Shown: positions 1-64,000 of the stretch, piece after piece
Layout: each line of letters begins with the position of its first letter
How positions within the stretch are numbered: position 1 is the first letter of the stretch
DNA from: Psychrobacter sp. FME6
GTDB taxonomy: Bacteria; Pseudomonadota; Gammaproteobacteria; Pseudomonadales; Moraxellaceae
NCBI RefSeq assembly: GCF_014861365.1
Contig: NZ_RRYW01000002.1
Coordinates: 1 to 64,000 of the forward strand
Direction: 5' to 3'
Length of the DNA stretch: 64,000 bases
The notes under the pieces: generated by a model
Databases searched by the model: none
What the model saw: only the letters and a program-made list of their open reading frames with translations
What the model was told of the DNA's origin: nothing
Translations under genes and position numbers: made by a program

Positions 1-35
1 TAGTGCCATTCACTTAGTTTCTTGTGTCGTTTGGC

Positions 36-1787
36 TTAATTGATGACACGCCCTAGGTCGTCGACCAGATTTTCATCGGACAACATCATACGCGCGATGA
101 TGGCACCCATGCTGTGGCTGATAATCACGCTGTTTTGGCTGGCACGATTCTGTCCTTTGGGGTCCGTTTGCTGATACGTGCTATTAATCAAACGTTGAAT
201 TTGATAGCGGTTTTCTAAAATAGGCAAGTTGGTTGGATAAAATATCTGCCAAACTTGATAGTTATCGCGCAATTTATCGTCGTTGAGAATATCGTTGGTC
301 AAATTTACCCAAGTGGCAGGACTAGAGGCCAAGCCATGCAACATAATCAGTACGCGCTTATTGGGATCATAAGGCTCAAGCATAAATAGTTTGGGTAGAC
401 TGGCATCTGGCTGGCGGGTTATTAAATTGAGATAACCCACACCATCCAGTTGATTCTCTGACAGCCACAAGCCATAACCTGCGGAGAAATTGGCAGCTAG
501 AGGATAGTCGCTATTTAGAATATTGACGCTCTCGCTTTGGTACGGGTTATATAAATGCACATCGAGCTTGCGATTATTCAGTACATCTAGCACGCTATCG
601 CCACTTGGTTTAATCAATCCCGTTAACAGCAGGTGTCCAGTAGGATAGATGCGCGAACTTGGCTCGCTATCACCCTGACTGTCGTTGTCTTTTTCACGAT
701 TCAATCTATCTGAAAGTGATGATACCAATAACTGGCGGATGGTGGTGGTATAACGATCATCTAATGAAGCCACTAAACTGATACCCAAGCCTGGACGTTT
801 ACTGATTGAGTTAAGCCCAGATAGACGTAGATCGTAGGTAGATACTAGATCTGCTAGGGCAGAAGTTTGTTTATGGGCATTTTGCAGATAGCTATTTTCA
901 TTGGGCAAATAAATACCAAGATCATAATCATCAACTTGTACCTTCATGACTTTGACTTTGACTTGGTCAGTCAGTTTGCCTTTTAGTGGTGGATTTAGTG
1001 GTGAGTGATTGGCAATCGCTGCTAGGTTATTGTCATCGATATGACTGGCAGTCGTTGGTAGATAGTCTACGTCTGTATCACCCATGACTTTACCTGAGCC
1101 ATTGACTGATCTGTATAACTGGGTAATGACATCATTATTGGCGGAATTATAGATATCTTGAGTCTGAATATCGTTGTCATTTGGAATACGGTTTTGCGCA
1201 TTCAGACTTTTATCTTGGTCAGCACCCTCAAAATCGTGGGTCAAACTGTCATAAAACAAATAGGTATAACTGTACTTGATCGCATCAAACAGCCGTTCTT
1301 GATAACCAGTGAGACAACGGTTGTTTTTTTCTTCTTGGGTTTTGGCTTCAGCATCGTCTAAAGGCGCATTGGCATAATAAGGATCAATTGGTGGTCGGGC
1401 AAGGGCATTGCGGCAGTCTTCAGAGTCTTTAAGCTGGCGAGCCTTGGTGTAATGAAGCTCTGAGAAAACAGCCAGTGCAGGACGATAGTGTTCATTTAAA
1501 ATACTGTCGGTAAGCTGAGTCAAGCATAAGTCAAACTGCTGCATACAGGCTTGTTCATTGAGCCCTGCTGATAATAACGCCGATTCCGTGTCGCTGCTGA
1601 GTTTTTTGCTAGTGACGATATTGCCACGCTGTGCCGTAATGGTTTTCGCTGATGCCTGTTTATTCACCGATACCGTACTACAGGCAGGCAATAACGTGAC
1701 CGCCGCTATCAAGGCTATGGAAATGATAGAAGTAGCGTTATTCTTGGCAGGCGTCGCCATACTTTTAATGGGGTTAGCGAAAGTCAT
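36..1787 (-). CDS. Lipoprotein with C-terminal alpha/beta-hydrolase domain, apparently truncated
   Basis: A type II signal peptide is visible: a hydrophobic stretch ending in the lipobox LLPAC, with the lipidated Cys near residue 36. The middle is a long region without a recognised family. The last ~110 residues start an alpha/beta-hydrolase fold, with an oxyanion-type HGLASSP motif and a nucleophile elbow SHSMG (Ser ~559). The reading frame stops 24 residues after that Ser, before any catalytic Asp or His could occur. Beyond the TAA the same frame stays open to the window edge. The hydrolase is therefore probably inactivated by a nonsense change, or completed by sequence outside the window. 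The start is uncertain: ATG 1787, or the ATG ten codons later; neither has a clear ribosome binding site. Confidence 0.7.
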   Translation of the reverse strand: MTFANPIKSMATPAKNNATSIISIALIAAVTLLPACSTVSVNKQASAKTITAQRGNIVTSKKLSSDTESALLSAGLNEQACMQQFDLCLTQLTDSILNEHYRPALAVFSELHYTKARQLKDSEDCRNALARPPIDPYYANAPLDDAEAKTQEEKNNRCLTGYQERLFDAIKYSYTYLFYDSLTHDFEGADQDKSLNAQNRIPNDNDIQTQDIYNSANNDVITQLYRSVNGSGKVMGDTDVDYLPTTASHIDDNNLAAIANHSPLNPPLKGKLTDQVKVKVMKVQVDDYDLGIYLPNENSYLQNAHKQTSALADLVSTYDLRLSGLNSISKRPGLGISLVASLDDRYTTTIRQLLVSSLSDRLNREKDNDSQGDSEPSSRIYPTGHLLLTGLIKPSGDSVLDVLNNRKLDVHLYNPYQSESVNILNSDYPLAANFSAGYGLWLSENQLDGVGYLNLITRQPDASLPKLFMLEPYDPNKRVLIMLHGLASSPATWVNLTNDILNDDKLRDNYQVWQIFYPTNLPILENRYQIQRLINSTYQQTDPKGQNRASQNSVIISHSMGAIIARMMLSDENLVDDLGRVIN

Positions 1788-1884
1788 AGGTCAGTCCAGT
1801 AAATAATAGTCGTAAAACCATGATTGATTGAATCAGCAATTGGAAAGAAAGAGTGTAGCGTAACTTTTAATATTAAACTATTTA

Positions 1885-1906
1885 ACAGGCACAAAAAAAC
1901 GCCTGT
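1885..1906 (-). terminator. Weak terminator-like hairpin
   Basis: ACAGGC and GCCTGT form a 6-bp stem around a 10-nt loop containing an A/T run. It lies between the stop of the TPR-like gene and the start of the lipoprotein gene. There is no clean U-tract after the stem, so this is a weak call. Confidence 0.3.
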
Positions 1907-2030
1907 CTTCTATATTGAAATAATATCCATATAAAAGAAAGACGCTCAGAGCTTTTGTTTTAAATGCTGCGAATTATCCTATTTTATCACCATTTTAAAA
2001 TAAGAACACGCTCTAGTAAATAAGGTACGT

Positions 2031-3182
2031 TTACGCACTTGGTTTAATATCGATGTCAGGCGCAGGGATATCCCAAATATAGAATTTGCCTTCTTCAACA
2101 ATTTTGATTTGCTTAGGAATGATTTTATTGTCAGGATGCTGACCTTCGAGGCGACGCAGACGCTCCAAAGCTTCATCACGACGATCACTCAACAAGTCTG
2201 ACTGAGCCAAGCTTTGCTCGGCTTCGGTGTAGCCCATAGACACGGCACGGTCTAGGTACTTTTGACCTTCTTTAAAGCCGCCGCCTTCTGATAGCATCAA
2301 ACCATATAAAAAGTTGGCTTCACCACTATCTGATTGTAGCTTAATCGCTCGGTCAATATACCTTCCGCCGCGTATAGTATAGTCTGAGCCCAAATCTAGA
2401 TTACGTCCCATGCCATTCAGTTTGGCTGCACGAAGTAGTACATCGTAAGAGGCATTTGGCGATTCAGCATAAGGTTGAATCCATTCGGCCAATACTTTGA
2501 TTTTTTCACGCGTATAGTGGCGCTGCGAGCGGTTAGGGAAGTTTGGCGGATAATGACGGGCGTTAGGTGCTACTTCTTTGATGAAGTCATCAAGTAGGCT
2601 TACGTCTAGCTTATCGATGCTGCCGCCGGTTTGTTGTGGGATCAATGTTGTCGGTACAAAACTCACGTCAGATAGTTCTAGCTGCGGTGTTGGGATATTA
2701 GTCAGTTGACCACTACGCAAATCTACGCCAGTCGCCGTCATCGGACCACGTTTATAAACGTGAGTCGCTCCTTTAAATTCAGGCGTTGATGGGACTGAAT
2801 TGAGCGTTTGCGGCTGCGCTGTACTCATAGGAGCACGGTTTTGTTGAGCATTACTTTCTTGCGCACGGTTTTTCTGAGACTCACTCTTTTGAGTATTTGT
2901 CTGTTCAACATCCTTATCGTTTTTCGGTGCATCGTTTTGTTGAGTATCGGCCGTCGTATTAGCTTTAGGGCTAGCACGGCGAATCACACGCTTGCTTGAA
3001 TCTGTGGCACTAGGGACAGAAGATGTGGTGACGGCATCTTCTTTTGTAGTATCAGTTTCAGCAGCATTTATAGGCGCAGACAGCAGCATGGTACATGCCG
3101 CGGCCAATGCTGTTAGCGTGGCAAACTTGGGCGACTTGGTAGATAAATGGCTAGAGAGAGTCGATTGGTTAGTGGCTTTCAT
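2031..3182 (-). CDS. Exported TPR/Sel1-like repeat protein
   Basis: The N-terminus carries a signal peptide (hydrophobic LTALAAACTMLLSAPINAAE, cleavage about residue 40). Residues ~45-130 are low complexity, rich in Gln, Asn, Ser and Thr with QN-type repeats. The C-terminal half has helical repeats of the tetratricopeptide/Sel1 kind (for example YIDRAIKL...GEANFLYGLML and KYLDRAVSMGYTEAE). The protein is probably periplasmic and probably mediates protein contacts. No specific function can be named. It precedes the lipoprotein gene on the same strand, with a 243-nt gap. The start is supported by AAGGTAA upstream. Confidence 0.7.
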   Translation of the reverse strand: MKATNQSTLSSHLSTKSPKFATLTALAAACTMLLSAPINAAETDTTKEDAVTTSSVPSATDSSKRVIRRASPKANTTADTQQNDAPKNDKDVEQTNTQKSESQKNRAQESNAQQNRAPMSTAQPQTLNSVPSTPEFKGATHVYKRGPMTATGVDLRSGQLTNIPTPQLELSDVSFVPTTLIPQQTGGSIDKLDVSLLDDFIKEVAPNARHYPPNFPNRSQRHYTREKIKVLAEWIQPYAESPNASYDVLLRAAKLNGMGRNLDLGSDYTIRGGRYIDRAIKLQSDSGEANFLYGLMLSEGGGFKEGQKYLDRAVSMGYTEAEQSLAQSDLLSDRRDEALERLRRLEGQHPDNKIIPKQIKIVEEGKFYIWDIPAPDIDIKPSA

Positions 3183-3370
3183 AAAAGGTGTTACCTTATT
3201 TCGTCATTACTTATTGATGGATAATTATGCGGTATTGTGGCTGCAAAATCGTACAAATTTTTAATACCTTAGCAAAGTAAGCCAAACGCTATCAGTAGTA
3301 GGAATGTTAATAGTAAGAATTAATCACGCCCAATCGTATAGACAAAGTGACCAAAGTACATTATCTACCG

Positions 3371-4015
3371 TTACAAATGATAGGCGGTGGCTTTCATACG
3401 ATTGGCCATCCAGCGCATGGTATAACGTACAGGTGGTGATAATGCCGCGCCGCCGCTCGCCAGCGCCAGCTCACGATGGTGTAATTCTTCAATATCCATT
3501 TGTGCCAGTATTTCTTTTGAGCGCTGATCGTGTTCGGGCAATTGCGTGATATGGTCTTGCAGGTGCTCGCTGACTTGGGCTTCCGTCTCGGCTACGAACC
3601 CCAAGCTAAACTCGTTAGAGATAGCGCCAGCTACCGCGCCAAGACCAAAAGACATGCCGTACCATAGCGGGGTAAACACACTGGCATGGCTGCCAAGCTC
3701 GTCTAATCGAGTCTCGCACCAGACCAGATGATCGACTTCTTCTTCAGCAGACTGTTGCATGGCTTGCTTGACGCCGTTGTCTTTGGCAGCAAACGCTTGA
3801 CCATGATAAAGGCCTTGCGCGCATACCTCGCCAGTATGATTGATACGCATCAGTCCAGCGACATGGCGTGACTCAGTTATGGTCAGCTCAGGAATCTCAT
3901 CGTTACTGACTGGTAAAGGACGGGTACTGGGGTTTGAATGCGGTACGACAGCTCGTAAAGCCTTGTCAACTCCAAGTAATAACTGATCGATTTTGGATAA
4001 GGGACGCAGGGCCAT
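3371..4015 (-). CDS. coq7: 3-demethoxyubiquinol 3-hydroxylase (Coq7)
   Basis: This is a diiron monooxygenase that hydroxylates 3-demethoxyubiquinol at C-6 in ubiquinone biosynthesis, a peripheral membrane enzyme. The carboxylate-bridged diiron ligands are visible in order: TGEVCAQGLYHGQ, EEEVDHLVWCE, ETEAQVSEHLQDH and IEELHHREL. A hydrophobic segment (GMSFGLGAVAGAIS) lies between the two ligand pairs, as in the family. Length 214 aa is normal. AGGAG seven bases before the ATG fixes the start. No other ubiquinone gene is adjacent, although a UbiJ-like protein occurs at 55701-56345. Confidence 0.93.
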   Translation of the reverse strand: MALRPLSKIDQLLLGVDKALRAVVPHSNPSTRPLPVSNDEIPELTITESRHVAGLMRINHTGEVCAQGLYHGQAFAAKDNGVKQAMQQSAEEEVDHLVWCETRLDELGSHASVFTPLWYGMSFGLGAVAGAISNEFSLGFVAETEAQVSEHLQDHITQLPEHDQRSKEILAQMDIEELHHRELALASGGAALSPPVRYTMRWMANRMKATAYHL

Positions 4016-4186
4016 GATTCACTCCTGATGGCTTTATGGACAATCAAAAAAAGCTATTTAGAAAATAAGGTTGTTTAGAAAATAAGATCATTCAGTTTGT
4101 GAGGCAATATAATCGCAGTTTCTATACTACAGCCACTGCCTCACAAACATCACTATAGCAAACAATCCAAATTATCGGCACGAATA

Positions 4187-5518
4187 TTATTGACTGATTT
4201 CATCATGCGTTTGGATAACCGCTTTTTTGATATGTTTGTTGAGCTTCATGTATAAAAAGGCACCGAAGACAATATTTAACAGTCCGGTTACCAAAAATAG
4301 CTGTGGCAGCGTCAGCCCGAAAGTATTCAAAATCACAATGGCAAAAATTGCTGAAGTGACCATAAATATCGCATTAAAAATATTGTTGGCACCAACAATG
4401 CGCGCGCGATGGCTTTTGGGCGCATAGGCCTGCATAGACGCATATAACGGCACGATATATAGACCGCCACTAAAGCCCAAAAAGAACAAGTCCGCAAAGA
4501 CGCGCCAGCTACCGCTCATCCCAAACAGGTCGCTGATGCCAAGTAGCGTGTCACTACTGACATTGATACTCAACCCTGAAAGCGAAAAGTATAAGTCGAT
4601 AGCGAAGATGCTTAAGCCGGCAATACCAAAAGGCAGCAGGCGTAGACTCACTTGGTTTTTAGTCAACGATTTACATAACAACGAGCCAATCGACACACCA
4701 ACAGAAAACAAGGTCAATAAGAAAATGACCACCGACTCATCACCATACAAGATTACCTTACTGAACTCTGGTGTTTGGGTCAAAAACGTCGCCCCATAAA
4801 ACCAAAACCAGCTGTTGCCAAGGATGACAAAGAATAAAAAGGGCAGAGAGTATAGGTAGCGTACAGTCGCTAGACTGGTGGTAAAAATATTCCAATTAAT
4901 ATTCAAATTGGGCTGCATCGCGGGCATGTTGGGTATCGACCGTGCGACAAAATAACCCAATACAGCCACTATTAATACGGTGACGCTAATCCAATACAGC
5001 GGCTGCGTTATCTGGGTTAAGAACCCTGCGATAATCATCCCGAGCAAGATAGCTAAGGAGGTGCCCATTTGGAATAAACCATTAGCACCAACCAATTCGT
5101 CTTCCCTCATCGCTTGTGGTAAATAGGCATACTTAATAGGTCCAAAAAAGGTGGATTGTGTGCCCATGAGAAATAATGCGACAAATAATAGGGCATACCA
5201 CTCAAATACAAACCCTACTGTCGCAATCACCATAATGGCCAGCTCAAGTAATTTGATCAATCGCGTGAGTTTTGATTTTTCAAACTTATCTGCAATCTGA
5301 CCTGCCAATGCCGAAAACAAAAAATAAGGCAAAATAAATAACATCGCGGCCAAGTTATTTAAAATACTCACTTCCATACCCAACTGACTGGCAGCGGTAT
5401 AAGTCAAAACTAGAATGAGTGCTTGTTTAAAAATATTGTCATTAAACGCGCCCAAAAACTGGGTAAAAAACATGGCGCTAAAACGGCGGCGCTTAAATAA
5501 CTGAAACTGATTGGCCAT
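4187..5518 (-). CDS. MFS transporter, LplT-like
   Basis: The protein has 443 residues and about 12 hydrophobic segments. The N-terminus (FFTQFLGAFNDNIFKQALI) is characteristic of the LplT/Aas-associated major facilitator group. In enterobacteria that group flips lysophospholipids across the inner membrane for re-acylation. Here the transporter stands alone, with no acyltransferase/acyl-ACP synthetase (Aas) domain or neighbour, so the substrate is inferred only from similarity. AGGAA precedes the ATG at a good distance. The gene lies on the same strand as coq7, with a 171-nt gap between them. Confidence 0.8.
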   Translation of the reverse strand: MANQFQLFKRRRFSAMFFTQFLGAFNDNIFKQALILVLTYTAASQLGMEVSILNNLAAMLFILPYFLFSALAGQIADKFEKSKLTRLIKLLELAIMVIATVGFVFEWYALLFVALFLMGTQSTFFGPIKYAYLPQAMREDELVGANGLFQMGTSLAILLGMIIAGFLTQITQPLYWISVTVLIVAVLGYFVARSIPNMPAMQPNLNINWNIFTTSLATVRYLYSLPFLFFVILGNSWFWFYGATFLTQTPEFSKVILYGDESVVIFLLTLFSVGVSIGSLLCKSLTKNQVSLRLLPFGIAGLSIFAIDLYFSLSGLSINVSSDTLLGISDLFGMSGSWRVFADLFFLGFSGGLYIVPLYASMQAYAPKSHRARIVGANNIFNAIFMVTSAIFAIVILNTFGLTLPQLFLVTGLLNIVFGAFLYMKLNKHIKKAVIQTHDEISQ

Positions 5519-6020
5519 GAAAATTCCTACAGATGGGGCGCAGCTGGTAGATTAAAGCGAGACACTGAACGCCGCTTTGAAAGTAAAGGTAGCGGTCGAC
5601 ATGATTCTTGAGCCAACGCTTGTTATAATTATCAATAGTATCAAAAACTTAATAGAATATAGCATAGGTTTTATCATTATTAAGCCGTATAATAGCAAGG
5701 CTTTGGTAAAAATACATGCGCTCGACGCTATGATTTCATAATTATCTAAGTTATGATTTGTAAATTTTAAATGCTTGTGTCTCAAAGTGTGGGCGACGGC
5801 AAACGCTTTCTAGCACTTAAGACTGTCTGTATATGCTACGATTCCATTATTTGAAATTGCGCTTGAATGGGCGCTGTGATTCGTCCTACAGACCATCGTT
5901 ATCATAAGTATGATAGTAAATTATTAATCCCAGCCAACTGCTATACGTTTATTCACCGGTGAGATTTAACCATCATTATCGTCAATAATAGTGTGCCGCG
6001 TGAGGTGATAGGAAACCAAC
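5519..6020. other. Intergenic region between the divergent MFS and tamA genes
   Basis: These 502 nt separate two divergently transcribed genes and must hold both promoters. The sequence is AT-rich. I see one clear palindrome (TATCATA-AG-TATGATA, 5900-5915) and the tamA ribosome binding site AGGAAA just before 6021. The 77-codon minus-strand ORF here does not look like a real protein. Confidence 0.5.
5900..5915. promoter_or_regulatory. Operator-like palindrome upstream of tamA
   Basis: TATCATA and TATGATA are perfect inverted repeats separated by AG, about 105 nt before the tamA start. The size fits a dimeric repressor or activator half-site pair. No regulator can be assigned. Confidence 0.3.
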
Positions 6021-9000
6021 ATGAAACAGCAACCTACAACCCTAGCGCACGATGTAGCGGTTAATAAAAAGCATAATACTGTCAATATTTTTGATGGTAT
6101 CAATACTGAAAATATTCATCGTCATGCCCCGCGTACTCATTTCACGCGTTCAACACTTTTTACTGCGCTAGCGACCAGCTTGGTAGGTTTTGGTATTGCC
6201 CCTACGGCGGTGGCTGACACCGTCAATCAATCAGGTGTCGTAGATGACACTATCAGCAACCAAATCGTTGTGAATGAGCCATCTGCCAGTCAAGCCTCTA
6301 CTGAACGAGCCCCTGCGAAAAAAACACCTACTAAACAATCAGCCACACTTTCGGAGGATGATACTCAGGTTGATATCGCCTTAGATGCCTTGCGTCTTAA
6401 AAAGGCGGTAGAGCAAGGCCTCATCGACCAGTCCGTATTGGATGATTATAGTGAGGAAAGTCTAGGGATTAAAAATTCTAATGCTCAAAAAACGCCTGCT
6501 TCTCAATCAAATCCTAATGCCAATGTTGATGCTAGTGTCGATACCAATGTCGATGCAGATTATAAAGATAATTCAGATAGTGTGAATGGTGCTGATAGCA
6601 ATCCGTCCGATATGCCTGACACCACCAATGAGGATTTGTTGCAGCAAGCGACAGCGATACAGCAACAAGGCTATCAGATGATGACGCCTGAAGAGATTGA
6701 TCGTGAGCTTGCTGAGCTGGATAGACAGAATGCCGAAGAATTTGATGCTATCAATAATAGCAACAACGCTAATGGCAACGAAATTAGTGCCAATGGCAAT
6801 GTTGACGACAATATTGACAGTAGTGTTAACGATAATATTAACGACAGTGACTTTGATGCGCCAATCGCGACGCTAGGCAGTACAACCGTACCGATGGGTT
6901 TAGATACCGATCTAGATGCCACCAATTTGCCCACCCCTAGTAACCTTGACACCTTAGGTAAGAACGAAACAGCAGCCAAACAGGCCGAAACGTCTGAGGT
7001 TGCGTCTCGTCCAGTTAACGTCAGCGACTCCGTCAGTAGTGGGCGTGTTGATGACGTTACAGATAGTAGTGATGATCTTTCAGCGAATGCGAATGAGGCA
7101 TCAGACAATCAGGATGAGTCGGCGTCAAACGTCATAGATCCCGATGAATATTTGCCAGATTATCAGACAGACAATCAGCCCGTCAGCGAAAGTGTCGAGC
7201 AAGCCAGTAAACCTAAGCCGCTGGCTCGCAATAAAGGCAATATCGTCAAGCGCCTTTATAATCGTTTGTTTAAAGGTGGCGTTAAGGCATTACCGCATGT
7301 AGAAACGACAGTGTACATGCAAGAAGCCGCTGCTGAAGACACCATTGATGGTAAGCCTAGAATAACCAAAGCGGATGACGATGTTCAGCCAATGAAAAAT
7401 ATCAAAGCCGCTCTTGATGACACTACCGTTCAATCGGTCGTTGACTTTACCGCGGCCTTACCACGTCTACGCCAAACGGCATTAGATGCTGCCAATGCAG
7501 TCGGCTATTATGACGTTACTTTGCGTCTGCGTCAGCCTAACAGAGACACCATCGATGTGGTTATTGAAGCATTGGGCGAACCTGTGCTTGTGGACAGCCG
7601 TGTTGTCGAAGTTCGCGGTGCAGGCAGTGAGCAACCAGAATTTGTAGCCTTAGAAAAAGAGTTGCCCCCAGAAGAAGGTGATATCTTCAATCATCGCACT
7701 TATAAAAACAGTAAAGCGGCACTCGAGTCACTAAGCAGTACTTATGGGTATTTTGACCAATATTGGCTCAACAAGTCTGTTGGTATCATCTTACCAGACA
7801 ACATAGCGGATGTGTCCTTGGTCTATAATACTGGCGATCGTTATGAGTTTGATGATGTTGTCTTTTTTACTTATGACCGAGAGTCCAACACCTTAACTCG
7901 AGATCCTGAAAAGCTGCCTGTTGAGTTGCCTTTGTTGCAGCAATTACTCGATTTTAAACCAGGGGATCCGTTTTATCGCCCAGCCATCACCAAATTTAGT
8001 AATGATTTATCAGCGACTCGTTATTTTAATACGGTCAACGTTGAGTCAGTATTACCACCAGATGAGCGCAGTGAAGCCAGTACATTGGCTTTTGATAATG
8101 CACCAACTAACGACAATGATACGCCAGATGATGATAGCGATAATGTTAATCTTGATAGTGCTACTCTTGATAATGGTGACATCGAAGAAAGTAAAAGTGA
8201 CATCGAAAATAAAAGTGGCTCGGAGGTTGTTAGTGATGATGCCAGTAATAAAGTCGATGATGGCGAAATCGATGCAGAGAGTGAAGAGAGTCTCAATGCT
8301 GATAGTGGAGAGTCAGTCAATGACGCTGACATTGCCGCAATCGAGTTTGAGGTTGATGAAGAAACGCTCGATAAACTGCAAGCTGTCAAACAAAAAGCAG
8401 ATCGCTTAAGTCGCTTGCCAAACGATCGTGTATTGGATGAAAAAGACCAAAAAGCAGATAGTGTTTTAGGCAAAATTAGCGACTCAATCAGTAATGTTGC
8501 GCAAAAAATCTTCCCTGATGAAGAGACTCTAATTTCTGATGAAAACTTCGTGCCACCGACGCTCGAAGGACGTAAAACACCGCAGCAAGTGGCAGAGAGT
8601 AAAAAAGTACCATTGTATGTCTTTGTATCTTCTGATAAACCACGCGATGCTCAAGTCGGTCTGGGTTATGGGACGGATACGGGTGTTCGTGCCACGGCAA
8701 AGGTAGATTATAACTTACTCAATCGTAAAGGTTATCAAGCGGGCGTAGAGACAGAGGTGTCCAGAATCACTAAGAATGTGGCCGTCTATGCGAGCCGACC
8801 CTGGAAACATCCTCTCAATGATACCTTGGATGCCCGTCTTAGCTATGAAGAAGAGGTGATCGACCAAGGTAAAGGTAACTTCGACTTGTCGACCAAAACG
8901 CTAAAAGCAGGGCTGGCACGCAATATTCGCCGTGAAAGTGGTTGGAATCGTGTTTATTCCATGCGCTATCGGTTGGATGAGCTCGAAACGGGCGTTGATA

Positions 9001-9638
9001 AAGCGGACTTGGACGATTTGCCTATTCGCTTTGTCTCCTCTAAGCCCAAGCAACGAGCGCTGTTATTTGGCTATGGTCTCAATAAGGCAGACGTGGATAG
9101 TGCGACCAACCCAACTCGCGGTATACGCCAGTATTATTCGGTCGAAGCAGGGGCTGATAAAGCACTTAGCGACACTGATTTGGCAATCGCTCGCGCAGGT
9201 GTTAGCGGTATCTATAGCTTTGGCGAGGACAAAAAACATCAATTACTGGGCAGTGTAAATACTGGCTATATTTGGGCGGATGATTTTAATGAAGTGCCTT
9301 ATAAATTACGTTTCTTTGCTGGTGGTGATCAAAGTATCCGTGGCTATGACTATGAGAGCCTATCACCAATAGACAAAGGCTATCTAACCGGCGGGCAAAT
9401 ACTGGCTGTCGGTAGTGCAGAGTATAACTATGAGTTTAAACCAGGCTTCCGCGGGGCATTCTTCACCGATGTGGGTAATGCTTACGACAAAAAATTTGAG
9501 ACTGACACAAAGGTCGGCGTCGGCGTCGGTATCCGCTGGGCATCTCCTGTAGGGGTGGTGCGCGTCGATGTCGCGGCTGGTGTGACAGAAAGTAGTATTC
9601 CAGTTAGACTGCACTTCTTTATTGGCTCGCCTTTATAG
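6021..9638 (+). CDS. tamA: TamA, Omp85-family outer-membrane assembly factor with large acidic inserts
   Basis: TamA is the outer-membrane subunit of the translocation and assembly module and works with TamB, encoded next. A long N-region (~45 residues) precedes the signal-peptide hydrophobic core, with cleavage around AVA-D near residue 66. Residues ~67-400 are a disordered stretch rich in Asp, Asn and Ser. POTRA-like sequence runs from ~440. After NDLSATRYFNTVNV (~660-675) comes a second acidic insert to ~858, inside what should be the third POTRA. The Omp85 barrel follows, with GLGYGTDTG and the conserved loop motif IRGYDY. The length of 1205 aa is about twice that of the E. coli protein. 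The downstream tamB gap is ~120 nt, consistent with an operon. Confidence 0.92.
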   Translation: MKQQPTTLAHDVAVNKKHNTVNIFDGINTENIHRHAPRTHFTRSTLFTALATSLVGFGIAPTAVADTVNQSGVVDDTISNQIVVNEPSASQASTERAPAKKTPTKQSATLSEDDTQVDIALDALRLKKAVEQGLIDQSVLDDYSEESLGIKNSNAQKTPASQSNPNANVDASVDTNVDADYKDNSDSVNGADSNPSDMPDTTNEDLLQQATAIQQQGYQMMTPEEIDRELAELDRQNAEEFDAINNSNNANGNEISANGNVDDNIDSSVNDNINDSDFDAPIATLGSTTVPMGLDTDLDATNLPTPSNLDTLGKNETAAKQAETSEVASRPVNVSDSVSSGRVDDVTDSSDDLSANANEASDNQDESASNVIDPDEYLPDYQTDNQPVSESVEQASKPKPLARNKGNIVKRLYNRLFKGGVKALPHVETTVYMQEAAAEDTIDGKPRITKADDDVQPMKNIKAALDDTTVQSVVDFTAALPRLRQTALDAANAVGYYDVTLRLRQPNRDTIDVVIEALGEPVLVDSRVVEVRGAGSEQPEFVALEKELPPEEGDIFNHRTYKNSKAALESLSSTYGYFDQYWLNKSVGIILPDNIADVSLVYNTGDRYEFDDVVFFTYDRESNTLTRDPEKLPVELPLLQQLLDFKPGDPFYRPAITKFSNDLSATRYFNTVNVESVLPPDERSEASTLAFDNAPTNDNDTPDDDSDNVNLDSATLDNGDIEESKSDIENKSGSEVVSDDASNKVDDGEIDAESEESLNADSGESVNDADIAAIEFEVDEETLDKLQAVKQKADRLSRLPNDRVLDEKDQKADSVLGKISDSISNVAQKIFPDEETLISDENFVPPTLEGRKTPQQVAESKKVPLYVFVSSDKPRDAQVGLGYGTDTGVRATAKVDYNLLNRKGYQAGVETEVSRITKNVAVYASRPWKHPLNDTLDARLSYEEEVIDQGKGNFDLSTKTLKAGLARNIRRESGWNRVYSMRYRLDELETGVDKADLDDLPIRFVSSKPKQRALLFGYGLNKADVDSATNPTRGIRQYYSVEAGADKALSDTDLAIARAGVSGIYSFGEDKKHQLLGSVNTGYIWADDFNEVPYKLRFFAGGDQSIRGYDYESLSPIDKGYLTGGQILAVGSAEYNYEFKPGFRGAFFTDVGNAYDKKFETDTKVGVGVGIRWASPVGVVRVDVAAGVTESSIPVRLHFFIGSPL

Positions 9639-9762
9639 TTGCTTAAATTAGTGACTTAAATAAATAGCTTAAAGTAACCAATTAGACCCATCGCTTGATT
9701 TGTTCCATGTATTATTTATCATACCGATTGCTGGTAATCATTCTTTAACGTAGTTGAGTGTC

Positions 9763-12700
9763 ATGCTGACAAAAAATACCCCGCCCAATAACTCATCAGA
9801 TGAAGATCCAGCACAACGCGATGCCCGTGCAGTCAAACGTTGGTATCCGCTGTCATTTTTGATCAAACTGTCTGTGCTCATTCTCATCGTATTGGCGATT
9901 ATGTTCGCCATATTTTTGTATGCGGCTGGGACAGAATCAGGCACCAAGTTTATCCTAGAGAAAATTAGTGTCGAGACGGGTATCGACTTCAAATACGGGC
10001 GCGGTAACTTGCGTGACGGTATTTGGGTGTCTGATATCGACATCAAAGCGACCGAAGATCTTGAAATATTGGTCGATAAAGCCTACGTCAAGATAGGCTG
10101 GCGCGCCGTATTTGCTAAAACAGTGCATTTGCGTGATGCCGATATACAAACCATCGAGATTATCAATAATGCGCCACCGACAGGTGAGCCGTTCGATTAT
10201 AAAACGCTACAACTACCCGTCAACTTGCGTTTCGATCAAGCCAAAATCAAAAATATCACTTATAAGCAAGTGACTAAAGAACCTGTCGTTGTCCATGATA
10301 TTGTTGCCCGTGATTTGGCATGGGTGGGTACTGAAGTCACGGTGGGTCGCGGTAATTTACAGTATGCCGATATCGTCAAGATCAACGCCTTAAAGGGTAA
10401 GATTGACTTACAAGGCGATTATCCGCTGGATCTGAGCGCCATTGTAGAAGTTAGCGCACTAGAAAAAGCCTACGTTGACCCACTGAATATTACCGCAAAA
10501 GGTACGCTAAAACGCACCGTCGGCAAGGTGCGTAGTCGTTATAACGACAGCGATGTCAGCGGTGATTTTGTGGTGCAAGGATTGGATGACGATGCACCAT
10601 TTAGGGCAAAGTTGCAATGGGATGACATCCTTATTCCTTATGCCGACAGTCAAGATATTCGTCTAAAAAGTGGTACCGCGACCGCCACTGGTGTCATCTC
10701 TGAGATACGTCTGCGTATCAACACCGAGCTGACAGCCAAAGACATTCCGTCAGGTCATTATCAAGGCCGCGCTATCATTGCCAACAGCCAGTTGCGCGTT
10801 GATCGCTTAGATGCACAAGTTCCAGCTGGAAACTTGGTACTGCAAGGTATTTTAGATTGGAAAGACAGCTTTGATGCAAAAGTACGAGCGACAGGCAGCA
10901 ATTTTGATGTTCGCCGAGCTATTCCTGATGAGTACGCCGATTTTAAAGCCTATGCCCCGCAAAAGTTAAATGGTCGACTGTCAGTACATTATCAGCAGCA
11001 AAATCTTGCTGGTAATACAGAGATTGATGCGGATTTGCGCCAGCGTGATGGCGAGCATATCAATGCTAACATTGCTCAAGGTAAAACATCAGCGAAGTCT
11101 AAACAGGTGGCACCTTGGTATATTGATGCAAAATGGCAAAATCTTATCCGCCGCGATGTCCCTAATATTGGTAATATCGATAGCCCGAGTGGGCAGGCAG
11201 ATGTCATCGTTCGTGGGTCACGATTGTCCGTTGATGCCAATGCAGTGATTAATGAGCTCAATGCCGCACCCAAAGGCAACTATGATGTGCGCGTGCGCAA
11301 AGCAGGTGATGTCATTGGTATTAACCGCCTTGATTATAATGGGATAGTGGGTGATTTATCGGGTACTGGGCAGATTCAACTGGCGAGTAACAAGCGTCCT
11401 TTAACATGGCAGGTTGACGCTCGTACCAATGGCTTACTACCCAAACAGTATCGCAGTGACTTACCGCTTGAGCGTTTGACAGGAAGTGTCAGCGCGCGCG
11501 GGCGTTTGCTAAATATCAATAAAGGCGGCATCAGTGGTCAGCGCCATATTATTACCTTGAATAATACTGACTTGCAGGCACAACTTGATGCCTCGCAGGA
11601 TGGTCGTAAGATCGGTTTGACCGGTGGCGGCGATGCCAGTGTTGATATCGTTGGTGGTGAGCTATCGGTGTTCGATGCGCGCTTTGATGGGCAAGTCGAT
11701 ACTGCTGATGTGCCAAAAGGACAGCTAGCTATCGATGCTGCTGGTACGCCAAAGCTTATCAGTATTCGAAAATTAAATTATAACGGTGAAGCCGGCGCAG
11801 TGAATGCGAAAGGTGTTATCGATTTGCGTAAAAATATCGGCTGGACGGTAGAGGGTCGTTTTGATAAATTTAATCTAGGTTATTTCTTACCCAATAATCC
11901 AGCGATTATTACTGGTGATCTGAAAACCAGTGGTGCATGGCAGAGCGCACCTAAAAATAACACCAATGCGAAAGGTCAGCTTAAAAACTTTGCCGTAAAC
12001 TTCGATGGCGTATTAGATGCTGAGCAATTGCCAGCAGGTAAGCTGACTATTAATGCCAGTGGTGATGCCCAGCTGATTCGTATCAAGCGCTTACGTCATG
12101 TAGGTGCGGCGGGCAGTATCGATGCCAAAGGCACCGTCGATGTCCGCCAAGGTATCGCTTGGGATATTGATGCGGTGATGGATCGCTTTAACGTTGGATA
12201 TTTTCTAAAAGACACCCCAAGTCTCATCACCGGAACACTCAATACTGATGGGCGCTGGAGCGACTCGCAGCAAATTGTTAATATCAAAAAAATTGACTTA
12301 AGCGGTATGTTAAAAGGCAAGCCACTGAGTGCAAAAGGCAGCTTGGCGGCAAAAATGCGTCTGCCAAAAGACTTGGCAAGTTACTTTCAACGTCTACAAA
12401 CGCAAGATGCTCAAGCGCAATACCAACAAGTCAATGCCTTAATCGATAGCTTAGATGCTGATAATTTAGTACTACGCTGGGGTGATAATTACCTCACGGC
12501 TAATGGTAACGCCAAGCAATTACAAACCAAAATAAATCTTACCAGTCTAGATCAGCTATCAGATAAGCTCGCTGGTAAAGTCTCTGGCGGTGCGACGTTA
12601 TCACAGCCAGCAGGTCAAGCGTTACCCACTATTTATATCGATTTGGTCGGTGAGCGTATTGCGCTGCCAGGCTTTATTTTGCGCCAAGGTCGAGTGCGCG

Positions 12701-14757
12701 GCAAGCTGGTTAATTTGGCAAATAGCCCCAGTCAGCTTATCGTTACGGCTGAAGGCTTAGATGCCGCTGGGCAGACATTCAAGAATATCAAAGCCTCGTT
12801 TAATGGTACTGAACAGGCGCATGTGGTCAACCTTGACGTCGCCAATGAGCAGCTCGATATTGCGGCACGTCTAAAAGGCGGTTTCGATCGAGATAAGCTT
12901 AGTTGGTCAGGTGTGATTGGTAAGGGGCGCATCAAATCTAAATACGCTACCTTGAATCAATTACAGCCAGCGCAATTAATTGTGAATTTACCTAATGAGC
13001 AAAATGGCAATAGTAACGATTTAAAAGTACAATTGGCAGCGCATTGTTGGCAGGCGACCGACCAAACTGGCAAACTGTGCTTACGTGAAAACTTGGTCGC
13101 ATCACCAGATAAAGGTGACGTCAATATCGCTTTACAAAATATAGATACTTCATTGTTTTCAGTGTTTTTACCCAAAGACATCGATTGGCATGGCAAGATT
13201 AATGGTAAAGCTATTGTCGGCTGGCAACGTGGGCGTCCACCGACCATTAACACCACGCTATATTCGGATAATGGTAAAATTGGCTTAATCCAAGAAGGGG
13301 ATAGTGCGCCAGTCACGCTGCCGTATAAGCGTATCTCGCTCATCGCTTTATCAGTCCCTGAAGGTATCAAGTTACGCTCAGATATTAATACTGGTCGCGG
13401 CGCTCGTGGTTATGCTGAAGTTGTCGTTGATCCCTACAAAGCACCTAAGCCTATTTCGGGCGCGTTGGTACTAAATGAGCTGAATCTAGCGATATTTAAG
13501 CCTTTCTTCCCAGGTATGCGCGTATTAGAAGGTAACGTCACGATGGCAGGTGGACTGGGTGGCACCTTGGACAAGCCGCAGTTTTATGGTGATGTAAAGC
13601 TCGCTGACGGTCGTATCGCTATGCTTGACTTGCCCGTAAATCTAACCAATGTTAATACTGAAGCCAAAATCCGAGGTACGCAAGCGACTATTGATGGGAC
13701 ATTCAATAGTGGTACGGGGACGGGTAAATTGGTTGGTTCGGTCAACTGGCAACAAAAGCTACAAGCCAAACTCAGCGTTATTGGCGAGCGCTTGGTCATC
13801 ACCCAACCGCCATTACTAGTGGCTGAAGTGAATCCTGATATTGACATTATTGTGCGCCCAGGTGACCGTTATGTCGATATTAAAGGTGCTGTCAGTGTGC
13901 CATCAGCGACCATCCGTCCACCAGAAGCCAGTGAAGATATCATTACCCAAACCGAAGATGCGGTCGTCCTTGATCGTCGCCTCATTGGTAATATCGATGA
14001 GGTATTGGCTATCTCAAAACCTTGGTCGATCAACGCAGATGTCGGTGTAGACTTGGGTGACGATATTAATTTCCGAGGGTTTGGTGCGGTTATTCCTCTG
14101 GCGGGTGCGATCAATATCAATCAAAATGGCACTGGTATTATGCGCGCTAAAGGGGTGGTGCAAGTATCGCGTCGTACCAACGTCAACGCTTTTGGACAGA
14201 GTTTAGAGCTGAACTATGGTCAAGTACGCTTTAATGGCGACGTGATGAAACCTAACCTGAGTATTGAGGCGGTCAAAACTATTGATGGCAAAACAGTGGG
14301 CCTACGTGTCAAAGGCAGTACTGAAAATCCAAATATTATCGTCTTTAATAATGCTGGATTGACCCAGCAGCAAGCGATGAATGCCTTGGTGACAGGTCGA
14401 ATCAATAATAAGGGCGCCACGCAAATCAGTGAGCAAGGGTTTAAATCACAAGTCACCAATAACTTAGCAGCAGCAGGACTGAGCTTTGGGCTTAGTGGAA
14501 CCCGCAGCCTAACCAATCAAATTGGTCAAGCTTTCGGTTTGCAAAGCCTCACCGTTGATGCCTCAGGTAGCAGCGAAGACACCAATGTCAATGTCACAGG
14601 TTATGTGACCCCTGACTTGTATATTCGCTACGGCGTAGGGGTGTTCAATGCTCAAAACAGCTTGTCGATTCGTTATCAGCTGACACGCCGTATCTATGTC
14701 GAAGCAACCTCAGCGGCAGAGAATGCCGTGGATGTGGTCTACAGTTGGCAGTTCTAG
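9763..14757 (+). CDS. tamB: TamB, inner-membrane-anchored translocation and assembly module protein
   Basis: TamB is an AsmA-like periplasm-spanning protein. It pairs with TamA in outer-membrane protein assembly and belongs to the family implicated in phospholipid transport. An N-terminal anchor (LIKLSVLILIVLAIMFAIFL, about residues 30-50) is followed by ~1300 residues of beta-rich repeats and the C-terminal DUF490 domain ending in VVYSWQF. At least two near-tandem repeat units of ~106 residues are visible around residues 650-860 (KFNLGYFL and RFNVGYFL mark equivalent positions). I prefer ATG 9763; an in-frame TTG at 9754 is possible, but neither has a strong ribosome binding site. The gene directly follows tamA. 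Confidence 0.93.
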   Translation: MLTKNTPPNNSSDEDPAQRDARAVKRWYPLSFLIKLSVLILIVLAIMFAIFLYAAGTESGTKFILEKISVETGIDFKYGRGNLRDGIWVSDIDIKATEDLEILVDKAYVKIGWRAVFAKTVHLRDADIQTIEIINNAPPTGEPFDYKTLQLPVNLRFDQAKIKNITYKQVTKEPVVVHDIVARDLAWVGTEVTVGRGNLQYADIVKINALKGKIDLQGDYPLDLSAIVEVSALEKAYVDPLNITAKGTLKRTVGKVRSRYNDSDVSGDFVVQGLDDDAPFRAKLQWDDILIPYADSQDIRLKSGTATATGVISEIRLRINTELTAKDIPSGHYQGRAIIANSQLRVDRLDAQVPAGNLVLQGILDWKDSFDAKVRATGSNFDVRRAIPDEYADFKAYAPQKLNGRLSVHYQQQNLAGNTEIDADLRQRDGEHINANIAQGKTSAKSKQVAPWYIDAKWQNLIRRDVPNIGNIDSPSGQADVIVRGSRLSVDANAVINELNAAPKGNYDVRVRKAGDVIGINRLDYNGIVGDLSGTGQIQLASNKRPLTWQVDARTNGLLPKQYRSDLPLERLTGSVSARGRLLNINKGGISGQRHIITLNNTDLQAQLDASQDGRKIGLTGGGDASVDIVGGELSVFDARFDGQVDTADVPKGQLAIDAAGTPKLISIRKLNYNGEAGAVNAKGVIDLRKNIGWTVEGRFDKFNLGYFLPNNPAIITGDLKTSGAWQSAPKNNTNAKGQLKNFAVNFDGVLDAEQLPAGKLTINASGDAQLIRIKRLRHVGAAGSIDAKGTVDVRQGIAWDIDAVMDRFNVGYFLKDTPSLITGTLNTDGRWSDSQQIVNIKKIDLSGMLKGKPLSAKGSLAAKMRLPKDLASYFQRLQTQDAQAQYQQVNALIDSLDADNLVLRWGDNYLTANGNAKQLQTKINLTSLDQLSDKLAGKVSGGATLSQPAGQALPTIYIDLVGERIALPGFILRQGRVRGKLVNLANSPSQLIVTAEGLDAAGQTFKNIKASFNGTEQAHVVNLDVANEQLDIAARLKGGFDRDKLSWSGVIGKGRIKSKYATLNQLQPAQLIVNLPNEQNGNSNDLKVQLAAHCWQATDQTGKLCLRENLVASPDKGDVNIALQNIDTSLFSVFLPKDIDWHGKINGKAIVGWQRGRPPTINTTLYSDNGKIGLIQEGDSAPVTLPYKRISLIALSVPEGIKLRSDINTGRGARGYAEVVVDPYKAPKPISGALVLNELNLAIFKPFFPGMRVLEGNVTMAGGLGGTLDKPQFYGDVKLADGRIAMLDLPVNLTNVNTEAKIRGTQATIDGTFNSGTGTGKLVGSVNWQQKLQAKLSVIGERLVITQPPLLVAEVNPDIDIIVRPGDRYVDIKGAVSVPSATIRPPEASEDIITQTEDAVVLDRRLIGNIDEVLAISKPWSINADVGVDLGDDINFRGFGAVIPLAGAININQNGTGIMRAKGVVQVSRRTNVNAFGQSLELNYGQVRFNGDVMKPNLSIEAVKTIDGKTVGLRVKGSTENPNIIVFNNAGLTQQQAMNALVTGRINNKGATQISEQGFKSQVTNNLAAAGLSFGLSGTRSLTNQIGQAFGLQSLTVDASGSSEDTNVNVTGYVTPDLYIRYGVGVFNAQNSLSIRYQLTRRIYVEATSAAENAVDVVYSWQF

Positions 14758-14788
14758 TAGATGAATTCTATACAGCCCCTAGTCAATC
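14758..14788. repeat. Solo end of the MITE-like element
   Basis: Beginning right after the tamB stop codon, 24 nt match the left end of the 35474-35743 element in reverse complement, including GAATTCTATACAGCCCC. An overlapping 27 nt (14762-14788) match its right end, including the outside bases GTCAATC. The body of the element is absent. Confidence 0.75.
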
Positions 14789-14792
14789 CCAT

Positions 14793-14824
14793 AAAAAACG
14801 CCTTGTAATGAAGGCGTTTTTTTA
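14793..14824. terminator. Bidirectional terminator between tamB and hemP
   Basis: AAAAAACGCCTT and AAGGCGTTTTTT form a 12-bp stem around a 6-nt loop, with A and T tracts on both sides. It can end transcription of tamB (plus) and hemP (minus). Confidence 0.9.
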
Positions 14825-14850
14825 TAGATAGGACGGTTCTTAATTTTAAT

Positions 14851-15015
14851 TTATTTGGTCAAAATTAAGCGGTTGTTGCGCGTTAGGCGTAGACGGTATT
14901 CTTCGCCTTCATGCTCGATACGTACCTCTTTGGTTAGTGCAAAAAGATGCTGTGATTGTAGAGTAGGCAGACGGTTTTCACGGCAGTTCAAATAACGGGA
15001 GATAACCATGCTCAT
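14851..15015 (-). CDS. hemP: Hemin uptake protein HemP
   Basis: This is a 54-residue ORF. Its C-terminal half has the HemP family signature: EVRIEHEGEEYRLRL followed by TRNNRLILTK. HemP proteins are small, often head haem-uptake operons, and in some proteobacteria act as regulators of haem-receptor genes. Here hemP stands alone, ending at the bidirectional terminator shared with tamB. AAAGGA lies eight bases before the ATG at 15015; a second in-frame ATG lies two codons later. A near-perfect Fur box overlaps the promoter, so expression should be iron-repressed. No haem receptor gene is present in the window. Confidence 0.9.
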   Translation of the reverse strand: MSMVISRYLNCRENRLPTLQSQHLFALTKEVRIEHEGEEYRLRLTRNNRLILTK

Positions 15016-15076
15016 AATAAATTCCTTTTGATGAAATAATTAAACAGTAAAGAGTGACAGCAAACAAGCTATTAAC

Positions 15077-15112
15077 GATAATAATTATCATTTAGATTAA
15101 GTGCTTTTGCAA
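15077..15112 (-). promoter_or_regulatory. hemP promoter overlapped by a Fur box
   Basis: On the minus strand, TTGCAA (15107-15112) and GATAAT (15084-15089) are spaced 17 bp apart as -35 and -10. The -10 is embedded in the palindrome GATAATAATTATC (15077-15089), extended by AT on one side, which matches the Fur 6-1-6 consensus. Fur binding there would block RNA polymerase when iron is plentiful. Confidence 0.85.
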
Positions 15113-15182
15113 GCTAATTAATAAAATGAATTGCAGTCATTATGTAAATTTAACTAAAGCAGGCGTTATAAAGTAAATATAT

Positions 15183-15233
15183 TAGGGCGTGTCTTCATTT
15201 AGTTGCTTTCGTTCAGATTGAGGACATGCTCTA
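15183..15233. repeat. REP-like dispersed repeat, copy 1
   Basis: AGGGCGTGTCTTCA and TTGAGGACATGCTCT are imperfect inverted ends about 20 nt apart, with TTTCGTTCAG in the right half. The same arrangement recurs at 22691-22752, and the TTCGTTCAG half at 61782-61815. It sits upstream of the Nudix-ThiE gene. Confidence 0.7.
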
Positions 15234-15294
15234 TGTCCTAGAAACATTCAGCATGCTTTAATACCTAAGTTAAAAAATAATAAAGGACAATCTC

Positions 15295-16443
15295 ATGTCA
15301 AGCCAGTCAGTCAATCCCGCCAAAAAACAAGCTGAAAACCAAGCCACAAATGAAAAAGCAACCATCGTCAATGTTGCGGTGGCAGTTATTCATTATAAAG
15401 AGCAGTATTTGCTTGGTTTTCGCAACGCGGCGCAGCATCAAGGCAATCGCTATGAGTTTGTAGGCGGCAAAATAGATGCCAATGAAAGTGCAGAGCAGGC
15501 ATTGATACGAGAAGTCGCGGAAGAGACAGGGATGGCAATCAGTGGCAATACGATCGTCAAGCTTGGGCGTCTGCATCATGATTATGGTGACAAGCAGGTC
15601 AGCTTACAGGTATATATAACAGAGCTGACAACGCTGCAATACGAGAAATATAAGTATTGCCAGCATGGTTTAGAAGGGCAGGCGCTGACATGGGTAAATA
15701 AGGATGAGTTATTAGCAGGGCAGTATTCTCTGCCGGCTGCCAACAAGACGATTCTTAAATGGTTGGCTTTGCCTACACAGATAGCGATTACCTATCCGTT
15801 AGCACATTTCAACGCGCATCCTAATCCAGAATTGGCATGGCTACAATATCATCAACAGAATGTAGCGCCAGAATCTTGGTTATATATTCGAGTCAAAGAA
15901 ACTTGTGCCGATAGTATCGCTGCACGATTAATAGAGGCACGACCAGATATCCATGTGATTGTACCCTGTGCTGTTGACAGTCAGCCTTTAGATGTTAAGG
16001 CATTGCCAGTGGCTCAAGAGATGGCGGTTAATAGCCAACCCATCAATCAAATCACTGACCGAATCGTCGCCCACCATCTGACTCATCAGGCATTGATGCA
16101 ATGCTTTAATAATAACGATGAGTTTGTATCCAGCCCACTGCTATCACAAGATTTTCCGTTGATAGTCAGTTGTCATGACGCCACTAGCATTGATGCTGCC
16201 AATCAACTGGCCAATACTCGGCTACAACAACAGCTACCACCAGTCATTGGTGCTTTTTTATCGCCTGTTTTAGCCACTCAAACACATCCTGATGCTACGC
16301 CGCTTGGTTGGGAATCATGGTCAGCGCTGGCGCAATTGGCTGACATGCCGATTATCGGTTTGGGTGGATTGTCACCCATGATGATTGACCAAGCTTTACA
16401 ATATGGTGGAGTTAGTATTGCTGGTATTCGTCAGTTTTTATAA
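15295..16443 (+). CDS. Nudix hydrolase (MutT-like) fused to a ThiE/TenI-like domain
   Basis: Residues ~22-155 are a Nudix domain with the complete Nudix box (starting GGKIDANESAEQ and running through REVAEETGM), as in MutT 8-oxo-dGTP pyrophosphatases that sanitise the nucleotide pool. Residues ~190-382 resemble thiamine-phosphate synthase/TenI, ending in IIGLGGLSP...GVSIAGIRQFL. This fusion is established in gammaproteobacteria and usually annotated as mutT; the role of the ThiE-like half is not settled. AAAGGA seven bases before the ATG supports the start. It is not part of a thiamine operon here. Confidence 0.88.
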   Translation: MSSQSVNPAKKQAENQATNEKATIVNVAVAVIHYKEQYLLGFRNAAQHQGNRYEFVGGKIDANESAEQALIREVAEETGMAISGNTIVKLGRLHHDYGDKQVSLQVYITELTTLQYEKYKYCQHGLEGQALTWVNKDELLAGQYSLPAANKTILKWLALPTQIAITYPLAHFNAHPNPELAWLQYHQQNVAPESWLYIRVKETCADSIAARLIEARPDIHVIVPCAVDSQPLDVKALPVAQEMAVNSQPINQITDRIVAHHLTHQALMQCFNNNDEFVSSPLLSQDFPLIVSCHDATSIDAANQLANTRLQQQLPPVIGAFLSPVLATQTHPDATPLGWESWSALAQLADMPIIGLGGLSPMMIDQALQYGGVSIAGIRQFL

Positions 16444-16895
16444 GGATAAAAGCCAGCATATAACCGCCGCTAAAAGTTCTTACAAAACCTATATTATAAT
16501 AGTTGTTTATCGAGTTTTTTTATGACAAACAATTGATTTTAAATCTATTTATCCAAACAGTAACTATGTGTTTGTTCTCAAGTATAGACACATAGTTACT
16601 TACAAACCGTTGCGTTTTCCTACATTGCGACACTGTTTTAATAGTCGAGTTGCCCTTAATATATATTATCGAATTAAAGAGTATCTACTCTGCTTTTTAT
16701 AAGTGAATTGCTTGTAAAAACCTTGTAAAAAGAGAAAGCTGCTCTATTAGATAAAATTTAATTTTTCGTCGCATTAGCTTTCATATTGAAAGTGTGGTTT
16801 TGAATTGATTTTAAAATTGATAATGCATAGAAAGTTGAATCATATTGAAGGCATGTATAATAAATTTTAACAACACTATTAACAATGGTATTCCT
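16444..16895. other. AT-rich intergenic region with a long-arm hairpin
   Basis: These 452 nt contain no convincing ORF. They hold a 13-bp inverted repeat (16559-16571/16588-16600) and a TATAAT at 16855-16860 that probably serves the lipocalin gene. Confidence 0.5.
16559..16600. repeat. 13-bp perfect inverted repeat
   Basis: AGTAACTATGTGT and ACACATAGTTACT are exact reverse complements separated by 16 nt. No U-tract follows on either strand, so it is not a standard intrinsic terminator. It may be an RNA hairpin or a bound operator. Confidence 0.6.
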
Positions 16896-18089
16896 ATGAA
16901 AACCAATAAGTTACCTCAATCAGCATGGTCTGATTCACAGGAAGCTGGTTCTCAACCTATGCGGACCAGCCAGTCGAGCAGCTATTATCCAAATGATAGT
17001 AAGCCGCAGACAAGCTATGCTAGCAACGATGCTAGCTACAACCATGAAAGCTCGAACGATGAATGCTCAAAAAACATCTCCTTGCAAGACAGTTGCTTTG
17101 GCTACAAAAGCGCCGCTAAAAGTCCTGTGAAAATAAAAGAGTCTGCTATGATTGATCATGATAATGCAGAAAATGACGACTTGAAGTATAGCGATATAAA
17201 TGGCTTTGATGACACAAACGATAGCAGTGCGGGTGGGTATAAAAAACCACAGAAACCTGTCAAAAACCAACCGCTAATGTCAGAGTTTTTGAATGATCAG
17301 ACAGACGCTTTAAAACACAGCACTCAAAAGCATGGCACTGAAAAAGAGGCCTTTGAAAAACAGGATTCTGAACAAAACACCCTCTCATCATATAAAGAGA
17401 TACCGGAACGCGTATTTATGAATGGCCTTATCAAGCATACGGGTATTGCCTTAGCGATTATTATACCGTTAGCCGCATTTTCAGCTTACGCGGCAACGCC
17501 ACCCGTTCAACCAACGGCTGCCCCTACTAATAATACCACCACAGTAGAAACGCTGTCTGTTGACCCTAGCACTATTATTCATAAGTCTGCAAATACGCCA
17601 ACCACAGTTGATAGTGTTGATCTCAAAAAATACGCTGGTACGTGGTATGAGATAGGTCGCTTACCGATGTATTTTCAGCGTAACTGCGCCAGTGACGTCA
17701 CGGCTAATTACACCGAAAAAACGGATGGCTCAGGTATTATCGTTACCAATAAGTGTGCAGATAAAGACGGTTCTGGTATTGTTGCTGAGGGTTTAGCGAA
17801 GCCAGCTGACGACACCGGTAGTAAGCTGAAAGTCACGTTTTTGCCGTCATGGATTCGCTGGATACCAGTCGGTCGCGCCGACTATTGGGTATTGGCACGC
17901 GACCCTGATTACAAAACTGCTTTGGTAGGGACGCCGGATAAAGACTATCTATGGTTATTGTCGCGCTCGCCAAATATCAGTCAAAAAACTTATGCCAAAT
18001 ATCGTCAAGTTGCACAGCAGCAAGGCTATGAATTAAAAGAATTTAAGTTAACCCCGCAAACCAATCAAACGGTCAGTCTGATTCCTTAA
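16896..18089 (+). CDS. Lipocalin (Blc-like) with a long N-terminal extension
   Basis: The last ~155 residues are a bacterial lipocalin: the opening motif YAGTWYEIGRLPMYFQ, then a beta-barrel with WLLSRSP near the end. This resembles Blc, which binds lipids in the envelope. It is preceded by a hydrophobic segment GIALAIIIPLAAFSAYA that looks exactly like a signal peptide, but lies ~185 residues into the ORF. The first ~170 residues are polar and low complexity. The ATG at 16896 lies 36 nt after a TATAAT box; an upstream TTG (16845) is unlikely. An internal ATG near 17420, preceded by GGAA, would give a plain secreted lipocalin and may be the real or a second start. Confidence 0.75.
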   Translation: MKTNKLPQSAWSDSQEAGSQPMRTSQSSSYYPNDSKPQTSYASNDASYNHESSNDECSKNISLQDSCFGYKSAAKSPVKIKESAMIDHDNAENDDLKYSDINGFDDTNDSSAGGYKKPQKPVKNQPLMSEFLNDQTDALKHSTQKHGTEKEAFEKQDSEQNTLSSYKEIPERVFMNGLIKHTGIALAIIIPLAAFSAYAATPPVQPTAAPTNNTTTVETLSVDPSTIIHKSANTPTTVDSVDLKKYAGTWYEIGRLPMYFQRNCASDVTANYTEKTDGSGIIVTNKCADKDGSGIVAEGLAKPADDTGSKLKVTFLPSWIRWIPVGRADYWVLARDPDYKTALVGTPDKDYLWLLSRSPNISQKTYAKYRQVAQQQGYELKEFKLTPQTNQTVSLIP

Positions 18090-18452
18090 TGATTGATGCT
18101 TAATACTTATTTTTAATGTGGATATGCATAAAGTGGAAATGCATAAATAAGATGGCAGCATCATTGGCTGCCTTTATTTTTTATCATCACTTTTTATCAT
18201 CACTGATGTTTTTTACAATCACTGGTATATTGCCATTAAATCCCATATAAGTATTAGCAGTTCGGTTATCACTAGCAAAATAGGCCGTTTTAAGCTAAAA
18301 TCTAGACGATCTAAATACTCTATTGCGAATAACCAGCACCGTTAGTGTCTGGTTGGCACACTAGAGTGACTGCTTAGACCACATATACCTATCTAATTTA
18401 ACTCTCTTTATACTTTACTGATCATACATTACTGACCATAAGGATGTTTCTC
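18090..18452. other. Intergenic region upstream of gap
   Basis: It holds the lipocalin terminator at 18145-18182 and a short direct repeat TTTTTATCATCAC (two copies around 18178-18202). The gap promoter must lie in the remainder, but I cannot place it with confidence. Confidence 0.4.
18145..18182 (+). terminator. Lipocalin terminator
   Basis: GGCAGC and GCTGCC form a stem with a 7-nt loop. An upstream AAATAA and a downstream TTTATTTTTT extend the pairing and supply the U-tract. Confidence 0.8.
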
Positions 18453-19889
18453 GTGAGCAACGCTGATACCTTACGCCAATTACATCAAGACCACTTGAGC
18501 AATTATAACAATCAAGAGCAACAAGCGATTGAGCTAATGGGTCTATTGAACAAGCTCTATAATGAGCAAGACGTGCAAGTGACTTTATTCGGTGACATGC
18601 TAGATACCACCTCTGTTGGTCAAATATTGGCATTGCATCAAAAAGTAGCACTACGTGAGCAAGGCGCAAAATCTATCGATATCGCTGATACGCTAGCGAT
18701 GGTCAAAGTTTTGGCAGAAAACAAAGACCTTCAAGCCACTCGTATCGATGTGGGCCAGCTGATCGCCAATGACAGTGATATTCAAGCAGCATTACAATCT
18801 ATCGATAATACTAAAGCGTCTATCAATGGTGCCACAGATGTAGTGCTATACGGATTTGGCCGTATTGGTCGTATCTTAACGCGTCTGTTGCTGTCGCAAG
18901 CCTCAAGCTCGAAAGGCTTACAATTAAAGGCCATCGTCGTACGTCCAGCTGCCGCAGGCGATTTAGCCAAACGTGCCTCATTGCTAGAGCGTGATTCGAT
19001 TCATGGCAGCTTCGCCGGTGGCGTAGTTGTTGATGATAAAAACAATGGTTTAATTATTAACGGTCGTTTTGTGCAAGTTATCTATGCCAACGATCCAAGC
19101 GATATCGATTATAGCGCTTATGGTATTAACGATGCACTCGTGGTGGATAATACGGGTATCTGGAAAGACGAAGCGGGCCTTGGTAAGCATTTGCAATCTA
19201 CTGGTGTGAAAAAAGTACTATTAACCGCACCTGCTGGCGGCGATATCAAAAACGTCGTGTATGGTGTGAATAACGATACGGTTGGTGATGATACGATCGT
19301 TAGTGCAGCGAGCTGTACTACCAACGCGATTACCCCAACGCTTAAAGTATTAAATGACGAGTACGGTATCGAAAACGGTCACGTCGAAACGATTCACTCG
19401 TTTACCAATGATCAAAACCTCATTGATAACTACCATAAAGCCGATCGCCGTGGTCGTAGTGCCGTATTGAATATGGTCATTACTAGTACTGGTGCGGCAA
19501 AAGCAGTGGGTAAAGCACTACCAGAGCTTAGCGGTAAGTTGACGGGTAATGCTATTCGTGTGCCAACGCCAAACGTTAGCTTGGCGATTTTGAATTTGAA
19601 TCTGAAAACAGCCCCAGACAGTGCCGACGCGCTAAATGATTTTATGCGTAAAATTTCTAATAGCAGCCAGTGGCAAACACAAATTGCATATACCGATTCT
19701 ACAGAAGCGGTATCAACCGATTTTGTCGGCGACACTCATGTGGGTATCGTAGACGCACAAGCCACTATTTTGACTGATAATCATGCTATTGTTTATATTT
19801 GGTATGACAACGAAGTAGGCTATAGTACACAAGTATTGCGTTTGGCGACGCAAATGGCCGGTATCAGTTATACTCAGATTCCAGCTTAA
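18453..19889 (+). CDS. gap: Glyceraldehyde-3-phosphate dehydrogenase, long form
   Basis: This enzyme oxidises glyceraldehyde 3-phosphate to 1,3-bisphosphoglycerate with NAD(P). The Rossmann motif YGFGRIGRILTRLL lies near residue 140, after a ~125-residue N-terminal extension absent from the common 330-residue GapA. The catalytic Cys is in SAASCTTNAITP (~286), and NEVGYS lies near the C-terminus. Long GAPDHs of this type are known from Pseudomonas and Acinetobacter relatives. I choose GTG 18453 because AAGGA lies eight bases upstream; the ATG at 18444 overlaps that ribosome binding site. The gene is monocistronic, with a terminator downstream. Confidence 0.9.
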   Translation: MSNADTLRQLHQDHLSNYNNQEQQAIELMGLLNKLYNEQDVQVTLFGDMLDTTSVGQILALHQKVALREQGAKSIDIADTLAMVKVLAENKDLQATRIDVGQLIANDSDIQAALQSIDNTKASINGATDVVLYGFGRIGRILTRLLLSQASSSKGLQLKAIVVRPAAAGDLAKRASLLERDSIHGSFAGGVVVDDKNNGLIINGRFVQVIYANDPSDIDYSAYGINDALVVDNTGIWKDEAGLGKHLQSTGVKKVLLTAPAGGDIKNVVYGVNNDTVGDDTIVSAASCTTNAITPTLKVLNDEYGIENGHVETIHSFTNDQNLIDNYHKADRRGRSAVLNMVITSTGAAKAVGKALPELSGKLTGNAIRVPTPNVSLAILNLNLKTAPDSADALNDFMRKISNSSQWQTQIAYTDSTEAVSTDFVGDTHVGIVDAQATILTDNHAIVYIWYDNEVGYSTQVLRLATQMAGISYTQIPA

Positions 19890-20033
19890 AACTTCTATAA
19901 AGCCGTATCGACTTTTTAACCGTACTCTTATGAAAAGAGTTATTTCTTAAGAGCCAATTCTTAAAGGTCAGTTACAGCATTTATAGATAAATGTGATTTT
20001 GAAAGTAATACAGTTTAAAGTTAGGATAGACAG

Positions 20034-20069
20034 CACCCGATAGTCCGATTGGTTATCGGGTGTTATTGT
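20034..20069 (+). terminator. Terminator downstream of gap
   Basis: CACCCGATA and TATCGGGTG form a 9-bp perfect stem with an 11-nt loop, followed by TTATTGT. It lies ~145 nt after the gap stop, in the 331-nt interval before obgE, where I see nothing else clear. Confidence 0.7.
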
Positions 20070-20217
20070 CATCATGAAAGCAATGATGCAATAAAATATA
20101 GAGATAAATCTTTAAGATTTTTAAAAGATAGCTATTTAAAAGATAACTATAGGCTTAAAACGCGGTCGATGATCTCAATTATGGCTTATAAACCAGAGTG
20201 TAAATAAAGGAACGTAA

Positions 20218-21444
<1,227 letters not shown>

Positions 21445-21514
21445 GTTGATAGATGCTTGTGCGTATTTTTAAATTAATCCCCTTAATCAATTTACATTAG
21501 CAACAGGAGTTTAT

Positions 21515-22687
21515 ATGGCAGTTGACATAGAGAACACGACAGAAGAAGCAAGGTTTGTTAAGCAAACTCGTAACTTTGATATTCAGCGCGTTATTGTCAA
21601 GATTGGCTCATCGTTACTAACCAATAACGGCCGAGGGCTGGATCGAACTGCCATTTATGGGTGGGCAAAACAGATTGCAGAGCTGCATAAGCAAGGGGTT
21701 GAAGTACTATTAGTATCCTCCGGTTCAGTCGCTGAAGGCGTGGTACGTATGAACTTAGATGAGCGACCGAAGAAGTTGGCTGCTCTACAGGCTTGTGCCT
21801 CTATCGGCCAGATGGGCTTGATTGAGACGTGGTGGTCAGCACTTATTCAGCACGGTATTCAAAGCTCGCAGTTGTTACTCACCCATGACGACTTATCTAA
21901 CCGCAGCCGTTACTTGAATACCACCAGTGCGTTAACTCAGCTGTTAGAATGGCATGTACTGCCAGTGATTAATGAAAATGACACCATCACTATCGATGAG
22001 ATTAAGTTTGGCGACAATGACACCTTAGGCGCGATGGTAGCAGCGATGGTTAATGCTGACTTATACATTATCTTAACCGATCAAGAAGGTGTGTTTACAG
22101 GGGACCCTCGCAACGACCCTAATGCCAAAATGATTCGTCAAGAACGGGCGATGGAAGACTATTTATTTGATATTGCAGGCGACGGCGGTAAGCTTGGTCG
22201 CGGCGGTATGCTGACCAAAATCCGTGCTGGTCGCCTCGCTGCTATGGGCGGCTGTCCAACAGTCATCGTCAGTGGTGCTATCGAAGATGTCATCACTCGT
22301 GTGGTATCAGGTGAAGCGGTCGGGACGTTGCTCACAACCAATGATGAAGACAAAATAATCGCCCGCAAACAGTGGATCGCTGCGCATCTGCGCATGGAAG
22401 GCGCGCTTATTGTGGATGCAGGGGCTGCTAAAGCGGTGGCTGAACACAACAAAAGCTTGTTACCAGTCGGCGTAGTAGATGTACGCGGTAATTTTGATGA
22501 AGGTGATGTGGTAGAAATTATTCATCAAGATACGGGTGAGCGTTTAGCGGTCGGTCAGGTTAATTTCTCCTCTCGTGATGCGTCGCGCGTTGCGCGTGAG
22601 CGTACCGAGCAGTTCGATAAAATCCTTGGCAGTAATGAAGAGCGTGTGGTCATGGTACACCGAGATAATTTAGCGTTAACGGTATAA
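21515..22687 (+). CDS. proB: Glutamate 5-kinase
   Basis: ProB phosphorylates glutamate, the first step of proline biosynthesis, and is normally feedback-inhibited by proline. The amino-acid kinase domain starts with VKIGSSLLTNNG and contains NENDTI, GDNDTLGAMVA and the nucleotide-site motif GRGGMLTKI. A C-terminal PUA domain follows from ~290 (LPVGVVDVRGNFDEGD). The length of 390 aa matches proteins with PUA. CAGGAG precedes the ATG. The gene follows obgE closely, as in many gammaproteobacteria. A REP-like element lies just after the stop. Confidence 0.95.
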   Translation: MAVDIENTTEEARFVKQTRNFDIQRVIVKIGSSLLTNNGRGLDRTAIYGWAKQIAELHKQGVEVLLVSSGSVAEGVVRMNLDERPKKLAALQACASIGQMGLIETWWSALIQHGIQSSQLLLTHDDLSNRSRYLNTTSALTQLLEWHVLPVINENDTITIDEIKFGDNDTLGAMVAAMVNADLYIILTDQEGVFTGDPRNDPNAKMIRQERAMEDYLFDIAGDGGKLGRGGMLTKIRAGRLAAMGGCPTVIVSGAIEDVITRVVSGEAVGTLLTTNDEDKIIARKQWIAAHLRMEGALIVDAGAAKAVAEHNKSLLPVGVVDVRGNFDEGDVVEIIHQDTGERLAVGQVNFSSRDASRVARERTEQFDKILGSNEERVVMVHRDNLALTV

Positions 22688-22690
22688 TAC

Positions 22691-22752
22691 TAGGGTGTGT
22701 CCTCATTTTTAGCCCATTTAGCTGGCTTCGTTCAGAGTGAGGATATGCCCTA
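22691..22752. repeat. REP-like dispersed repeat, copy 2
   Basis: TAGGGTGTGTCCTCA opens the element and TGAGGATATGCCCTA closes it as an imperfect inverted repeat, with GGCTTCGTTCAGAG in between. This is the clearest copy of the family. It starts four bases after the proB stop. Confidence 0.75.
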
Positions 22753-22922
22753 ACGACATACCTTTACCTAGTCTCAAGTTTTATTTGGTCAATGACAGTT
22801 AACATAAAGTTTAGCTGTCGCGGCCTATAAGTTATTAGCGTTTAGTATTCCCTTATTCAATTTATTTTATCCGGTACTGTTTATATATTTATTAAATACA
22901 GTGCTGCTTTGGAGATTTGTAC

Positions 22923-24059
22923 ATGAGTGCTTCAGACAATAATAGTGCGCTTGAGCAGAACTTTGCGCCTCTAAAAAACGACAGATTGCTACGGGCACTC
23001 CGCTTTGAGCCAATAGATACCACGCCTGTATGGATGATGCGTCAAGCGGGTCGTTATTTACCAGAGTATAAAGCCACTCGCGCTGAAGCAGGTGATTTTA
23101 TGAGTCTGTGTAAAGATACCGCACGTGCCACTGAAGTGACTTTGCAGCCGTTACGTCGTATGGATTTGGACGCGGCTATTTTATTCAGTGATATTTTGAC
23201 CATTCCTGATGCTATGGGGTTGGGCTTATATTTTGAAACTGGGGAAGGACCGAAGTTTAAGCATCCTATTCGTAAGCAAGCAGATTTGGATAGATTGCCT
23301 GTGCTGGATGTCAATGACTCTCTTGATTATGTCATGCGTGCGGTGACCAGCATTCGTACCGCGCTAAATGGACAGGTACCGCTATTTGGTTTTTCTGGTA
23401 GTCCGTGGACACTCGCCACTTATATGATTGAAGGTGGCAGCTCAAAAGACTATCGTTATACTAAAGGCTTCTTATATAGCAATCCTGAGTTTTTACATCA
23501 ATTACTAGATAAATTAGCAACGTCTGTCATTGATTATTTGGATGCGCAAGTGGTTGCTGGTGCTCAAATATTACAGATATTTGATAGCTGGGGCGGCGCG
23601 TTAGCCCATCGTCAGTTTATCGATTTCTCTCACGCTTATAACAAGCGTATTGTCGCTGAGCTAAAAGTACGTCATCCTGAAATACCGGTGGTATTATTTA
23701 CCAAAGGTGGTGGCGTTTGGTTAGATGTGCAAGCGGATAGTGAAGCAGACGTTTTGGGTCTAGACTGGACAATGCCGATCGATCGTGCCCGCCAAGTATT
23801 GACAGAAAGTCAGCGCCAATTGACCAAACAACATAAAAAACTACAAAGTAGCAAAGCCATTCAAGGTAACTTGGATCCAGCGACTTTATATGGTTCACCT
23901 GCGACTATCCGTGCTGAAGTAAACGCGATGCTCGATAGCGCTTATGCGAATGGCGAAAAGACTGGCTACATCGCAAACTTAGGTCATGGTATTACCCAGT
24001 GGGTCAACCCTGATAATGCCAAAGTATTTATCGATGCGGTACATGATTATAAAATCTAA
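22923..24059 (+). CDS. hemE: Uroporphyrinogen decarboxylase
   Basis: HemE removes four carboxyl groups from uroporphyrinogen III to give coproporphyrinogen III in haem synthesis. Family motifs are clear: [15 protein letters not shown] near the N-terminus, [31 protein letters not shown] and [15 protein letters not shown] lies eight bases before ATG 22923; the in-frame TTG six bases earlier is not needed. The protein has 378 residues, slightly longer than the usual ~355. Promoter and upstream REP element lie in the preceding 235 nt. Confidence 0.95.
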
Positions 24060-24114
24060 AGCTTATAATCTATAAAGCCAGATGTTTACTAAGTAACAGA
24101 AAAAAGGATGTCTT

Positions 24115-25182
24115 ATGATTTCAGCAGCGATTGTCGGTGGCACAGGTTATACAGGTATTGAGCTCATTCGCTTATTATCTGCTCATCCTGAGGTATCTAT
24201 TGATTTGCTAACCTCGCGTAGTGAAGCGGGTACACGAGCTGATGAGATATTTCCAAGCTTACGCGGTATCTCAGATATTGTTTTTAGCGACTTGGGTGAT
24301 GATACGCTTGCAGCGCTGCAAAAGTGCGATGTGGTGTTTTTTGCGACACCGCATGGCGTGGCAATGAAGCAGGCTGAAGCGCTGACGCAAGCAGGCGTCA
24401 AAGTCATTGATCTTGCTGCTGATTTTCGTCTGCAATCATTGACGGATTTTGAGCACTGGTATCAACAGTCACATGCTTGTCCTGAGCTGCTAAAAACAGC
24501 TGTATATGGTTTACCTGAAATCAATCGTGATAAGCTTGCTGATGCTTTAGTCGTTGGTAACCCTGGTTGTTATCCAACCACTGCTATTTTGGGCTTAAAA
24601 CCGATTATAGAGGCGCAAAATAAACAAGCCGTACAGCTTGTTGAATCGCGTATCGTTATCGATGCAAAATCTGGTGTTTCTGGTGCTGGACGTCAAGCCA
24701 AGCTTGCACTTAATTATGCTGAATCCACAGACAATTTCAAAGCATATAGCGTTGAAGGCCATCGGCACCTGCCCGAAATTGAGCAAGGCGTTGCGCAGTT
24801 ATTGGATAGTAAATTCACCCATCGTATTCGTTTTTTACCGCATCTGGTGCCGATGATACGTGGCATGCTTAGCTCTATTCATATGGAGCTAACGGATGCT
24901 GGGGCTGCTATTGATTGGCAGCAAGCGTTTGAAAATGCCTATAGGTCAGAGCTGTTCGTTGATGTGATGCCAAAGGGTATCTACCCAGATACGCGCAGCG
25001 TGCGGGCCAGTAATCGGTTGCGTATTGCTGTTCATCAAGACAATGAACGCGCTGAGCTGACGGTTATCGTTGTTCAAGACAATTTGGTGAAAGGGGCAGC
25101 GGGACAAGCAGTGCAGAATATGAATGTAATGTTTGGTTTCGATGAATCAATGGGGCTAAATTTTGCGCCTATCGTTCCTTAA
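24115..25182 (+). CDS. argC: N-acetyl-gamma-glutamyl-phosphate reductase
   Basis: ArgC catalyses NADPH reduction of N-acetyl-glutamyl phosphate to the semialdehyde in arginine synthesis. The dinucleotide-binding GGTGYTGIELIRLL is at the N-terminus. The catalytic Cys is in VGNPGCYPTTA and the catalytic His in VEGHRHLPEI. The length of 355 aa is typical. AAGGA lies before the ATG. It follows hemE by 55 nt, so the two may be co-transcribed. Confidence 0.95.
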   Translation: MISAAIVGGTGYTGIELIRLLSAHPEVSIDLLTSRSEAGTRADEIFPSLRGISDIVFSDLGDDTLAALQKCDVVFFATPHGVAMKQAEALTQAGVKVIDLAADFRLQSLTDFEHWYQQSHACPELLKTAVYGLPEINRDKLADALVVGNPGCYPTTAILGLKPIIEAQNKQAVQLVESRIVIDAKSGVSGAGRQAKLALNYAESTDNFKAYSVEGHRHLPEIEQGVAQLLDSKFTHRIRFLPHLVPMIRGMLSSIHMELTDAGAAIDWQQAFENAYRSELFVDVMPKGIYPDTRSVRASNRLRIAVHQDNERAELTVIVVQDNLVKGAAGQAVQNMNVMFGFDESMGLNFAPIVP

Positions 25183-25285
25183 GAGAGATTTACTAAGGAA
25201 AAAATCCTTCATATTTATGGCGCTAGGTATTGATTATGAATTCCGCTATAATAACTTGCCCTTCCTGTTAAGAGATACTGTCTAG

Positions 25286-26152
25286 ATGCGTGTTAAGCTC
25301 GTACTACGCTTTTGCTCACGGCCAGCACGTTTATCGTGTCAGGCTTCTGTTCCAGATAATGTGGGACGTAGACTGTATTCTCCTAAAGAATGTGATCGCT
25401 TAGTCAATAATATTAGTAGCACACAACGAGGGGCGTCTACGCTGGTATTGGCACTGTTTGTTGTGGCCATATTAGTGACCGCAGTGGTGGGGTTGATATT
25501 TGGACATAAAATCGGCTATCAGCGCGGATTTCATTCCATAGAAACCGAAACCAAGCAAGCAATGATTAATAGTAGCGAGGCCGTCCAAGAGCTTGAGGAC
25601 TTACGGATCAGTAATAAAATCGCGACTAATCAAGCCAGCACTGCTAAACAAGAGCTGGCCATTAGTTTGGCGAATCTGGATGAGCTTCGTGAAAATCAGC
25701 AAGAACTGACAGTGGAAAACAAACAAGTCTCACAGCTCAATGAGCTATATGCTGAATTTCTGAGTGAAAAGGGTGGTATGCCATTACATATATTGGGTGC
25801 CAAAATTCAACCCTTGCCTGAAAATGCGTTCGAATATGGTTTTGATATTGCGATGCTTAGTGAAGATGGTAAAGCCAAGCGCCTAACACCAGTACTAACA
25901 TTGCTCAACGATGATGATTTTGTAGAAGTACCGCTAGATCCTTCCTCTTATACGATTGAAGGTATCGTCCGTATTCGCGGCCGCTTTACGATGCCGTCAG
26001 GCTTTAAGCCGCTACAAGCAAAAATCAGCTTGCAAGCTGGTGGGAAAAAGATAGAACAGCTGTATGATTGGAAACTCGGTGATCGAGTTGATAATATGCC
26101 GCTCTCGCTTTTAGACTTACCAGAAGTCGATGAAAGCCCGATTGCGCCTTAG
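25286..26152 (+). CDS. Membrane-anchored coiled-coil protein (DUF6776-like)
   Basis: The first ~50 residues are basic and cytoplasmic in character. One transmembrane helix follows (LVLALFVVAILVTAVVGLIF, ~52-71), then a coiled coil to ~155 (ELEDLRISNK, ELRENQQELTVENKQ), and a beta-rich domain with LGAKIQPLP, FDIAMLSEDG and GRFTMPSGFKPLQA. This layout resembles DUF6776 proteins that sit after argC in Pseudomonas relatives. The family assignment rests on layout and position only. Function is unknown. No ribosome binding site is evident before the ATG. Confidence 0.65.
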   Translation: MRVKLVLRFCSRPARLSCQASVPDNVGRRLYSPKECDRLVNNISSTQRGASTLVLALFVVAILVTAVVGLIFGHKIGYQRGFHSIETETKQAMINSSEAVQELEDLRISNKIATNQASTAKQELAISLANLDELRENQQELTVENKQVSQLNELYAEFLSEKGGMPLHILGAKIQPLPENAFEYGFDIAMLSEDGKAKRLTPVLTLLNDDDFVEVPLDPSSYTIEGIVRIRGRFTMPSGFKPLQAKISLQAGGKKIEQLYDWKLGDRVDNMPLSLLDLPEVDESPIAP

Positions 26153-26300
26153 TCGTTTTAATGGTTGTTGGCTCTGACAGTCTATAGCTTTTGATGATCT
26201 AGAACCGCGATGTCCAACCAATCTTAGTATTATTTCTGCCAATCTATTTTAATAGCGCTTTATCCTATTATAAATATACTTATTAATTTGTATTCTAACT

Positions 26301-26708
26301 ATGATAAAACAAAAAAACCTACAAGCGATGCCAGCCGTATCTGATTGGCACTTCCCAAATATGCCTGCTCACCGTGCGCAAGACGGTGATACAGATGGCG
26401 AAACGTCGCCACAAGCAGATGTATTGGTGGCAGAGCCAGAAGTGGCCAAGCCGCCAATGTATGCCGTTATTATGTACAATGATAACTATACGCCGATGGA
26501 GTTTGTCGTCTATATTTTACAGTCAGAATTCCGTCATAGTATGGATTCTGCGGTTGAGATTATGTTGACGATTCATCATAGCAATAAGGGTATTGCGGGT
26601 ATTTATCCTAAGGATATTGCGGAAACCAAAGCCAAGAAAGTAAACAGTCTGGCTCATCGTGAAGGCTATCCATTATTAACTCAAATAGAACCACACCAAG
26701 GTGAGTAG
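26301..26708 (+). CDS. clpS: ATP-dependent Clp protease adaptor ClpS
   Basis: ClpS binds N-degron substrates and the N-domain of ClpA, delivering them to ClpAP. The core is clear: PPMYAVIMYNDNYTPMEFVV, the helix VEIMLTIHHSNKGIAGIY, and ETKAKKVNSLAHREGYPL. There is a ~50-residue N-terminal tail, somewhat longer than usual. The ATG at 26301 has no obvious Shine-Dalgarno sequence, and the next in-frame ATG (eight codons on) is an alternative. clpA follows on the same strand, but only after an unusually long gap. Confidence 0.9.
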   Translation: MIKQKNLQAMPAVSDWHFPNMPAHRAQDGDTDGETSPQADVLVAEPEVAKPPMYAVIMYNDNYTPMEFVVYILQSEFRHSMDSAVEIMLTIHHSNKGIAGIYPKDIAETKAKKVNSLAHREGYPLLTQIEPHQGE

Positions 26709-27320
26709 CAGGGTCTTCTTGATTATGAGGTTTTCTTGATTGTAATGCTAGGTTCTAGGCTCGATTTTTAATTCTTCTGCTTTACAGCTTTCTCTGTTTT
26801 ACCCTTTCAAACCGTCTGCATATGTTATGAATATCACCCTTATAGCGTGAGCCTGGCAGATATTTTTAGCCAATAATTGCCTAAAAAACTTCTCTTAAAC
26901 GATGTCGATGGTTATTGTTTCAACCTTGATTTTTCTACAAAGAAGCCCCACATATTATACTACACCGTCAAATAGTTGTTTGAAGCGTGTGTTGTCTATC
27001 ATCTATATCTTCGTTCATTATTTTACTGCCAACCTCTCTTTTATTTGCCCAGCCCTAATATACTGTTATTTCTGTGCTTATCGATAAGCAGCATGCTTTG
27101 ATACATTTTAGACTGCGTTAATAGATTGACTCTTCTCAAGTATCGTGTTGAGATAAAGAAAAGCTGAAAACAACACTCAAGTCATGGATGTGGTCATTTA
27201 GTAATGTCTCTTAATAATAAATTATTGCCCTTGAACAATCCATCTATCGCCCTGATTTACTTACTAACTCATTCATAAAGCTATCAATTATAAAGATAGG
27301 TATAACCGTAGGAAGTCGTT
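26709..27320. other. Long clpS-clpA spacer
   Basis: These 612 nt are AT-rich, with no recognisable gene, terminator or repeat. The 61-codon plus-strand ORF at 26902-27087 has a composition typical of translated AT-rich noncoding DNA. The length suggests that clpA has its own promoter. AGGA before 27321 is the clpA ribosome binding site. Confidence 0.4.
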
Positions 27321-29918
27321 ATGTTAAGTCGTCATCTTGAAGTTTCTTTACGTTTAGCAATGACACTTGCGCGTCAAAAATCGCATGAGTATCTCACTGT
27401 TGAACATCTATTACTGGCCTTATTAGAAAACACCCATGCGGCAAATACATTGACTGCCTGTAATGCTAATGTTTCAACGCTGCGTAGCGAGCTTGAGGCC
27501 TATATCAACAAGCACACACCAACAGTCGACGTAGATACAGAGCAGTCGCCGCAGCCAACCCAAAGCTTTGATCGTATCCTGCAACGCGCTATTTTCCATG
27601 TACAGTCTATTGGTGGTGGTCGCCTCGTCGAAGGTTCAGATATTTTGGTCTCTATGTTTTCAGAGCATGATACTTATGCGGTTTATTTGCTTAAAAAGCA
27701 GGGCATTAGCCGCCTTGAGCTGACCCAATATCTATCACATGGTCAAGATAAAGACGAATCATCTGAGCCACGAGTTTCTATGACGGGTGAGCGCCGCAGT
27801 GCCTCAGAAAAAACCAGTAAAGACCCATTAGTCGAGTTTGCAACCAACTTAAATCAGCGCGCGGCTGAAGGCAAAACCGACCCATTGATCGGCCGCGGTC
27901 CTGAAATTGAGCGCGCTGCACAAGTTCTGTGTCGCCGCCGCAAAAACAATCCGTTGTTGGTCGGTGAGCCTGGTGTGGGTAAGACTTCAATCGCTGAAGG
28001 TCTAGCATGGTTGATTATCAATGAAAAAGCACCAAAGCCGCTGAATGGCTGTGTGATTTATAGTCTTGATATTGGTTCGTTGATTGCTGGCACTAAGTAT
28101 CGTGGTGATTTTGAAAAACGCATGAAATCACTGCTCGATGCACTCAAGAAAAAGCCCAATGCAATTTTGTTCATTGATGAGATTCATATGATTATTGGCG
28201 CAGGGTCGTCGATGAGTAGTAATATGGATGTATCAAACTTGATTAAGCCCGCACTTGCTAATGGCGAGCTGCGTTGTATTGGTTCTACGACATTTACCGA
28301 GTATCGTCAGGTTTTTGAAAAAGATCATGCATTGTCACGCCGTTTCCAGAAAATTGATGTCAAAGAACCTAGTGTCGATGACAGCATCGATATTTTACGC
28401 GGTCTCAAACCACGTTACGAAGAGTTCCATAATGTTGAATATACTGATGAGGCCTTGGTAACTGCCGTTCAATTATCAGCCAAACATATTCATGAGCGCT
28501 TTTTACCAGACAAGGCGATTGATGTCATTGATGAAGCGGGTGCTTATAAGCGCTTAGGCGTGATTCCTGATGCGGATGATATCGATGCAGAACAAAGCTT
28601 TATTGCTGATTTAGAGCAAGATTTTGATACACAGATTGATGCTGACGAAGAAGGTGTTGATAGCGATAATGCTGATAGCACTGTAGGTAATGAAGCTATT
28701 GATAACGAGATGCGGGATGAGGCCAATACGGCAAAAGCCGATGACCGTGCCAAGTTAGATAGTGAGTCAGATGATAAGTCAAAAGTGTCGAAAACCAAAA
28801 AGAAACCACCGATGAAAATCGATGTGGCAGACATTGAAGCGATTGTTGCCAAGCTTGCGCGTATTCCACCCAAATCAGTATCGAGTGATGATAAGAGCAT
28901 TCTTGAACACTTAGATCGTGATCTTAAACATTTAGTGTTTGGTCAAGATGAGGCAATTGAAACTTTAGCCGATGCGATTAAGCTATCGCGTGCGGGTCTA
29001 AAAGCACCAGATAAGCCTATCGGTTCGTTTATGTTTGCTGGGCCTACAGGCGTGGGTAAAACAGAAGTTTCACGTCAGTTGGCAAACCTACTGGGCGTTG
29101 AGCTAGTACGCTTTGACATGTCAGAGTATATGGAAGCGCATACTGCTTCACGTTTGATTGGTGCACCCCCAGGCTATGTTGGCTATGATCAAGGTGGTTT
29201 GTTGACCGAAAAAATCAATCAGCATCCACATTGTGTCGTATTGTTTGATGAAATCGAAAAAGCGCATCCCGATGTCTTTAACTTGTTGCTACAAGTGATG
29301 GACCACGGTACGTTGACCGATAATAATGGTCGAGTTGCTGTCTTTAAGCAAGTGATTGTCATTATGACCACCAACGTCGGTGCTGAGAGTATCAGCCGCT
29401 CGTCTATGGGCTTTACTCAGCAAGATCATAGCCGTGACAATACTGAATCGCTCAAACGTGTCTTTACCCCTGAATTCCGTAACCGTCTCGATGCGATTAT
29501 CCAGTTTAATCCTCTTGATACGTCAGTCGTTGTATCTGTAGTCGATAAATTCTTGGTTGAGCTACAAGTCCAGCTAGATGATAAGCAAGTAACTTTAGAG
29601 ATCGATGATGATGTCCGTGATTATTTAGCTGACAAAGGCTATGATCGTCTAATGGGCGCACGTCCGATGCAACGTTTGATTCAAGATGAAATCAAAAAGC
29701 CATTGGCCGGTATGATTTTATTTGGTGACTTAGTGAATGGTGGTGTTGTACACCTCACTTTAGAGCCAGAAGAGGTCGATGAACAAAATAGTGACGCTGT
29801 GAAGCTAGATAAATATAGTGAGAAAGCTTCGGATAAAGGTTCAGCGGACAGTCGTATTGTCTTGACGGTCGTTGAAACTCATGAGCCTCATCCAGACTCT
29901 GAATCATTAGCCAGCTAA
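27321..29918 (+). CDS. clpA: ATP-dependent Clp protease ATP-binding subunit ClpA, with an acidic insert
   Basis: ClpA is a hexameric AAA+ unfoldase that feeds ClpP. The N-domain spans residues 1-145. D1 contains Walker [10 protein letters not shown] and D2 contains GPTGVGKTE, with [12 protein letters not shown] as Walker B in D2. Between the end of D1 ([13 protein letters not shown]) and [17 protein letters not shown] lies an insert of about 75-80 residues (~416-495), very rich in Asp, Glu and Ser, which E. coli ClpA lacks. A second acidic tail follows D2. The length of 865 aa compares with ~758 in E. coli. AGGA lies before the ATG. clpS is upstream. Confidence 0.93.
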
Positions 29919-29937
29919 TTTTTAGCCTATGTGTTAT

Positions 29938-29977
29938 AAAAACGGTTATCCTATTATTACGGTAGCCGTTTTTTTAT
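29938..29977 (+). terminator. clpA terminator
   Basis: AAACGG and CCGTTT bracket an imperfect stem-loop ending in a run of seven T residues, 20 nt after the clpA stop. Confidence 0.8.
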
Positions 29978-30060
29978 TGCTATCATTCGTTTTAAGATGA
30001 GTCGTGATGTACTAATATAAGATATTCTCTTCTCCTATAACAAATAAAACAGGACATATT

Positions 30061-30798
30061 ATGGAATTGTTCGATGAACAGCCAGCAAAGACGCAAGCGC
30101 AAAAGCAAGTGATTTTAGACAATGTGCGCTTGCCAGAAGACTGGAAAGAAGCGTTAGCGGAAGAATTGACCTCTGATAATATGGATAGCCTGCGGGCATT
30201 TTTAAAAGAAGTGTACCAATCAGATGACAGTATTTATCCACCAGCGCCGCTGATGTTTAATGCCTTTAATCTGACCCCCTTATCTCAGGTCAAGGTCGTC
30301 ATTTTGGGACAAGACCCTTATCATCGTCCAGGGCAAGCAATGGGCTTATCCTTTTCTGTACCCAAAGCGATCCCAAAGCCACCGTCTCTTAACAACTTAT
30401 TGAAAGAGATGGCAGATGATATTGACACTAGCTATTCAGCACATGGTGATTTGACCTATTGGGCAGAGCAAGGCGTTTTGCTATTAAACAGCTCATTGAC
30501 GGTAAAAGAAGGCGAGCCAAACAGCCATCAAAATAAAGGTTGGGAGCAGTTTACCGATGCGGTGATTGATGTGGTTAATGAGCAAACAGAGCATACCGTG
30601 TTTATTTTGTGGGGCAGTAAAGCGCAGAAAAAAGGCAAGTATATCAATACTGATAAACACTTAATTCTGACTGCGGTACACCCATCGCCATTAGCTGCCA
30701 ACCGTGGTGGTTTCTTTGGCTCTAAACCATTCTCTAAAACCAATGATTATCTAAAACAGTATGGTCAAACACCCATCGATTGGCAGTTACCGCAATAA
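30061..30798 (+). CDS. ung: Uracil-DNA glycosylase
   Basis: This family 1 UDG excises uracil from DNA. The catalytic water-activating loop GQDPYHRPGQAMGLSFSV is intact, with the catalytic Asp in GQDPYH. The His-containing DNA-intercalation loop HPSPLAANRGGFFG is also intact. The length of 245 aa is slightly longer than the E. coli enzyme because of the N-terminal region. tadA starts at the base after the stop codon, indicating translational coupling. Confidence 0.95.
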   Translation: MELFDEQPAKTQAQKQVILDNVRLPEDWKEALAEELTSDNMDSLRAFLKEVYQSDDSIYPPAPLMFNAFNLTPLSQVKVVILGQDPYHRPGQAMGLSFSVPKAIPKPPSLNNLLKEMADDIDTSYSAHGDLTYWAEQGVLLLNSSLTVKEGEPNSHQNKGWEQFTDAVIDVVNEQTEHTVFILWGSKAQKKGKYINTDKHLILTAVHPSPLAANRGGFFGSKPFSKTNDYLKQYGQTPIDWQLPQ

Positions 30799-31389
30799 AT
30801 GATAAATTCTCTACATCACCAATTGCCGCCTTATTATTTATCAGATAGCTTATCCATCGATGGAACGTTCATAAGCGAGCAGCTTAAAACCAGTACATTC
30901 TGGTCGGTTGACGATGTTAAATGGATGCAACAAGCGCTGAAACTGGCTAAAAAGGGCGCTAAGTATGGGGAAGTTCCTGTAGGAGCGATACTGGTGCATC
31001 AGCAGCAAGTCATTGGCCAAGGCTTTAATGAGCCAATTGGTCGCCATGATGCAACGGCTCATGCCGAAATTGTGGCGCTGCGAGATGCCTGCGCACGTCT
31101 AAAAAACTATCGCTTGCCGCTACAGACGACCCTATATGTGACCTTGGAGCCTTGTACCATGTGCATAGGTGCACTGATTCATGCAAGAGTCGATAGGTTA
31201 ATCTATGCAGCGAGTGAGCCGCGCGCTGGCATGGTTGGCAGTCAACTGAATCTGCCTGAGCAACCTTTTTATAATCATACTATCGAAGTACATAAGGGCT
31301 TGTGCGGCGAGCATAGCAGCCAGATGCTCAGAACGTTTTTTCGTGAGCGCCGAAAAGTGGCAAAAAATAAAGCCAGTATGCCTCATTAA
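30799..31389 (+). CDS. tadA: tRNA-specific adenosine deaminase
   Basis: TadA converts adenosine 34 to inosine in the tRNA-Arg anticodon. The zinc and catalytic motifs are present: HAEIVALRDA (His ligand and catalytic Glu) and PCTMCIGA (two Cys ligands). VPVGAILVHQQQVIGQGFNEPIGRHDATAH matches the family across more than one line of conserved positions. The ATG abuts the ung stop codon and has no independent ribosome binding site, so translation probably depends on ung. An N-terminal extension of ~35 residues precedes the usual WM start of the domain, and a shorter start is possible. Confidence 0.93.
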   Translation: MINSLHHQLPPYYLSDSLSIDGTFISEQLKTSTFWSVDDVKWMQQALKLAKKGAKYGEVPVGAILVHQQQVIGQGFNEPIGRHDATAHAEIVALRDACARLKNYRLPLQTTLYVTLEPCTMCIGALIHARVDRLIYAASEPRAGMVGSQLNLPEQPFYNHTIEVHKGLCGEHSSQMLRTFFRERRKVAKNKASMPH

Positions 31390-31561
31390 CAATGATATCA
31401 GTCTTGCTGCTAGTGATAGGCAGGTTTCTTTGCTATAATATTGCCCTATTTGATGGTGAAGTGGCTAAGTCGCTGTCAAATGTTTGATATATAAGTAAAT
31501 ATTGCTTTGTTATTAATATGCAAAAAGCCATACAAGTATCGCCTACTATTAAGTGAGTATT

Positions 31562-32332
31562 ATGACTGTCTCTACTACTGATCGCTCTACACTTAATAGT
31601 GACGATGACCGCCAGGCTCAAATAGTGCGTTACCCTGTTATCTGTATTGACGGTCCAAGTGGTGCAGGCAAAGGCACAGTCACGTGGCGTTTAGCACAGA
31701 CCTTAGGGTATCAGTTGCTAGACTCAGGGGCGTTATACCGTATTGTCGGACTCAAGGCGTTTGAAGCGGGGTTGATTACAGCAGATGCTAGCCAAACAAT
31801 TGACGAAGCCGCGCTATTAGAATTGACTCAAAGCTTGCAGATTGTATTTGAGCCTAATACTGACTCAGGGCGTGTCGATATCGTTGTGAATGGTGAAGCA
31901 GTCGGTGAGCAAGTTCGCAACGAAACCGTTGGCGGTTATGCGTCACAGGTGGCGGTTTATCCAACAGTACGACAAGCGCTGTTAGCTTTGCAGCAAGATA
32001 TGGCAACGCGCTCAGGGTTGGTTGCTGATGGTCGTGATATGGGTACGGTAGTGTTTCCAGATGCTGATGTTAAAGTGTTTTTGACTGCCAGCGCCCAAGC
32101 ACGTGCTGAACGTCGTGTATTACAATTAATAAAAGCAGGTCAACAGGCTAATTATCAGGCAATTTTATCAACCATTAAAGCCCGTGATGATCGTGACGAA
32201 AATCGTCAGACGTCACCTTCTAAACCTGCAAAAGATGCTTTGCTACTTGATAGCTCAACATTAGATGCTGATACTGTCTATGAGCAAGTCAAAAGGCACT
32301 GTCAGGCGAAAGGTATTTGTTTTAATAGTTAA
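31562..32332 (+). CDS. cmk: Cytidylate kinase
   Basis: Cmk phosphorylates CMP and dCMP. The P-loop IDGPSGAGKGTVTWRLA is near residue 30. The family motifs LDSGALYR and DGRDMGTVVFPDADVKVFL (the residues that recognise the substrate) follow, then RDDRDENRQTSP. I take ATG 31562 rather than GTG 31553 because AAGTGAG fits as its ribosome binding site. A TATAAT at 31434-31439 is a likely -10. rpsA follows, as in most gammaproteobacteria. Confidence 0.95.
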   Translation: MTVSTTDRSTLNSDDDRQAQIVRYPVICIDGPSGAGKGTVTWRLAQTLGYQLLDSGALYRIVGLKAFEAGLITADASQTIDEAALLELTQSLQIVFEPNTDSGRVDIVVNGEAVGEQVRNETVGGYASQVAVYPTVRQALLALQQDMATRSGLVADGRDMGTVVFPDADVKVFLTASAQARAERRVLQLIKAGQQANYQAILSTIKARDDRDENRQTSPSKPAKDALLLDSSTLDADTVYEQVKRHCQAKGICFNS

Positions 32333-32658
32333 TAAAAACAACATAGTAAGCACTAAAAAGCTTACAATGAGGATGGGTTTTAGTATAAAATTACAGTAGT
32401 AATAGTTTGATAGTCTTTAGGTAGGCATCAAAAATGCTATCTAAAAGGCTCTGTTTAAAAAGTATAAAGATTAAGAATATAAAGTTTTTTGATGTAAAAC
32501 CATTGTTGCTAGTGAGTTTTCTGAACCATTTGCTTATTACCAACAATCGTTTTTATATATGATTGCATAAGATATAAAACCAGTATTCTCGTTTTATGCA
32601 GTCATAAATTTGATCCGTACTGTGCTGGACAGGATACGGCTATACAAAGGTAGACATA
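32333..32658 (+). promoter_or_regulatory. rpsA leader and promoter region
   Basis: TTGCTT (32530-32535), a 17-bp spacer and TTATAT (32553-32558) form a plausible promoter. It would yield a leader of about 95 nt. That leader contains a bulged hairpin at 32615-32639 (CCGTACTGT...ACAGgaTACGG) just before the AAGG ribosome binding site. In E. coli, the rpsA leader folds into hairpins used for S1 autoregulation; the same role here is inference. Confidence 0.5.
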
Positions 32659-34347
32659 ATGGAATCATTTGCTGAACTATTTGAAGCGAGCATTGAAGAG
32701 CAGGGTCTGGATATCGAGCGTGGCTCGGTTATTACAGGTGCTGTTGTGGCCATCGATAACGATTGGATCACAGTAGATACTGGTCTTAAATCTGAAGGTA
32801 TCGTCGCTCGTGAAGAGTTTTTAAGCGAAGAAGGCGAACTTGAAGTTGAAGTTGGCGATAGCGTTGATGTCGTGGTTGAAGCGGTTGATAACGGTATGGG
32901 TCAAACCTTACTGTCACGCGAAAAAGCCAAACGTGTTGAGACCTGGAATATCCTTGAAAAAATCTCTGACAATGATGAGATCGTAAAAGGTATTATCTCA
33001 AGCAAAGTTAAAGGCGGTTTCACTGTAGATATCGGTTCAGTACGTGCGTTTTTACCAGGTTCATTAGTAGATGTACGTCCTATTCGTGATACGACGCATC
33101 TTGAAGGTAAAGAGCTAGAGTTCAAAGTTATCAAGCTTGACCAAAAACGTAATAACGTTGTGGTAAGCCGCCGCGCTGTTATGGAAGCTGAAAACTCAGC
33201 TGAGCGCGAAGAGCTACTGAACAAGCTTGAAGAAGGTATCGAGATCGAAGGTATCGTTAAGAACCTAACTGATTACGGTGCGTTCGTTGACCTTGGCGGT
33301 ATTGATGGTCTATTGCACATCACTGACATGGCATGGCGTCGCATCAAGCACCCATCTGAGGTGGTTGAAGTTGGTCAAGACCTAAAAGTTAAAGTATTGA
33401 AGTTTGATCGTGAGCGTAACCGCGTTAGCCTAGGTCTAAAACAACTTGGTACTGATCCTTGGGACAACGTTGGCGGCACATACCCAGTAGGTAGTGTGGT
33501 TAAAGCACGCGTAACTAACCTAACTGATTATGGTTGCTTCGCTGAAATTTCTGAAGGTATCGAAGGTCTAGTACACGTATCAGAAATGGATCATACCAAC
33601 AAAAACATCCATCCATCAAAAGTAGTTCAAGTGGGTGATGAAGTTGAAGTAATGATTCTTGATATCGACGAAGAACGTCGCCGTATTAGCTTGGGTATCA
33701 AACAGACTCTAGCCAATCCATGGGATGAGTTCGATAAGAAACATGAGCGCGGTGATAAAATCACTGGTACGATCAAATCAATCACTGACTTCGGTATCTT
33801 TATCGGTCTAGACGGTGGTATTGATGGCTTGGTTCATCTATCTGACATCTCTTGGAACGAAACTGGCGAAGACGCTATCCGTAACTACAACAAAGGCGAC
33901 ACCGTTGAAGCAATGGTATTATCTGTAGATGCAGAAGCAAACCGTATTAGCCTGGGCGTGAAGCAGTTAAGCTCTGATCCATTCAACGAATACCTAGTCG
34001 GTAACGACCGTGGTGCTATCGTTAATGGTAAAGTAAAAGAAGTAGACGCTAAAGGTGCTACTATTGAGCTTGCTGATGAAGTTGAAGCGTATCTACGTGC
34101 CTCTGAGATCCAACGTGACCGCGTTGAAGATGCAACTAAGCATCTAAGCGTTGGTGATGACGTTGAAGCTAAGATCATCAGTGTTGATCGTAAAACACGC
34201 AACATCAACTTGTCTATCAAAGCGAAAGACGAAGCTGAAGAGCGTCAAGCGATTAAAGATCTAGGCGGCGCAGGTACTACTCCAGCTGCAGGTTCTGATG
34301 CACAGCCAAAAACCATTGGTGACTTGATCAAAGAACAAATGCAGTAA
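32659..34347 (+). CDS. rpsA: 30S ribosomal protein S1
   Basis: S1 has six OB-fold RNA-binding repeats and brings mRNA to the 30S subunit. Repeats are visible: [19 protein letters not shown]-type start, [50 protein letters not shown] and [15 protein letters not shown]. The length of 562 aa is normal. Codon choice is more biased than in the neighbours, as expected for a highly expressed gene. AAGG precedes the ATG. It has its own terminator, and ihfB follows after ~285 nt. Confidence 0.97.
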
Positions 34348-34370
34348 GTTATTGATATAAAAGTAATATA

Positions 34371-34398
34371 AAAAAAGCGACCCCGGTCGCTTTTTTTT
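34371..34398 (+). terminator. rpsA terminator
   Basis: AAAAAAGCGACC and GGTCGCTTTTTT form a 12-bp stem with a two-base loop and a T8 tract, 23 nt after the rpsA stop. Confidence 0.92.
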
Positions 34399-34631
34399 AT
34401 GAGTGAATTTTGATATTGCTATTAGGGTTTTGCCCAAATGGGTAAACTCTTATTTCCATTTACACTAATATCCGCTATCATTTACAACATCGAGTAACGA
34501 GATGTACACCTGAATTTGAATCATTATAAGTTAATAATTGGCTTAACGAGTAAACTTACCGCTGTTAGCATAATTTATGTGGTTTGGACTCAAAATGATC
34601 TTATCCATCAATCAACAAGGCAAGCGTAATA

Positions 34632-34937
34632 ATGCAGCAAGCGATTAATAAGTCCGAATTTATTAGTAATTTGAGTGCGAACTGTGACAACATAACGGAT
34701 ACCGTTGTCGATGATGCAGTGCGTGAAATATTAAATTTGATGACCCATACTTTAGCCAATGATGGTCGGGTAGAAGTGCGTGGGTTTGGGAGTTTTTGTC
34801 TCCATCATCGCCGTGCTCGTTTAGGGCGTAACCCTAAAACAGGGGAAAGCGTCCCCGTACCCGCCAAGGCTATCCCACATTTTAAGCCGGGTAAAGCGCT
34901 ACGCGAAGCAGTCAATGATACCGTTGCAAATAGCTAG
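34632..34937 (+). CDS. ihfB: Integration host factor subunit beta
   Basis: This is a DNA-bending protein of the HU/IHF family. It has 101 residues, with the family arm motif [28 protein letters not shown] read in part as GRNPKTGE and PHFKPGK. The beta-arm proline region VPVPAKA is present. The sequence differs from the HU-type protein at 56874-57146. Its position after cmk-rpsA is the conserved site of ihfB. It probably has a separate promoter, since a strong terminator intervenes. Confidence 0.92.
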   Translation: MQQAINKSEFISNLSANCDNITDTVVDDAVREILNLMTHTLANDGRVEVRGFGSFCLHHRRARLGRNPKTGESVPVPAKAIPHFKPGKALREAVNDTVANS

Positions 34938-35053
34938 TGTAGCCATAAATCATAGAGTGAGTAAGCGTGCTCTATGAAATGATTTGTCAGCTATCTTTGT
35001 GACCGTCCTGCTCTTAAAAGATTAATAATATTTCAAACCGAGGTATACGTCTC

Positions 35054-35464
35054 ATGCGCTTTTTACTATTTGTATTACTGTTTTTGAGCTTTGCTTATTC
35101 TCTGGGTTTGGTATTGGCAAATAATACGGAAGTCGGCGTGAATTTGCTGTTTTCGCAAGCACCGACGATGAACTTAGGGTTGCTACTGATCCTCTGCCTG
35201 ATACTTGGCATCGTCATTGGTATTTTATTAGCGTTGCTCATTTTCCGTGTTTTACAAAACAAGTGGGAAATTTCGCGTTTACAAAAGGCGAACGCTAATT
35301 TGCAAGAGCAGATAAACCAAGCCAATGTCGTTATTGATCGTCAAGCGAATTCGCCAACAGTAGACGAAGCCGTCTATGGCGCCACAGCTGAAAACGTACA
35401 GAATGGCATAGCAGATAATAATGACGAAGGTGCAAGCTTAACCAAAAAAAAGCGAGATTATTGA
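35054..35464 (+). CDS. lapA: LapA-domain membrane protein (DUF1049)
   Basis: The protein has two transmembrane helices: FLLFVLLFLSFAYSLGLVLA and LGLLLILCLILGIVIGILLA. The short linker between them carries NNTEVGVNLLF, typical of the LapA/DUF1049 family. A coiled-coil cytoplasmic tail follows (~75-136). In E. coli, LapA works with LapB in controlling LPS synthesis. Here no lapB follows; the next 340 nt carry a MITE-like element and then pyrF. Its position after ihfB agrees with gammaproteobacterial order. GAGG precedes the ATG. Confidence 0.85.
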   Translation: MRFLLFVLLFLSFAYSLGLVLANNTEVGVNLLFSQAPTMNLGLLLILCLILGIVIGILLALLIFRVLQNKWEISRLQKANANLQEQINQANVVIDRQANSPTVDEAVYGATAENVQNGIADNNDEGASLTKKKRDY

Positions 35465-35473
35465 TTGGGTAAA

Positions 35474-35743
35474 TAGGGGCTGTATAGAATTCATCTATTA
35501 GGACTGCTGATCGCTAAAATAATTCCAGACTAGGCGTAAATCGAAGGTAATGTCGAGACCTTAGCTAGATTTACAACAACGTCTGGGGCGATTTTAGCAT
35601 CAGTCCGAAGGAACAGGACTATTTTTTGCCACTTCATAGCCAAAAATATCGCGCTTAGAATAACTAAACTTACTATTTTTGGCGTCGAATTGCCTAAAAA
35701 ATAGTCTCTGTCAGTTCCTTAGCTGAATTCTATACAGCCCCTA
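35474..35743. mobile_element. MITE-like element of 270 bp built of two long hairpins
   Basis: Perfect 20-bp terminal inverted repeats (TAGGGGCTGTATAGAATTCA at 35474-35493, and its complement at 35724-35743) enclose two imperfect stem-loops. The first, 35501-35606, pairs GCTAAAAT, CCAGAC and GTAAATC with ATTTTAGC, GTCTGG and GATTTAC. The second, 35608-35720, pairs AAGGAAC, GACTATTTTTT and GCCAAAAATA with GTTCCTT, AAAAAATAGTC and TATTTTTGGC. There is no ORF. The ends carry TA, possibly a TA target duplication. It is presumably a non-autonomous element; no transposase source is seen in the window. Confidence 0.8.
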
Positions 35744-35808
35744 GTCAATCTGTTGCTGATAAATCGTCTTATAATTATGTGATAAACCTGATATAAAGTG
35801 GCATAACC

Positions 35809-36507
35809 ATGAACAACACAATTAGCTCTCCAGTCATCGTCGCATTAGACAATATGACTAAGGATGACTCTCTAGCACTCGCTGACCAATTAGATCCGGC
35901 GTTATGCCGATTAAAAGTAGGTAAAGAGCTCTTTACCCGCTGTGGCCCTGACATAATCAAAGCATTACATCAGCGTCGGTTTGAGGTGTTTTTAGATTTA
36001 AAGTTCCATGATATCCCGAATACCACAGCGCAAGCAGTATTAGCAGCTGCTGAGCTGGGAGTATGGATGGTAAATGTCCATGCAAGCGCCGGCTACGATG
36101 CGATGTCATTAGCAAAGCAGCGTTTGTTAGATGGAAACTTTGAAACACTGTTGATCGCAGTCACCGTATTGACTTCTATGGATAACGAAGCACTCATGCA
36201 AACGGGTATCACTGACGGTCTGGATGCACAAGTGAGCCGCTTAGCTCAATTGACTAAGCAAGCAGGTCTTGATGGCGTGGTGTGCTCAGCACAAGAGGCA
36301 AAAACGCTCAAGAAATTGTGCGGTGATGATTTTAAACTGGTGACCCCAGGTATACGCTTGCCTGATGACAATACAGATGACCAAAAGCGCATTTGTACTC
36401 CAAAACAGGCATTAAGTGATGGTTCTGATTATCTGGTGATTGGGCGTTCAATTACTCAAGCTGCAGACCCTGCGGCTAAATTGCAGACGATACTTAAAGG
36501 TATTTAA
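35809..36507 (+). CDS. pyrF: Orotidine 5'-phosphate decarboxylase
   Basis: PyrF makes UMP from OMP, the last step of de novo pyrimidine synthesis. The catalytic signature [11 protein letters not shown] (Lys and Asp) lies near residue 62. VIVALDN at the start, HASAG in the middle and [16 protein letters not shown] at the phosphate-binding end are all present. The length of 232 aa is typical. A TATAAT at 35770-35775 lies 26 nt beyond the right end of the MITE-like element, so the pyrF promoter is directly adjacent to it. Confidence 0.95.
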
Positions 36508-36525
36508 TACTTTATAATGCGCCAG

Positions 36526-36570
36526 AAAAACTAAAAATGACAGCCTAAGCCGCTGTCTTTTTTAGTTTTT
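36526..36570 (+). terminator. pyrF terminator
   Basis: ACTAAAAATGACAGC and GCTGTCTTTTTTAGT form a long stem extended by A5/T5 at the base, with a 7-nt loop. Confidence 0.9.
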
Positions 36571-36626
36571 GCGGGTAGGTAAAAAGGTGCTAAACTATTT
36601 GGGTTTATTTAAGAATATTGGATCAT

Positions 36627-37427
36627 ATGAAATTACAGATTTTGAGTGACTTACATATTGATAGTTATGCGCGTCAGTCACATCCGATGGGACACATCCC
36701 CAAAACCGACGCAGATATCGTGCTAGTGGCGGGAGACACTGCCAATAGTGATAGTGGTATGCCGTGGCTACAAGAGCAAGCAGAGCGCTTACAAGTCCCT
36801 CTTATCACCATTGCTGGCAACCATGAGTATTTCAATGAAGATGTGCTACATTTCGATAAAAAGCTGGCGACTTGGGACAATTATAATGCTGAATCAAAAA
36901 CTGGCGTTCGCGTTTTGCAGTGCCAGCATATTGATATTGGCGAAGTAAGAATCTTAGGCTGTACACTTTGGACTGACTATCAGTATCAAGCTAATGAAGA
37001 CACTATGGCAGTTGTTACGCGGTTTATGCGTGACTATAAGCAAATCTATGCTGGTAGCGAGTTATTTTCACCTGAAGTATCTATGCAGATTCATGCTAAG
37101 CACCGTCATTGGTTAAAACAAGCATTAATAACCGCTAAAGAGTTGGGCAAAAAAACTGTAGTCATGAGTCATCATAGTATTAGCCCGTTATCTGTATCTG
37201 AGAAATTTGCTGACTTACCGAGTAATGCTGCTTTTGTCAGTGATTTTTCTGCATGGATGCATGAAGATTGGGCACCAATATTATGGGTACATGGTCATAC
37301 CCACGAAGCATTTGATTATCAGATTAATAAGACACGCGTGATCGTCAATCCACGTGCTTACCCCAATGAGGTTAGCAGTACGGCATTAGCGTTTGCATGG
37401 GATAGAGTGATTGATATTGGCGAATAG
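36627..37427 (+). CDS. Calcineurin-like metallophosphoesterase
   Basis: All metal-binding blocks of the family are present: SDLHIDS (Asp and His), AGDTANSD, GNHEYF, MSHHSISP and WVHGHTHEAFDY. It is probably a soluble cytoplasmic phosphodiesterase or phosphatase; the substrate is unknown. I use ATG 36627; a TTG nine bases upstream is in frame but sits in the likely ribosome binding region (TTGGA). It follows the pyrF terminator and precedes a histidine phosphatase, without a visible functional link. Confidence 0.85.
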   Translation: MKLQILSDLHIDSYARQSHPMGHIPKTDADIVLVAGDTANSDSGMPWLQEQAERLQVPLITIAGNHEYFNEDVLHFDKKLATWDNYNAESKTGVRVLQCQHIDIGEVRILGCTLWTDYQYQANEDTMAVVTRFMRDYKQIYAGSELFSPEVSMQIHAKHRHWLKQALITAKELGKKTVVMSHHSISPLSVSEKFADLPSNAAFVSDFSAWMHEDWAPILWVHGHTHEAFDYQINKTRVIVNPRAYPNEVSSTALAFAWDRVIDIGE

Positions 37428-37434
37428 GGGACTT

Positions 37435-37500
37435 TTTGAGGACGTGCCTCAATTTCTCTGCTATTAGAGCGTGTCTTCCATTCAGCTTGCTTATATTGCA
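37435..37500. repeat. Degraded REP-like sequence, copy 3
   Basis: TTGAGGACGTGCCTCAA is palindromic at its ends (TTGAGG/CCTCAA) and is followed by TTAGAGCGTGTCTTCCATTC. Both resemble halves of the clearer copies at 15183 and 22691, but with many changes. Confidence 0.45.
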
Positions 37501-37552
37501 ACTGAATTTATATTTAGTTCATTACTCTCAGAAAATCTGCTAGTCTTGTGTC

Positions 37553-38389
37553 ATGAGTAAAACTTCTAATAACCCATTATCAAAGCCATCTGTTGAGAGG
37601 CTTGGGAATCACATCCCAAGTGCGCCAGCACCTTCTCACCTGCCTGATAGCATGATTTCTTCGGTCAGTTTATTGCCTAAAGATAAGCGCCTTATTTTAT
37701 TTACTAGGCACTCTCTACGTGAGCGTTCTGATGGTAATGGCTTTGCCAGTTATCAGTTGCCACTGACGCCTAGAGGTCGTGTGCTGGCAAAATCTTGGGG
37801 CCGTTGGTTATCAGGACATCTGCCGTATTCACTCGATGTCGATAGTATCTCAAGCCCAATAGGGCGCTGTATTGATACTGCACAGTTGATGCAAGAAGGA
37901 GCAGGGCTGCGTCGAGATATTGCGCATCAGTCGTTACTGGTCGAACCTGGCAGCCTCGTGACCGAACCTGATATAGCCAATCCAATCTTTAAAGAAATTG
38001 GTGTGCTCAACTTTATTAATCGATTCTTACAAGGCAATCTTGAAGGCACTAAAAATGCCTATCAAGGGGGACTTGATATTTTATCGCTTTTTTATCAAAA
38101 TCAGCCGCAAGACGGGCATCTCATGTTGGCTGTCAGCCATGATACCTTGTTGTCTGCATTCTTAGCAGTGATGTTTGATGTGAGTGAGATTGACTGGAAC
38201 GATTGGCCAAAGATGATGGAGGGAGTGTTTTTGTGGTTTGATGATAAGCCATTTGAACAAGCCAGCGCCTACTTTGTCTGGCGCGGTGAGGTTTATGTGC
38301 GTCCGATTCATACTTTGTTGGATGGTTACCGCGCGGCTGGGTTTCATCCTAACAAGTTGCTATTGCCACCAGAGGTTAAGTGGACATAA
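37553..38389 (+). CDS. Histidine phosphatase family protein
   Basis: The protein belongs to the phosphoglycerate-mutase-like branch, with the catalytic motif LFTRHSLRER near residue 52 (the usual RHG reads RHS). PLTPRGRVLAKSWGRWL and SSPIGRCIDTAQLM follow, and the second catalytic His is in LAVSHDTLLSAF. About 45 polar residues precede the domain. The substrate is unknown. There is a single gene between a degraded REP element and the rpsT terminator region. Confidence 0.8.
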   Translation: MSKTSNNPLSKPSVERLGNHIPSAPAPSHLPDSMISSVSLLPKDKRLILFTRHSLRERSDGNGFASYQLPLTPRGRVLAKSWGRWLSGHLPYSLDVDSISSPIGRCIDTAQLMQEGAGLRRDIAHQSLLVEPGSLVTEPDIANPIFKEIGVLNFINRFLQGNLEGTKNAYQGGLDILSLFYQNQPQDGHLMLAVSHDTLLSAFLAVMFDVSEIDWNDWPKMMEGVFLWFDDKPFEQASAYFVWRGEVYVRPIHTLLDGYRAAGFHPNKLLLPPEVKWT

Positions 38390-38433
38390 AATCTTTCTAT
38401 TATGTGCTGAAAGGGATATTTTTGAGCAGGCAT

Positions 38434-38475
38434 AAAAAAACCTTGCCCCAGTATTAGAACCAGTGACAAGGTTTT
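38434..38475 (-). terminator. rpsT terminator
   Basis: On the minus strand, AAAACCTTG and CAAGGTTTTTTT pair to give a stem with a 21-nt loop and a T7 tract, about 47 nt after the rpsT stop. It also faces the histidine phosphatase gene. Confidence 0.8.
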
Positions 38476-38478
38476 CGT

Positions 38479-38501
38479 CATGATGCTCTCAAAGCATCAT
38501 G
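38479..38501. repeat. 9-bp perfect hairpin downstream of rpsT
   Basis: CATGATGCT and AGCATCATG flank CTCAA. It lies between the rpsT stop and the terminator and has no U-tract of its own; perhaps it stabilises the 3' end of the mRNA. Confidence 0.5.
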
Positions 38502-38521
38502 GGGTCCAAACAATACAAATC

Positions 38522-38788
38522 TTAAGCTTGTAGGCCTTTGATTGTTTTGTTTAGGCGGCTCTTACGACGAGCAGCTTTATTCTTATGAATAATACCTTTG
38601 TCGGCCATACGATCAAGAACCGGTACCGCTTTTTTGTAAGCTTCGGTAGCCGCGTCATAATCTTTAGCAGCGATAGCCGCGTCAACACGTTTTAAGTAAG
38701 TACGAACCATAGAGCGTTGTGACGCAGAGTCCTGACGACGTTTGGTGTTTTGACGGGCGCGTTTACGAGCTTGTGCAGTATTAGCCAC
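38522..38788 (-). CDS. rpsT: 30S ribosomal protein S20
   Basis: S20 binds 16S rRNA early in assembly. It is a short, basic, all-helical protein of 88 residues, with the family motifs [35 protein letters not shown] (in part) and ARRKSRL. The start codon is GTG, six bases after a perfect AAGGAG. In E. coli, rpsT also begins with a non-AUG codon (UUG), which is needed for S20 autoregulation; the same is plausible here. It is transcribed alone on the minus strand. Confidence 0.95.
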
Positions 38789-39444
38789 GCGTATCTCCTT
38801 GATAAAGACAGATAAAAATATGAATGTTGATTACAATAATGGGTTTAACAATCATCGGTGACGAGCAGCCGTCTCGTCAAACATGATGTCGATGTCTAAT
38901 ATTAAAGTATCTAATATCAATAGGAACATCGCAAGCGCCAGAACTGTTTGGAATAATTAAACAGCGTTGACGTGTAAAGCCGGTTATCTTAGCAAATTAT
39001 CGCGCTTAGAACAATATATTTGATGATTAATGCTTAAAGAAGTTGTGTCCCTATATGGATAACTGTTTTTTAGGGTGTTTATTGAGCCATTCTTTGTATC
39101 GTCGATACTAAATAACGCTGATACTAAATAACATGGGTACATGATGTTAGACGTGCGACTGGTATAGATTGTTCTGGCTTGCTGTGCCTACGCTGCAAAA
39201 TTTATGTCTTAAATAAAAGCTTTCCAGTCCCGCAGTGTTTTTTTTATCGAACAGGTTGTCATTATAGTTATAAAAAATAGTGTTGGTTCAATAAGCCTCA
39301 TTACTGATAAAATCTTTTACAATAAATTCTGTAGAATAGCGTCAGTCTTCTGTTAATTTAGGTATGATACTAAATCAAGGATTTTCTAACACCCCCTCTT
39401 CTCATCTTGGTAAAGTTCTCCAACACTATATAAATGGGTAGGAT
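38789..39444. other. Noncoding region upstream of rpsT and the SDR-like gene
   Basis: These 656 nt separate divergent genes. I see a short hairpin (GACGAG...CTCGTC, 38860-38878) in the probable rpsT leader and a tandem 13-bp repeat GATACTAAATAAC (near 39103-39132). The rest is AT-rich with no ORF of note. Confidence 0.4.
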
Positions 39445-40146
39445 ATGCAGCGAAAAGCAATTGTAATTGGCGCGACAGGACTGGTAGGGCAGCATCTTGT
39501 TAAGCAGCTTAGTGAGCTTTATGATACGTTAATTGTGATTGCACGGCGACCGCCACGCTATATCAATGCCTGCATGCGCTTTTATCAGGTGAACGATTTT
39601 GAAAACTTGGCTGAAATATTTGCAAATGTTGGTGTTGATCGAAATACGGATGCTTTTAGCTGCCTTGGCACCACAAAAAAACAAGCGGGTAGTGATGAGG
39701 CTTTTCGTAAAGTAGACCACGACTATAATGTAAATTTTGCCAAATTGTGCCAAGATAAAGGCGTTGAAAACTTCTTTTTATTGTCCTCAATGAATGCCGA
39801 GGCCGAGAGTCGCTTTTTATACAATCGGGTAAAAGCTGAAACTGAACGTACTATTATGGCGTTAGATTTTGCACAGCTAGTCATTTTTCGCCCTTCATTA
39901 TTATTGGGTAAGCATAAAGGCCGCCCACTGGAAAGTATGGGTCAAAAAGCCTTTAAGCTTATCTCGCCGCTGGTATCAGAGTCGCTTTCACTGCACCCCA
40001 TTTCTGCGAAACGTGTTGCCAATGCCATGGCTATGAGCGCGCATAGCATTTATGAGCGCAGTAAGTATCGTACCGAACCGATGATTAGAACCACGGAGAT
40101 TATCGAAAATAAACAGATGCTTGCGATGACCCGAGTAAAACATTAA
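39445..40146 (+). CDS. Atypical SDR / NAD(P)-binding oxidoreductase
   Basis: The N-terminal dinucleotide-binding motif is VIGATGLVGQHLVKQL. The Tyr/Lys active-site-like region is FLLSSMNAEAESRFLYNRVKAETE, followed by IFRPSLLLGKHKGRP. This places it among the NAD(P)-dependent epimerase/dehydratase-like (HTATIP2-type) atypical short-chain dehydrogenases. Substrate and pathway are unknown. The length of 233 aa is usual. It stands upstream of rraA on the same strand, with 134 nt between. Confidence 0.8.
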   Translation: MQRKAIVIGATGLVGQHLVKQLSELYDTLIVIARRPPRYINACMRFYQVNDFENLAEIFANVGVDRNTDAFSCLGTTKKQAGSDEAFRKVDHDYNVNFAKLCQDKGVENFFLLSSMNAEAESRFLYNRVKAETERTIMALDFAQLVIFRPSLLLGKHKGRPLESMGQKAFKLISPLVSESLSLHPISAKRVANAMAMSAHSIYERSKYRTEPMIRTTEIIENKQMLAMTRVKH

Positions 40147-40280
40147 GCTATCAATGAGCCTGGGTTTTAAAATGGCTTAACCCACTAAATAGCCTAATCA
40201 AGAACGATGTTTCCATAGTTAAAAGTAGGATTAAATTAAAAGTACGATTAAAAACATAATTAAAGACAAGGAGTCTAACC

Positions 40281-40814
40281 ATGCCAGAAGCAACAACGAT
40301 GAATAAAGAAAACTTTGTAACTTGTGATTTGTTGGATGCCAACCCTGAATCACAAGTGTGCTTGCCCAATATTGAAGGTAAGTCGTTTTATAGTTTTGGC
40401 GGCAAGGACAAGTTTTGCGGTGAAATTGTGACGGTTAAATGCTTTGAAGATAACAGCCGTGTCAAATCACTACTAAACAGCAATGGCAAAGATAAAGACG
40501 GCAATGGCAAGGTTTTGGTCGTCGATGGTGGCGGCTCTATGCGTTGCGCGCTGTTAGGCGACATGATTGCCCAAGCAGCCATTGATAATGGCTGGGCGGG
40601 TGTAGTCGTATATGGATGTGTTCGTGATGTCGATGATATGGCACAGATGGATGTTGGCGTAATAGCATTAGGCTGTATCCCGCGCAAATCGACTCGTCGC
40701 GATGAAGGTCAGACTGATATTGAAATCAGCTTTGGTGATTTAGTATTAAACTCTGGTATGTTTGTTTATGCAGACAATAATGGCGTTATCGCTAGCGACA
40801 AATCTTTAATATAA
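40281..40814 (+). CDS. rraA: RraA family protein (RNase E inhibitor / HMG-CHA aldolase-like)
   Basis: The RraA fold is recognised by VTCDLLDANPESQVC, VLVVDGGGSMRCALLGDMIA, GWAGVVVYGCVRDVDDMAQMD and IALGCIPRKSTRRDEGQ. Members closely related to E. coli RraA bind RNase E and reduce mRNA decay; others are 4-hydroxy-4-methyl-2-oxoglutarate aldolases, and sequence alone does not separate the two. AAGGAG lies eight bases before the ATG. The length is 177 aa, slightly longer than E. coli RraA, with a Gly/Asn/Lys insert (NSNGKDKDGNGK). Confidence 0.9.
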   Translation: MPEATTMNKENFVTCDLLDANPESQVCLPNIEGKSFYSFGGKDKFCGEIVTVKCFEDNSRVKSLLNSNGKDKDGNGKVLVVDGGGSMRCALLGDMIAQAAIDNGWAGVVVYGCVRDVDDMAQMDVGVIALGCIPRKSTRRDEGQTDIEISFGDLVLNSGMFVYADNNGVIASDKSLI

Positions 40815-40888
40815 GGGTGAAGCGAAACTTGGTTTTTTAAGGGGTTGTTGTTAGCCCTATAGAATAAACCACTACAAACACAGCCAAT

Positions 40889-40925
40889 AAAAAATCCCAG
40901 CCTGTCAAAAGCTGGGATTTTTGCG
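40889..40925. terminator. Bidirectional terminator between rraA and the BCCT gene
   Basis: AAAATCCCAGC and GCTGGGATTTT form an 11-bp stem with a 9-nt loop and A/T tracts on both sides. It serves two convergent genes. Confidence 0.9.
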
Positions 40926-41005
40926 TTTAAATAGCTGATAAGTTTTTAGTTTTTGCAGGCTTTTAGAGAGTCGTTTTTAAATATGACCATTTCTAAACTG
41001 TGCTA

Positions 41006-42640
41006 TCAATACTTTTCTAATTCTGAAAGCATCTGTTCACGAGCCTTATAAATACGGCGTAGCCCTAACCACAGACTGACACACATGATAATCAACAGAA
41101 AGGTGAAGGGTAGGCCAGTACTAACAGAGCCTGCTTGAATGGTGGTTAGCGCCTCAGTACCACCACCATAAAGTAGGGCAATGGCAATACAGCCTTCGGC
41201 AATCGCCCAGAATACGCGCTGCGACATCGGTGATTCAAGCTTGCCGCCTGCCGTGATAGTATCGATGACTAATGATCCTGAGTCTGATGAGGTCACAAAA
41301 AACACCATCACTAAAATAACAGCAATCAATGAGGTAAAGGTAGCCAATGGCAAGTTATCAAGCATCTGAAACAAGGTTAGCGAAGCATCGCTAATGCCAC
41401 CTGATAATTCACCCATTTGATTGGTATATTGACTAAGGCCTGTTTGTCCAAATACGGTCATCCAAACGATAGTGACGATAGTAGGCGCTAGCATTACCGA
41501 GGTAACAAATTCACGTACCGTACGCCCTTTAGAAATACGCGCAATAAACATCCCTACGAATGGTGACCAGCTGATCCACCAAGCCCAATAAAATATAGTC
41601 CAAGTATGGAAGAAGTTACTGTCGCTGCGGCCTACAGGATTGGATAAGGGAATGATATAGCTGATATAATCAACCGCTGTTGCGCCTATTTTAACGAGTA
41701 ATCCTAAGGAGTCGCCGACAAAAAAGACAAACAATAATAGCAAGGCCGCTACGATCATATTGATATTACTTAAAAACTTCACCCCGCCATCGATACCGCG
41801 TGCCACAGATATGGTTGCCAGACCGGTCACCAATATAATGATGATCATCTCCAGGGTATTGCCGGCAAAGTCCCAGCCAAATAGGTAGTTCAATCCGCTC
41901 GCCGCTTGTTGGGCGCCTAGACCAAGAGACGTTGCTAAGCCAAAAATAGTAGCCAATACAGCCATCACATCAATAATATGCCCCGGCCATCCCCAGGTTT
42001 TTTCTTTTAGTAGAGGATAAAATACCGAGCGCATGGTCAAAGGGAAACGAAAGTTATAGGCGAATATTGCCAATGACAAGCCAACTACTGCATACACAGC
42101 CCATGGGTGTAGCCCCCAATGATACATGGTCGCGCCCATTGCTGCTCTAAAGGCTTCGGGGCTATCGGCTTCGACACCAAGCGGCGTACCCGCCCAGCCA
42201 CTGGCGTATGCTAAAGGTTCAGCGACGCTCCAAAACATCAGGCCAATGCCCATACCCGCCGCGAACAGCATGGCCAACCATGAACGTCGGTTAAAGTCGG
42301 GTTTGGCATTAACACCGCCAATCCGAATATTGCCATAGGGTGAGACAATGAGTAACAGGCAGAATACCACCATGATGTTGGCAGCGCTGATAAAGAACCA
42401 ATCAAAACTATTTACCACCCAATTTTTAGTACCATTGAGCCATAATTTAGAGACATCGGGAAGGATTAAGGTGAATAATACAAAGGCAATAACCGCAAGA
42501 GCAGTGACAAAAAACACTGGGTTATGTAGCTCTAACCCAAGAATATTAATATTGTTTTCACCAACTTCATGCTTGGTGGTATAAAGCCTACGTTGGAATT
42601 TATCGAGTAAAACTTTGGGGATTTTTTTGTGCTCTTTCAT
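41006..42640 (-). CDS. BCCT family choline/glycine betaine/carnitine transporter
   Basis: The protein has 544 residues and 12 hydrophobic segments. The family signature FYWAWWISWSPFVGMFIARI is present, with GMGIGLMFWSVAEPL upstream (the substrate-site Gly/Met/Trp motif). It takes up a quaternary ammonium osmolyte, driven by the sodium or proton gradient. The exact substrate cannot be read from the sequence. No betaine-synthesis genes are adjacent, so it probably acts in osmoprotection by uptake alone. The cytoplasmic C-terminal tail is short. Confidence 0.92.
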   Translation of the reverse strand: MKEHKKIPKVLLDKFQRRLYTTKHEVGENNINILGLELHNPVFFVTALAVIAFVLFTLILPDVSKLWLNGTKNWVVNSFDWFFISAANIMVVFCLLLIVSPYGNIRIGGVNAKPDFNRRSWLAMLFAAGMGIGLMFWSVAEPLAYASGWAGTPLGVEADSPEAFRAAMGATMYHWGLHPWAVYAVVGLSLAIFAYNFRFPLTMRSVFYPLLKEKTWGWPGHIIDVMAVLATIFGLATSLGLGAQQAASGLNYLFGWDFAGNTLEMIIIILVTGLATISVARGIDGGVKFLSNINMIVAALLLLFVFFVGDSLGLLVKIGATAVDYISYIIPLSNPVGRSDSNFFHTWTIFYWAWWISWSPFVGMFIARISKGRTVREFVTSVMLAPTIVTIVWMTVFGQTGLSQYTNQMGELSGGISDASLTLFQMLDNLPLATFTSLIAVILVMVFFVTSSDSGSLVIDTITAGGKLESPMSQRVFWAIAEGCIAIALLYGGGTEALTTIQAGSVSTGLPFTFLLIIMCVSLWLGLRRIYKAREQMLSELEKY

Positions 42641-42738
42641 AGGTAATAAAGATCCTGATTTTAGCGAAGGGGCACTTTTTTAGGCGCAGATATAACATCC
42701 TGTGTTGATATATGAACTTTTTTGTAAAAAAGCAAACT

Positions 42739-42766
42739 ATGTTAACAAAATACCTAGCCTTGTCAA
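42739..42766 (-). promoter_or_regulatory. Candidate promoter for the BCCT transporter
   Basis: On the minus strand, TTGACA (42761-42766), a 16-bp spacer and TAACAT (42739-42744) match the sigma-70 pattern about 100 nt before the start codon. Confidence 0.55.
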
Positions 42767-42892
42767 ATGAGCACGCAACCCTGTTATGGTGGCTATAAAT
42801 CTCAGTGGTTATAAAAAGTAGTCCGTTGTCAAATAATTAGCAGGCGGATGACAAAGCAATAGACTAAGTGACAAACCGTTACGGCATAAATT

Positions 42893-42920
42893 TTGGTAAT
42901 TGCTAAAATATTCGTATAAT
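42893..42920 (+). promoter_or_regulatory. Candidate promoter for mfd
   Basis: TTGGTA (42893-42898), a 16-bp spacer and a perfect TATAAT (42915-42920) lie 35 nt before the mfd ATG at 42955, giving a short leader. It is divergent from the BCCT promoter; the two share a 314-nt interval. Confidence 0.65.
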
Positions 42921-42954
42921 AGCTTTCTGACTCTTAACGTTGACCATATCCTTT

Positions 42955-45900
42955 ATGCCTATCACTGCTTTGACTGACGCTTTTGACCCTATTAACCAGC
43001 AGTTATTCCCTATCCAAAATGCCCAGAGGCGTTGGCTAGCACCTGTGCATGGTGCGGTCAGTAGTTTGTGGCTGGCAAGCTTGGTGCAGACACCGATATG
43101 GGATATTGCTGATCGGCTAAAGGTCGTGGTAACCCGCGATCAAAATCAGCTCAATCAAATAGAAACAGAGTTGGCATTTAGTGGGGTCGATGCTCATGTG
43201 TTTCCTGATTGGGAAACGCTGACTTATGATGAGCTGTCACCGCATCAGGATATCGTCAGCGAGCGTATCAACCTATTAACTGACATGCCAACCTCAGGCG
43301 TGTTGCTAATATCAGTACAAGCACTGATGCATCGTGTGGCACCGCCCAGCTGGCTGATTGGACAGCATTTTGATTTAAGTGTGGGTGATCGATTTGATAT
43401 CAATACCCAGCGTACATTACTAGCAAAGGCTGGCTACCGCGCAGTAGAAAATGTCTTTGAGCCGGGTGAGTTTGCGGTACGGGGTAGTATCATTGATATT
43501 TTTGCGATGGGGCAGCCGTTTCCGTTGCGTCTAGACTTATTTGATGACGAGATTGAAACGATTCGTTTTTTTAATCCGCAGACCCAGCGCACATTAACCG
43601 TTGACGACCTGAAAACCATGATGAGTGGCAACGATAATAGTATGGGCAAAGAATCACTGTCGCTGCTGCATAAACTGCCAGATATCTCAAAACCTATTCA
43701 ACAATTCCAAATACTACCGGCAAAAGAGTTTCCACTCGATGAAGGGCGTGAGACGTTCCGGACAAATTTTGCCGCGATGTTCCCTAATGCCAGTAGCCGT
43801 AAGTTTGAGCTGCACAAAGATGTGATGGCGGGTATCGCGAGTAGTGGGCTTGAATACTATCAGCCATTATTTTTTGATTTAAAAGATTGGGAAAATGAGA
43901 GCAGTTTATTTTCTTACTTGCCAAGCGATGCTTTATTTATTACTGATGAATTGATTAACGAAAAACAGGCAGATTATTGGTCACAAATCCAGCGCCGCTA
44001 TGAAGAGCGTCGTCATGATATCGATAAACCTATCGTTGCCCCTGAGTTATTATATTTATTGTCTAATACGCTTAATGAACATCTCAATCATTATCCACGC
44101 GTGATACTTAGTGCGCGTGATGAGCTAGCGACAATGACAGATGTCGCCGCGATCGATAGTGACGATTTATCATTAGAGCTTGAGCAACAACCAAATAAAC
44201 AGCAAGGTTTAGTGACGCTTAGTGCTCAAGAACCACCTCAGCTAGCAGTGAACCATCAAAAGGCAGAGCCTCTTACGGAGCTATTGGCATTTTTAGAGCT
44301 ACAAGCGCAAACCGCGACACCAGTATTGGTGGTTGCCGAAACAGCGGGTCGCCGTGAGATTCTTATTGAGCTGTTTAAAGGCAAAATCGATATCAAAGCC
44401 TATGACAGTTTTGAAGCGTTTTTAGCCGCTGATAAAACGCGCGCGCTTAACGATAAAAATTTACCACAGGTTGGTCTAACCGTTGCACCCATTGAGCGCG
44501 GTGTATATGTCCCTGAGCGCTTGGTGCTGATTAGTGAGACACAATTGTTTGGTCGGCAAGTACTGCAAACACGCCGTCGTCGCCAAAGCGGTGTGTCAGA
44601 AGAGTTCTTAGTTAAAAGCGTGACCGAAATAACGGATGGCAGTCCTGTGGTCCATATCGAACACGGTATTGGGCGTTATAACGGTTTGATTACGCTAGAT
44701 GTCGGTGATGGTGAGCAAGAGTTTATTCATCTAAAATACGCTGATGATGCCAGTATTTATGTGCCAGTCGCTAATTTGCAAATGATTAACCGCTATAGTG
44801 GCGGCGACCCTGCGCTTGCGCCATTACACAAAATCGGTAGCGGCAAATGGGATAAGGCTAAGCAAAAAGCGTTAGAACAAATTCACGATGTTGCCGCTGA
44901 GCTTCTCAATATGCAAGCACGGCGCGAAGCCAAAGTAGGCATTCATTTTAAAATAGACCCATCGCAATATGAGTTATTTGCCAGTCAATTTGCTTTTGAA
45001 GAAACGCCTGACCAAGCCAATGCCATCCATGCGGTTATGGAAGACATGAGGCAAAACCAACCGATGGATCGCCTTATCTGTGGCGACGTGGGTTTTGGTA
45101 AAACAGAAGTTGCGATGCGCGCAGCTTTTATTGCGGTCAGCGCCGGCTATCAAGTGGCTGTATTGGTGCCTACGACATTGCTAGCAGGTCAGCATGAAGA
45201 CAATTTCCGCGATCGCTTTGCGGATTGGCCAGTACGTATTGAAACGCTCTCGCGCTTTGGTGGCAAAAAGCATCAGGAAACGGTTTTAACAGACCTCGCA
45301 GCAGGCAAGGTCGATATCGTTATCGGTACGCATAAACTATTACAACCTGACGTGAAGTTTTCTAACTTAGGTTTGATGATTGTCGATGAAGAACATCGCT
45401 TTGGCGTGCGCCATAAAGAGCGTATCAAGGCGATTCAGACCGATGTGGACAGTATGTCGATGACAGCGACCCCAATCCCTAGAACGCTGAATATGGCGCT
45501 CTCTGGTATGCGTGATATGTCGATTATTGCTACGCCACCTGCCCGTCGCCTTGCGATTAAAACCTTTGTGATGCAAAAAACAGAAGCCTTGATGAAAGAA
45601 GCTATTTTACGTGAGCTACTGCGTGGCGGTCAGGTTTACTTATTACATAATGATGTGGCCAGTATCGAACGTATGGCAGAAACTATCCGTGAGCTGGTTC
45701 CTGAGGCACGAGTAGGGGTCGCTCATGGGCAAATGCAAGAGCGTCAACTAGAACAAGTCATGCAGCAGTTTTATCATAAAAAATTCAACGTACTGATATG
45801 CTCAACCATTATCGAAACCGGTATCGATGTGCCCAATGCCAATACGATTATTATTGAACGCGCTGATAAATTTGGCTTGGCGCAGTTGCATCAGTTACGT

Positions 45901-46659
45901 GGCCGCGTGGGTCGCAGTCACCATCAGGCCTATTGCTATCTACTCGTACCGTCTATTAAAGGACTTAAAGGCGATGCCAAACGTCGATTGCATGCCATTG
46001 AGCGCGCTAATACCCTGGGTGCAGGCTTTATGCTGGCCAGTGAAGATTTAGAGATTCGCGGTGCCGGTGAGATACTCGGTAAGCAGCAAAGTGGTAATAT
46101 GCAGGCGATTGGCTTTAGCTTATATATGGACATGCTGGAGCGGGCGACAAAAGCAATCAAAGCGGGTAAGGAGCCTGATTTAAGCACACCACTGTCGCTC
46201 ACCAGTGAAATTAACCTGCACAGCTCTGCGCTGATACCAGAAGAGTACTTGCACGATGTGCATCAGCGTTTATTATTCTACAAACGTATTGGTAATGCCG
46301 ATGATAAAGAGGCGTTGACCGATATTCGCACTGAGATGATTGATCGCTTTGGTACACTACCTGATCAAACCAAGCATCTTTTTGCCATTCACGGACTGCG
46401 CATACAAGCAGAGCCGCTAAAGATTAATAAAATTGATGCCAATAGTAGTATGACGTTAGAGTTCGCACCAGATACCCCAGTCGATGCTCTAGCTATTATT
46501 AAATTGATTCAATCAAATGGGCAGAACTATCGTATGAATGGCGCGTCTGGTATTCGCTATCAAGATGGCGATAAGCTTGAAACACCGCAGCAACGTGTGA
46601 CCGTTATTCAGGAGTTGTTACACTATTTTAGCGAGCATATGGTGGTGGAGTCCGCTTAG
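42955..46659 (+). CDS. mfd: Transcription-repair coupling factor Mfd
   Basis: Mfd removes RNA polymerase stalled at DNA lesions and recruits UvrA. The order is: UvrB-like N-terminal region (~1-400), the RNA-polymerase-interacting CarD-like domain (VVHIEHGIGRYNGLITLD, ~565-640), a superfamily 2 helicase with Walker A GDVGFGKTEVA (~710) and DEEH in IVDEEHRFGVRH, the TRG motif region RGRVGRSHHQAYCYLL, and the autoinhibitory D7 domain at the end. The length of 1234 aa is longer than E. coli's 1148. ATG 42955 is preferred to TTG 42940 and lies 35 nt after a good promoter. Confidence 0.95.
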   Translation: MPITALTDAFDPINQQLFPIQNAQRRWLAPVHGAVSSLWLASLVQTPIWDIADRLKVVVTRDQNQLNQIETELAFSGVDAHVFPDWETLTYDELSPHQDIVSERINLLTDMPTSGVLLISVQALMHRVAPPSWLIGQHFDLSVGDRFDINTQRTLLAKAGYRAVENVFEPGEFAVRGSIIDIFAMGQPFPLRLDLFDDEIETIRFFNPQTQRTLTVDDLKTMMSGNDNSMGKESLSLLHKLPDISKPIQQFQILPAKEFPLDEGRETFRTNFAAMFPNASSRKFELHKDVMAGIASSGLEYYQPLFFDLKDWENESSLFSYLPSDALFITDELINEKQADYWSQIQRRYEERRHDIDKPIVAPELLYLLSNTLNEHLNHYPRVILSARDELATMTDVAAIDSDDLSLELEQQPNKQQGLVTLSAQEPPQLAVNHQKAEPLTELLAFLELQAQTATPVLVVAETAGRREILIELFKGKIDIKAYDSFEAFLAADKTRALNDKNLPQVGLTVAPIERGVYVPERLVLISETQLFGRQVLQTRRRRQSGVSEEFLVKSVTEITDGSPVVHIEHGIGRYNGLITLDVGDGEQEFIHLKYADDASIYVPVANLQMINRYSGGDPALAPLHKIGSGKWDKAKQKALEQIHDVAAELLNMQARREAKVGIHFKIDPSQYELFASQFAFEETPDQANAIHAVMEDMRQNQPMDRLICGDVGFGKTEVAMRAAFIAVSAGYQVAVLVPTTLLAGQHEDNFRDRFADWPVRIETLSRFGGKKHQETVLTDLAAGKVDIVIGTHKLLQPDVKFSNLGLMIVDEEHRFGVRHKERIKAIQTDVDSMSMTATPIPRTLNMALSGMRDMSIIATPPARRLAIKTFVMQKTEALMKEAILRELLRGGQVYLLHNDVASIERMAETIRELVPEARVGVAHGQMQERQLEQVMQQFYHKKFNVLICSTIIETGIDVPNANTIIIERADKFGLAQLHQLRGRVGRSHHQAYCYLLVPSIKGLKGDAKRRLHAIERANTLGAGFMLASEDLEIRGAGEILGKQQSGNMQAIGFSLYMDMLERATKAIKAGKEPDLSTPLSLTSEINLHSSALIPEEYLHDVHQRLLFYKRIGNADDKEALTDIRTEMIDRFGTLPDQTKHLFAIHGLRIQAEPLKINKIDANSSMTLEFAPDTPVDALAIIKLIQSNGQNYRMNGASGIRYQDGDKLETPQQRVTVIQELLHYFSEHMVVESA

Positions 46660-46887
46660 CGATAAACCAATCATCGTGGTTAGATAAGACTAAGGTAATG
46701 AGTCGTGGTGCTATTTTATCGGCTGGATAACTGATAAAATAGTGATATCGTATTTTAAGCCTTTATTTTCAGCACTATATTGTTTTTAGCACTATGTTTT
46801 CAGAACTAAATCGTTACTTATTCATGTTTTATCCTTTTAAGTTTTTACCTTCTTTTATCTAAGCGTCATAACAAGAGAACCGTTATT

Positions 46888-47319
46888 ATGTTCCAACTTC
46901 ATCATAAACTTGCTGCCGATAGTTTTTTAGTGGGTGATTTCCCATTATCAACCTGTCGTTTAATTAATGATTGTCAGTTTCCTTGGTTGATATTGGTACC
47001 GCGCGTATCGGGTATCAAAGAATTGTATGAATTATCGGAGGCAGATCAAGCGCAGTTTTTGCGTGAATCGAGCTGGTTATCAAGCCAGCTAGCCAAAACT
47101 TTTCAAGCCGATAAAATGAATGTGGCAGCCCTTGGCAATCAAGTGCCGCAGCTACATTTCCATCATATCGTTCGCTATCAAAATGACATGCAATGGCCAA
47201 ACCCAGTATGGGGCGTGCCTGCTGTTCCTTATACCAAAGAAGTGCTGGCACAAATGCAGCAAACTTTGATGATGGCATTACGTGGTCATCATCAAATGCC
47301 ATTTGATTGGCAAATGTAA
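46888..47319 (+). CDS. HIT domain protein
   Basis: The histidine-triad motif is present as QLHFHHIVRY, near residue 88, preceded by LGNQVPQLHFH. The N-terminal part (CRLINDCQFPWLILVPRV) matches the HIT/FHIT-like nucleotide hydrolase fold. It is likely to hydrolyse dinucleoside polyphosphates or AMP conjugates, but the substrate is not determined by the sequence. The length is 143 aa. It follows mfd on the same strand, with 228 nt between, and has a strong terminator of its own. Confidence 0.85.
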   Translation: MFQLHHKLAADSFLVGDFPLSTCRLINDCQFPWLILVPRVSGIKELYELSEADQAQFLRESSWLSSQLAKTFQADKMNVAALGNQVPQLHFHHIVRYQNDMQWPNPVWGVPAVPYTKEVLAQMQQTLMMALRGHHQMPFDWQM

Positions 47320-47387
47320 TAAAGTTGAAGCAAAGGTTAAAGCATTTGACTGTTTCTGTCCTATACTGAATAGGTTTAGGAGCTATG

Positions 47388-47417
47388 AAAAGCCAGATAA
47401 GTATTATCTGGCTTTTC
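47388..47417. terminator. Terminator of the HIT gene
   Basis: AAAAGCCAGATAA and TTATCTGGCTTTT form a 13-bp perfect stem with loop GTA, followed by CTATTTTTA. It lies in the 313-nt interval before the cyclase gene, which shows nothing else clear. Confidence 0.9.
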
Positions 47418-47632
47418 TATTTTTAGTTTAATTTTTGCTATTTGAACATGCTTTTAGTCAGGTTGTATGACAGGTGGTATGCTTTTAGTTATCAGTGACC
47501 TAGGTTTTATTACCTTTAAAACGTATAATATTGATTAGATAATCTATACTGTACTTATCATGAGAGGCCGTTGCTGAAATTATGTTCTCTTTATTTTTTT
47601 GATAATCTGTTTTGCTTAAGCGAACATCTCAT

Positions 47633-49054
47633 ATGCCTTTTTTAGATACGTTGAGACCGAAGCTACCTTCGGTAAATGAAGGCAGCTATCGGTTTGACTA
47701 TCCGGAAGTATTTGTCTTAATCCTCACGGTCATACTTCTCGCTGTACATTTCAATTTTAATCCCCGCTCAATGGCACTTCTTGTCATTGTTTGCCTGCCA
47801 AGTTTAATGATCTTGATTTATAATTATCGACGCCAAAGCAGTTTTTGGACCTCTAATATTGTCGTTATTTTATTGGCAGTGGTGATAGGGTCGTTACAGT
47901 TCTGCGCTGTGATGTCTATCAGTCTAGCCGCCTTAATCAGCCTTCGCGTCATTATCAGCAATTCTGAGAACCAGCTTAAGCTCATTACTGTGTCGATAGT
48001 GACGGTTATTGCTTTTTATTATGTCAGTGTGACCTTAAACGGTCCCAATATGGACTGTTATGAAGGCTGGCTACCCTCTGTAGTACTATTAGCAACTATA
48101 ACTGTCATTTTATACCAGTTTCGCTATGTTTATAGGGAATATATCAATCATGAAGCACGTGCTCATCAGGCAGTAGGGCGGCTAAGTACCATGGTATCGG
48201 TCATCAATAAATTGACGCGCTTTGTACCACCGCAGGTCTGGGAGCCAATTGTTAAGGAAGACATTCCCGTTAACGTTTCTAATAAGCGTGCCAAGCTGAC
48301 CATTATGTTTTCAGACATTGTTGGTTTTACTGAACTTTCTGATAGCCTAAGCCCTGATAATTTGGCGGATATTTTGAATACCTATATGCATTGCATGACT
48401 TTGATTGCCAACAAGCATGGCGCCGTTTTGGATAAGTTTATTGGAGATGGCATGGTGTTTTTTTTTGGTGAGCCAGATAGCCGCGGTGCGCGCCAAGATG
48501 CTTTAGACTGTATTGCAATGGCAATAGATATGCGCCGTGAAATGCGAACTTTGAGGCAGAAATGGCGGTTGATGGGCTTTGAGGGGCTGTACATACGTAT
48601 TGGCATCAGTACAGGCTATTGTCATGTTGGTAATTTTGGCAGTAACAACCGTCTTAGCTATACATTGATTGGTAAAGAGGCCAATCTGGCGTCAAGACTA
48701 GAGTCTAGTGCGGGTAAAGATGAGATATTGGTAAGCGAAAGTACTTATGATTATATTTGCCATAATTATGAGTGCCAGCATGCTGGCGCGTTTCAGCTAA
48801 AAGGATTTGATAACAAGGTAAACGCCTGGAAAGTATTTGATCCTGATACGCATAAGGGACATTTATCAAAGTGGGTTGACCACACGCTACCAGGGTTTAA
48901 CTTACATCTGAACTTTAAAGATATGAGTGACAGTGATTATCAGGATATCAGAGCGCGATTAAATTTTGCGCTTGAGCGTGTTGAGCAGGAGCAAGAAAAG
49001 GTAGCCACTGATATAGAAGCAGAAAGTAAACGTAGCGATAGCAACCCTAATTAA
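47633..49054 (+). CDS. Membrane-bound class III adenylate/guanylate cyclase
   Basis: The N-terminal ~170 residues hold about six transmembrane helices (VFVLILTVILLAVHF, MALLVIVCLPSLMILI, IVVILLAVVIGSLQF and others). The cyclase domain spans ~220-410. The metal-binding Asp residues lie in FSDIVGFTELSD and in LDKFIGDGMVFFFGE. The Lys in LDKFIGDG and the Thr in SYTLIGKEANLASRL at the purine-recognition positions favour ATP over GTP (class IIIb pattern). The GKEANLASRL motif supplies the transition-state Asn and Arg. It probably makes cAMP; no cAMP receptor is encoded nearby. ATG 47633 is chosen over TTG 47612. Confidence 0.85.
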   Translation: MPFLDTLRPKLPSVNEGSYRFDYPEVFVLILTVILLAVHFNFNPRSMALLVIVCLPSLMILIYNYRRQSSFWTSNIVVILLAVVIGSLQFCAVMSISLAALISLRVIISNSENQLKLITVSIVTVIAFYYVSVTLNGPNMDCYEGWLPSVVLLATITVILYQFRYVYREYINHEARAHQAVGRLSTMVSVINKLTRFVPPQVWEPIVKEDIPVNVSNKRAKLTIMFSDIVGFTELSDSLSPDNLADILNTYMHCMTLIANKHGAVLDKFIGDGMVFFFGEPDSRGARQDALDCIAMAIDMRREMRTLRQKWRLMGFEGLYIRIGISTGYCHVGNFGSNNRLSYTLIGKEANLASRLESSAGKDEILVSESTYDYICHNYECQHAGAFQLKGFDNKVNAWKVFDPDTHKGHLSKWVDHTLPGFNLHLNFKDMSDSDYQDIRARLNFALERVEQEQEKVATDIEAESKRSDSNPN

Positions 49055-49147
49055 GCGCTCAAGAAATACTGTTTTTTAAGATGGGATGCACTATTTGACT
49101 TGTATTTCTTTTATTTTGGATTGACGTACATAAATACGTTTAAGTGG

Positions 49148-49183
49148 AAAAAAGCCAGCTATCATATGATAGCTGGCTTTTTT
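49148..49183. terminator. Bidirectional terminator between the cyclase and fdx
   Basis: A perfect 36-bp palindrome: AAAAAAGCCAGCTATCAT continued by its reverse complement. It serves the convergent cyclase gene and isc operon. Confidence 0.92.
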
Positions 49184-49221
49184 AATATAACAACAAACAA
49201 ATTTATGACACACCCTAGTGT

Positions 49222-49560
49222 TTAATGGTTTTCTTTGGCATGGTTAAGGGTATATTTAGGAATCTCGATGGTTAAATCGTCTTCATCAAGCATTACCTGA
49301 CAAGATAGGCGTGAGTCAGGCTCTAATCCCCAAGCGCGATCCAATAAATCTGCTTCGATATCGTCCATCTCTTCTAGGCTATTGAAACCCTTACGTACTA
49401 CCACATGGCAAGTAGTACAAGCCTTTGACATCTCACAAGCATGTTCAATTTTGATGCCTTTTTCTAGCAGCGCTTTACAAAGGTTCTCACCAGACTCTAG
49501 CTCAACTTCGGTGCCTTCAGGGCAAATTTCGTGATGGGGTAGTACGGTAATCTTTGGCAT
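49222..49560 (-). CDS. fdx: [2Fe-2S] ferredoxin of the isc operon
   Basis: This adrenodoxin-type ferredoxin donates electrons for cluster assembly on IscU. The cluster ligands are Cys in CEMSKACTTCH and a distal Cys in DSRLSCQVML. The length of 112 aa is typical. It is the last gene of the isc operon, 83 nt after hscA; iscX does not follow, and a strong terminator lies directly downstream. Confidence 0.93.
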   Translation of the reverse strand: MPKITVLPHHEICPEGTEVELESGENLCKALLEKGIKIEHACEMSKACTTCHVVVRKGFNSLEEMDDIEADLLDRAWGLEPDSRLSCQVMLDEDDLTIEIPKYTLNHAKENH

Positions 49561-49643
49561 AAATATTTTATCCGATGCTAATCAATTTAAAAAATGAAAA
49601 ATCAGCTTAGTAAAGGTGCTAAGCGGTAATTTTAACGTATTTG

Positions 49644-51524
49644 TTACCAGTCTTGGGCGCTAGTTCCTGCCATGCTGGTTTTGACGCTTTGATTCATAAT
49701 ACGAGCGGCAAAAGCATCACTATGGGGTTTAAGCTTGGCTTGCTGTGCTTCGATAAGCGCTAAGTCATCAGTGCTGAGTACGGTTTGTAGCGCTTGTATT
49801 TGCTCTGCTAATGCTTGCTGCTCTTCAGGCGATATTAATGAGGCAAATTCTTTAAGGGCAGACTGTAGTGCCAATACTTCGCGCTCAGCCTCTACTTTGG
49901 TCTCGATTAAAGAGCGTGCATTTTTATCTTCTTCTGCATGCTTGAATCCTGCCACCAGTAATTGTTCTTTTTGCTCATCTGATAAACCATAAGCAGGTAC
50001 AATTTCAATTTTGCTTTCTGTCTTGGTGGTGGTCTCTTGAGCACTGACGGTAAGCTGCCCATTAGCATCAATACTAAAAGTCACTTCAATGCGCGCAAAT
50101 CCAGCCTTCATTGGCGGGATGCCATATAGCTCAAAACGCCCAAGTGAACGGCAGTTTTCCACGGTTTCGCGCTCGCCCTGTACTACATGAATCACCATAC
50201 CTGTTTGACCATCTTGATAGGTCGTAAATACTTGGCGTTTTTTGACAGGGATTGGAGTGTTGCGTGGGATAAGCACTTCAACCAGACCGCCCATCGTTTC
50301 AAGACCTAGCGATAGTGGTGTTACATCTAATAATAGTAGATTGTTGTCACTGTCGCCATTGATCAATTGATGCGCCGTTTGAGCAGCGCCTAAAGCGACT
50401 ACTTCATCTGGATTAAGACGACAAAGTGGTTCTTTGCCAAAAAAGTCTGTCACGACTTGCTGTACAGCAGGCATGCGTGTAGAGCCACCGACCAAAATTA
50501 CTTCGTCTAATTCTGAAGCAGACAGTTTGGCGTCGCGTAATACTTGCTCGCATACACTTAGTGTACGGCGGCTAACTGGTTCTGCGATAGCCAGTAAATC
50601 TTTGCGGTGTAAGATACCTTGAAAAGATTGCTCATTGACAGTGATGCTGATAGCAACTTGCTCAGCATCAGTCAATGCTTGTTTATACGCTTTGGCTTGT
50701 TGCGCAAGTATCGATTTGTCATGACGACTCACGTCTTTAGGGTCGATGTTTAATTGTTTGATAAGCCAGTTGGTCATAAGACGGTCTATATCATCACCAC
50801 CCAAGGCACTGTTACCGCCGGTCGCCAATACTTCAAAGACGCCATCAGTCAGCTTTAAAATAGACACGTCAAAGGTACCGCCACCCAAATCATAGATTAA
50901 ATAATAGCTTTCTAACTCATTGCTTTGTGTTGTCTGGTCGAGACCGTAGGCAACGGCAGCAGCAGTGGGCTCATTCAAGAGACGTAAAACATTGATACCT
51001 GCCGCTTGCGCCGCATCTTTTGTCGCTTGACGTTGAGCTTCATCAAAATAGGCTGGAACGGTAATGACCGCGCCTTCGATGCTATCTGCAGGCAATGTAC
51101 TTGCAGCACGTTGCTCAAGCGCTGCTAATATACGTGCTGAGACTTCGACCGGAGAAACATCCCCTTGGCTGGTCACGAATGCTGGCATATCGTCTTTGTT
51201 GCCACTCAACTCATAAGGATGAGAGAACTTAATATCCGCTTGACTACGGCCCATAAACCGCTTAGCCGAGACGATCGTATTTTTTGGATCATCCGCTAAA
51301 TGGGCTAGGGCATCATAGCCAACAAGAGGCTTGCCTGTACTGGGATAATAAACAACAGAAGGGAGTAAGGTATCTGTACTTGTGCCTGCTTCTAAGACCT
51401 GCGCTTTGCCTGAACGTACCACTGCCACTAATGAGCGTGTGGTACCAAGATCGATTCCCAGACCAAAATGATGCTGGTGAGGTTGAGCGCTTTGATTGGG
51501 TTCGGCAATTTGCAATAAAGACAT
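49644..51524 (-). CDS. hscA: Fe-S assembly chaperone HscA
   Basis: HscA is a specialised Hsp70 ATPase that acts on IscU with HscB. The nucleotide-binding domain spans ~20-400, with GIDLGTTRSLVAVV, the second phosphate motif YDLGGGTFDVSIL and ILVGGSTRMPAVQQ. The substrate-binding domain follows, with LLLDVTPLSLGLETMGG at its start. The length of 626 aa is typical. The partner peptide motif LPPVK is present in IscU here. The gene lies between hscB and fdx in the operon. Confidence 0.95.
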   Translation of the reverse strand: MSLLQIAEPNQSAQPHQHHFGLGIDLGTTRSLVAVVRSGKAQVLEAGTSTDTLLPSVVYYPSTGKPLVGYDALAHLADDPKNTIVSAKRFMGRSQADIKFSHPYELSGNKDDMPAFVTSQGDVSPVEVSARILAALEQRAASTLPADSIEGAVITVPAYFDEAQRQATKDAAQAAGINVLRLLNEPTAAAVAYGLDQTTQSNELESYYLIYDLGGGTFDVSILKLTDGVFEVLATGGNSALGGDDIDRLMTNWLIKQLNIDPKDVSRHDKSILAQQAKAYKQALTDAEQVAISITVNEQSFQGILHRKDLLAIAEPVSRRTLSVCEQVLRDAKLSASELDEVILVGGSTRMPAVQQVVTDFFGKEPLCRLNPDEVVALGAAQTAHQLINGDSDNNLLLLDVTPLSLGLETMGGLVEVLIPRNTPIPVKKRQVFTTYQDGQTGMVIHVVQGERETVENCRSLGRFELYGIPPMKAGFARIEVTFSIDANGQLTVSAQETTTKTESKIEIVPAYGLSDEQKEQLLVAGFKHAEEDKNARSLIETKVEAEREVLALQSALKEFASLISPEEQQALAEQIQALQTVLSTDDLALIEAQQAKLKPHSDAFAARIMNQSVKTSMAGTSAQDW

Positions 51525-51644
51525 AAGATAACTCAGAGATAAAATGAATAAGTGAAATGGAGCAAATACAACATACGCACTACCGCAGCTATCTTACTAT
51601 AGAAACAGAAAAGCCGATCGGTTAAGAGTGCTTAAAATAAAATA

Positions 51645-52226
51645 TTAAACGTATAAATCATCGTCATCTGAATGTTCAGTAGTAGCCACTTCATCAAGTC
51701 CTGTGGTTACGTCAGCATTCAATTTTACTAAAAACTTGAGTTTTTGGGTCGCATCGATCGCTGTTTGCCAGTCTTGATTTTGGTAGGCACTACTAAAGCG
51801 TTGAGACTGTTTAGCCAGACGTTCAGTAATCTGTGGATGTAGCTGTTGTAAGGTTGAACGATTTTTATCGTCAATGGCTTCATCTAAATCAATCCGCATC
51901 TGCATCGCATCTTCTAAAAAATCTAAGTCTGCGATAGAGTGCTCCACATTCTGTGCTTGGCCTGCCATATCTAATAGGTAGCTTGCCCGGCTATCGGGGG
52001 CGCTTAATGCTTGATACGCTTGGTTGATTAGCGCAGAAGCTTGCTCAGATTGCTGTTTCGCTTGTGCAGCATCTGTGCCGTTTTTGACGACATTGTCAGG
52101 GTGATAACGTTTTTGTAGCAGACGTAAATGTTGGTCGAGGTTGTCTTGATTGACTTCAAATTGTACAGGTTGCTCAAATAGGGCAAAGAAGTTATCAAAC
52201 TGTGCTTCTTGAGTAATATTTGTCAT
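51645..52226 (-). CDS. hscB: Fe-S assembly co-chaperone HscB
   Basis: HscB is a J-domain protein that stimulates HscA and delivers IscU. The J-domain is N-terminal, with the HPD motif in KRYHPDNVV. A C-terminal IscU-binding helical domain contains LEDAMQMRIDLDEAI and DWQTAIDATQKLKFLVKL. The length is 193 aa, with a ~20-residue acidic tail (TEHSDDDD). It stands 147 nt downstream of iscA and 120 nt upstream of hscA. Confidence 0.93.
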   Translation of the reverse strand: MTNITQEAQFDNFFALFEQPVQFEVNQDNLDQHLRLLQKRYHPDNVVKNGTDAAQAKQQSEQASALINQAYQALSAPDSRASYLLDMAGQAQNVEHSIADLDFLEDAMQMRIDLDEAIDDKNRSTLQQLHPQITERLAKQSQRFSSAYQNQDWQTAIDATQKLKFLVKLNADVTTGLDEVATTEHSDDDDLYV

Positions 52227-52373
52227 GTCATACGCCTTACTTTTTTATTTGTTTTTTAAGTTTTTCAGACTAAGGACTTGTTTACGACTGGGTTCATTAT
52301 ACCGTTGTAGCTGTAATAGTTCATCGCTTGAGCTTAAATTACCAGCTAAGCTTAAACACAAAGTACGAAAGCC

Positions 52374-52694
52374 CTAGACTGTAAAGGACTCACCGCAACC
52401 ACATTCACCCTTTTGATTGGGGTTAGTGAACTTAAAACCTTCGTTTAAACCTTCTTTTTCATAGTCCATTAGTAGCCCATCTAAATATACTAGGCTTTTA
52501 GGATCAATAAAGATACTAACATCGCGGCTTTCATAGCGCGTGTCATTTTCGTCAGGCGTATCGACGAACTCTAAAACATAGGCTAAGCCTGAACAGCCAG
52601 CCGTACGAATGCCCACTCGAATGCCTTCACCTTTGCCGCGGTTGTCCAAAAAATCTCGAACATGCTGGGCGGCGCGTTCTGTCATTTCAATCAT
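52374..52694 (-). CDS. iscA: Iron-sulfur cluster assembly A-type carrier IscA
   Basis: This is an A-type carrier with the three conserved Cys in [14 protein letters not shown] and GECGCGESF. The length of 106 aa matches IscA. I chose the ATG at 52694 because GGGAG lies directly upstream; an in-frame ATG four codons earlier is less suited because this Shine-Dalgarno sequence would lie inside the gene. A strong terminator-like hairpin separates it from iscU. Confidence 0.93.
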
Positions 52695-52815
52695 GCCAAC
52701 TCCCATTGATTATCAATAATAGAGGTATTAACTTAATTAAGAAGCCATTAATAAAAAAAATATGTATTATAAAATGGTGCCGAGATAGATTCTATCTAAA
52801 CTGACAATATAAAGT

Positions 52816-52853
52816 AAAAGGTGACAATTGCATAAGCGTCATTGTCACCTTTT
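52816..52853. terminator. Terminator-like hairpin inside the isc operon
   Basis: AAAAGGTGACAAT and ATTGTCACCTTTT form a 13-bp perfect stem with a 12-nt loop, T-rich on both strands. It lies in the 230-nt iscU-iscA interval and, on the minus strand, would partly stop transcription after iscU. Confidence 0.8.
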
Positions 52854-52924
52854 TAGCGTCAGTCGCTTTCAGTAATTCGTTAACACTGTACTACCATAAA
52901 GATATAGCGCACAGGCTAAACGAT

Positions 52925-53341
52925 TTAGCTGGTAGCTTCTTCTGTAACAGCGTCAGCTGCTGTACTATGCTTACCTTTATAGTCGCTGATAGCGGCTTTA
53001 ATGGCATCTTCTGCTAGTACAGAGCAATGCACTTTTACTGGTGGCAATGCCAATTCTTCAGCGATATCGTTGTTCTTAATTTCGCCAGCTTGATCCAAGC
53101 TCTTGCCTTTAAGCCACTCGGTAACGAGCGAGCTTGATGCAATTGCTGAACCGCAGCCATAAGTCTTAAAGCGTGCATCTTCGATAACACCGTTGTCATC
53201 GACTTGGATTTGTAGACGCATTACGTCGCCACAAGCTGGGGCACCAACCATACCAGTACCGATATTTTTGGCGTTTTTATCAAAATTACCAACGTTGCGT
53301 GGGTTTTCGTAATGATCAATAACTTGGTCACTATAGGCCAT
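52925..53341 (-). CDS. iscU: Fe-S cluster scaffold IscU
   Basis: IscU is the scaffold on which clusters are built with sulfur from IscS. All key positions are visible: Cys in GAPACGDVM, Cys in YGCGSAIASSS, and Cys in KVHCSVLAED after the HscA-binding LPPVK. The Asp that tunes cluster release (GDVM) is present. The length is 138 aa, about ten longer than in E. coli because of a polar tail. AGGAG precedes the ATG. A bulged 13-bp hairpin stands just upstream. Confidence 0.95.
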   Translation of the reverse strand: MAYSDQVIDHYENPRNVGNFDKNAKNIGTGMVGAPACGDVMRLQIQVDDNGVIEDARFKTYGCGSAIASSSLVTEWLKGKSLDQAGEIKNNDIAEELALPPVKVHCSVLAEDAIKAAISDYKGKHSTAADAVTEEATS

Positions 53342-53362
53342 GAGGTTTTCTCCTAGTTAGAT

Positions 53363-53404
53363 GATGAGCAATAACTGATTAGTTTGAAGTGTTATTTGCT
53401 CATC
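53363..53404 (-). repeat. Intercistronic hairpin between iscS and iscU
   Basis: GATGAGCAATAAC pairs with GTTATTTGCTCATC (one bulged base) across a 15-nt loop, ending ~20 nt before the iscU start. There is no U-tract, so it is likely an mRNA-processing or stability structure. Confidence 0.6.
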
Positions 53405-53491
53405 GATAATTGGGGTCAAACACGTAATTTAATTGTCTGATCAATCGTTTGATGGCTACATTTAATAGCCATGTTTATATTCTCAATAATT

Positions 53492-54718
53492 TTAGTGCTC
53501 AGCCCATTCGACTGAATTTAAATCAACACCTTCTTGGTACATATCCCAAAGTGGTGATAGCGCGCGTAATTTATCAACGGCTTCATGCATTTGCTTAATA
53601 ACGGTTTCGATATCTTCTTCAGTGGTATAGCGACCGAAGCTGAAACGTATCGAGCTGTGTGCCAATTCATCTGGGCGACCAATAGCACGTAGTACATAGG
53701 ATGGTTCAAGTGTCGCTGACGTACAGGCCGAACCTGATGAGACAGCTAAGTCTTTTAGCGACATCATTAATGACTCGCCTTCGACAAAGTTAAAGCTGAT
53801 ATTTACGATATTAGGTACACTGTTCTCTAAATCACCGTTAAGGTAGATCTCTTCGATATCTTGTAGACCGTCCCACAGTTTTTGACGTAGTTTCGCTGCG
53901 TGAGCATGGTCTTCTTGGTAACGCTCATTGGCTAAGGCAAATGCGGCACCAATACCAACGATTTGATGGGTTGGCAAGGTACCAGAACGCATACCACGCT
54001 CATGACCACCACCGTGTTGTTCGGCTTTCAAACGAATACGAGGCTTACGGCGAACAAATAGCGCACCGATACCTTTAGGACCGTATGCTTTGTGACCTGA
54101 AAAACTCATTAAGTCGATTTTCATTTCTTCGAGATTAATCAGCACTTTACCTACAGACTGTGCGCCATCGACATGGAAAACCACACCGGCTTCACGAGTG
54201 ATATCGCCAATAGCAGCCACATCAGTAATCGTACCAAGTTCGTTGTTTACCATCATCAGTGAGACTAAGATAGTGTCTTCACGCAAAGCATCTTTAACTT
54301 GTTCTGGTAAAATCAAACCAGTGCTTGGCTGTGGCTCAAGATAAGTAATGTCAAAACCTTCTTGCTCAAGCTCACGGCAAGTATCTAACACTGCTTTGTG
54401 TTCAATTTTGCTGGTAATGATGTGTTTGCCACGAGACTGATAGAAATGTGCTGCGCCTTTAATGGCTAAGTTATCAGACTCTGTCGCACCAGAAGTGAAG
54501 ACGATTTCGCGTGGATCAGCGTGGATCACTTCAGCCACTTGCTGACGCGCTGTTTCTACCGCTTCTTCTGCTTGCCAGCCATAGCCGTGCGAGCGCGAGG
54601 CTGGATTACCAAAGATGCCATCTACAGTCAGATACTCGCTCATTTTAGCAGCTACTGACTTTGCAACTGGCGTGGTGGCGGCATAATCTAAGTATATAAG
54701 GTTGTTATGTTGGCTCAT
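53492..54718 (-). CDS. iscS: Cysteine desulfurase IscS
   Basis: IscS is a PLP enzyme that releases sulfur from cysteine for IscU and for tRNA thiolation. DYAATTPV lies at the start and the PLP Lys is in [12 protein letters not shown]. The active-site Cys loop is [17 protein letters not shown], with [13 protein letters not shown] near the end. The length of 408 aa compares with 404 in E. coli. The ATG overlaps the iscR stop by four bases, so translation is coupled to iscR. Confidence 0.96.
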
Positions 54719-55224
54719 GCTGGGTTTGCCTCGCTGTTCGATAGGGTAATAGTATTGATATCTTTTATAGAAATACTTTTAGTGGGTGTGTGCTGACGTT
54801 CTGAGACTAATTGCACATTTTCCATGTCTAGTAATTGCGCTAATGTTATATTTTTCAAGTACTGTTCGATATGATTGGACAATGCACACCATAAATCATG
54901 GGTTAGACACATTGTACCACCTTGACAGTCACCGCGTCCTTCGCACTGCATCGCATCAACTGATTCGTCGACAGCAGAGATGATGCTCATGACATCTATC
55001 TCGTGCAATGGTTTTGCGAGGTGATAGCCACCTGCTGCACCGCGAATACTAGTAACGAGACCACGTTTACGTAGTTTAGAGAATAGTTGCTCCAGATACG
55101 AGATAGAAATCGATTGCCGTTTGGCAATATCAGATAATGATACTGCACTGTCTTGTTGACTGGTTTGTAGTGCCAAATCCAATAATGCAGTAACGGCGTA
55201 TCTGCCTCGGGTAGTCAAACGCAT
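54715..55224 (-). CDS. iscR: Fe-S responsive transcriptional regulator IscR
   Basis: This Rrf2-family repressor holds a [2Fe-2S] cluster and represses the isc operon when clusters are plentiful. The winged helix is N-terminal ([39 protein letters not shown]-like residues). Three Cys in [13 protein letters not shown] bind the cluster, with the conserved His nearby (CLTHDLW). The length is 169 aa. It heads the operon, and a matching type-1 IscR site lies upstream. Confidence 0.95.
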
Positions 55225-55700
55225 GTGTTATCTCCAAACTTTTATGTTTTTTATATTTAACAACGATCTTAACGAAAAGGTATCTATGGGCACTATTGAA
55301 ATAACATGAGAGTGGCCTATCAGAGTATCTACATATCTACCGCTAAGTTGTGTTCTATCGTCATTAAACAACAGATGGTGCACCCGATGTGTGTAACGAT
55401 TAATCCAATTATACTTAATCCCGAGTAATTTAGTCAAGATTAAAATGTGGTTGAATGGTTAATGCAGCTTATAACTGTGATTGATAAAAACAATGTGATC
55501 AATAGTGTTAATAATAAGGGCAATAAAAGAGGGGGCAGTGCGAGAGGAATGTTGATGTTTAGAGCAATTGGCATATGAGTATAAAAGCCGAACAAAGCGT
55601 TTAATATCTTATTACAGGCATTAAGCGCTCAATTCATCAAACAATATAATAGTTGCAGTTAAATGTATTTTTAGTATTGCCGAACTCGGCATTGTCTAAA
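55225..55700. other. iscR upstream region
   Basis: These 476 nt hold the isc promoter and IscR site (55408-55441) on the minus strand, giving a leader of about 175 nt. At the left of the next gene is a short palindrome TGCCGA-AC-TCGGCA (55677-55690), perhaps a weak end for the 55701 gene. I see no ORF of note. Confidence 0.4.
55408..55441 (-). promoter_or_regulatory. isc promoter with an IscR type-1-like site
   Basis: On the minus strand, TTGACT (-35, 55432-55437) and TATAAT (-10, 55408-55413) are 18 bp apart. The -35 lies inside AATCTTGACTAAATTACTCG (plus GGATT), which closely matches the E. coli IscR type-1 sequence. The [2Fe-2S] form of IscR would compete with RNA polymerase. Confidence 0.8.
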
Positions 55701-56345
55701 CTAATTCATTAATAATGCGATGATTGATCCAACCATCACAACGAGCGCGACCACCGTCACGATCATGAATGTTTTTTGCTTGCTTTGTAATTCTTTAACC
55801 GTGGTTTCAAGTTCGCGGTTTTTGATGGTCAAGGTATTGATTTGAGTTTGTTGTTCTTTAATGCGTAGCTTATAGCTTTCCTTCTTATCTGCCATTTCAG
55901 CTTCTGTAGGTTTGGATTTGCCTTTGCCACCTTTTATCTTTTTAATCAAGCCTTGGATTAAGCTACCAAGACCGAGTTGCATAATAAACTGCTTGACCAG
56001 CTGTACCTGAACGGACTCCCCACGCATCTGTAGCTTTTCCGTGGTTTCGCTATCGTGAGTGGTAATCGCGTTGATTACTTGAAGACTATAAGCATTGATG
56101 ACGACGTCAGGCTCGCTACGCCCGATGGGTAAATTGGAATCGAGCAACACACCTTTGGTACTAAAAGTGGCGAAAACCTCTACATGTGGTAAATATAAGC
56201 GCAGCGCCACGACAGTACCTTGCTTGGCAAGTGGATAAGCGGCTTTACGTAGCTCGGGGTCTAGACGTAACAGTAGGGTCAGCGCCGACTCGATGAACAC
56301 CAGAATAATATTGAGAAAAGAGTGAGACAACGTAGAACGCTTCAT
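55701..56345 (-). CDS. UbiJ/SCP2-like protein with C-terminal membrane anchor
   Basis: Residues ~15-135 resemble the SCP2-like domain of UbiJ, an accessory lipid-binding factor of ubiquinone synthesis: FIESALTLLLRLDPELRKA, DVVINAYSLQVIN and GESVQVQLVKQFIMQLG align in style with UbiJ. A coiled coil follows (~165-190), then a C-terminal transmembrane helix (MIVTVVALVVMVGSIIALLM), which UbiJ lacks. Family assignment is by pattern only. I choose the ATG at 56345; the ORF is open 21 codons further upstream. No partner ubiquinone genes are adjacent. Confidence 0.55.
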   Translation of the reverse strand: MKRSTLSHSFLNIILVFIESALTLLLRLDPELRKAAYPLAKQGTVVALRLYLPHVEVFATFSTKGVLLDSNLPIGRSEPDVVINAYSLQVINAITTHDSETTEKLQMRGESVQVQLVKQFIMQLGLGSLIQGLIKKIKGGKGKSKPTEAEMADKKESYKLRIKEQQTQINTLTIKNRELETTVKELQSKQKTFMIVTVVALVVMVGSIIALLMN

Positions 56346-56596
56346 GTAAGTAATCCGTTTTTTATTTGGCAAATCAGAGGCAAAAGACAAACAAGAGTCG
56401 AAACCCATCCAAGATGTGCAGTGATATTTTGCTTATATTAACGTCTTTATAATAAAAAGTAACGCTAGTTTCTATTAATTCGCTACCAGTGGGTAAATTA
56501 TTACCTTACAATTCGGCAGTCGATAAAGACACTGGTATTAATGACTGGTAATGTATTGATATTGCGTAGCAACGGCTGCAAACCATAAATTGACAC

Positions 56597-56619
56597 AGTT
56601 CGGCTACGTAAGCCGAACT
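56597..56619. repeat. 9-bp perfect hairpin
   Basis: AGTTCGGCT and AGCCGAACT flank ACGTA. No U-tract follows. It lies ~200 nt upstream of the hupB promoter. Confidence 0.5.
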
Positions 56620-56798
56620 CATAGTAAGCTAAAGTGATGAGTAGTTAGAACCGTTGCAGATGTTTTGCGTAACATTGAGTGTCAAATACGTAGTACAGTA
56701 CACAAAAATATGTAAAATCGCTTGCGCTCCCTATGCTGCCTTGATATAAAGACGATAACAAAGTGAAACTCGTTAATATGTGGGTCAGGTAGTTTTTA

Positions 56799-56827
56799 TT
56801 GCTTAAGTGCTATGAGAGCGTTACAAT
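56799..56827 (+). promoter_or_regulatory. hupB promoter
   Basis: TTGCTT (56799-56804), a 17-bp spacer and TACAAT (56822-56827) fit sigma-70, 46 nt before the hupB ATG. Confidence 0.7.
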
Positions 56828-56873
56828 ACTTGGCGTGAGCATTTATTATCCCCTTAAACTTGAAGGAAATTTT

Positions 56874-57146
56874 ATGAATAAGTCAGAATTAATTGATAGC
56901 ATCGCAGACAAAAGTGGTCTAAATAAAACCCAAGCTGGTGATGCATTGAATGCTGTTATGGAAAGTGTTGGTGAAGCATTAGAAGCTGGCGATAGTATCT
57001 CATTGGTTGGCTTTGGTACTTTTAGCGTAAAAGACCGTAAAGCCCGTACAGGCCGTAACCCTAAGACTGGTGAAGAGCTTAGTATTCCAGCAAGCAAAGT
57101 ACCAAGCTTCAAAGCTGGCAAAAACTTAAAAGAGCGCTTAAACTAA
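56874..57146 (+). CDS. hupB: DNA-binding protein HU-beta
   Basis: HU is a nucleoid-associated DNA-bending protein. The sequence of 90 residues begins [18 protein letters not shown] and contains [19 protein letters not shown] (the arm) and [22 protein letters not shown] 56874 is the right start: GAAGGAAA lies upstream, and the longer ORF begins upstream of the promoter's -10. ppiD follows downstream, as in E. coli, with a strong terminator between. Confidence 0.95.
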
Positions 57147-57263
57147 GAAAGTTTATTTCTATTATAGATAAGCGCTATATAATGAACGTGATATACGAAT
57201 AAAAATAGCGTTTGTTAGCAGTAAAATAATAGACAGTCGCTCATAGCGTAGTTCACAATAGAA

Positions 57264-57304
57264 GCACTAAAAAAGCACCTAATATTTAGGTGCTTTTTTA
57301 GTGC
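57264..57304. terminator. hupB terminator
   Basis: A perfect 19-bp stem (GCACTAAAAAAGCACCTAA and its complement) with loop TAT. It is highly stable and T-rich on both strands. Confidence 0.93.
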
Positions 57305-57443
57305 TATAGTTTGCATCATATAACGTGAATATTTTGAGTCTGCATCAAAAATCACGTATCATAGGGCGCGCGATAGACGCATTGTCAAAATCAGGTTGCT
57401 GCAACACAACCTATATAACATGTACATGTTCTTACTCTTACCA

Positions 57444-57471
57444 TTGCCTGCTTAGATAGCATCGATATTAA
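57444..57471 (+). promoter_or_regulatory. Candidate ppiD promoter
   Basis: TTGCCT (57444-57449), a 16-bp spacer and TATTAA (57466-57471) lie 55 nt before the ppiD start. They fall in the 379-nt interval after hupB, downstream of its terminator. Confidence 0.45.
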
Positions 57472-57525
57472 TAATAGTATTACAATGGTTTTTCATCAAT
57501 ATAGGTTAATAAAGTAGAGATAACT

Positions 57526-59400
57526 ATGGATAAATTGCGCGATTTTTTAAAAAGCTGGCCAGGTCGCATTTTATTGATTTTATGCCTATCGCCACTCGCT
57601 CTATTGGGTGTCGAAAGCTATTTTGGCGGTGGCGTTGATCCCAACCAAGTTGCTCAGGTGGGTGATGCAAGTATTGGGCTGTCAGAGTATCAGACTGCCG
57701 TGAATAACCGTCGTACCGAAATATTAGAGCAGGTTGATGATGCCAGTCTATTAAATGAAGATGTACTGCATGAGCAAGTATTAAAAGGGCTCATTGATCG
57801 TACCTTATTAGAGCAGCAAGCGGGCAAGCTTGGTATGACCGTTTCTGATGACACGATTAATCGTCTGCTGCGTCAAGAAGAGATATTTAAAGATGCAGAA
57901 GGCAACTTCTCTAACGATCAGTTTTCGAATTTTTTACGTCAGCGCAATATGACAAAAGATCAGCTGTTTGCTGAATTTCGTAATCAACTAAGCCTCGACC
58001 AGCTCAATGCCAGTATCGTTGGTACCGCTATTTATCCGATGCAAGCGGTCAGTCAATTAATCGATCTACAGCTTGAGTCGCGCAACATCTGGCTACATCG
58101 CTTTAATTGGCAAGACTATCAAGACAAAGTGAAACTGAGCAAAAATGACATGCAAGCGTATTATGATAGTAATAAAGAAACGCTAAAAAGTGCAGCAATG
58201 GTCGATTTGGCTTATCTGCAACTGAGTCCGCAAACCATTGAGGTGAGCGACGTTACTAAAGAAGATTTACAGCAGCAATATGAAGCATATAAGCAAGGTC
58301 TTGCGATCACTGACGAGCGTAAAGTTAGCCAAATCCTATTAACTGGTGATAACGCTAAGGCTCGCGCTGATAAAGTGAAAGCGCGCCTAGATAAAGGTGA
58401 ATCATTTGCCAAGCTTGCTAAAGCAGAGTCTGATGATCCATCAGGAGAAACGGGCGGCGATATCGGTCGCTTTAACGCGGCAGTATTTGGTAATGACGCC
58501 ACTGCTGTTGAAAAGGCCCTAGAGGGTCTAAATGTTGGTGATGTCACGGCACCTATTAAGACCAGCTTTGGCTATCAAATATTTACGGTTACCGAAGACA
58601 ATGGTAGCAAAATGCCAAGCCTAGAAAGCATGCGTGACGAGTTGACGGTTAAAGCAAAAGAATATAAGCGTCAGGAAATATATGCCGATAAAGTGACGTC
58701 GATTAATGACTTGGCCGCAGATGGTTTTAGTATCGAAGATATTGCTCAGCAAGAAAACGTGACGCTCAAGCATATCAAAGATTACCGTAAAGAAAACAAC
58801 CAATCGGTACTGTCTCAACCAGCAGTAATCAAGCAAGCGTTTGATGAATTTACGATTCAAGATCAAGCAGTAACTGCAGGTATAAAAGTTGGGAATGGTA
58901 CAGTATGGGTACAGCCGAGTAATTATCGTCCGACTAAAGTATTAACCTTATCAGCGGCTACACCGATAATCACTCAAGTATTACGTCAACAAAAAGCCAC
59001 GGCGTTGGCGCTAAAAGATGCTCAAGCAGTTGCTGCTGGGATTAAAACCACTGCTGATATCAGTAAGCAACCAGTCAGCTTTCAAGCATTGGGTGATGTG
59101 AACCGTCAGACCACAGTATTGACAGAAAAAGAGCGTGGGCTAGCGTTCAGTAAGCAAGCGGCTGAAAATGCTGTCGTGGCCGTTGCTAGCGAATCTGAGA
59201 TGGGTGCGACGGTATTGGTGGGCGATCGTATTAAGACGGAGCAGCAATCACCATTGTCTGATATGCAAAGAGCACAAACCGCGACCATTATTCGTGATAA
59301 CTTAGGTCAAGACCAGCTACAAGATTATTTAGATTATCTACGTTTGGTGTATAAAGTTGAGATTAATGACTCTAATATGGCCAATGCGCAGGGACGTTAA
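57526..59400 (+). CDS. ppiD: Peptidyl-prolyl isomerase / periplasmic chaperone PpiD
   Basis: PpiD is an inner-membrane-anchored periplasmic chaperone that works at the SecYEG exit. An N-terminal anchor (WPGRILLILCLSPLALLGV) is followed by a SurA-N-like chaperone region (~30-190). A parvulin domain spans ~265-370 (VSQILLTGD, LAKAESDDPSGETGGDIGRF, SFGYQIFTV), and a C-terminal region completes the 624 residues. These match the E. coli layout. It follows hupB, as in many gammaproteobacteria. Confidence 0.93.
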   Translation: MDKLRDFLKSWPGRILLILCLSPLALLGVESYFGGGVDPNQVAQVGDASIGLSEYQTAVNNRRTEILEQVDDASLLNEDVLHEQVLKGLIDRTLLEQQAGKLGMTVSDDTINRLLRQEEIFKDAEGNFSNDQFSNFLRQRNMTKDQLFAEFRNQLSLDQLNASIVGTAIYPMQAVSQLIDLQLESRNIWLHRFNWQDYQDKVKLSKNDMQAYYDSNKETLKSAAMVDLAYLQLSPQTIEVSDVTKEDLQQQYEAYKQGLAITDERKVSQILLTGDNAKARADKVKARLDKGESFAKLAKAESDDPSGETGGDIGRFNAAVFGNDATAVEKALEGLNVGDVTAPIKTSFGYQIFTVTEDNGSKMPSLESMRDELTVKAKEYKRQEIYADKVTSINDLAADGFSIEDIAQQENVTLKHIKDYRKENNQSVLSQPAVIKQAFDEFTIQDQAVTAGIKVGNGTVWVQPSNYRPTKVLTLSAATPIITQVLRQQKATALALKDAQAVAAGIKTTADISKQPVSFQALGDVNRQTTVLTEKERGLAFSKQAAENAVVAVASESEMGATVLVGDRIKTEQQSPLSDMQRAQTATIIRDNLGQDQLQDYLDYLRLVYKVEINDSNMANAQGR

Positions 59401-59446
59401 GCGTTTGGCTGGTCTTTAAACTTAAACAGCCATAAATATTTGATAT

Positions 59447-59485
59447 GAAAAAGCCACTGTAACTATAGTTACAGTGGCTTTTTTC
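59447..59485. terminator. Bidirectional terminator between ppiD and purH
   Basis: A perfect palindrome around AGCCACTGTAACTATAG, flanked by A5 and T6, separates the convergent ppiD and purH genes. Confidence 0.92.
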
Positions 59486-59524
59486 AATACTTATATTAAC
59501 ACATGAAGTGCTGTTTAGAGCATA

Positions 59525-61105
59525 TCAATGACGGAAATGACGCATGCCAGTGAATACCATGGCGATACCATGCTCATTTGCCGCAGCGATGGTCTCATCA
59601 TCACGCATAGAGCCGCCTGGCTGAATGATAGCAGCGATACCTACTTCAGCTGCATTATCAATGCCATCACGGAACGGGAAGAAAGCATCAGATGCCATTA
59701 CTGCGCCTTCAGTGGCAAGTCCTGCATGCTCAGCCTTGATAGCAGCGATACGGGCTGAGTTAATACGGCTCATTTGACCCGCACCCACACCGATAGTGCG
59801 CTGACCTTTGGCATAAACGATGGCGTTGGATTTGACGTATTTTGCCACATTCCAGCTAAACAGCAGGTCAGCAATTTGTGCTTCAGTTGGCTGCACGTCA
59901 GTGACAATTTTTAGATCATCTGCTGTAATTAGACCAAGATCTTGTTCTTGAACAAGCAAACCACCGTTGACACGTTTATAGTCAAGCTGGCCATCGCGCT
60001 GATCTGGTGTTGGTAACTCACCGCATACCAATACGCGGACATTTTTCTTTGACGCAGTCGCTTCAAGAACACCGTCTTCAATGCTAGGGGCAATAATAAC
60101 TTCTACAAACTGATTGTCGATAATGGCTTTAGCAGCCACCAACGTCAAGGGGCGGTTAAAGGCAATGATGCCACCAAAAGAAGACTCAGGGTCAGTGCTA
60201 AAGGCAGTGCGATAAGCGGCTACTTGATCGTTATCCACTGCAACGCCGCAAGGGTTGGCGTGCTTAACGATAACGCAGGCAGGCGTACTAAAGGCTTTAA
60301 CGCATTCAAGCGCTGCATCAGTATCGGCAATATTATTGTACGATAACGCTTTACCTTGCAACTGCTTAGCGGTCGCAATAGAGGCTTGTTGGCTTTTTAA
60401 CGGCTGATTTTCAGTATAAAAAGCGGCGTTTTGATGCGGGTTTTCGCCATAACGTAGGTCTTGAACTTTTTCAAGCTGAACATTAAATGTACGCGAAAAA
60501 TTCTCAGGTTCTTGATTTTCATTAACACGGCTGCCTAAGAAATTGGCAATCATACCGTCGTATTGGGCAGTATGTTCAAATGCCTTGACCGCTAAGTCGT
60601 AGCGTAGGGCCGTTGTCAACTCAGTGCCATCCCCTAAGGCTGCAAGTATGCGCTGATAATCTGCTGGATCGGTAACGATACCTACGTGAGCATGGTTTTT
60701 TGCCGCCGAACGCACCATCGTAGGACCGCCAATATCGATGTTTTCGATGGCATCATTCATGGTAACGTCGCTACGAGCAATGGTTTGAGCAAAAGGATAT
60801 AGATTTACCACAACCAAATCAATACGCTCAATCGCGTGCTCACTCATCACTGCATCATCGGTACCACGGCGGCCTAAGATACCACCATGAATTTTCGGAT
60901 GCAGCGTTTTAACACGGCCATCCATCATTTCAGGAAAGCCAGTGTAATCTGACACTTCGGTCACATCGACATTGTTTTCTGTGAGTAGCCGATAAGTACC
61001 GCCAGTAGACAATAAGCCAAAACCTGCTTTAATGAGGCCTTGAGCAAATTCAACGATATTAGATTTATCGGAAACTGATAATAGAGCAAGTGGGGTTGTA
61101 CTCAT
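59525..61105 (-). CDS. purH: Bifunctional AICAR transformylase / IMP cyclohydrolase
   Basis: PurH carries out the last two steps to IMP. The N-terminal IMP cyclohydrolase ([26 protein letters not shown]) is followed by the transformylase domain with [13 protein letters not shown] and [13 protein letters not shown]. The ATG at 61105 gives the normal length of 526 aa; the ORF opens 19 codons earlier across a terminator hairpin. GGAAG lies eight bases before this ATG. fis lies upstream on the same strand, with a terminator-like hairpin between. Confidence 0.95.
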
Positions 61106-61119
61106 AAAAAAACTTCCAT

Positions 61120-61146
61120 AAAAAAAGCCTGACATTGATGTCTGGC
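61120..61146 (-). terminator. Terminator-like hairpin directly before the purH ribosome binding site
   Basis: On the minus strand, GCCAGACA and TGTCAGGC form an 8-bp stem (one mismatch) with loop TCAA, then T7. The purH Shine-Dalgarno sequence starts four bases after the T-run. It may end fis transcripts or act as a purH attenuator. Confidence 0.75.
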
Positions 61147-61273
61147 AAGGTGATAGCGACAATCATTGCAGACATGGTCACCATGGATAAAGTCACGATA
61201 GATAAGGTCATGAATAATGAATGGCCATGCATAAGAATTGTCAGTGAAAATAGGTAGACTCATATAGCCGGTG

Positions 61274-61636
61274 CTACATTAAATCATAAGTTTTGAGTTT
61301 TTTGCGTAAGGTGCCGCGATTGAGACCTAAAATTTGCGCACATTTGGTTTGATTGCCCCGAGTTTTTTCAAGGACGACGGATAGCAGGGGTTCTTCGACT
61401 TGTCTTAAGATAAGCTCGTATAGGTCGGTGGGCATCTCATCGCCTAGCATCGAAAAATACTGGCGTACCACACGCTCAACATGTACCCGCAGAGGCTCTT
61501 GCGCATGACTATTATGGTTGTCTGGAGCGTACTCAACATCTTGAGTGGGGTGAAGGCAGTTTTCTTTAGTATAGTCGGCAGGATGCTCAGAGCTTTTGGC
61601 AAAATGATTGGCATTATGCTGTACATGAGGTGCCAT
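61274..61636 (-). CDS. fis: DNA-binding protein Fis
   Basis: Fis is a nucleoid-associated regulator. The C-terminal ~50 residues are the Fis core with its HTH: LYELILRQVEEPLLSVVLE and NQTKCAQILGLNRGTLRKKL. A ~65-residue polar N-terminal extension is longer than in E. coli (98 aa in total there, 120 here). It is followed by purH, separated by ~168 nt that include a terminator-like hairpin. AAGGA lies before the ATG. Confidence 0.93.
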   Translation of the reverse strand: MAPHVQHNANHFAKSSEHPADYTKENCLHPTQDVEYAPDNHNSHAQEPLRVHVERVVRQYFSMLGDEMPTDLYELILRQVEEPLLSVVLEKTRGNQTKCAQILGLNRGTLRKKLKTYDLM

Positions 61637-61781
61637 AAGATAATGTCCTTTGGGTTAGAAAGAGTCAAACCGTAAGATGTTAAGGCATTATATCAAATTA
61701 ACATCGTCTAGCACCGAAAGATTGGTCACTATCTTAGCATTACCGTTGATTTGCCTCTTGTCTGGATTAGACTTTGATGAA

Positions 61782-61815
61782 TTAGGGCGTAACCTCAAAC
61801 TGAACGAAAGCGAGT
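61782..61815. repeat. REP-like half element, copy 4
   Basis: TTAGGGCGTAACCTCAAACTGAACGAAAGCG is the reverse complement of the TTTCGTTCAG...TGAGG...CCCTA half of the copies at 15183 and 22691 (a few changes). The other half is missing. Confidence 0.6.
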
Positions 61816-61817
61816 AA

Positions 61818-61842
61818 ATAGGCTAGAGATATTATAGCCTAT
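61818..61842 (-). terminator. Weak hairpin after the DUF3426 gene
   Basis: ATAGGCT and AGCCTAT pair across 11 nt, followed on the minus strand by TTTAC. It lies ~25 nt after the stop of the DUF3426 gene, overlapping the REP-like half. Confidence 0.35.
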
Positions 61843-61867
61843 CCAAAAAGTATAAATAAAAATAGGC

Positions 61868-63055
61868 TTAATACAGAGCATTTAAGGTCACTTCGCGAAT
61901 TTGTGCATTAGCAACAGGTATTGTAAACAGTAGTTTTCTGTCACTATTAGCGGCTAATTGATTCTGCTTGCTCAATAGATAATCGTCTGGTGCCGCGATA
62001 AATTCACCAATCAGATTGTCTGCGCCGTAAACGCTGACCTTAACATTAGGGTATAGCTGCGCGGTTGCGCTCTGATTACTCAATGTGGCGCTGACATCGC
62101 TAAACCTGCCGGTTTGATTGATTTGACTGGGTTTGTGACTGGGGTTGTTAATAGTAAATGCCATTAGATCTGCACTGGGTAAACTACAAGCCGCGATCGA
62201 ACATATGGCTTGAAGGCGCTCTGCATGAGCGGGGGTTTTTACCAAGGTTTCTAAGTTGAAAATGACATATTGTGCAAAAAGCAACATGGCTAATACCAAG
62301 CATCCGAGTATCCACAGTAACGATGCGACCGAGCGCCTTTCAGGAGTTGAGCTGTGATGGGCTGGTGGTTTTTTTACAGCCCCTCTATTTACAGTCCCGT
62401 TAGTAGCAGCACTGTCTTCATGTTTGAGTGGCACACCCATATCGAGTAATAACTGCGATAAATCTGTATCATCTTGCGGTATGTTTTGGTCTATATTTTG
62501 GTCTTTAAGGAGTTTTTCGAGCCAGGCGTTGTCAGTGGCAGCATCAACGTTTGCACGAATATCATTAGCGGCTGCCGAACTTAGTGCAACCTGTGCGGAT
62601 GATGAGTGGTTTGTTACAGTGTTAGAAGTTGATTTCACCAATGAATTGGCGTTTTTATCAGACGTTTTAGCGCGGCTCTTTGAGGGGGTGTTCGTTGTTG
62701 TAGAGCTAAGACTGGCTTGAGTCAACCAAGCATCCATACTATCTAAAGAGTCATACTCCAAACCGCTCTCTTTTGACTCATCGATATCCATATCATCATA
62801 AATCAAGTCGTCATGAATCAATGTATCGGATGGGAAGTCTTTTGATGACCGTGCTTTAGGTTGAGTAGAGTCGATATCTGCTTGAATAGTAGTGTCATTG
62901 AGGGAGTTAGGAGTGACGATTAGATGCTTATTGACCAAAAAATTTCGCTGGCATTGATCACAGCTAACAGTGGCGTTGACTTTATTTAACTGAGTTTGTT
63001 TTACTTTAAAGCAAGCTTGGCAATGAGGGCACTGGGTTTTTATTGGGGTGGTCAT
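61868..63055 (-). CDS. Zinc-ribbon and DUF3426 domain membrane protein
   Basis: The N-terminus has an MJ0042-type zinc ribbon with two Cys pairs (CPHCQACF and CDQCQRNF). A long disordered, Ser/Asp-rich linker (~45-235) precedes a transmembrane helix (LLWILGCLVLAMLLFAQYVI). The C-terminal DUF3426 domain (~275-395) contains FTINNPSHKPSQI and GEFIAAPDDYLL. Such proteins commonly lie beside prmA, as here. The function is unknown; the ribbon suggests nucleic-acid or protein binding at the membrane. Confidence 0.85.
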   Translation of the reverse strand: MTTPIKTQCPHCQACFKVKQTQLNKVNATVSCDQCQRNFLVNKHLIVTPNSLNDTTIQADIDSTQPKARSSKDFPSDTLIHDDLIYDDMDIDESKESGLEYDSLDSMDAWLTQASLSSTTTNTPSKSRAKTSDKNANSLVKSTSNTVTNHSSSAQVALSSAAANDIRANVDAATDNAWLEKLLKDQNIDQNIPQDDTDLSQLLLDMGVPLKHEDSAATNGTVNRGAVKKPPAHHSSTPERRSVASLLWILGCLVLAMLLFAQYVIFNLETLVKTPAHAERLQAICSIAACSLPSADLMAFTINNPSHKPSQINQTGRFSDVSATLSNQSATAQLYPNVKVSVYGADNLIGEFIAAPDDYLLSKQNQLAANSDRKLLFTIPVANAQIREVTLNALY

Positions 63056-63230
63056 AGGGTTGAATCCAAGAAAGTATGGTTATCACTACCGCTGAGCCAC
63101 TCACTAAAAGCTGCCTATGGTGCTAATACTGCCATTTAAAAGCTCTAAAATTCTATGAGTCATGGACAGAGTGGCGTCAAACACATAACATTTGACTGCC
63201 CTCTATCGTAACAGATGTAATTAAATGTTG

Positions 63231-64000
63231 CTAGCCTGTAAATATACCAGATAAACGCTGCCAATGTTGGTCTTCTTGTGCCGTAAAAGCATGTTTTGCA
63301 TCAAGCGTAAAATAAGGTTGGTAAGCCGCCGTTACTTGTTCGGTTTGCGACTCGATTAAGCCTGCCAATACAATGCGACCTTTCGGTGCGATTAAGGTGG
63401 CGAAATAAGGGGCTAAGCCGATAAGTGGTTTGGCCAAAATATTGGCGATGATAGCTTCTACAGGTAAGACATCATTTTGCGAGCAGTAATCAGTGAAGTC
63501 TTCTGGCAAAAACGCTTGTAGACGATCACCAACATGGTTACGTGCTGCATTTTGATTGGTTGCGAGCACCGCTTGGGGATCAATATCGACTGCGTAAACT
63601 TGGCGTGCACCCAATAATAAAGCGGCGATGCCTAAAATACCTGAACCGCAACCGTAATCAATCACGACTTTGTCTTTTAAGTCTTGTTCTGTTAACCAGT
63701 CGAGGCATAAGCGTGTGGTGGCGTGATAGCCAGTACCAAAGGCTAAGCCAGGATCCATAATAATGTTAGTCGCGTCAGGATTGGGCGGCGTTAGCCAGTT
63801 AGGCACAATCCACAAGTTATTGGCACATTCTATTGGGTGATAGTTGCTCATCCATTCGCGCTCCCAGTCTTTGTCATCGACAGCACTTAGCCAAAGTCGG
63901 GTGGCTTGTACTTGTGCGGCGATGTCATGACTTAGCTGCTCGATGGCCTGACGATTACCAGCATCGGTAGTGGCATCAAATAATCCTGTTAGGATGACCT
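63231..64000 (-). CDS. prmA: Ribosomal protein L11 methyltransferase, 5' end outside the window
   Basis: PrmA trimethylates L11 using SAM. The SAM-binding motif VIDYGCGSGILGIAALLLGA is preceded by GLAFGTGYHATTRLCL, both typical. The reading frame is open from the stop at 63231 to the window edge, and the conserved region DWEREWMSNYHPIE crosses the first internal ATG, so the apparent start at 63851 is not real. The N-terminal domain lies partly beyond the window. It is followed by the DUF3426 gene, and probably shares its transcript. Confidence 0.93.
   Translation of the reverse strand, partial: VILTGLFDATTDAGNRQAIEQLSHDIAAQVQATRLWLSAVDDKDWEREWMSNYHPIECANNLWIVPNWLTPPNPDATNIIMDPGLAFGTGYHATTRLCLDWLTEQDLKDKVVIDYGCGSGILGIAALLLGARQVYAVDIDPQAVLATNQNAARNHVGDRLQAFLPEDFTDYCSQNDVLPVEAIIANILAKPLIGLAPYFATLIAPKGRIVLAGLIESQTEQVTAAYQPYFTLDAKHAFTAQEDQHWQRLSGIFTG

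Follow-up and report, generated by a model that had tools for sequence, protein, structure and literature searches.

MITEs are usually regarded as a pair of ends with a passive filling. Correia elements, ERIC and RUP are short intergenic repeats that are IS-mobilised or IS-like, with RUP targeting TA, and they are simpler fold-backs than the cloverleaf element described here; we know of no family-wide four-way junction in any of the three. A MITE from the Moraxellaceae, MITEAba12 of Acinetobacter, resembles the present element in that it is gene-less and its TIRs match those of a co-resident IS, according to the passages of PMC6382973 that describe it. As characterised in those passages, however, MITEAba12 is 111-114 bp long with 9-bp target duplications, whereas the present element is 270 nt long and associated with TA, and on these grounds we rejected the identification of the element as MITEAba12. 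The same passages give MITEAba12 a weak predicted structure (-23.99 and -26.94 kcal/mol) and a conservation mainly confined to the TIRs, in contrast to the very strong conserved fold found here and to a conserved core with changing TIRs. QMITE2 of Coxiella burnetii is also composed of TIRs and a core with a large predicted fold (-113.09), but it has 7-9-bp direct repeats, and the sections on it in PMC10969869, a paper that has Correia elements and ERIC among the elements it reviews, make no mention of covariation or end exchange. Among the open-licence papers listed in literature searches, no title or abstract opening described the present element.

The window analysed in this study is a stretch of 64,000 nucleotides from Psychrobacter sp. 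FME6 (contig NZ_RRYW01000002.1, positions 1 to 64,000), and the element lies within it between lapA and pyrF (Table 1). The TIR arms are 24 nt long and 96% complementary, and the element carries TA at either end. An inverted-repeat search and reading of the sequence confirmed the 20-bp perfect TIRs described in the initial annotation, which correspond to the outermost 20 nt of the arms, and the accompanying statement that the element contains no ORF also held, as no ORF of at least 60 aa was found to overlap it. Folding of the window copy gave an MFE of -108.2 kcal/mol (z -9.95) for the plus strand and -114.4 kcal/mol (z -10.98) for the minus strand, and on neither strand was any of 200 shuffles as good. 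The element begins 9 nt downstream of the lapA stop codon, and 65 nt separate its end from the pyrF start codon, so that the description of it as directly abutting the pyrF promoter is approximate.

Table 1. Coordinates of the element, its predicted structural parts and the neighbouring genes in the window.
Feature	Position	Strand	Remarks
Whole element	35474..35743	+	270 nt including two TA dinucleotides; 12 full copies in the same genome at 99-100%
Left TIR, class A (TA + GGGGCTGTATAGAATTC...)	35474..35497	+	5' strand of outer stem P1
Right TIR	35720..35743	-	Partner strand of outer stem P1
Inner stem P1b, 5' strand	35501..35505	+	Predicted to pair with 35713-35717 and close the four-way junction
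Inner stem P1b, 3' strand	35713..35717	+	Predicted to pair with 35501-35505
Arm I, long imperfect hairpin	35506..35604	+	Covariation in the Psychrobacter and two-genus alignments
Mini-arm II	35605..35611	+	CC-GAA-GG in this copy
Arm III, long imperfect hairpin	35612..35712	+	First pair A-C, unpaired, in the window copy
lapA	35054-35464		Named from genomic context and translation, not from a family search
pyrF	35809-36507		Named from genomic context and translation, not from a family search

We compared the lapA-pyrF site with that of 29 relatives, which were the best 29 of 103 other genomes with a pyrF match, and the element was absent from this site in all of them. The distance from the lapA stop to the third pyrF codon was 356 nt in the window versus 81-99 nt in 12 relatives, and in the other 17, within the 150 nt shown, lapA ended shortly before pyrF with no element. 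The element had been said to sit where lapB would be; in the 29 relatives pyrF follows lapA with no room for lapB, and a replacement of lapB by the element was accordingly not supported.

A lone 24-nt element end was also present in the window at 14758-14781 on the minus strand, just past the stop of a long ORF that resembles tamB by appearance, and no partner for it with up to 4 mismatches was found in the 3-kb locus. Further lone ends were observed at loci L024, L025, L027 and L028. At L027, another inverted-repeat element with the ends TAGGGCGTGTCCTCATTTT adjoins the lone class-A end at about position 1503.

The genome of the window (3.36 Mb, 268 contigs) contained, besides the full copies counted in Table 1, which include the window copy, a 13th copy at 94% and additional copies cut by contig ends. 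Every end read of the full copies in this genome follows TA. In a related genome (G100), 40 of 117 candidates were scored, and 38 of these were full-length places. A search with the window copy gave matches in 77 of 105 Psychrobacter genomes. A copy with ends of a different class (class B), used as a query against 348 genomes of the family, matched 136 genomes from 4 of 16 genera, namely 88 of the 105 Psychrobacter genomes and 48 from three other genera. The second genus carrying the core is probably Acinetobacter, and a copy from it matched 84 of 175 genomes of that genus. From 193 loci we extracted 186 copies, which were reduced to 153 distinct insertions after repeated flanks had been dropped. 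The length of the element was mostly 266-294 nt, with the differences located mainly in the loops.

TA was present at both ends in 140 of the 153 distinct insertions, a count that leans upward because the script sought TAGGG and CCCTA near the expected ends, and 107 of the 153 lay within YTAR. Gene context was assigned with a simple ORF caller for the 138 of 153 copies with 700-nt flanks, and 2 of them overlapped a long ORF. Between co-directional neighbours the element pointed with the genes in 39 cases and against them in 41; the neighbours were divergent in 42 cases, convergent in 14 and unassigned in 2. The corresponding values for 30 second-genus copies were 9 with, 10 against, 10 divergent and 1 convergent, and 2 copies overlapped a long ORF. 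The check proposed in the initial annotation, a search for multiple intergenic copies with TA duplications, yielded many near-identical copies with TA at their ends. A joined-flank search of 60 genomes revealed no base-exact empty site, and each of the 8 genomes in which both flanks were found carries the element.

Several individual copies were observed in addition. One old insertion is common to 8 genomes (L450-L457), and in one of these (G020, L454) the element is inverted between the same flanks. A copy in a second-genus genome (L194, G258) is 97% identical to Psychrobacter class B copies, reflecting either a recent transfer between genera or contamination. In the plasmid collection, the window copy had no match, the class B query matched 4 records with a query coverage of 17% each, and the second-genus copy matched 5 records, all from Acinetobacter, with a coverage of 39% each. 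A fragment of the second-genus element is located on an Acinetobacter baumannii plasmid (L404, 2501-2606), with a beta-lactamase gene and an IS6-like transposase close by.

The first 20 nt of the element were found to be identical to an end of 866-bp IS copies in other genomes. These class A IS (L170:1499-2364 and L177:664-1529) have one open frame and the same ends. In G090, class B ends bound an 864-bp element (L241) whose frame is broken into two parts; differing by one or two letters, they also bound elements whose 262-aa frame is open (L227 and L229, in G071 and G083). The class B transposases are 50-53% like those of class A. Against the IS5 model NF033580, which has a cut-off of 110, three transposases reached 249-254 bits; two matched PF01609 and PF13340, and the TIRs of the IS copies are mostly preceded by TA. 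For end class D, the search for an IS gave left ends only, and a motif search of the flanks found no transposase.

In the genome of the window, the 17-nt end sequence has 60 exact matches, and the class A IS end is present at 18 places, always at contig ends and running into other sequence. Collapsed repeats typically end up at contig ends. The class A transposase gene was not found in this assembly, where the best match was 54% over 91 aa, and the loss of the class A IS interior from the contigs presumably explains its absence. The 6 PF01609 matches of this genome belong to other IS4/5-type transposases. A comparison of the core with the interior of three IS copies revealed no similarity, and the low-E matches were confined to the terminal 18-29 nt. 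The element shares its TIRs with the IS5-family elements, which encode a transposase and have an interior unrelated to the core, and we rejected its derivation from an IS by internal deletion, as in the narrow definition of a MITE; the wide sense of the term does not require such an origin. The near-identical copies with TA ends and the identity of the TIRs with those of an IS5-family element support the MITE assignment of the initial annotation. We are highly confident that the element is a MITE mobilised by an IS5-family transposase, and this confidence was lowered only slightly because the IS interior is absent from the assembly of its own genome.

The structure of the core was predicted by comparing copies within Psychrobacter and across two genera. 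The Psychrobacter alignment (A1) contained 40 of 43 representatives, leaving out the divergent L026 and the copies with rearranged ends, L107 and L121; the two-genus alignment (A2) contained 20 second-genus copies, chosen among those available so that orthologous repeats were avoided, and 10 Psychrobacter copies. For the 40 Psychrobacter copies, RNAalifold predicted the outer stem and both long arms. Of the 87 pairs, 39 had changed on both sides, and upon addition of the inner stem and the mini-arm these numbers became 42 of 91, with 96.2% of cells paired. None of 500 shuffles reached any of the five measures in this set, and sliding the partners reduced pairing to 36-48%. Across the 30 copies from the two genera, two-sided changes were present in 52 of 83 pairs, and again none of 500 shuffles matched them on any measure. 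The cells are not independent, and the cell counts overstate the number of events because many reflect one genus-level change inherited by all. The compensatory changes that the initial annotation had proposed to look for within the stems were thus found, and they agree with its impression of a structure beyond a simple foldback. When 183 copies (effective number 24) were analysed without assuming a structure, the 20 highest-ranking of 36,046 column pairs included 9 exact stem pairs, and by our reading about five others of the 20 belong to the arm III helix (positions summing to 376-377).

The overall architecture of the predicted fold is a cloverleaf in which the four-way junction and mini-arm were predicted for either strand, with energies of -74.1 and -67.4 for the two-genus set; the energies for the two strands of the Psychrobacter set were -75.6 and -76.4. 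In the family consensus, the junction contains no unpaired base. Across the two genera, all 5 pairs of the inner stem P1b changed on both sides and 89.3% of their cells were paired, although the outermost pair fails in 14 of the 30 copies. Both pairs of mini-arm II were two-sided, with 98.7% and 100% of cells paired, and in relatives its stem is kept while the loop ranges in length from 3 nt up to several tens of nucleotides. Taken together, the junction pairs were paired in 95.2% of cells and changed on both sides in 12 of 16 cases across the genera, whose letters differ. In the junction test, four measures beat all shuffles; the measure of further pair types did not (439/500).

The initial annotation had described a pair of independent hairpins, 106 and 113 nt long, possibly resembling a composite element. 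Two large stem-loops are indeed present, but their bases lie at 35506-35604 and 35612-35712, separated by a mini-hairpin (35605-35611), and the closing pairs that two independent hairpins would require were formed in only 35.7% of cells and were two-sided in 0 of 7, versus the values given above for the junction. An arrangement of two independent tandem hairpins was therefore rejected, and a composite element was likewise not supported. The outer stem P1 carries little weight, since a single transposase has to fit both ends in any case, and the evidence for the predicted fold is that of the inner stem, the arms and the mini-arm, as read from the compared copies. On this evidence, the core very probably folds as a conserved cloverleaf. 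Its retention across two genera despite changed letters suggests that the shape itself matters.

The core was found to carry at least four TIR classes, two of which were matched to IS5 relatives. The same end class was present on both sides in 141 of the 153 insertions (B 84, C 20, A 19, D 16 and A2 2). On a tree of the cores, the end class changes at least 20 times, whereas 300 label shuffles gave no fewer than 32 changes and 37 on average; this is a parsimony count on a tree with often low branch supports and not a set of 20 well-supported events. The tree included 86 of the 153 copies with their ends removed, and excluded near-identical cores and mixed or unclassed ends. Because the observed changes are fewer than the shuffled minimum, the end classes appear to be inherited for a time and then exchanged. 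Class A, to which the window copy belongs, occurs in at least three separated core groups, with many branch supports being low. We consider it likely that the cores have repeatedly exchanged their ends.

If the element were an ordinary MITE, the ends alone would matter and the core would be a passive cargo, similar through common descent. The match of the ends to an IS5-family element fits this explanation, as does one orthologous set of insertions that keeps pace with its flanks (set 2, below), and other MITEs are known in the Moraxellaceae, such as MITEAba12 in the passages of PMC6382973 cited above. The two genera, however, share the pairing of the junction rather than its letters, and one core bears several end classes, so that we regard a passive core as very unlikely.

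Some rearranged forms of the element were also observed. In L107 (G097), the core is flipped relative to the end stems, such that the left end bears the usual right-end sequence and vice versa. L409 (from 1501) and L414 (1364-1401) contain 38-bp palindromes composed of two fused class-D ends with no core, and L030 contains a 57-bp class-A version. These palindromes may be remnants of replication slippage at the foot of stem P1.

Because a conserved fold could act in a transcript or in DNA, the wobble pairs of the two strands were compared. When one strand works as RNA, G.U is expected above A.C in the stems predicted on both strands. We found G.U:A.C events of 37:47 in A1 and 40:25 in A2, and of 16:14 and 19:8, respectively, in the outer stem P1; a uniform strand bias was not found in the two alignments. 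The two long arms lean in opposite directions, arm I being rich in G.U (14:7 and 15:3) and arm III in A.C (7:26 and 4:13). In the alignment of all 153 copies, just 29 pairs were shared by the predictions for both strands, too few for a useful comparison, and none of them was in arm I. The orientation counts between co-directional genes (39 versus 41) likewise gave no preference. An RNA function, for which the initial annotation had proposed to look, was thus not supported by the strand tests, neither wobble nor orientation indicating a uniform strand. In Rfam, the window copy had two matches far below the gathering score and five loci with family members had none, and membership of a known structured RNA family was rejected on the absence of a match at the gathering score.

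These results bear on the possibility that the core is a functional RNA, either a regulatory RNA or an mRNA element, that was made mobile by IS5-type ends and whose cloverleaf is kept for the transcript. The strong two-sided covariation across two genera, the narrow range of lengths with varying loops, conserved loop letters such as TAGAATGACTA, and the conserved U-G pairs of arm I with the G.U excess there would all be expected of such an RNA. Against it stand the lack of a uniform strand in the wobble events, of an orientation preference relative to the neighbours and of an Rfam family, as well as the inversion in place at one site. Additionally, a scan of 35000-36000 around the window copy gave 3 promoter-like sites versus 2.5 expected, which is no excess, and no terminator-like sites inside the element. 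We therefore consider a functional RNA unlikely. The absence of a uniform strand or orientation bias, the prediction of a four-way junction for both strands and the inversion in place together favour a structure able to act whichever strand is used, and hence as DNA. The opposite wobble lean of the two long arms, which a DNA-level role leaves unexplained, is evidence against it, as is the lead of G.U across genera, both overall and in P1. A DNA-level role of the fold in transposition is thus possible, at somewhat less than even probability.

The pairing of the arms could also have arisen by mutation rather than selection, if template switching in a quasi-palindrome copied one arm onto the other. 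Such a process would let both strands fold alike, as they do, and the 38-bp fused-end palindromes with their 57-bp derivative suggest replication errors at the stem. The divergence of orthologous insertions differed between two sets: the element had 0.9% in set 1 versus 2.3 and 4.2% in its flanks, and 4.2% in set 2 versus 4.8 and 4.5% (set 2 comprised 7 genomes for variants and 6 for divergence), and evolution at the flank rate in set 2 is consistent with template switching. Differing as they do, the two sets speak neither for nor against a host function of the element where it stays in place. Among orthologous insertions and young copies, however, 0 of 37 variant pair types were two-sided (0/11, 0/21 and 0/5), which indicates that matching is not restored quickly, the times covered being short. 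The short junction stems and the mini-arm co-vary as well, and paired columns are more conserved than unpaired columns (0.90 versus 0.79), both of which argue against a mutational origin. Template switching accordingly seems to us an improbable source of the matched arms.

From the observed ends, copies and related IS, we infer the act of transposition and the enzyme as follows. The element is very probably a non-autonomous, selfish MITE with no gene of its own, and an IS5-family transposase supplied by another element would recognise its TIRs and insert it into intergenic DNA at TA sites, mostly in a YTAR context. The core very probably forms a separate cloverleaf fold, composed of the paired ends (P1) and three arms that meet in a four-way junction, and it has probably been given new matching pairs of ends repeatedly, allowing it to ride on different IS5 relatives. 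The mechanism that we favour for the fold is that it may act in cis on the DNA during transposition, as an extruded cruciform or a folded single strand, by bringing both ends together and/or by offering a structure like a Holliday junction to the transposase or a host protein. This explanation as a whole, comprising an IS5-mobilised MITE, a cloverleaf core, exchangeable ends and a DNA-level role of the fold, has in our estimate an even chance of being correct. More speculatively, and with a rather low probability, the four-way-junction fold may be the unit of selection, the cloverleaf core being what persists through compensatory changes in two genera, with the ends serving as adaptors for successive IS5-family transposases and the folded DNA forming part of the reaction.

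These findings give a definition to a repeat that is common in the genomes of Psychrobacter and probably of Acinetobacter. In this repeat, it appears to be the filling that persists, in the form of a fold, whereas the ends are exchanged to suit different transposases. Should movement depend on the fold, the substrate of bacterial DDE transposition would be structure-dependent, and host switching by a parasite's parasite would become testable with a small reporter.
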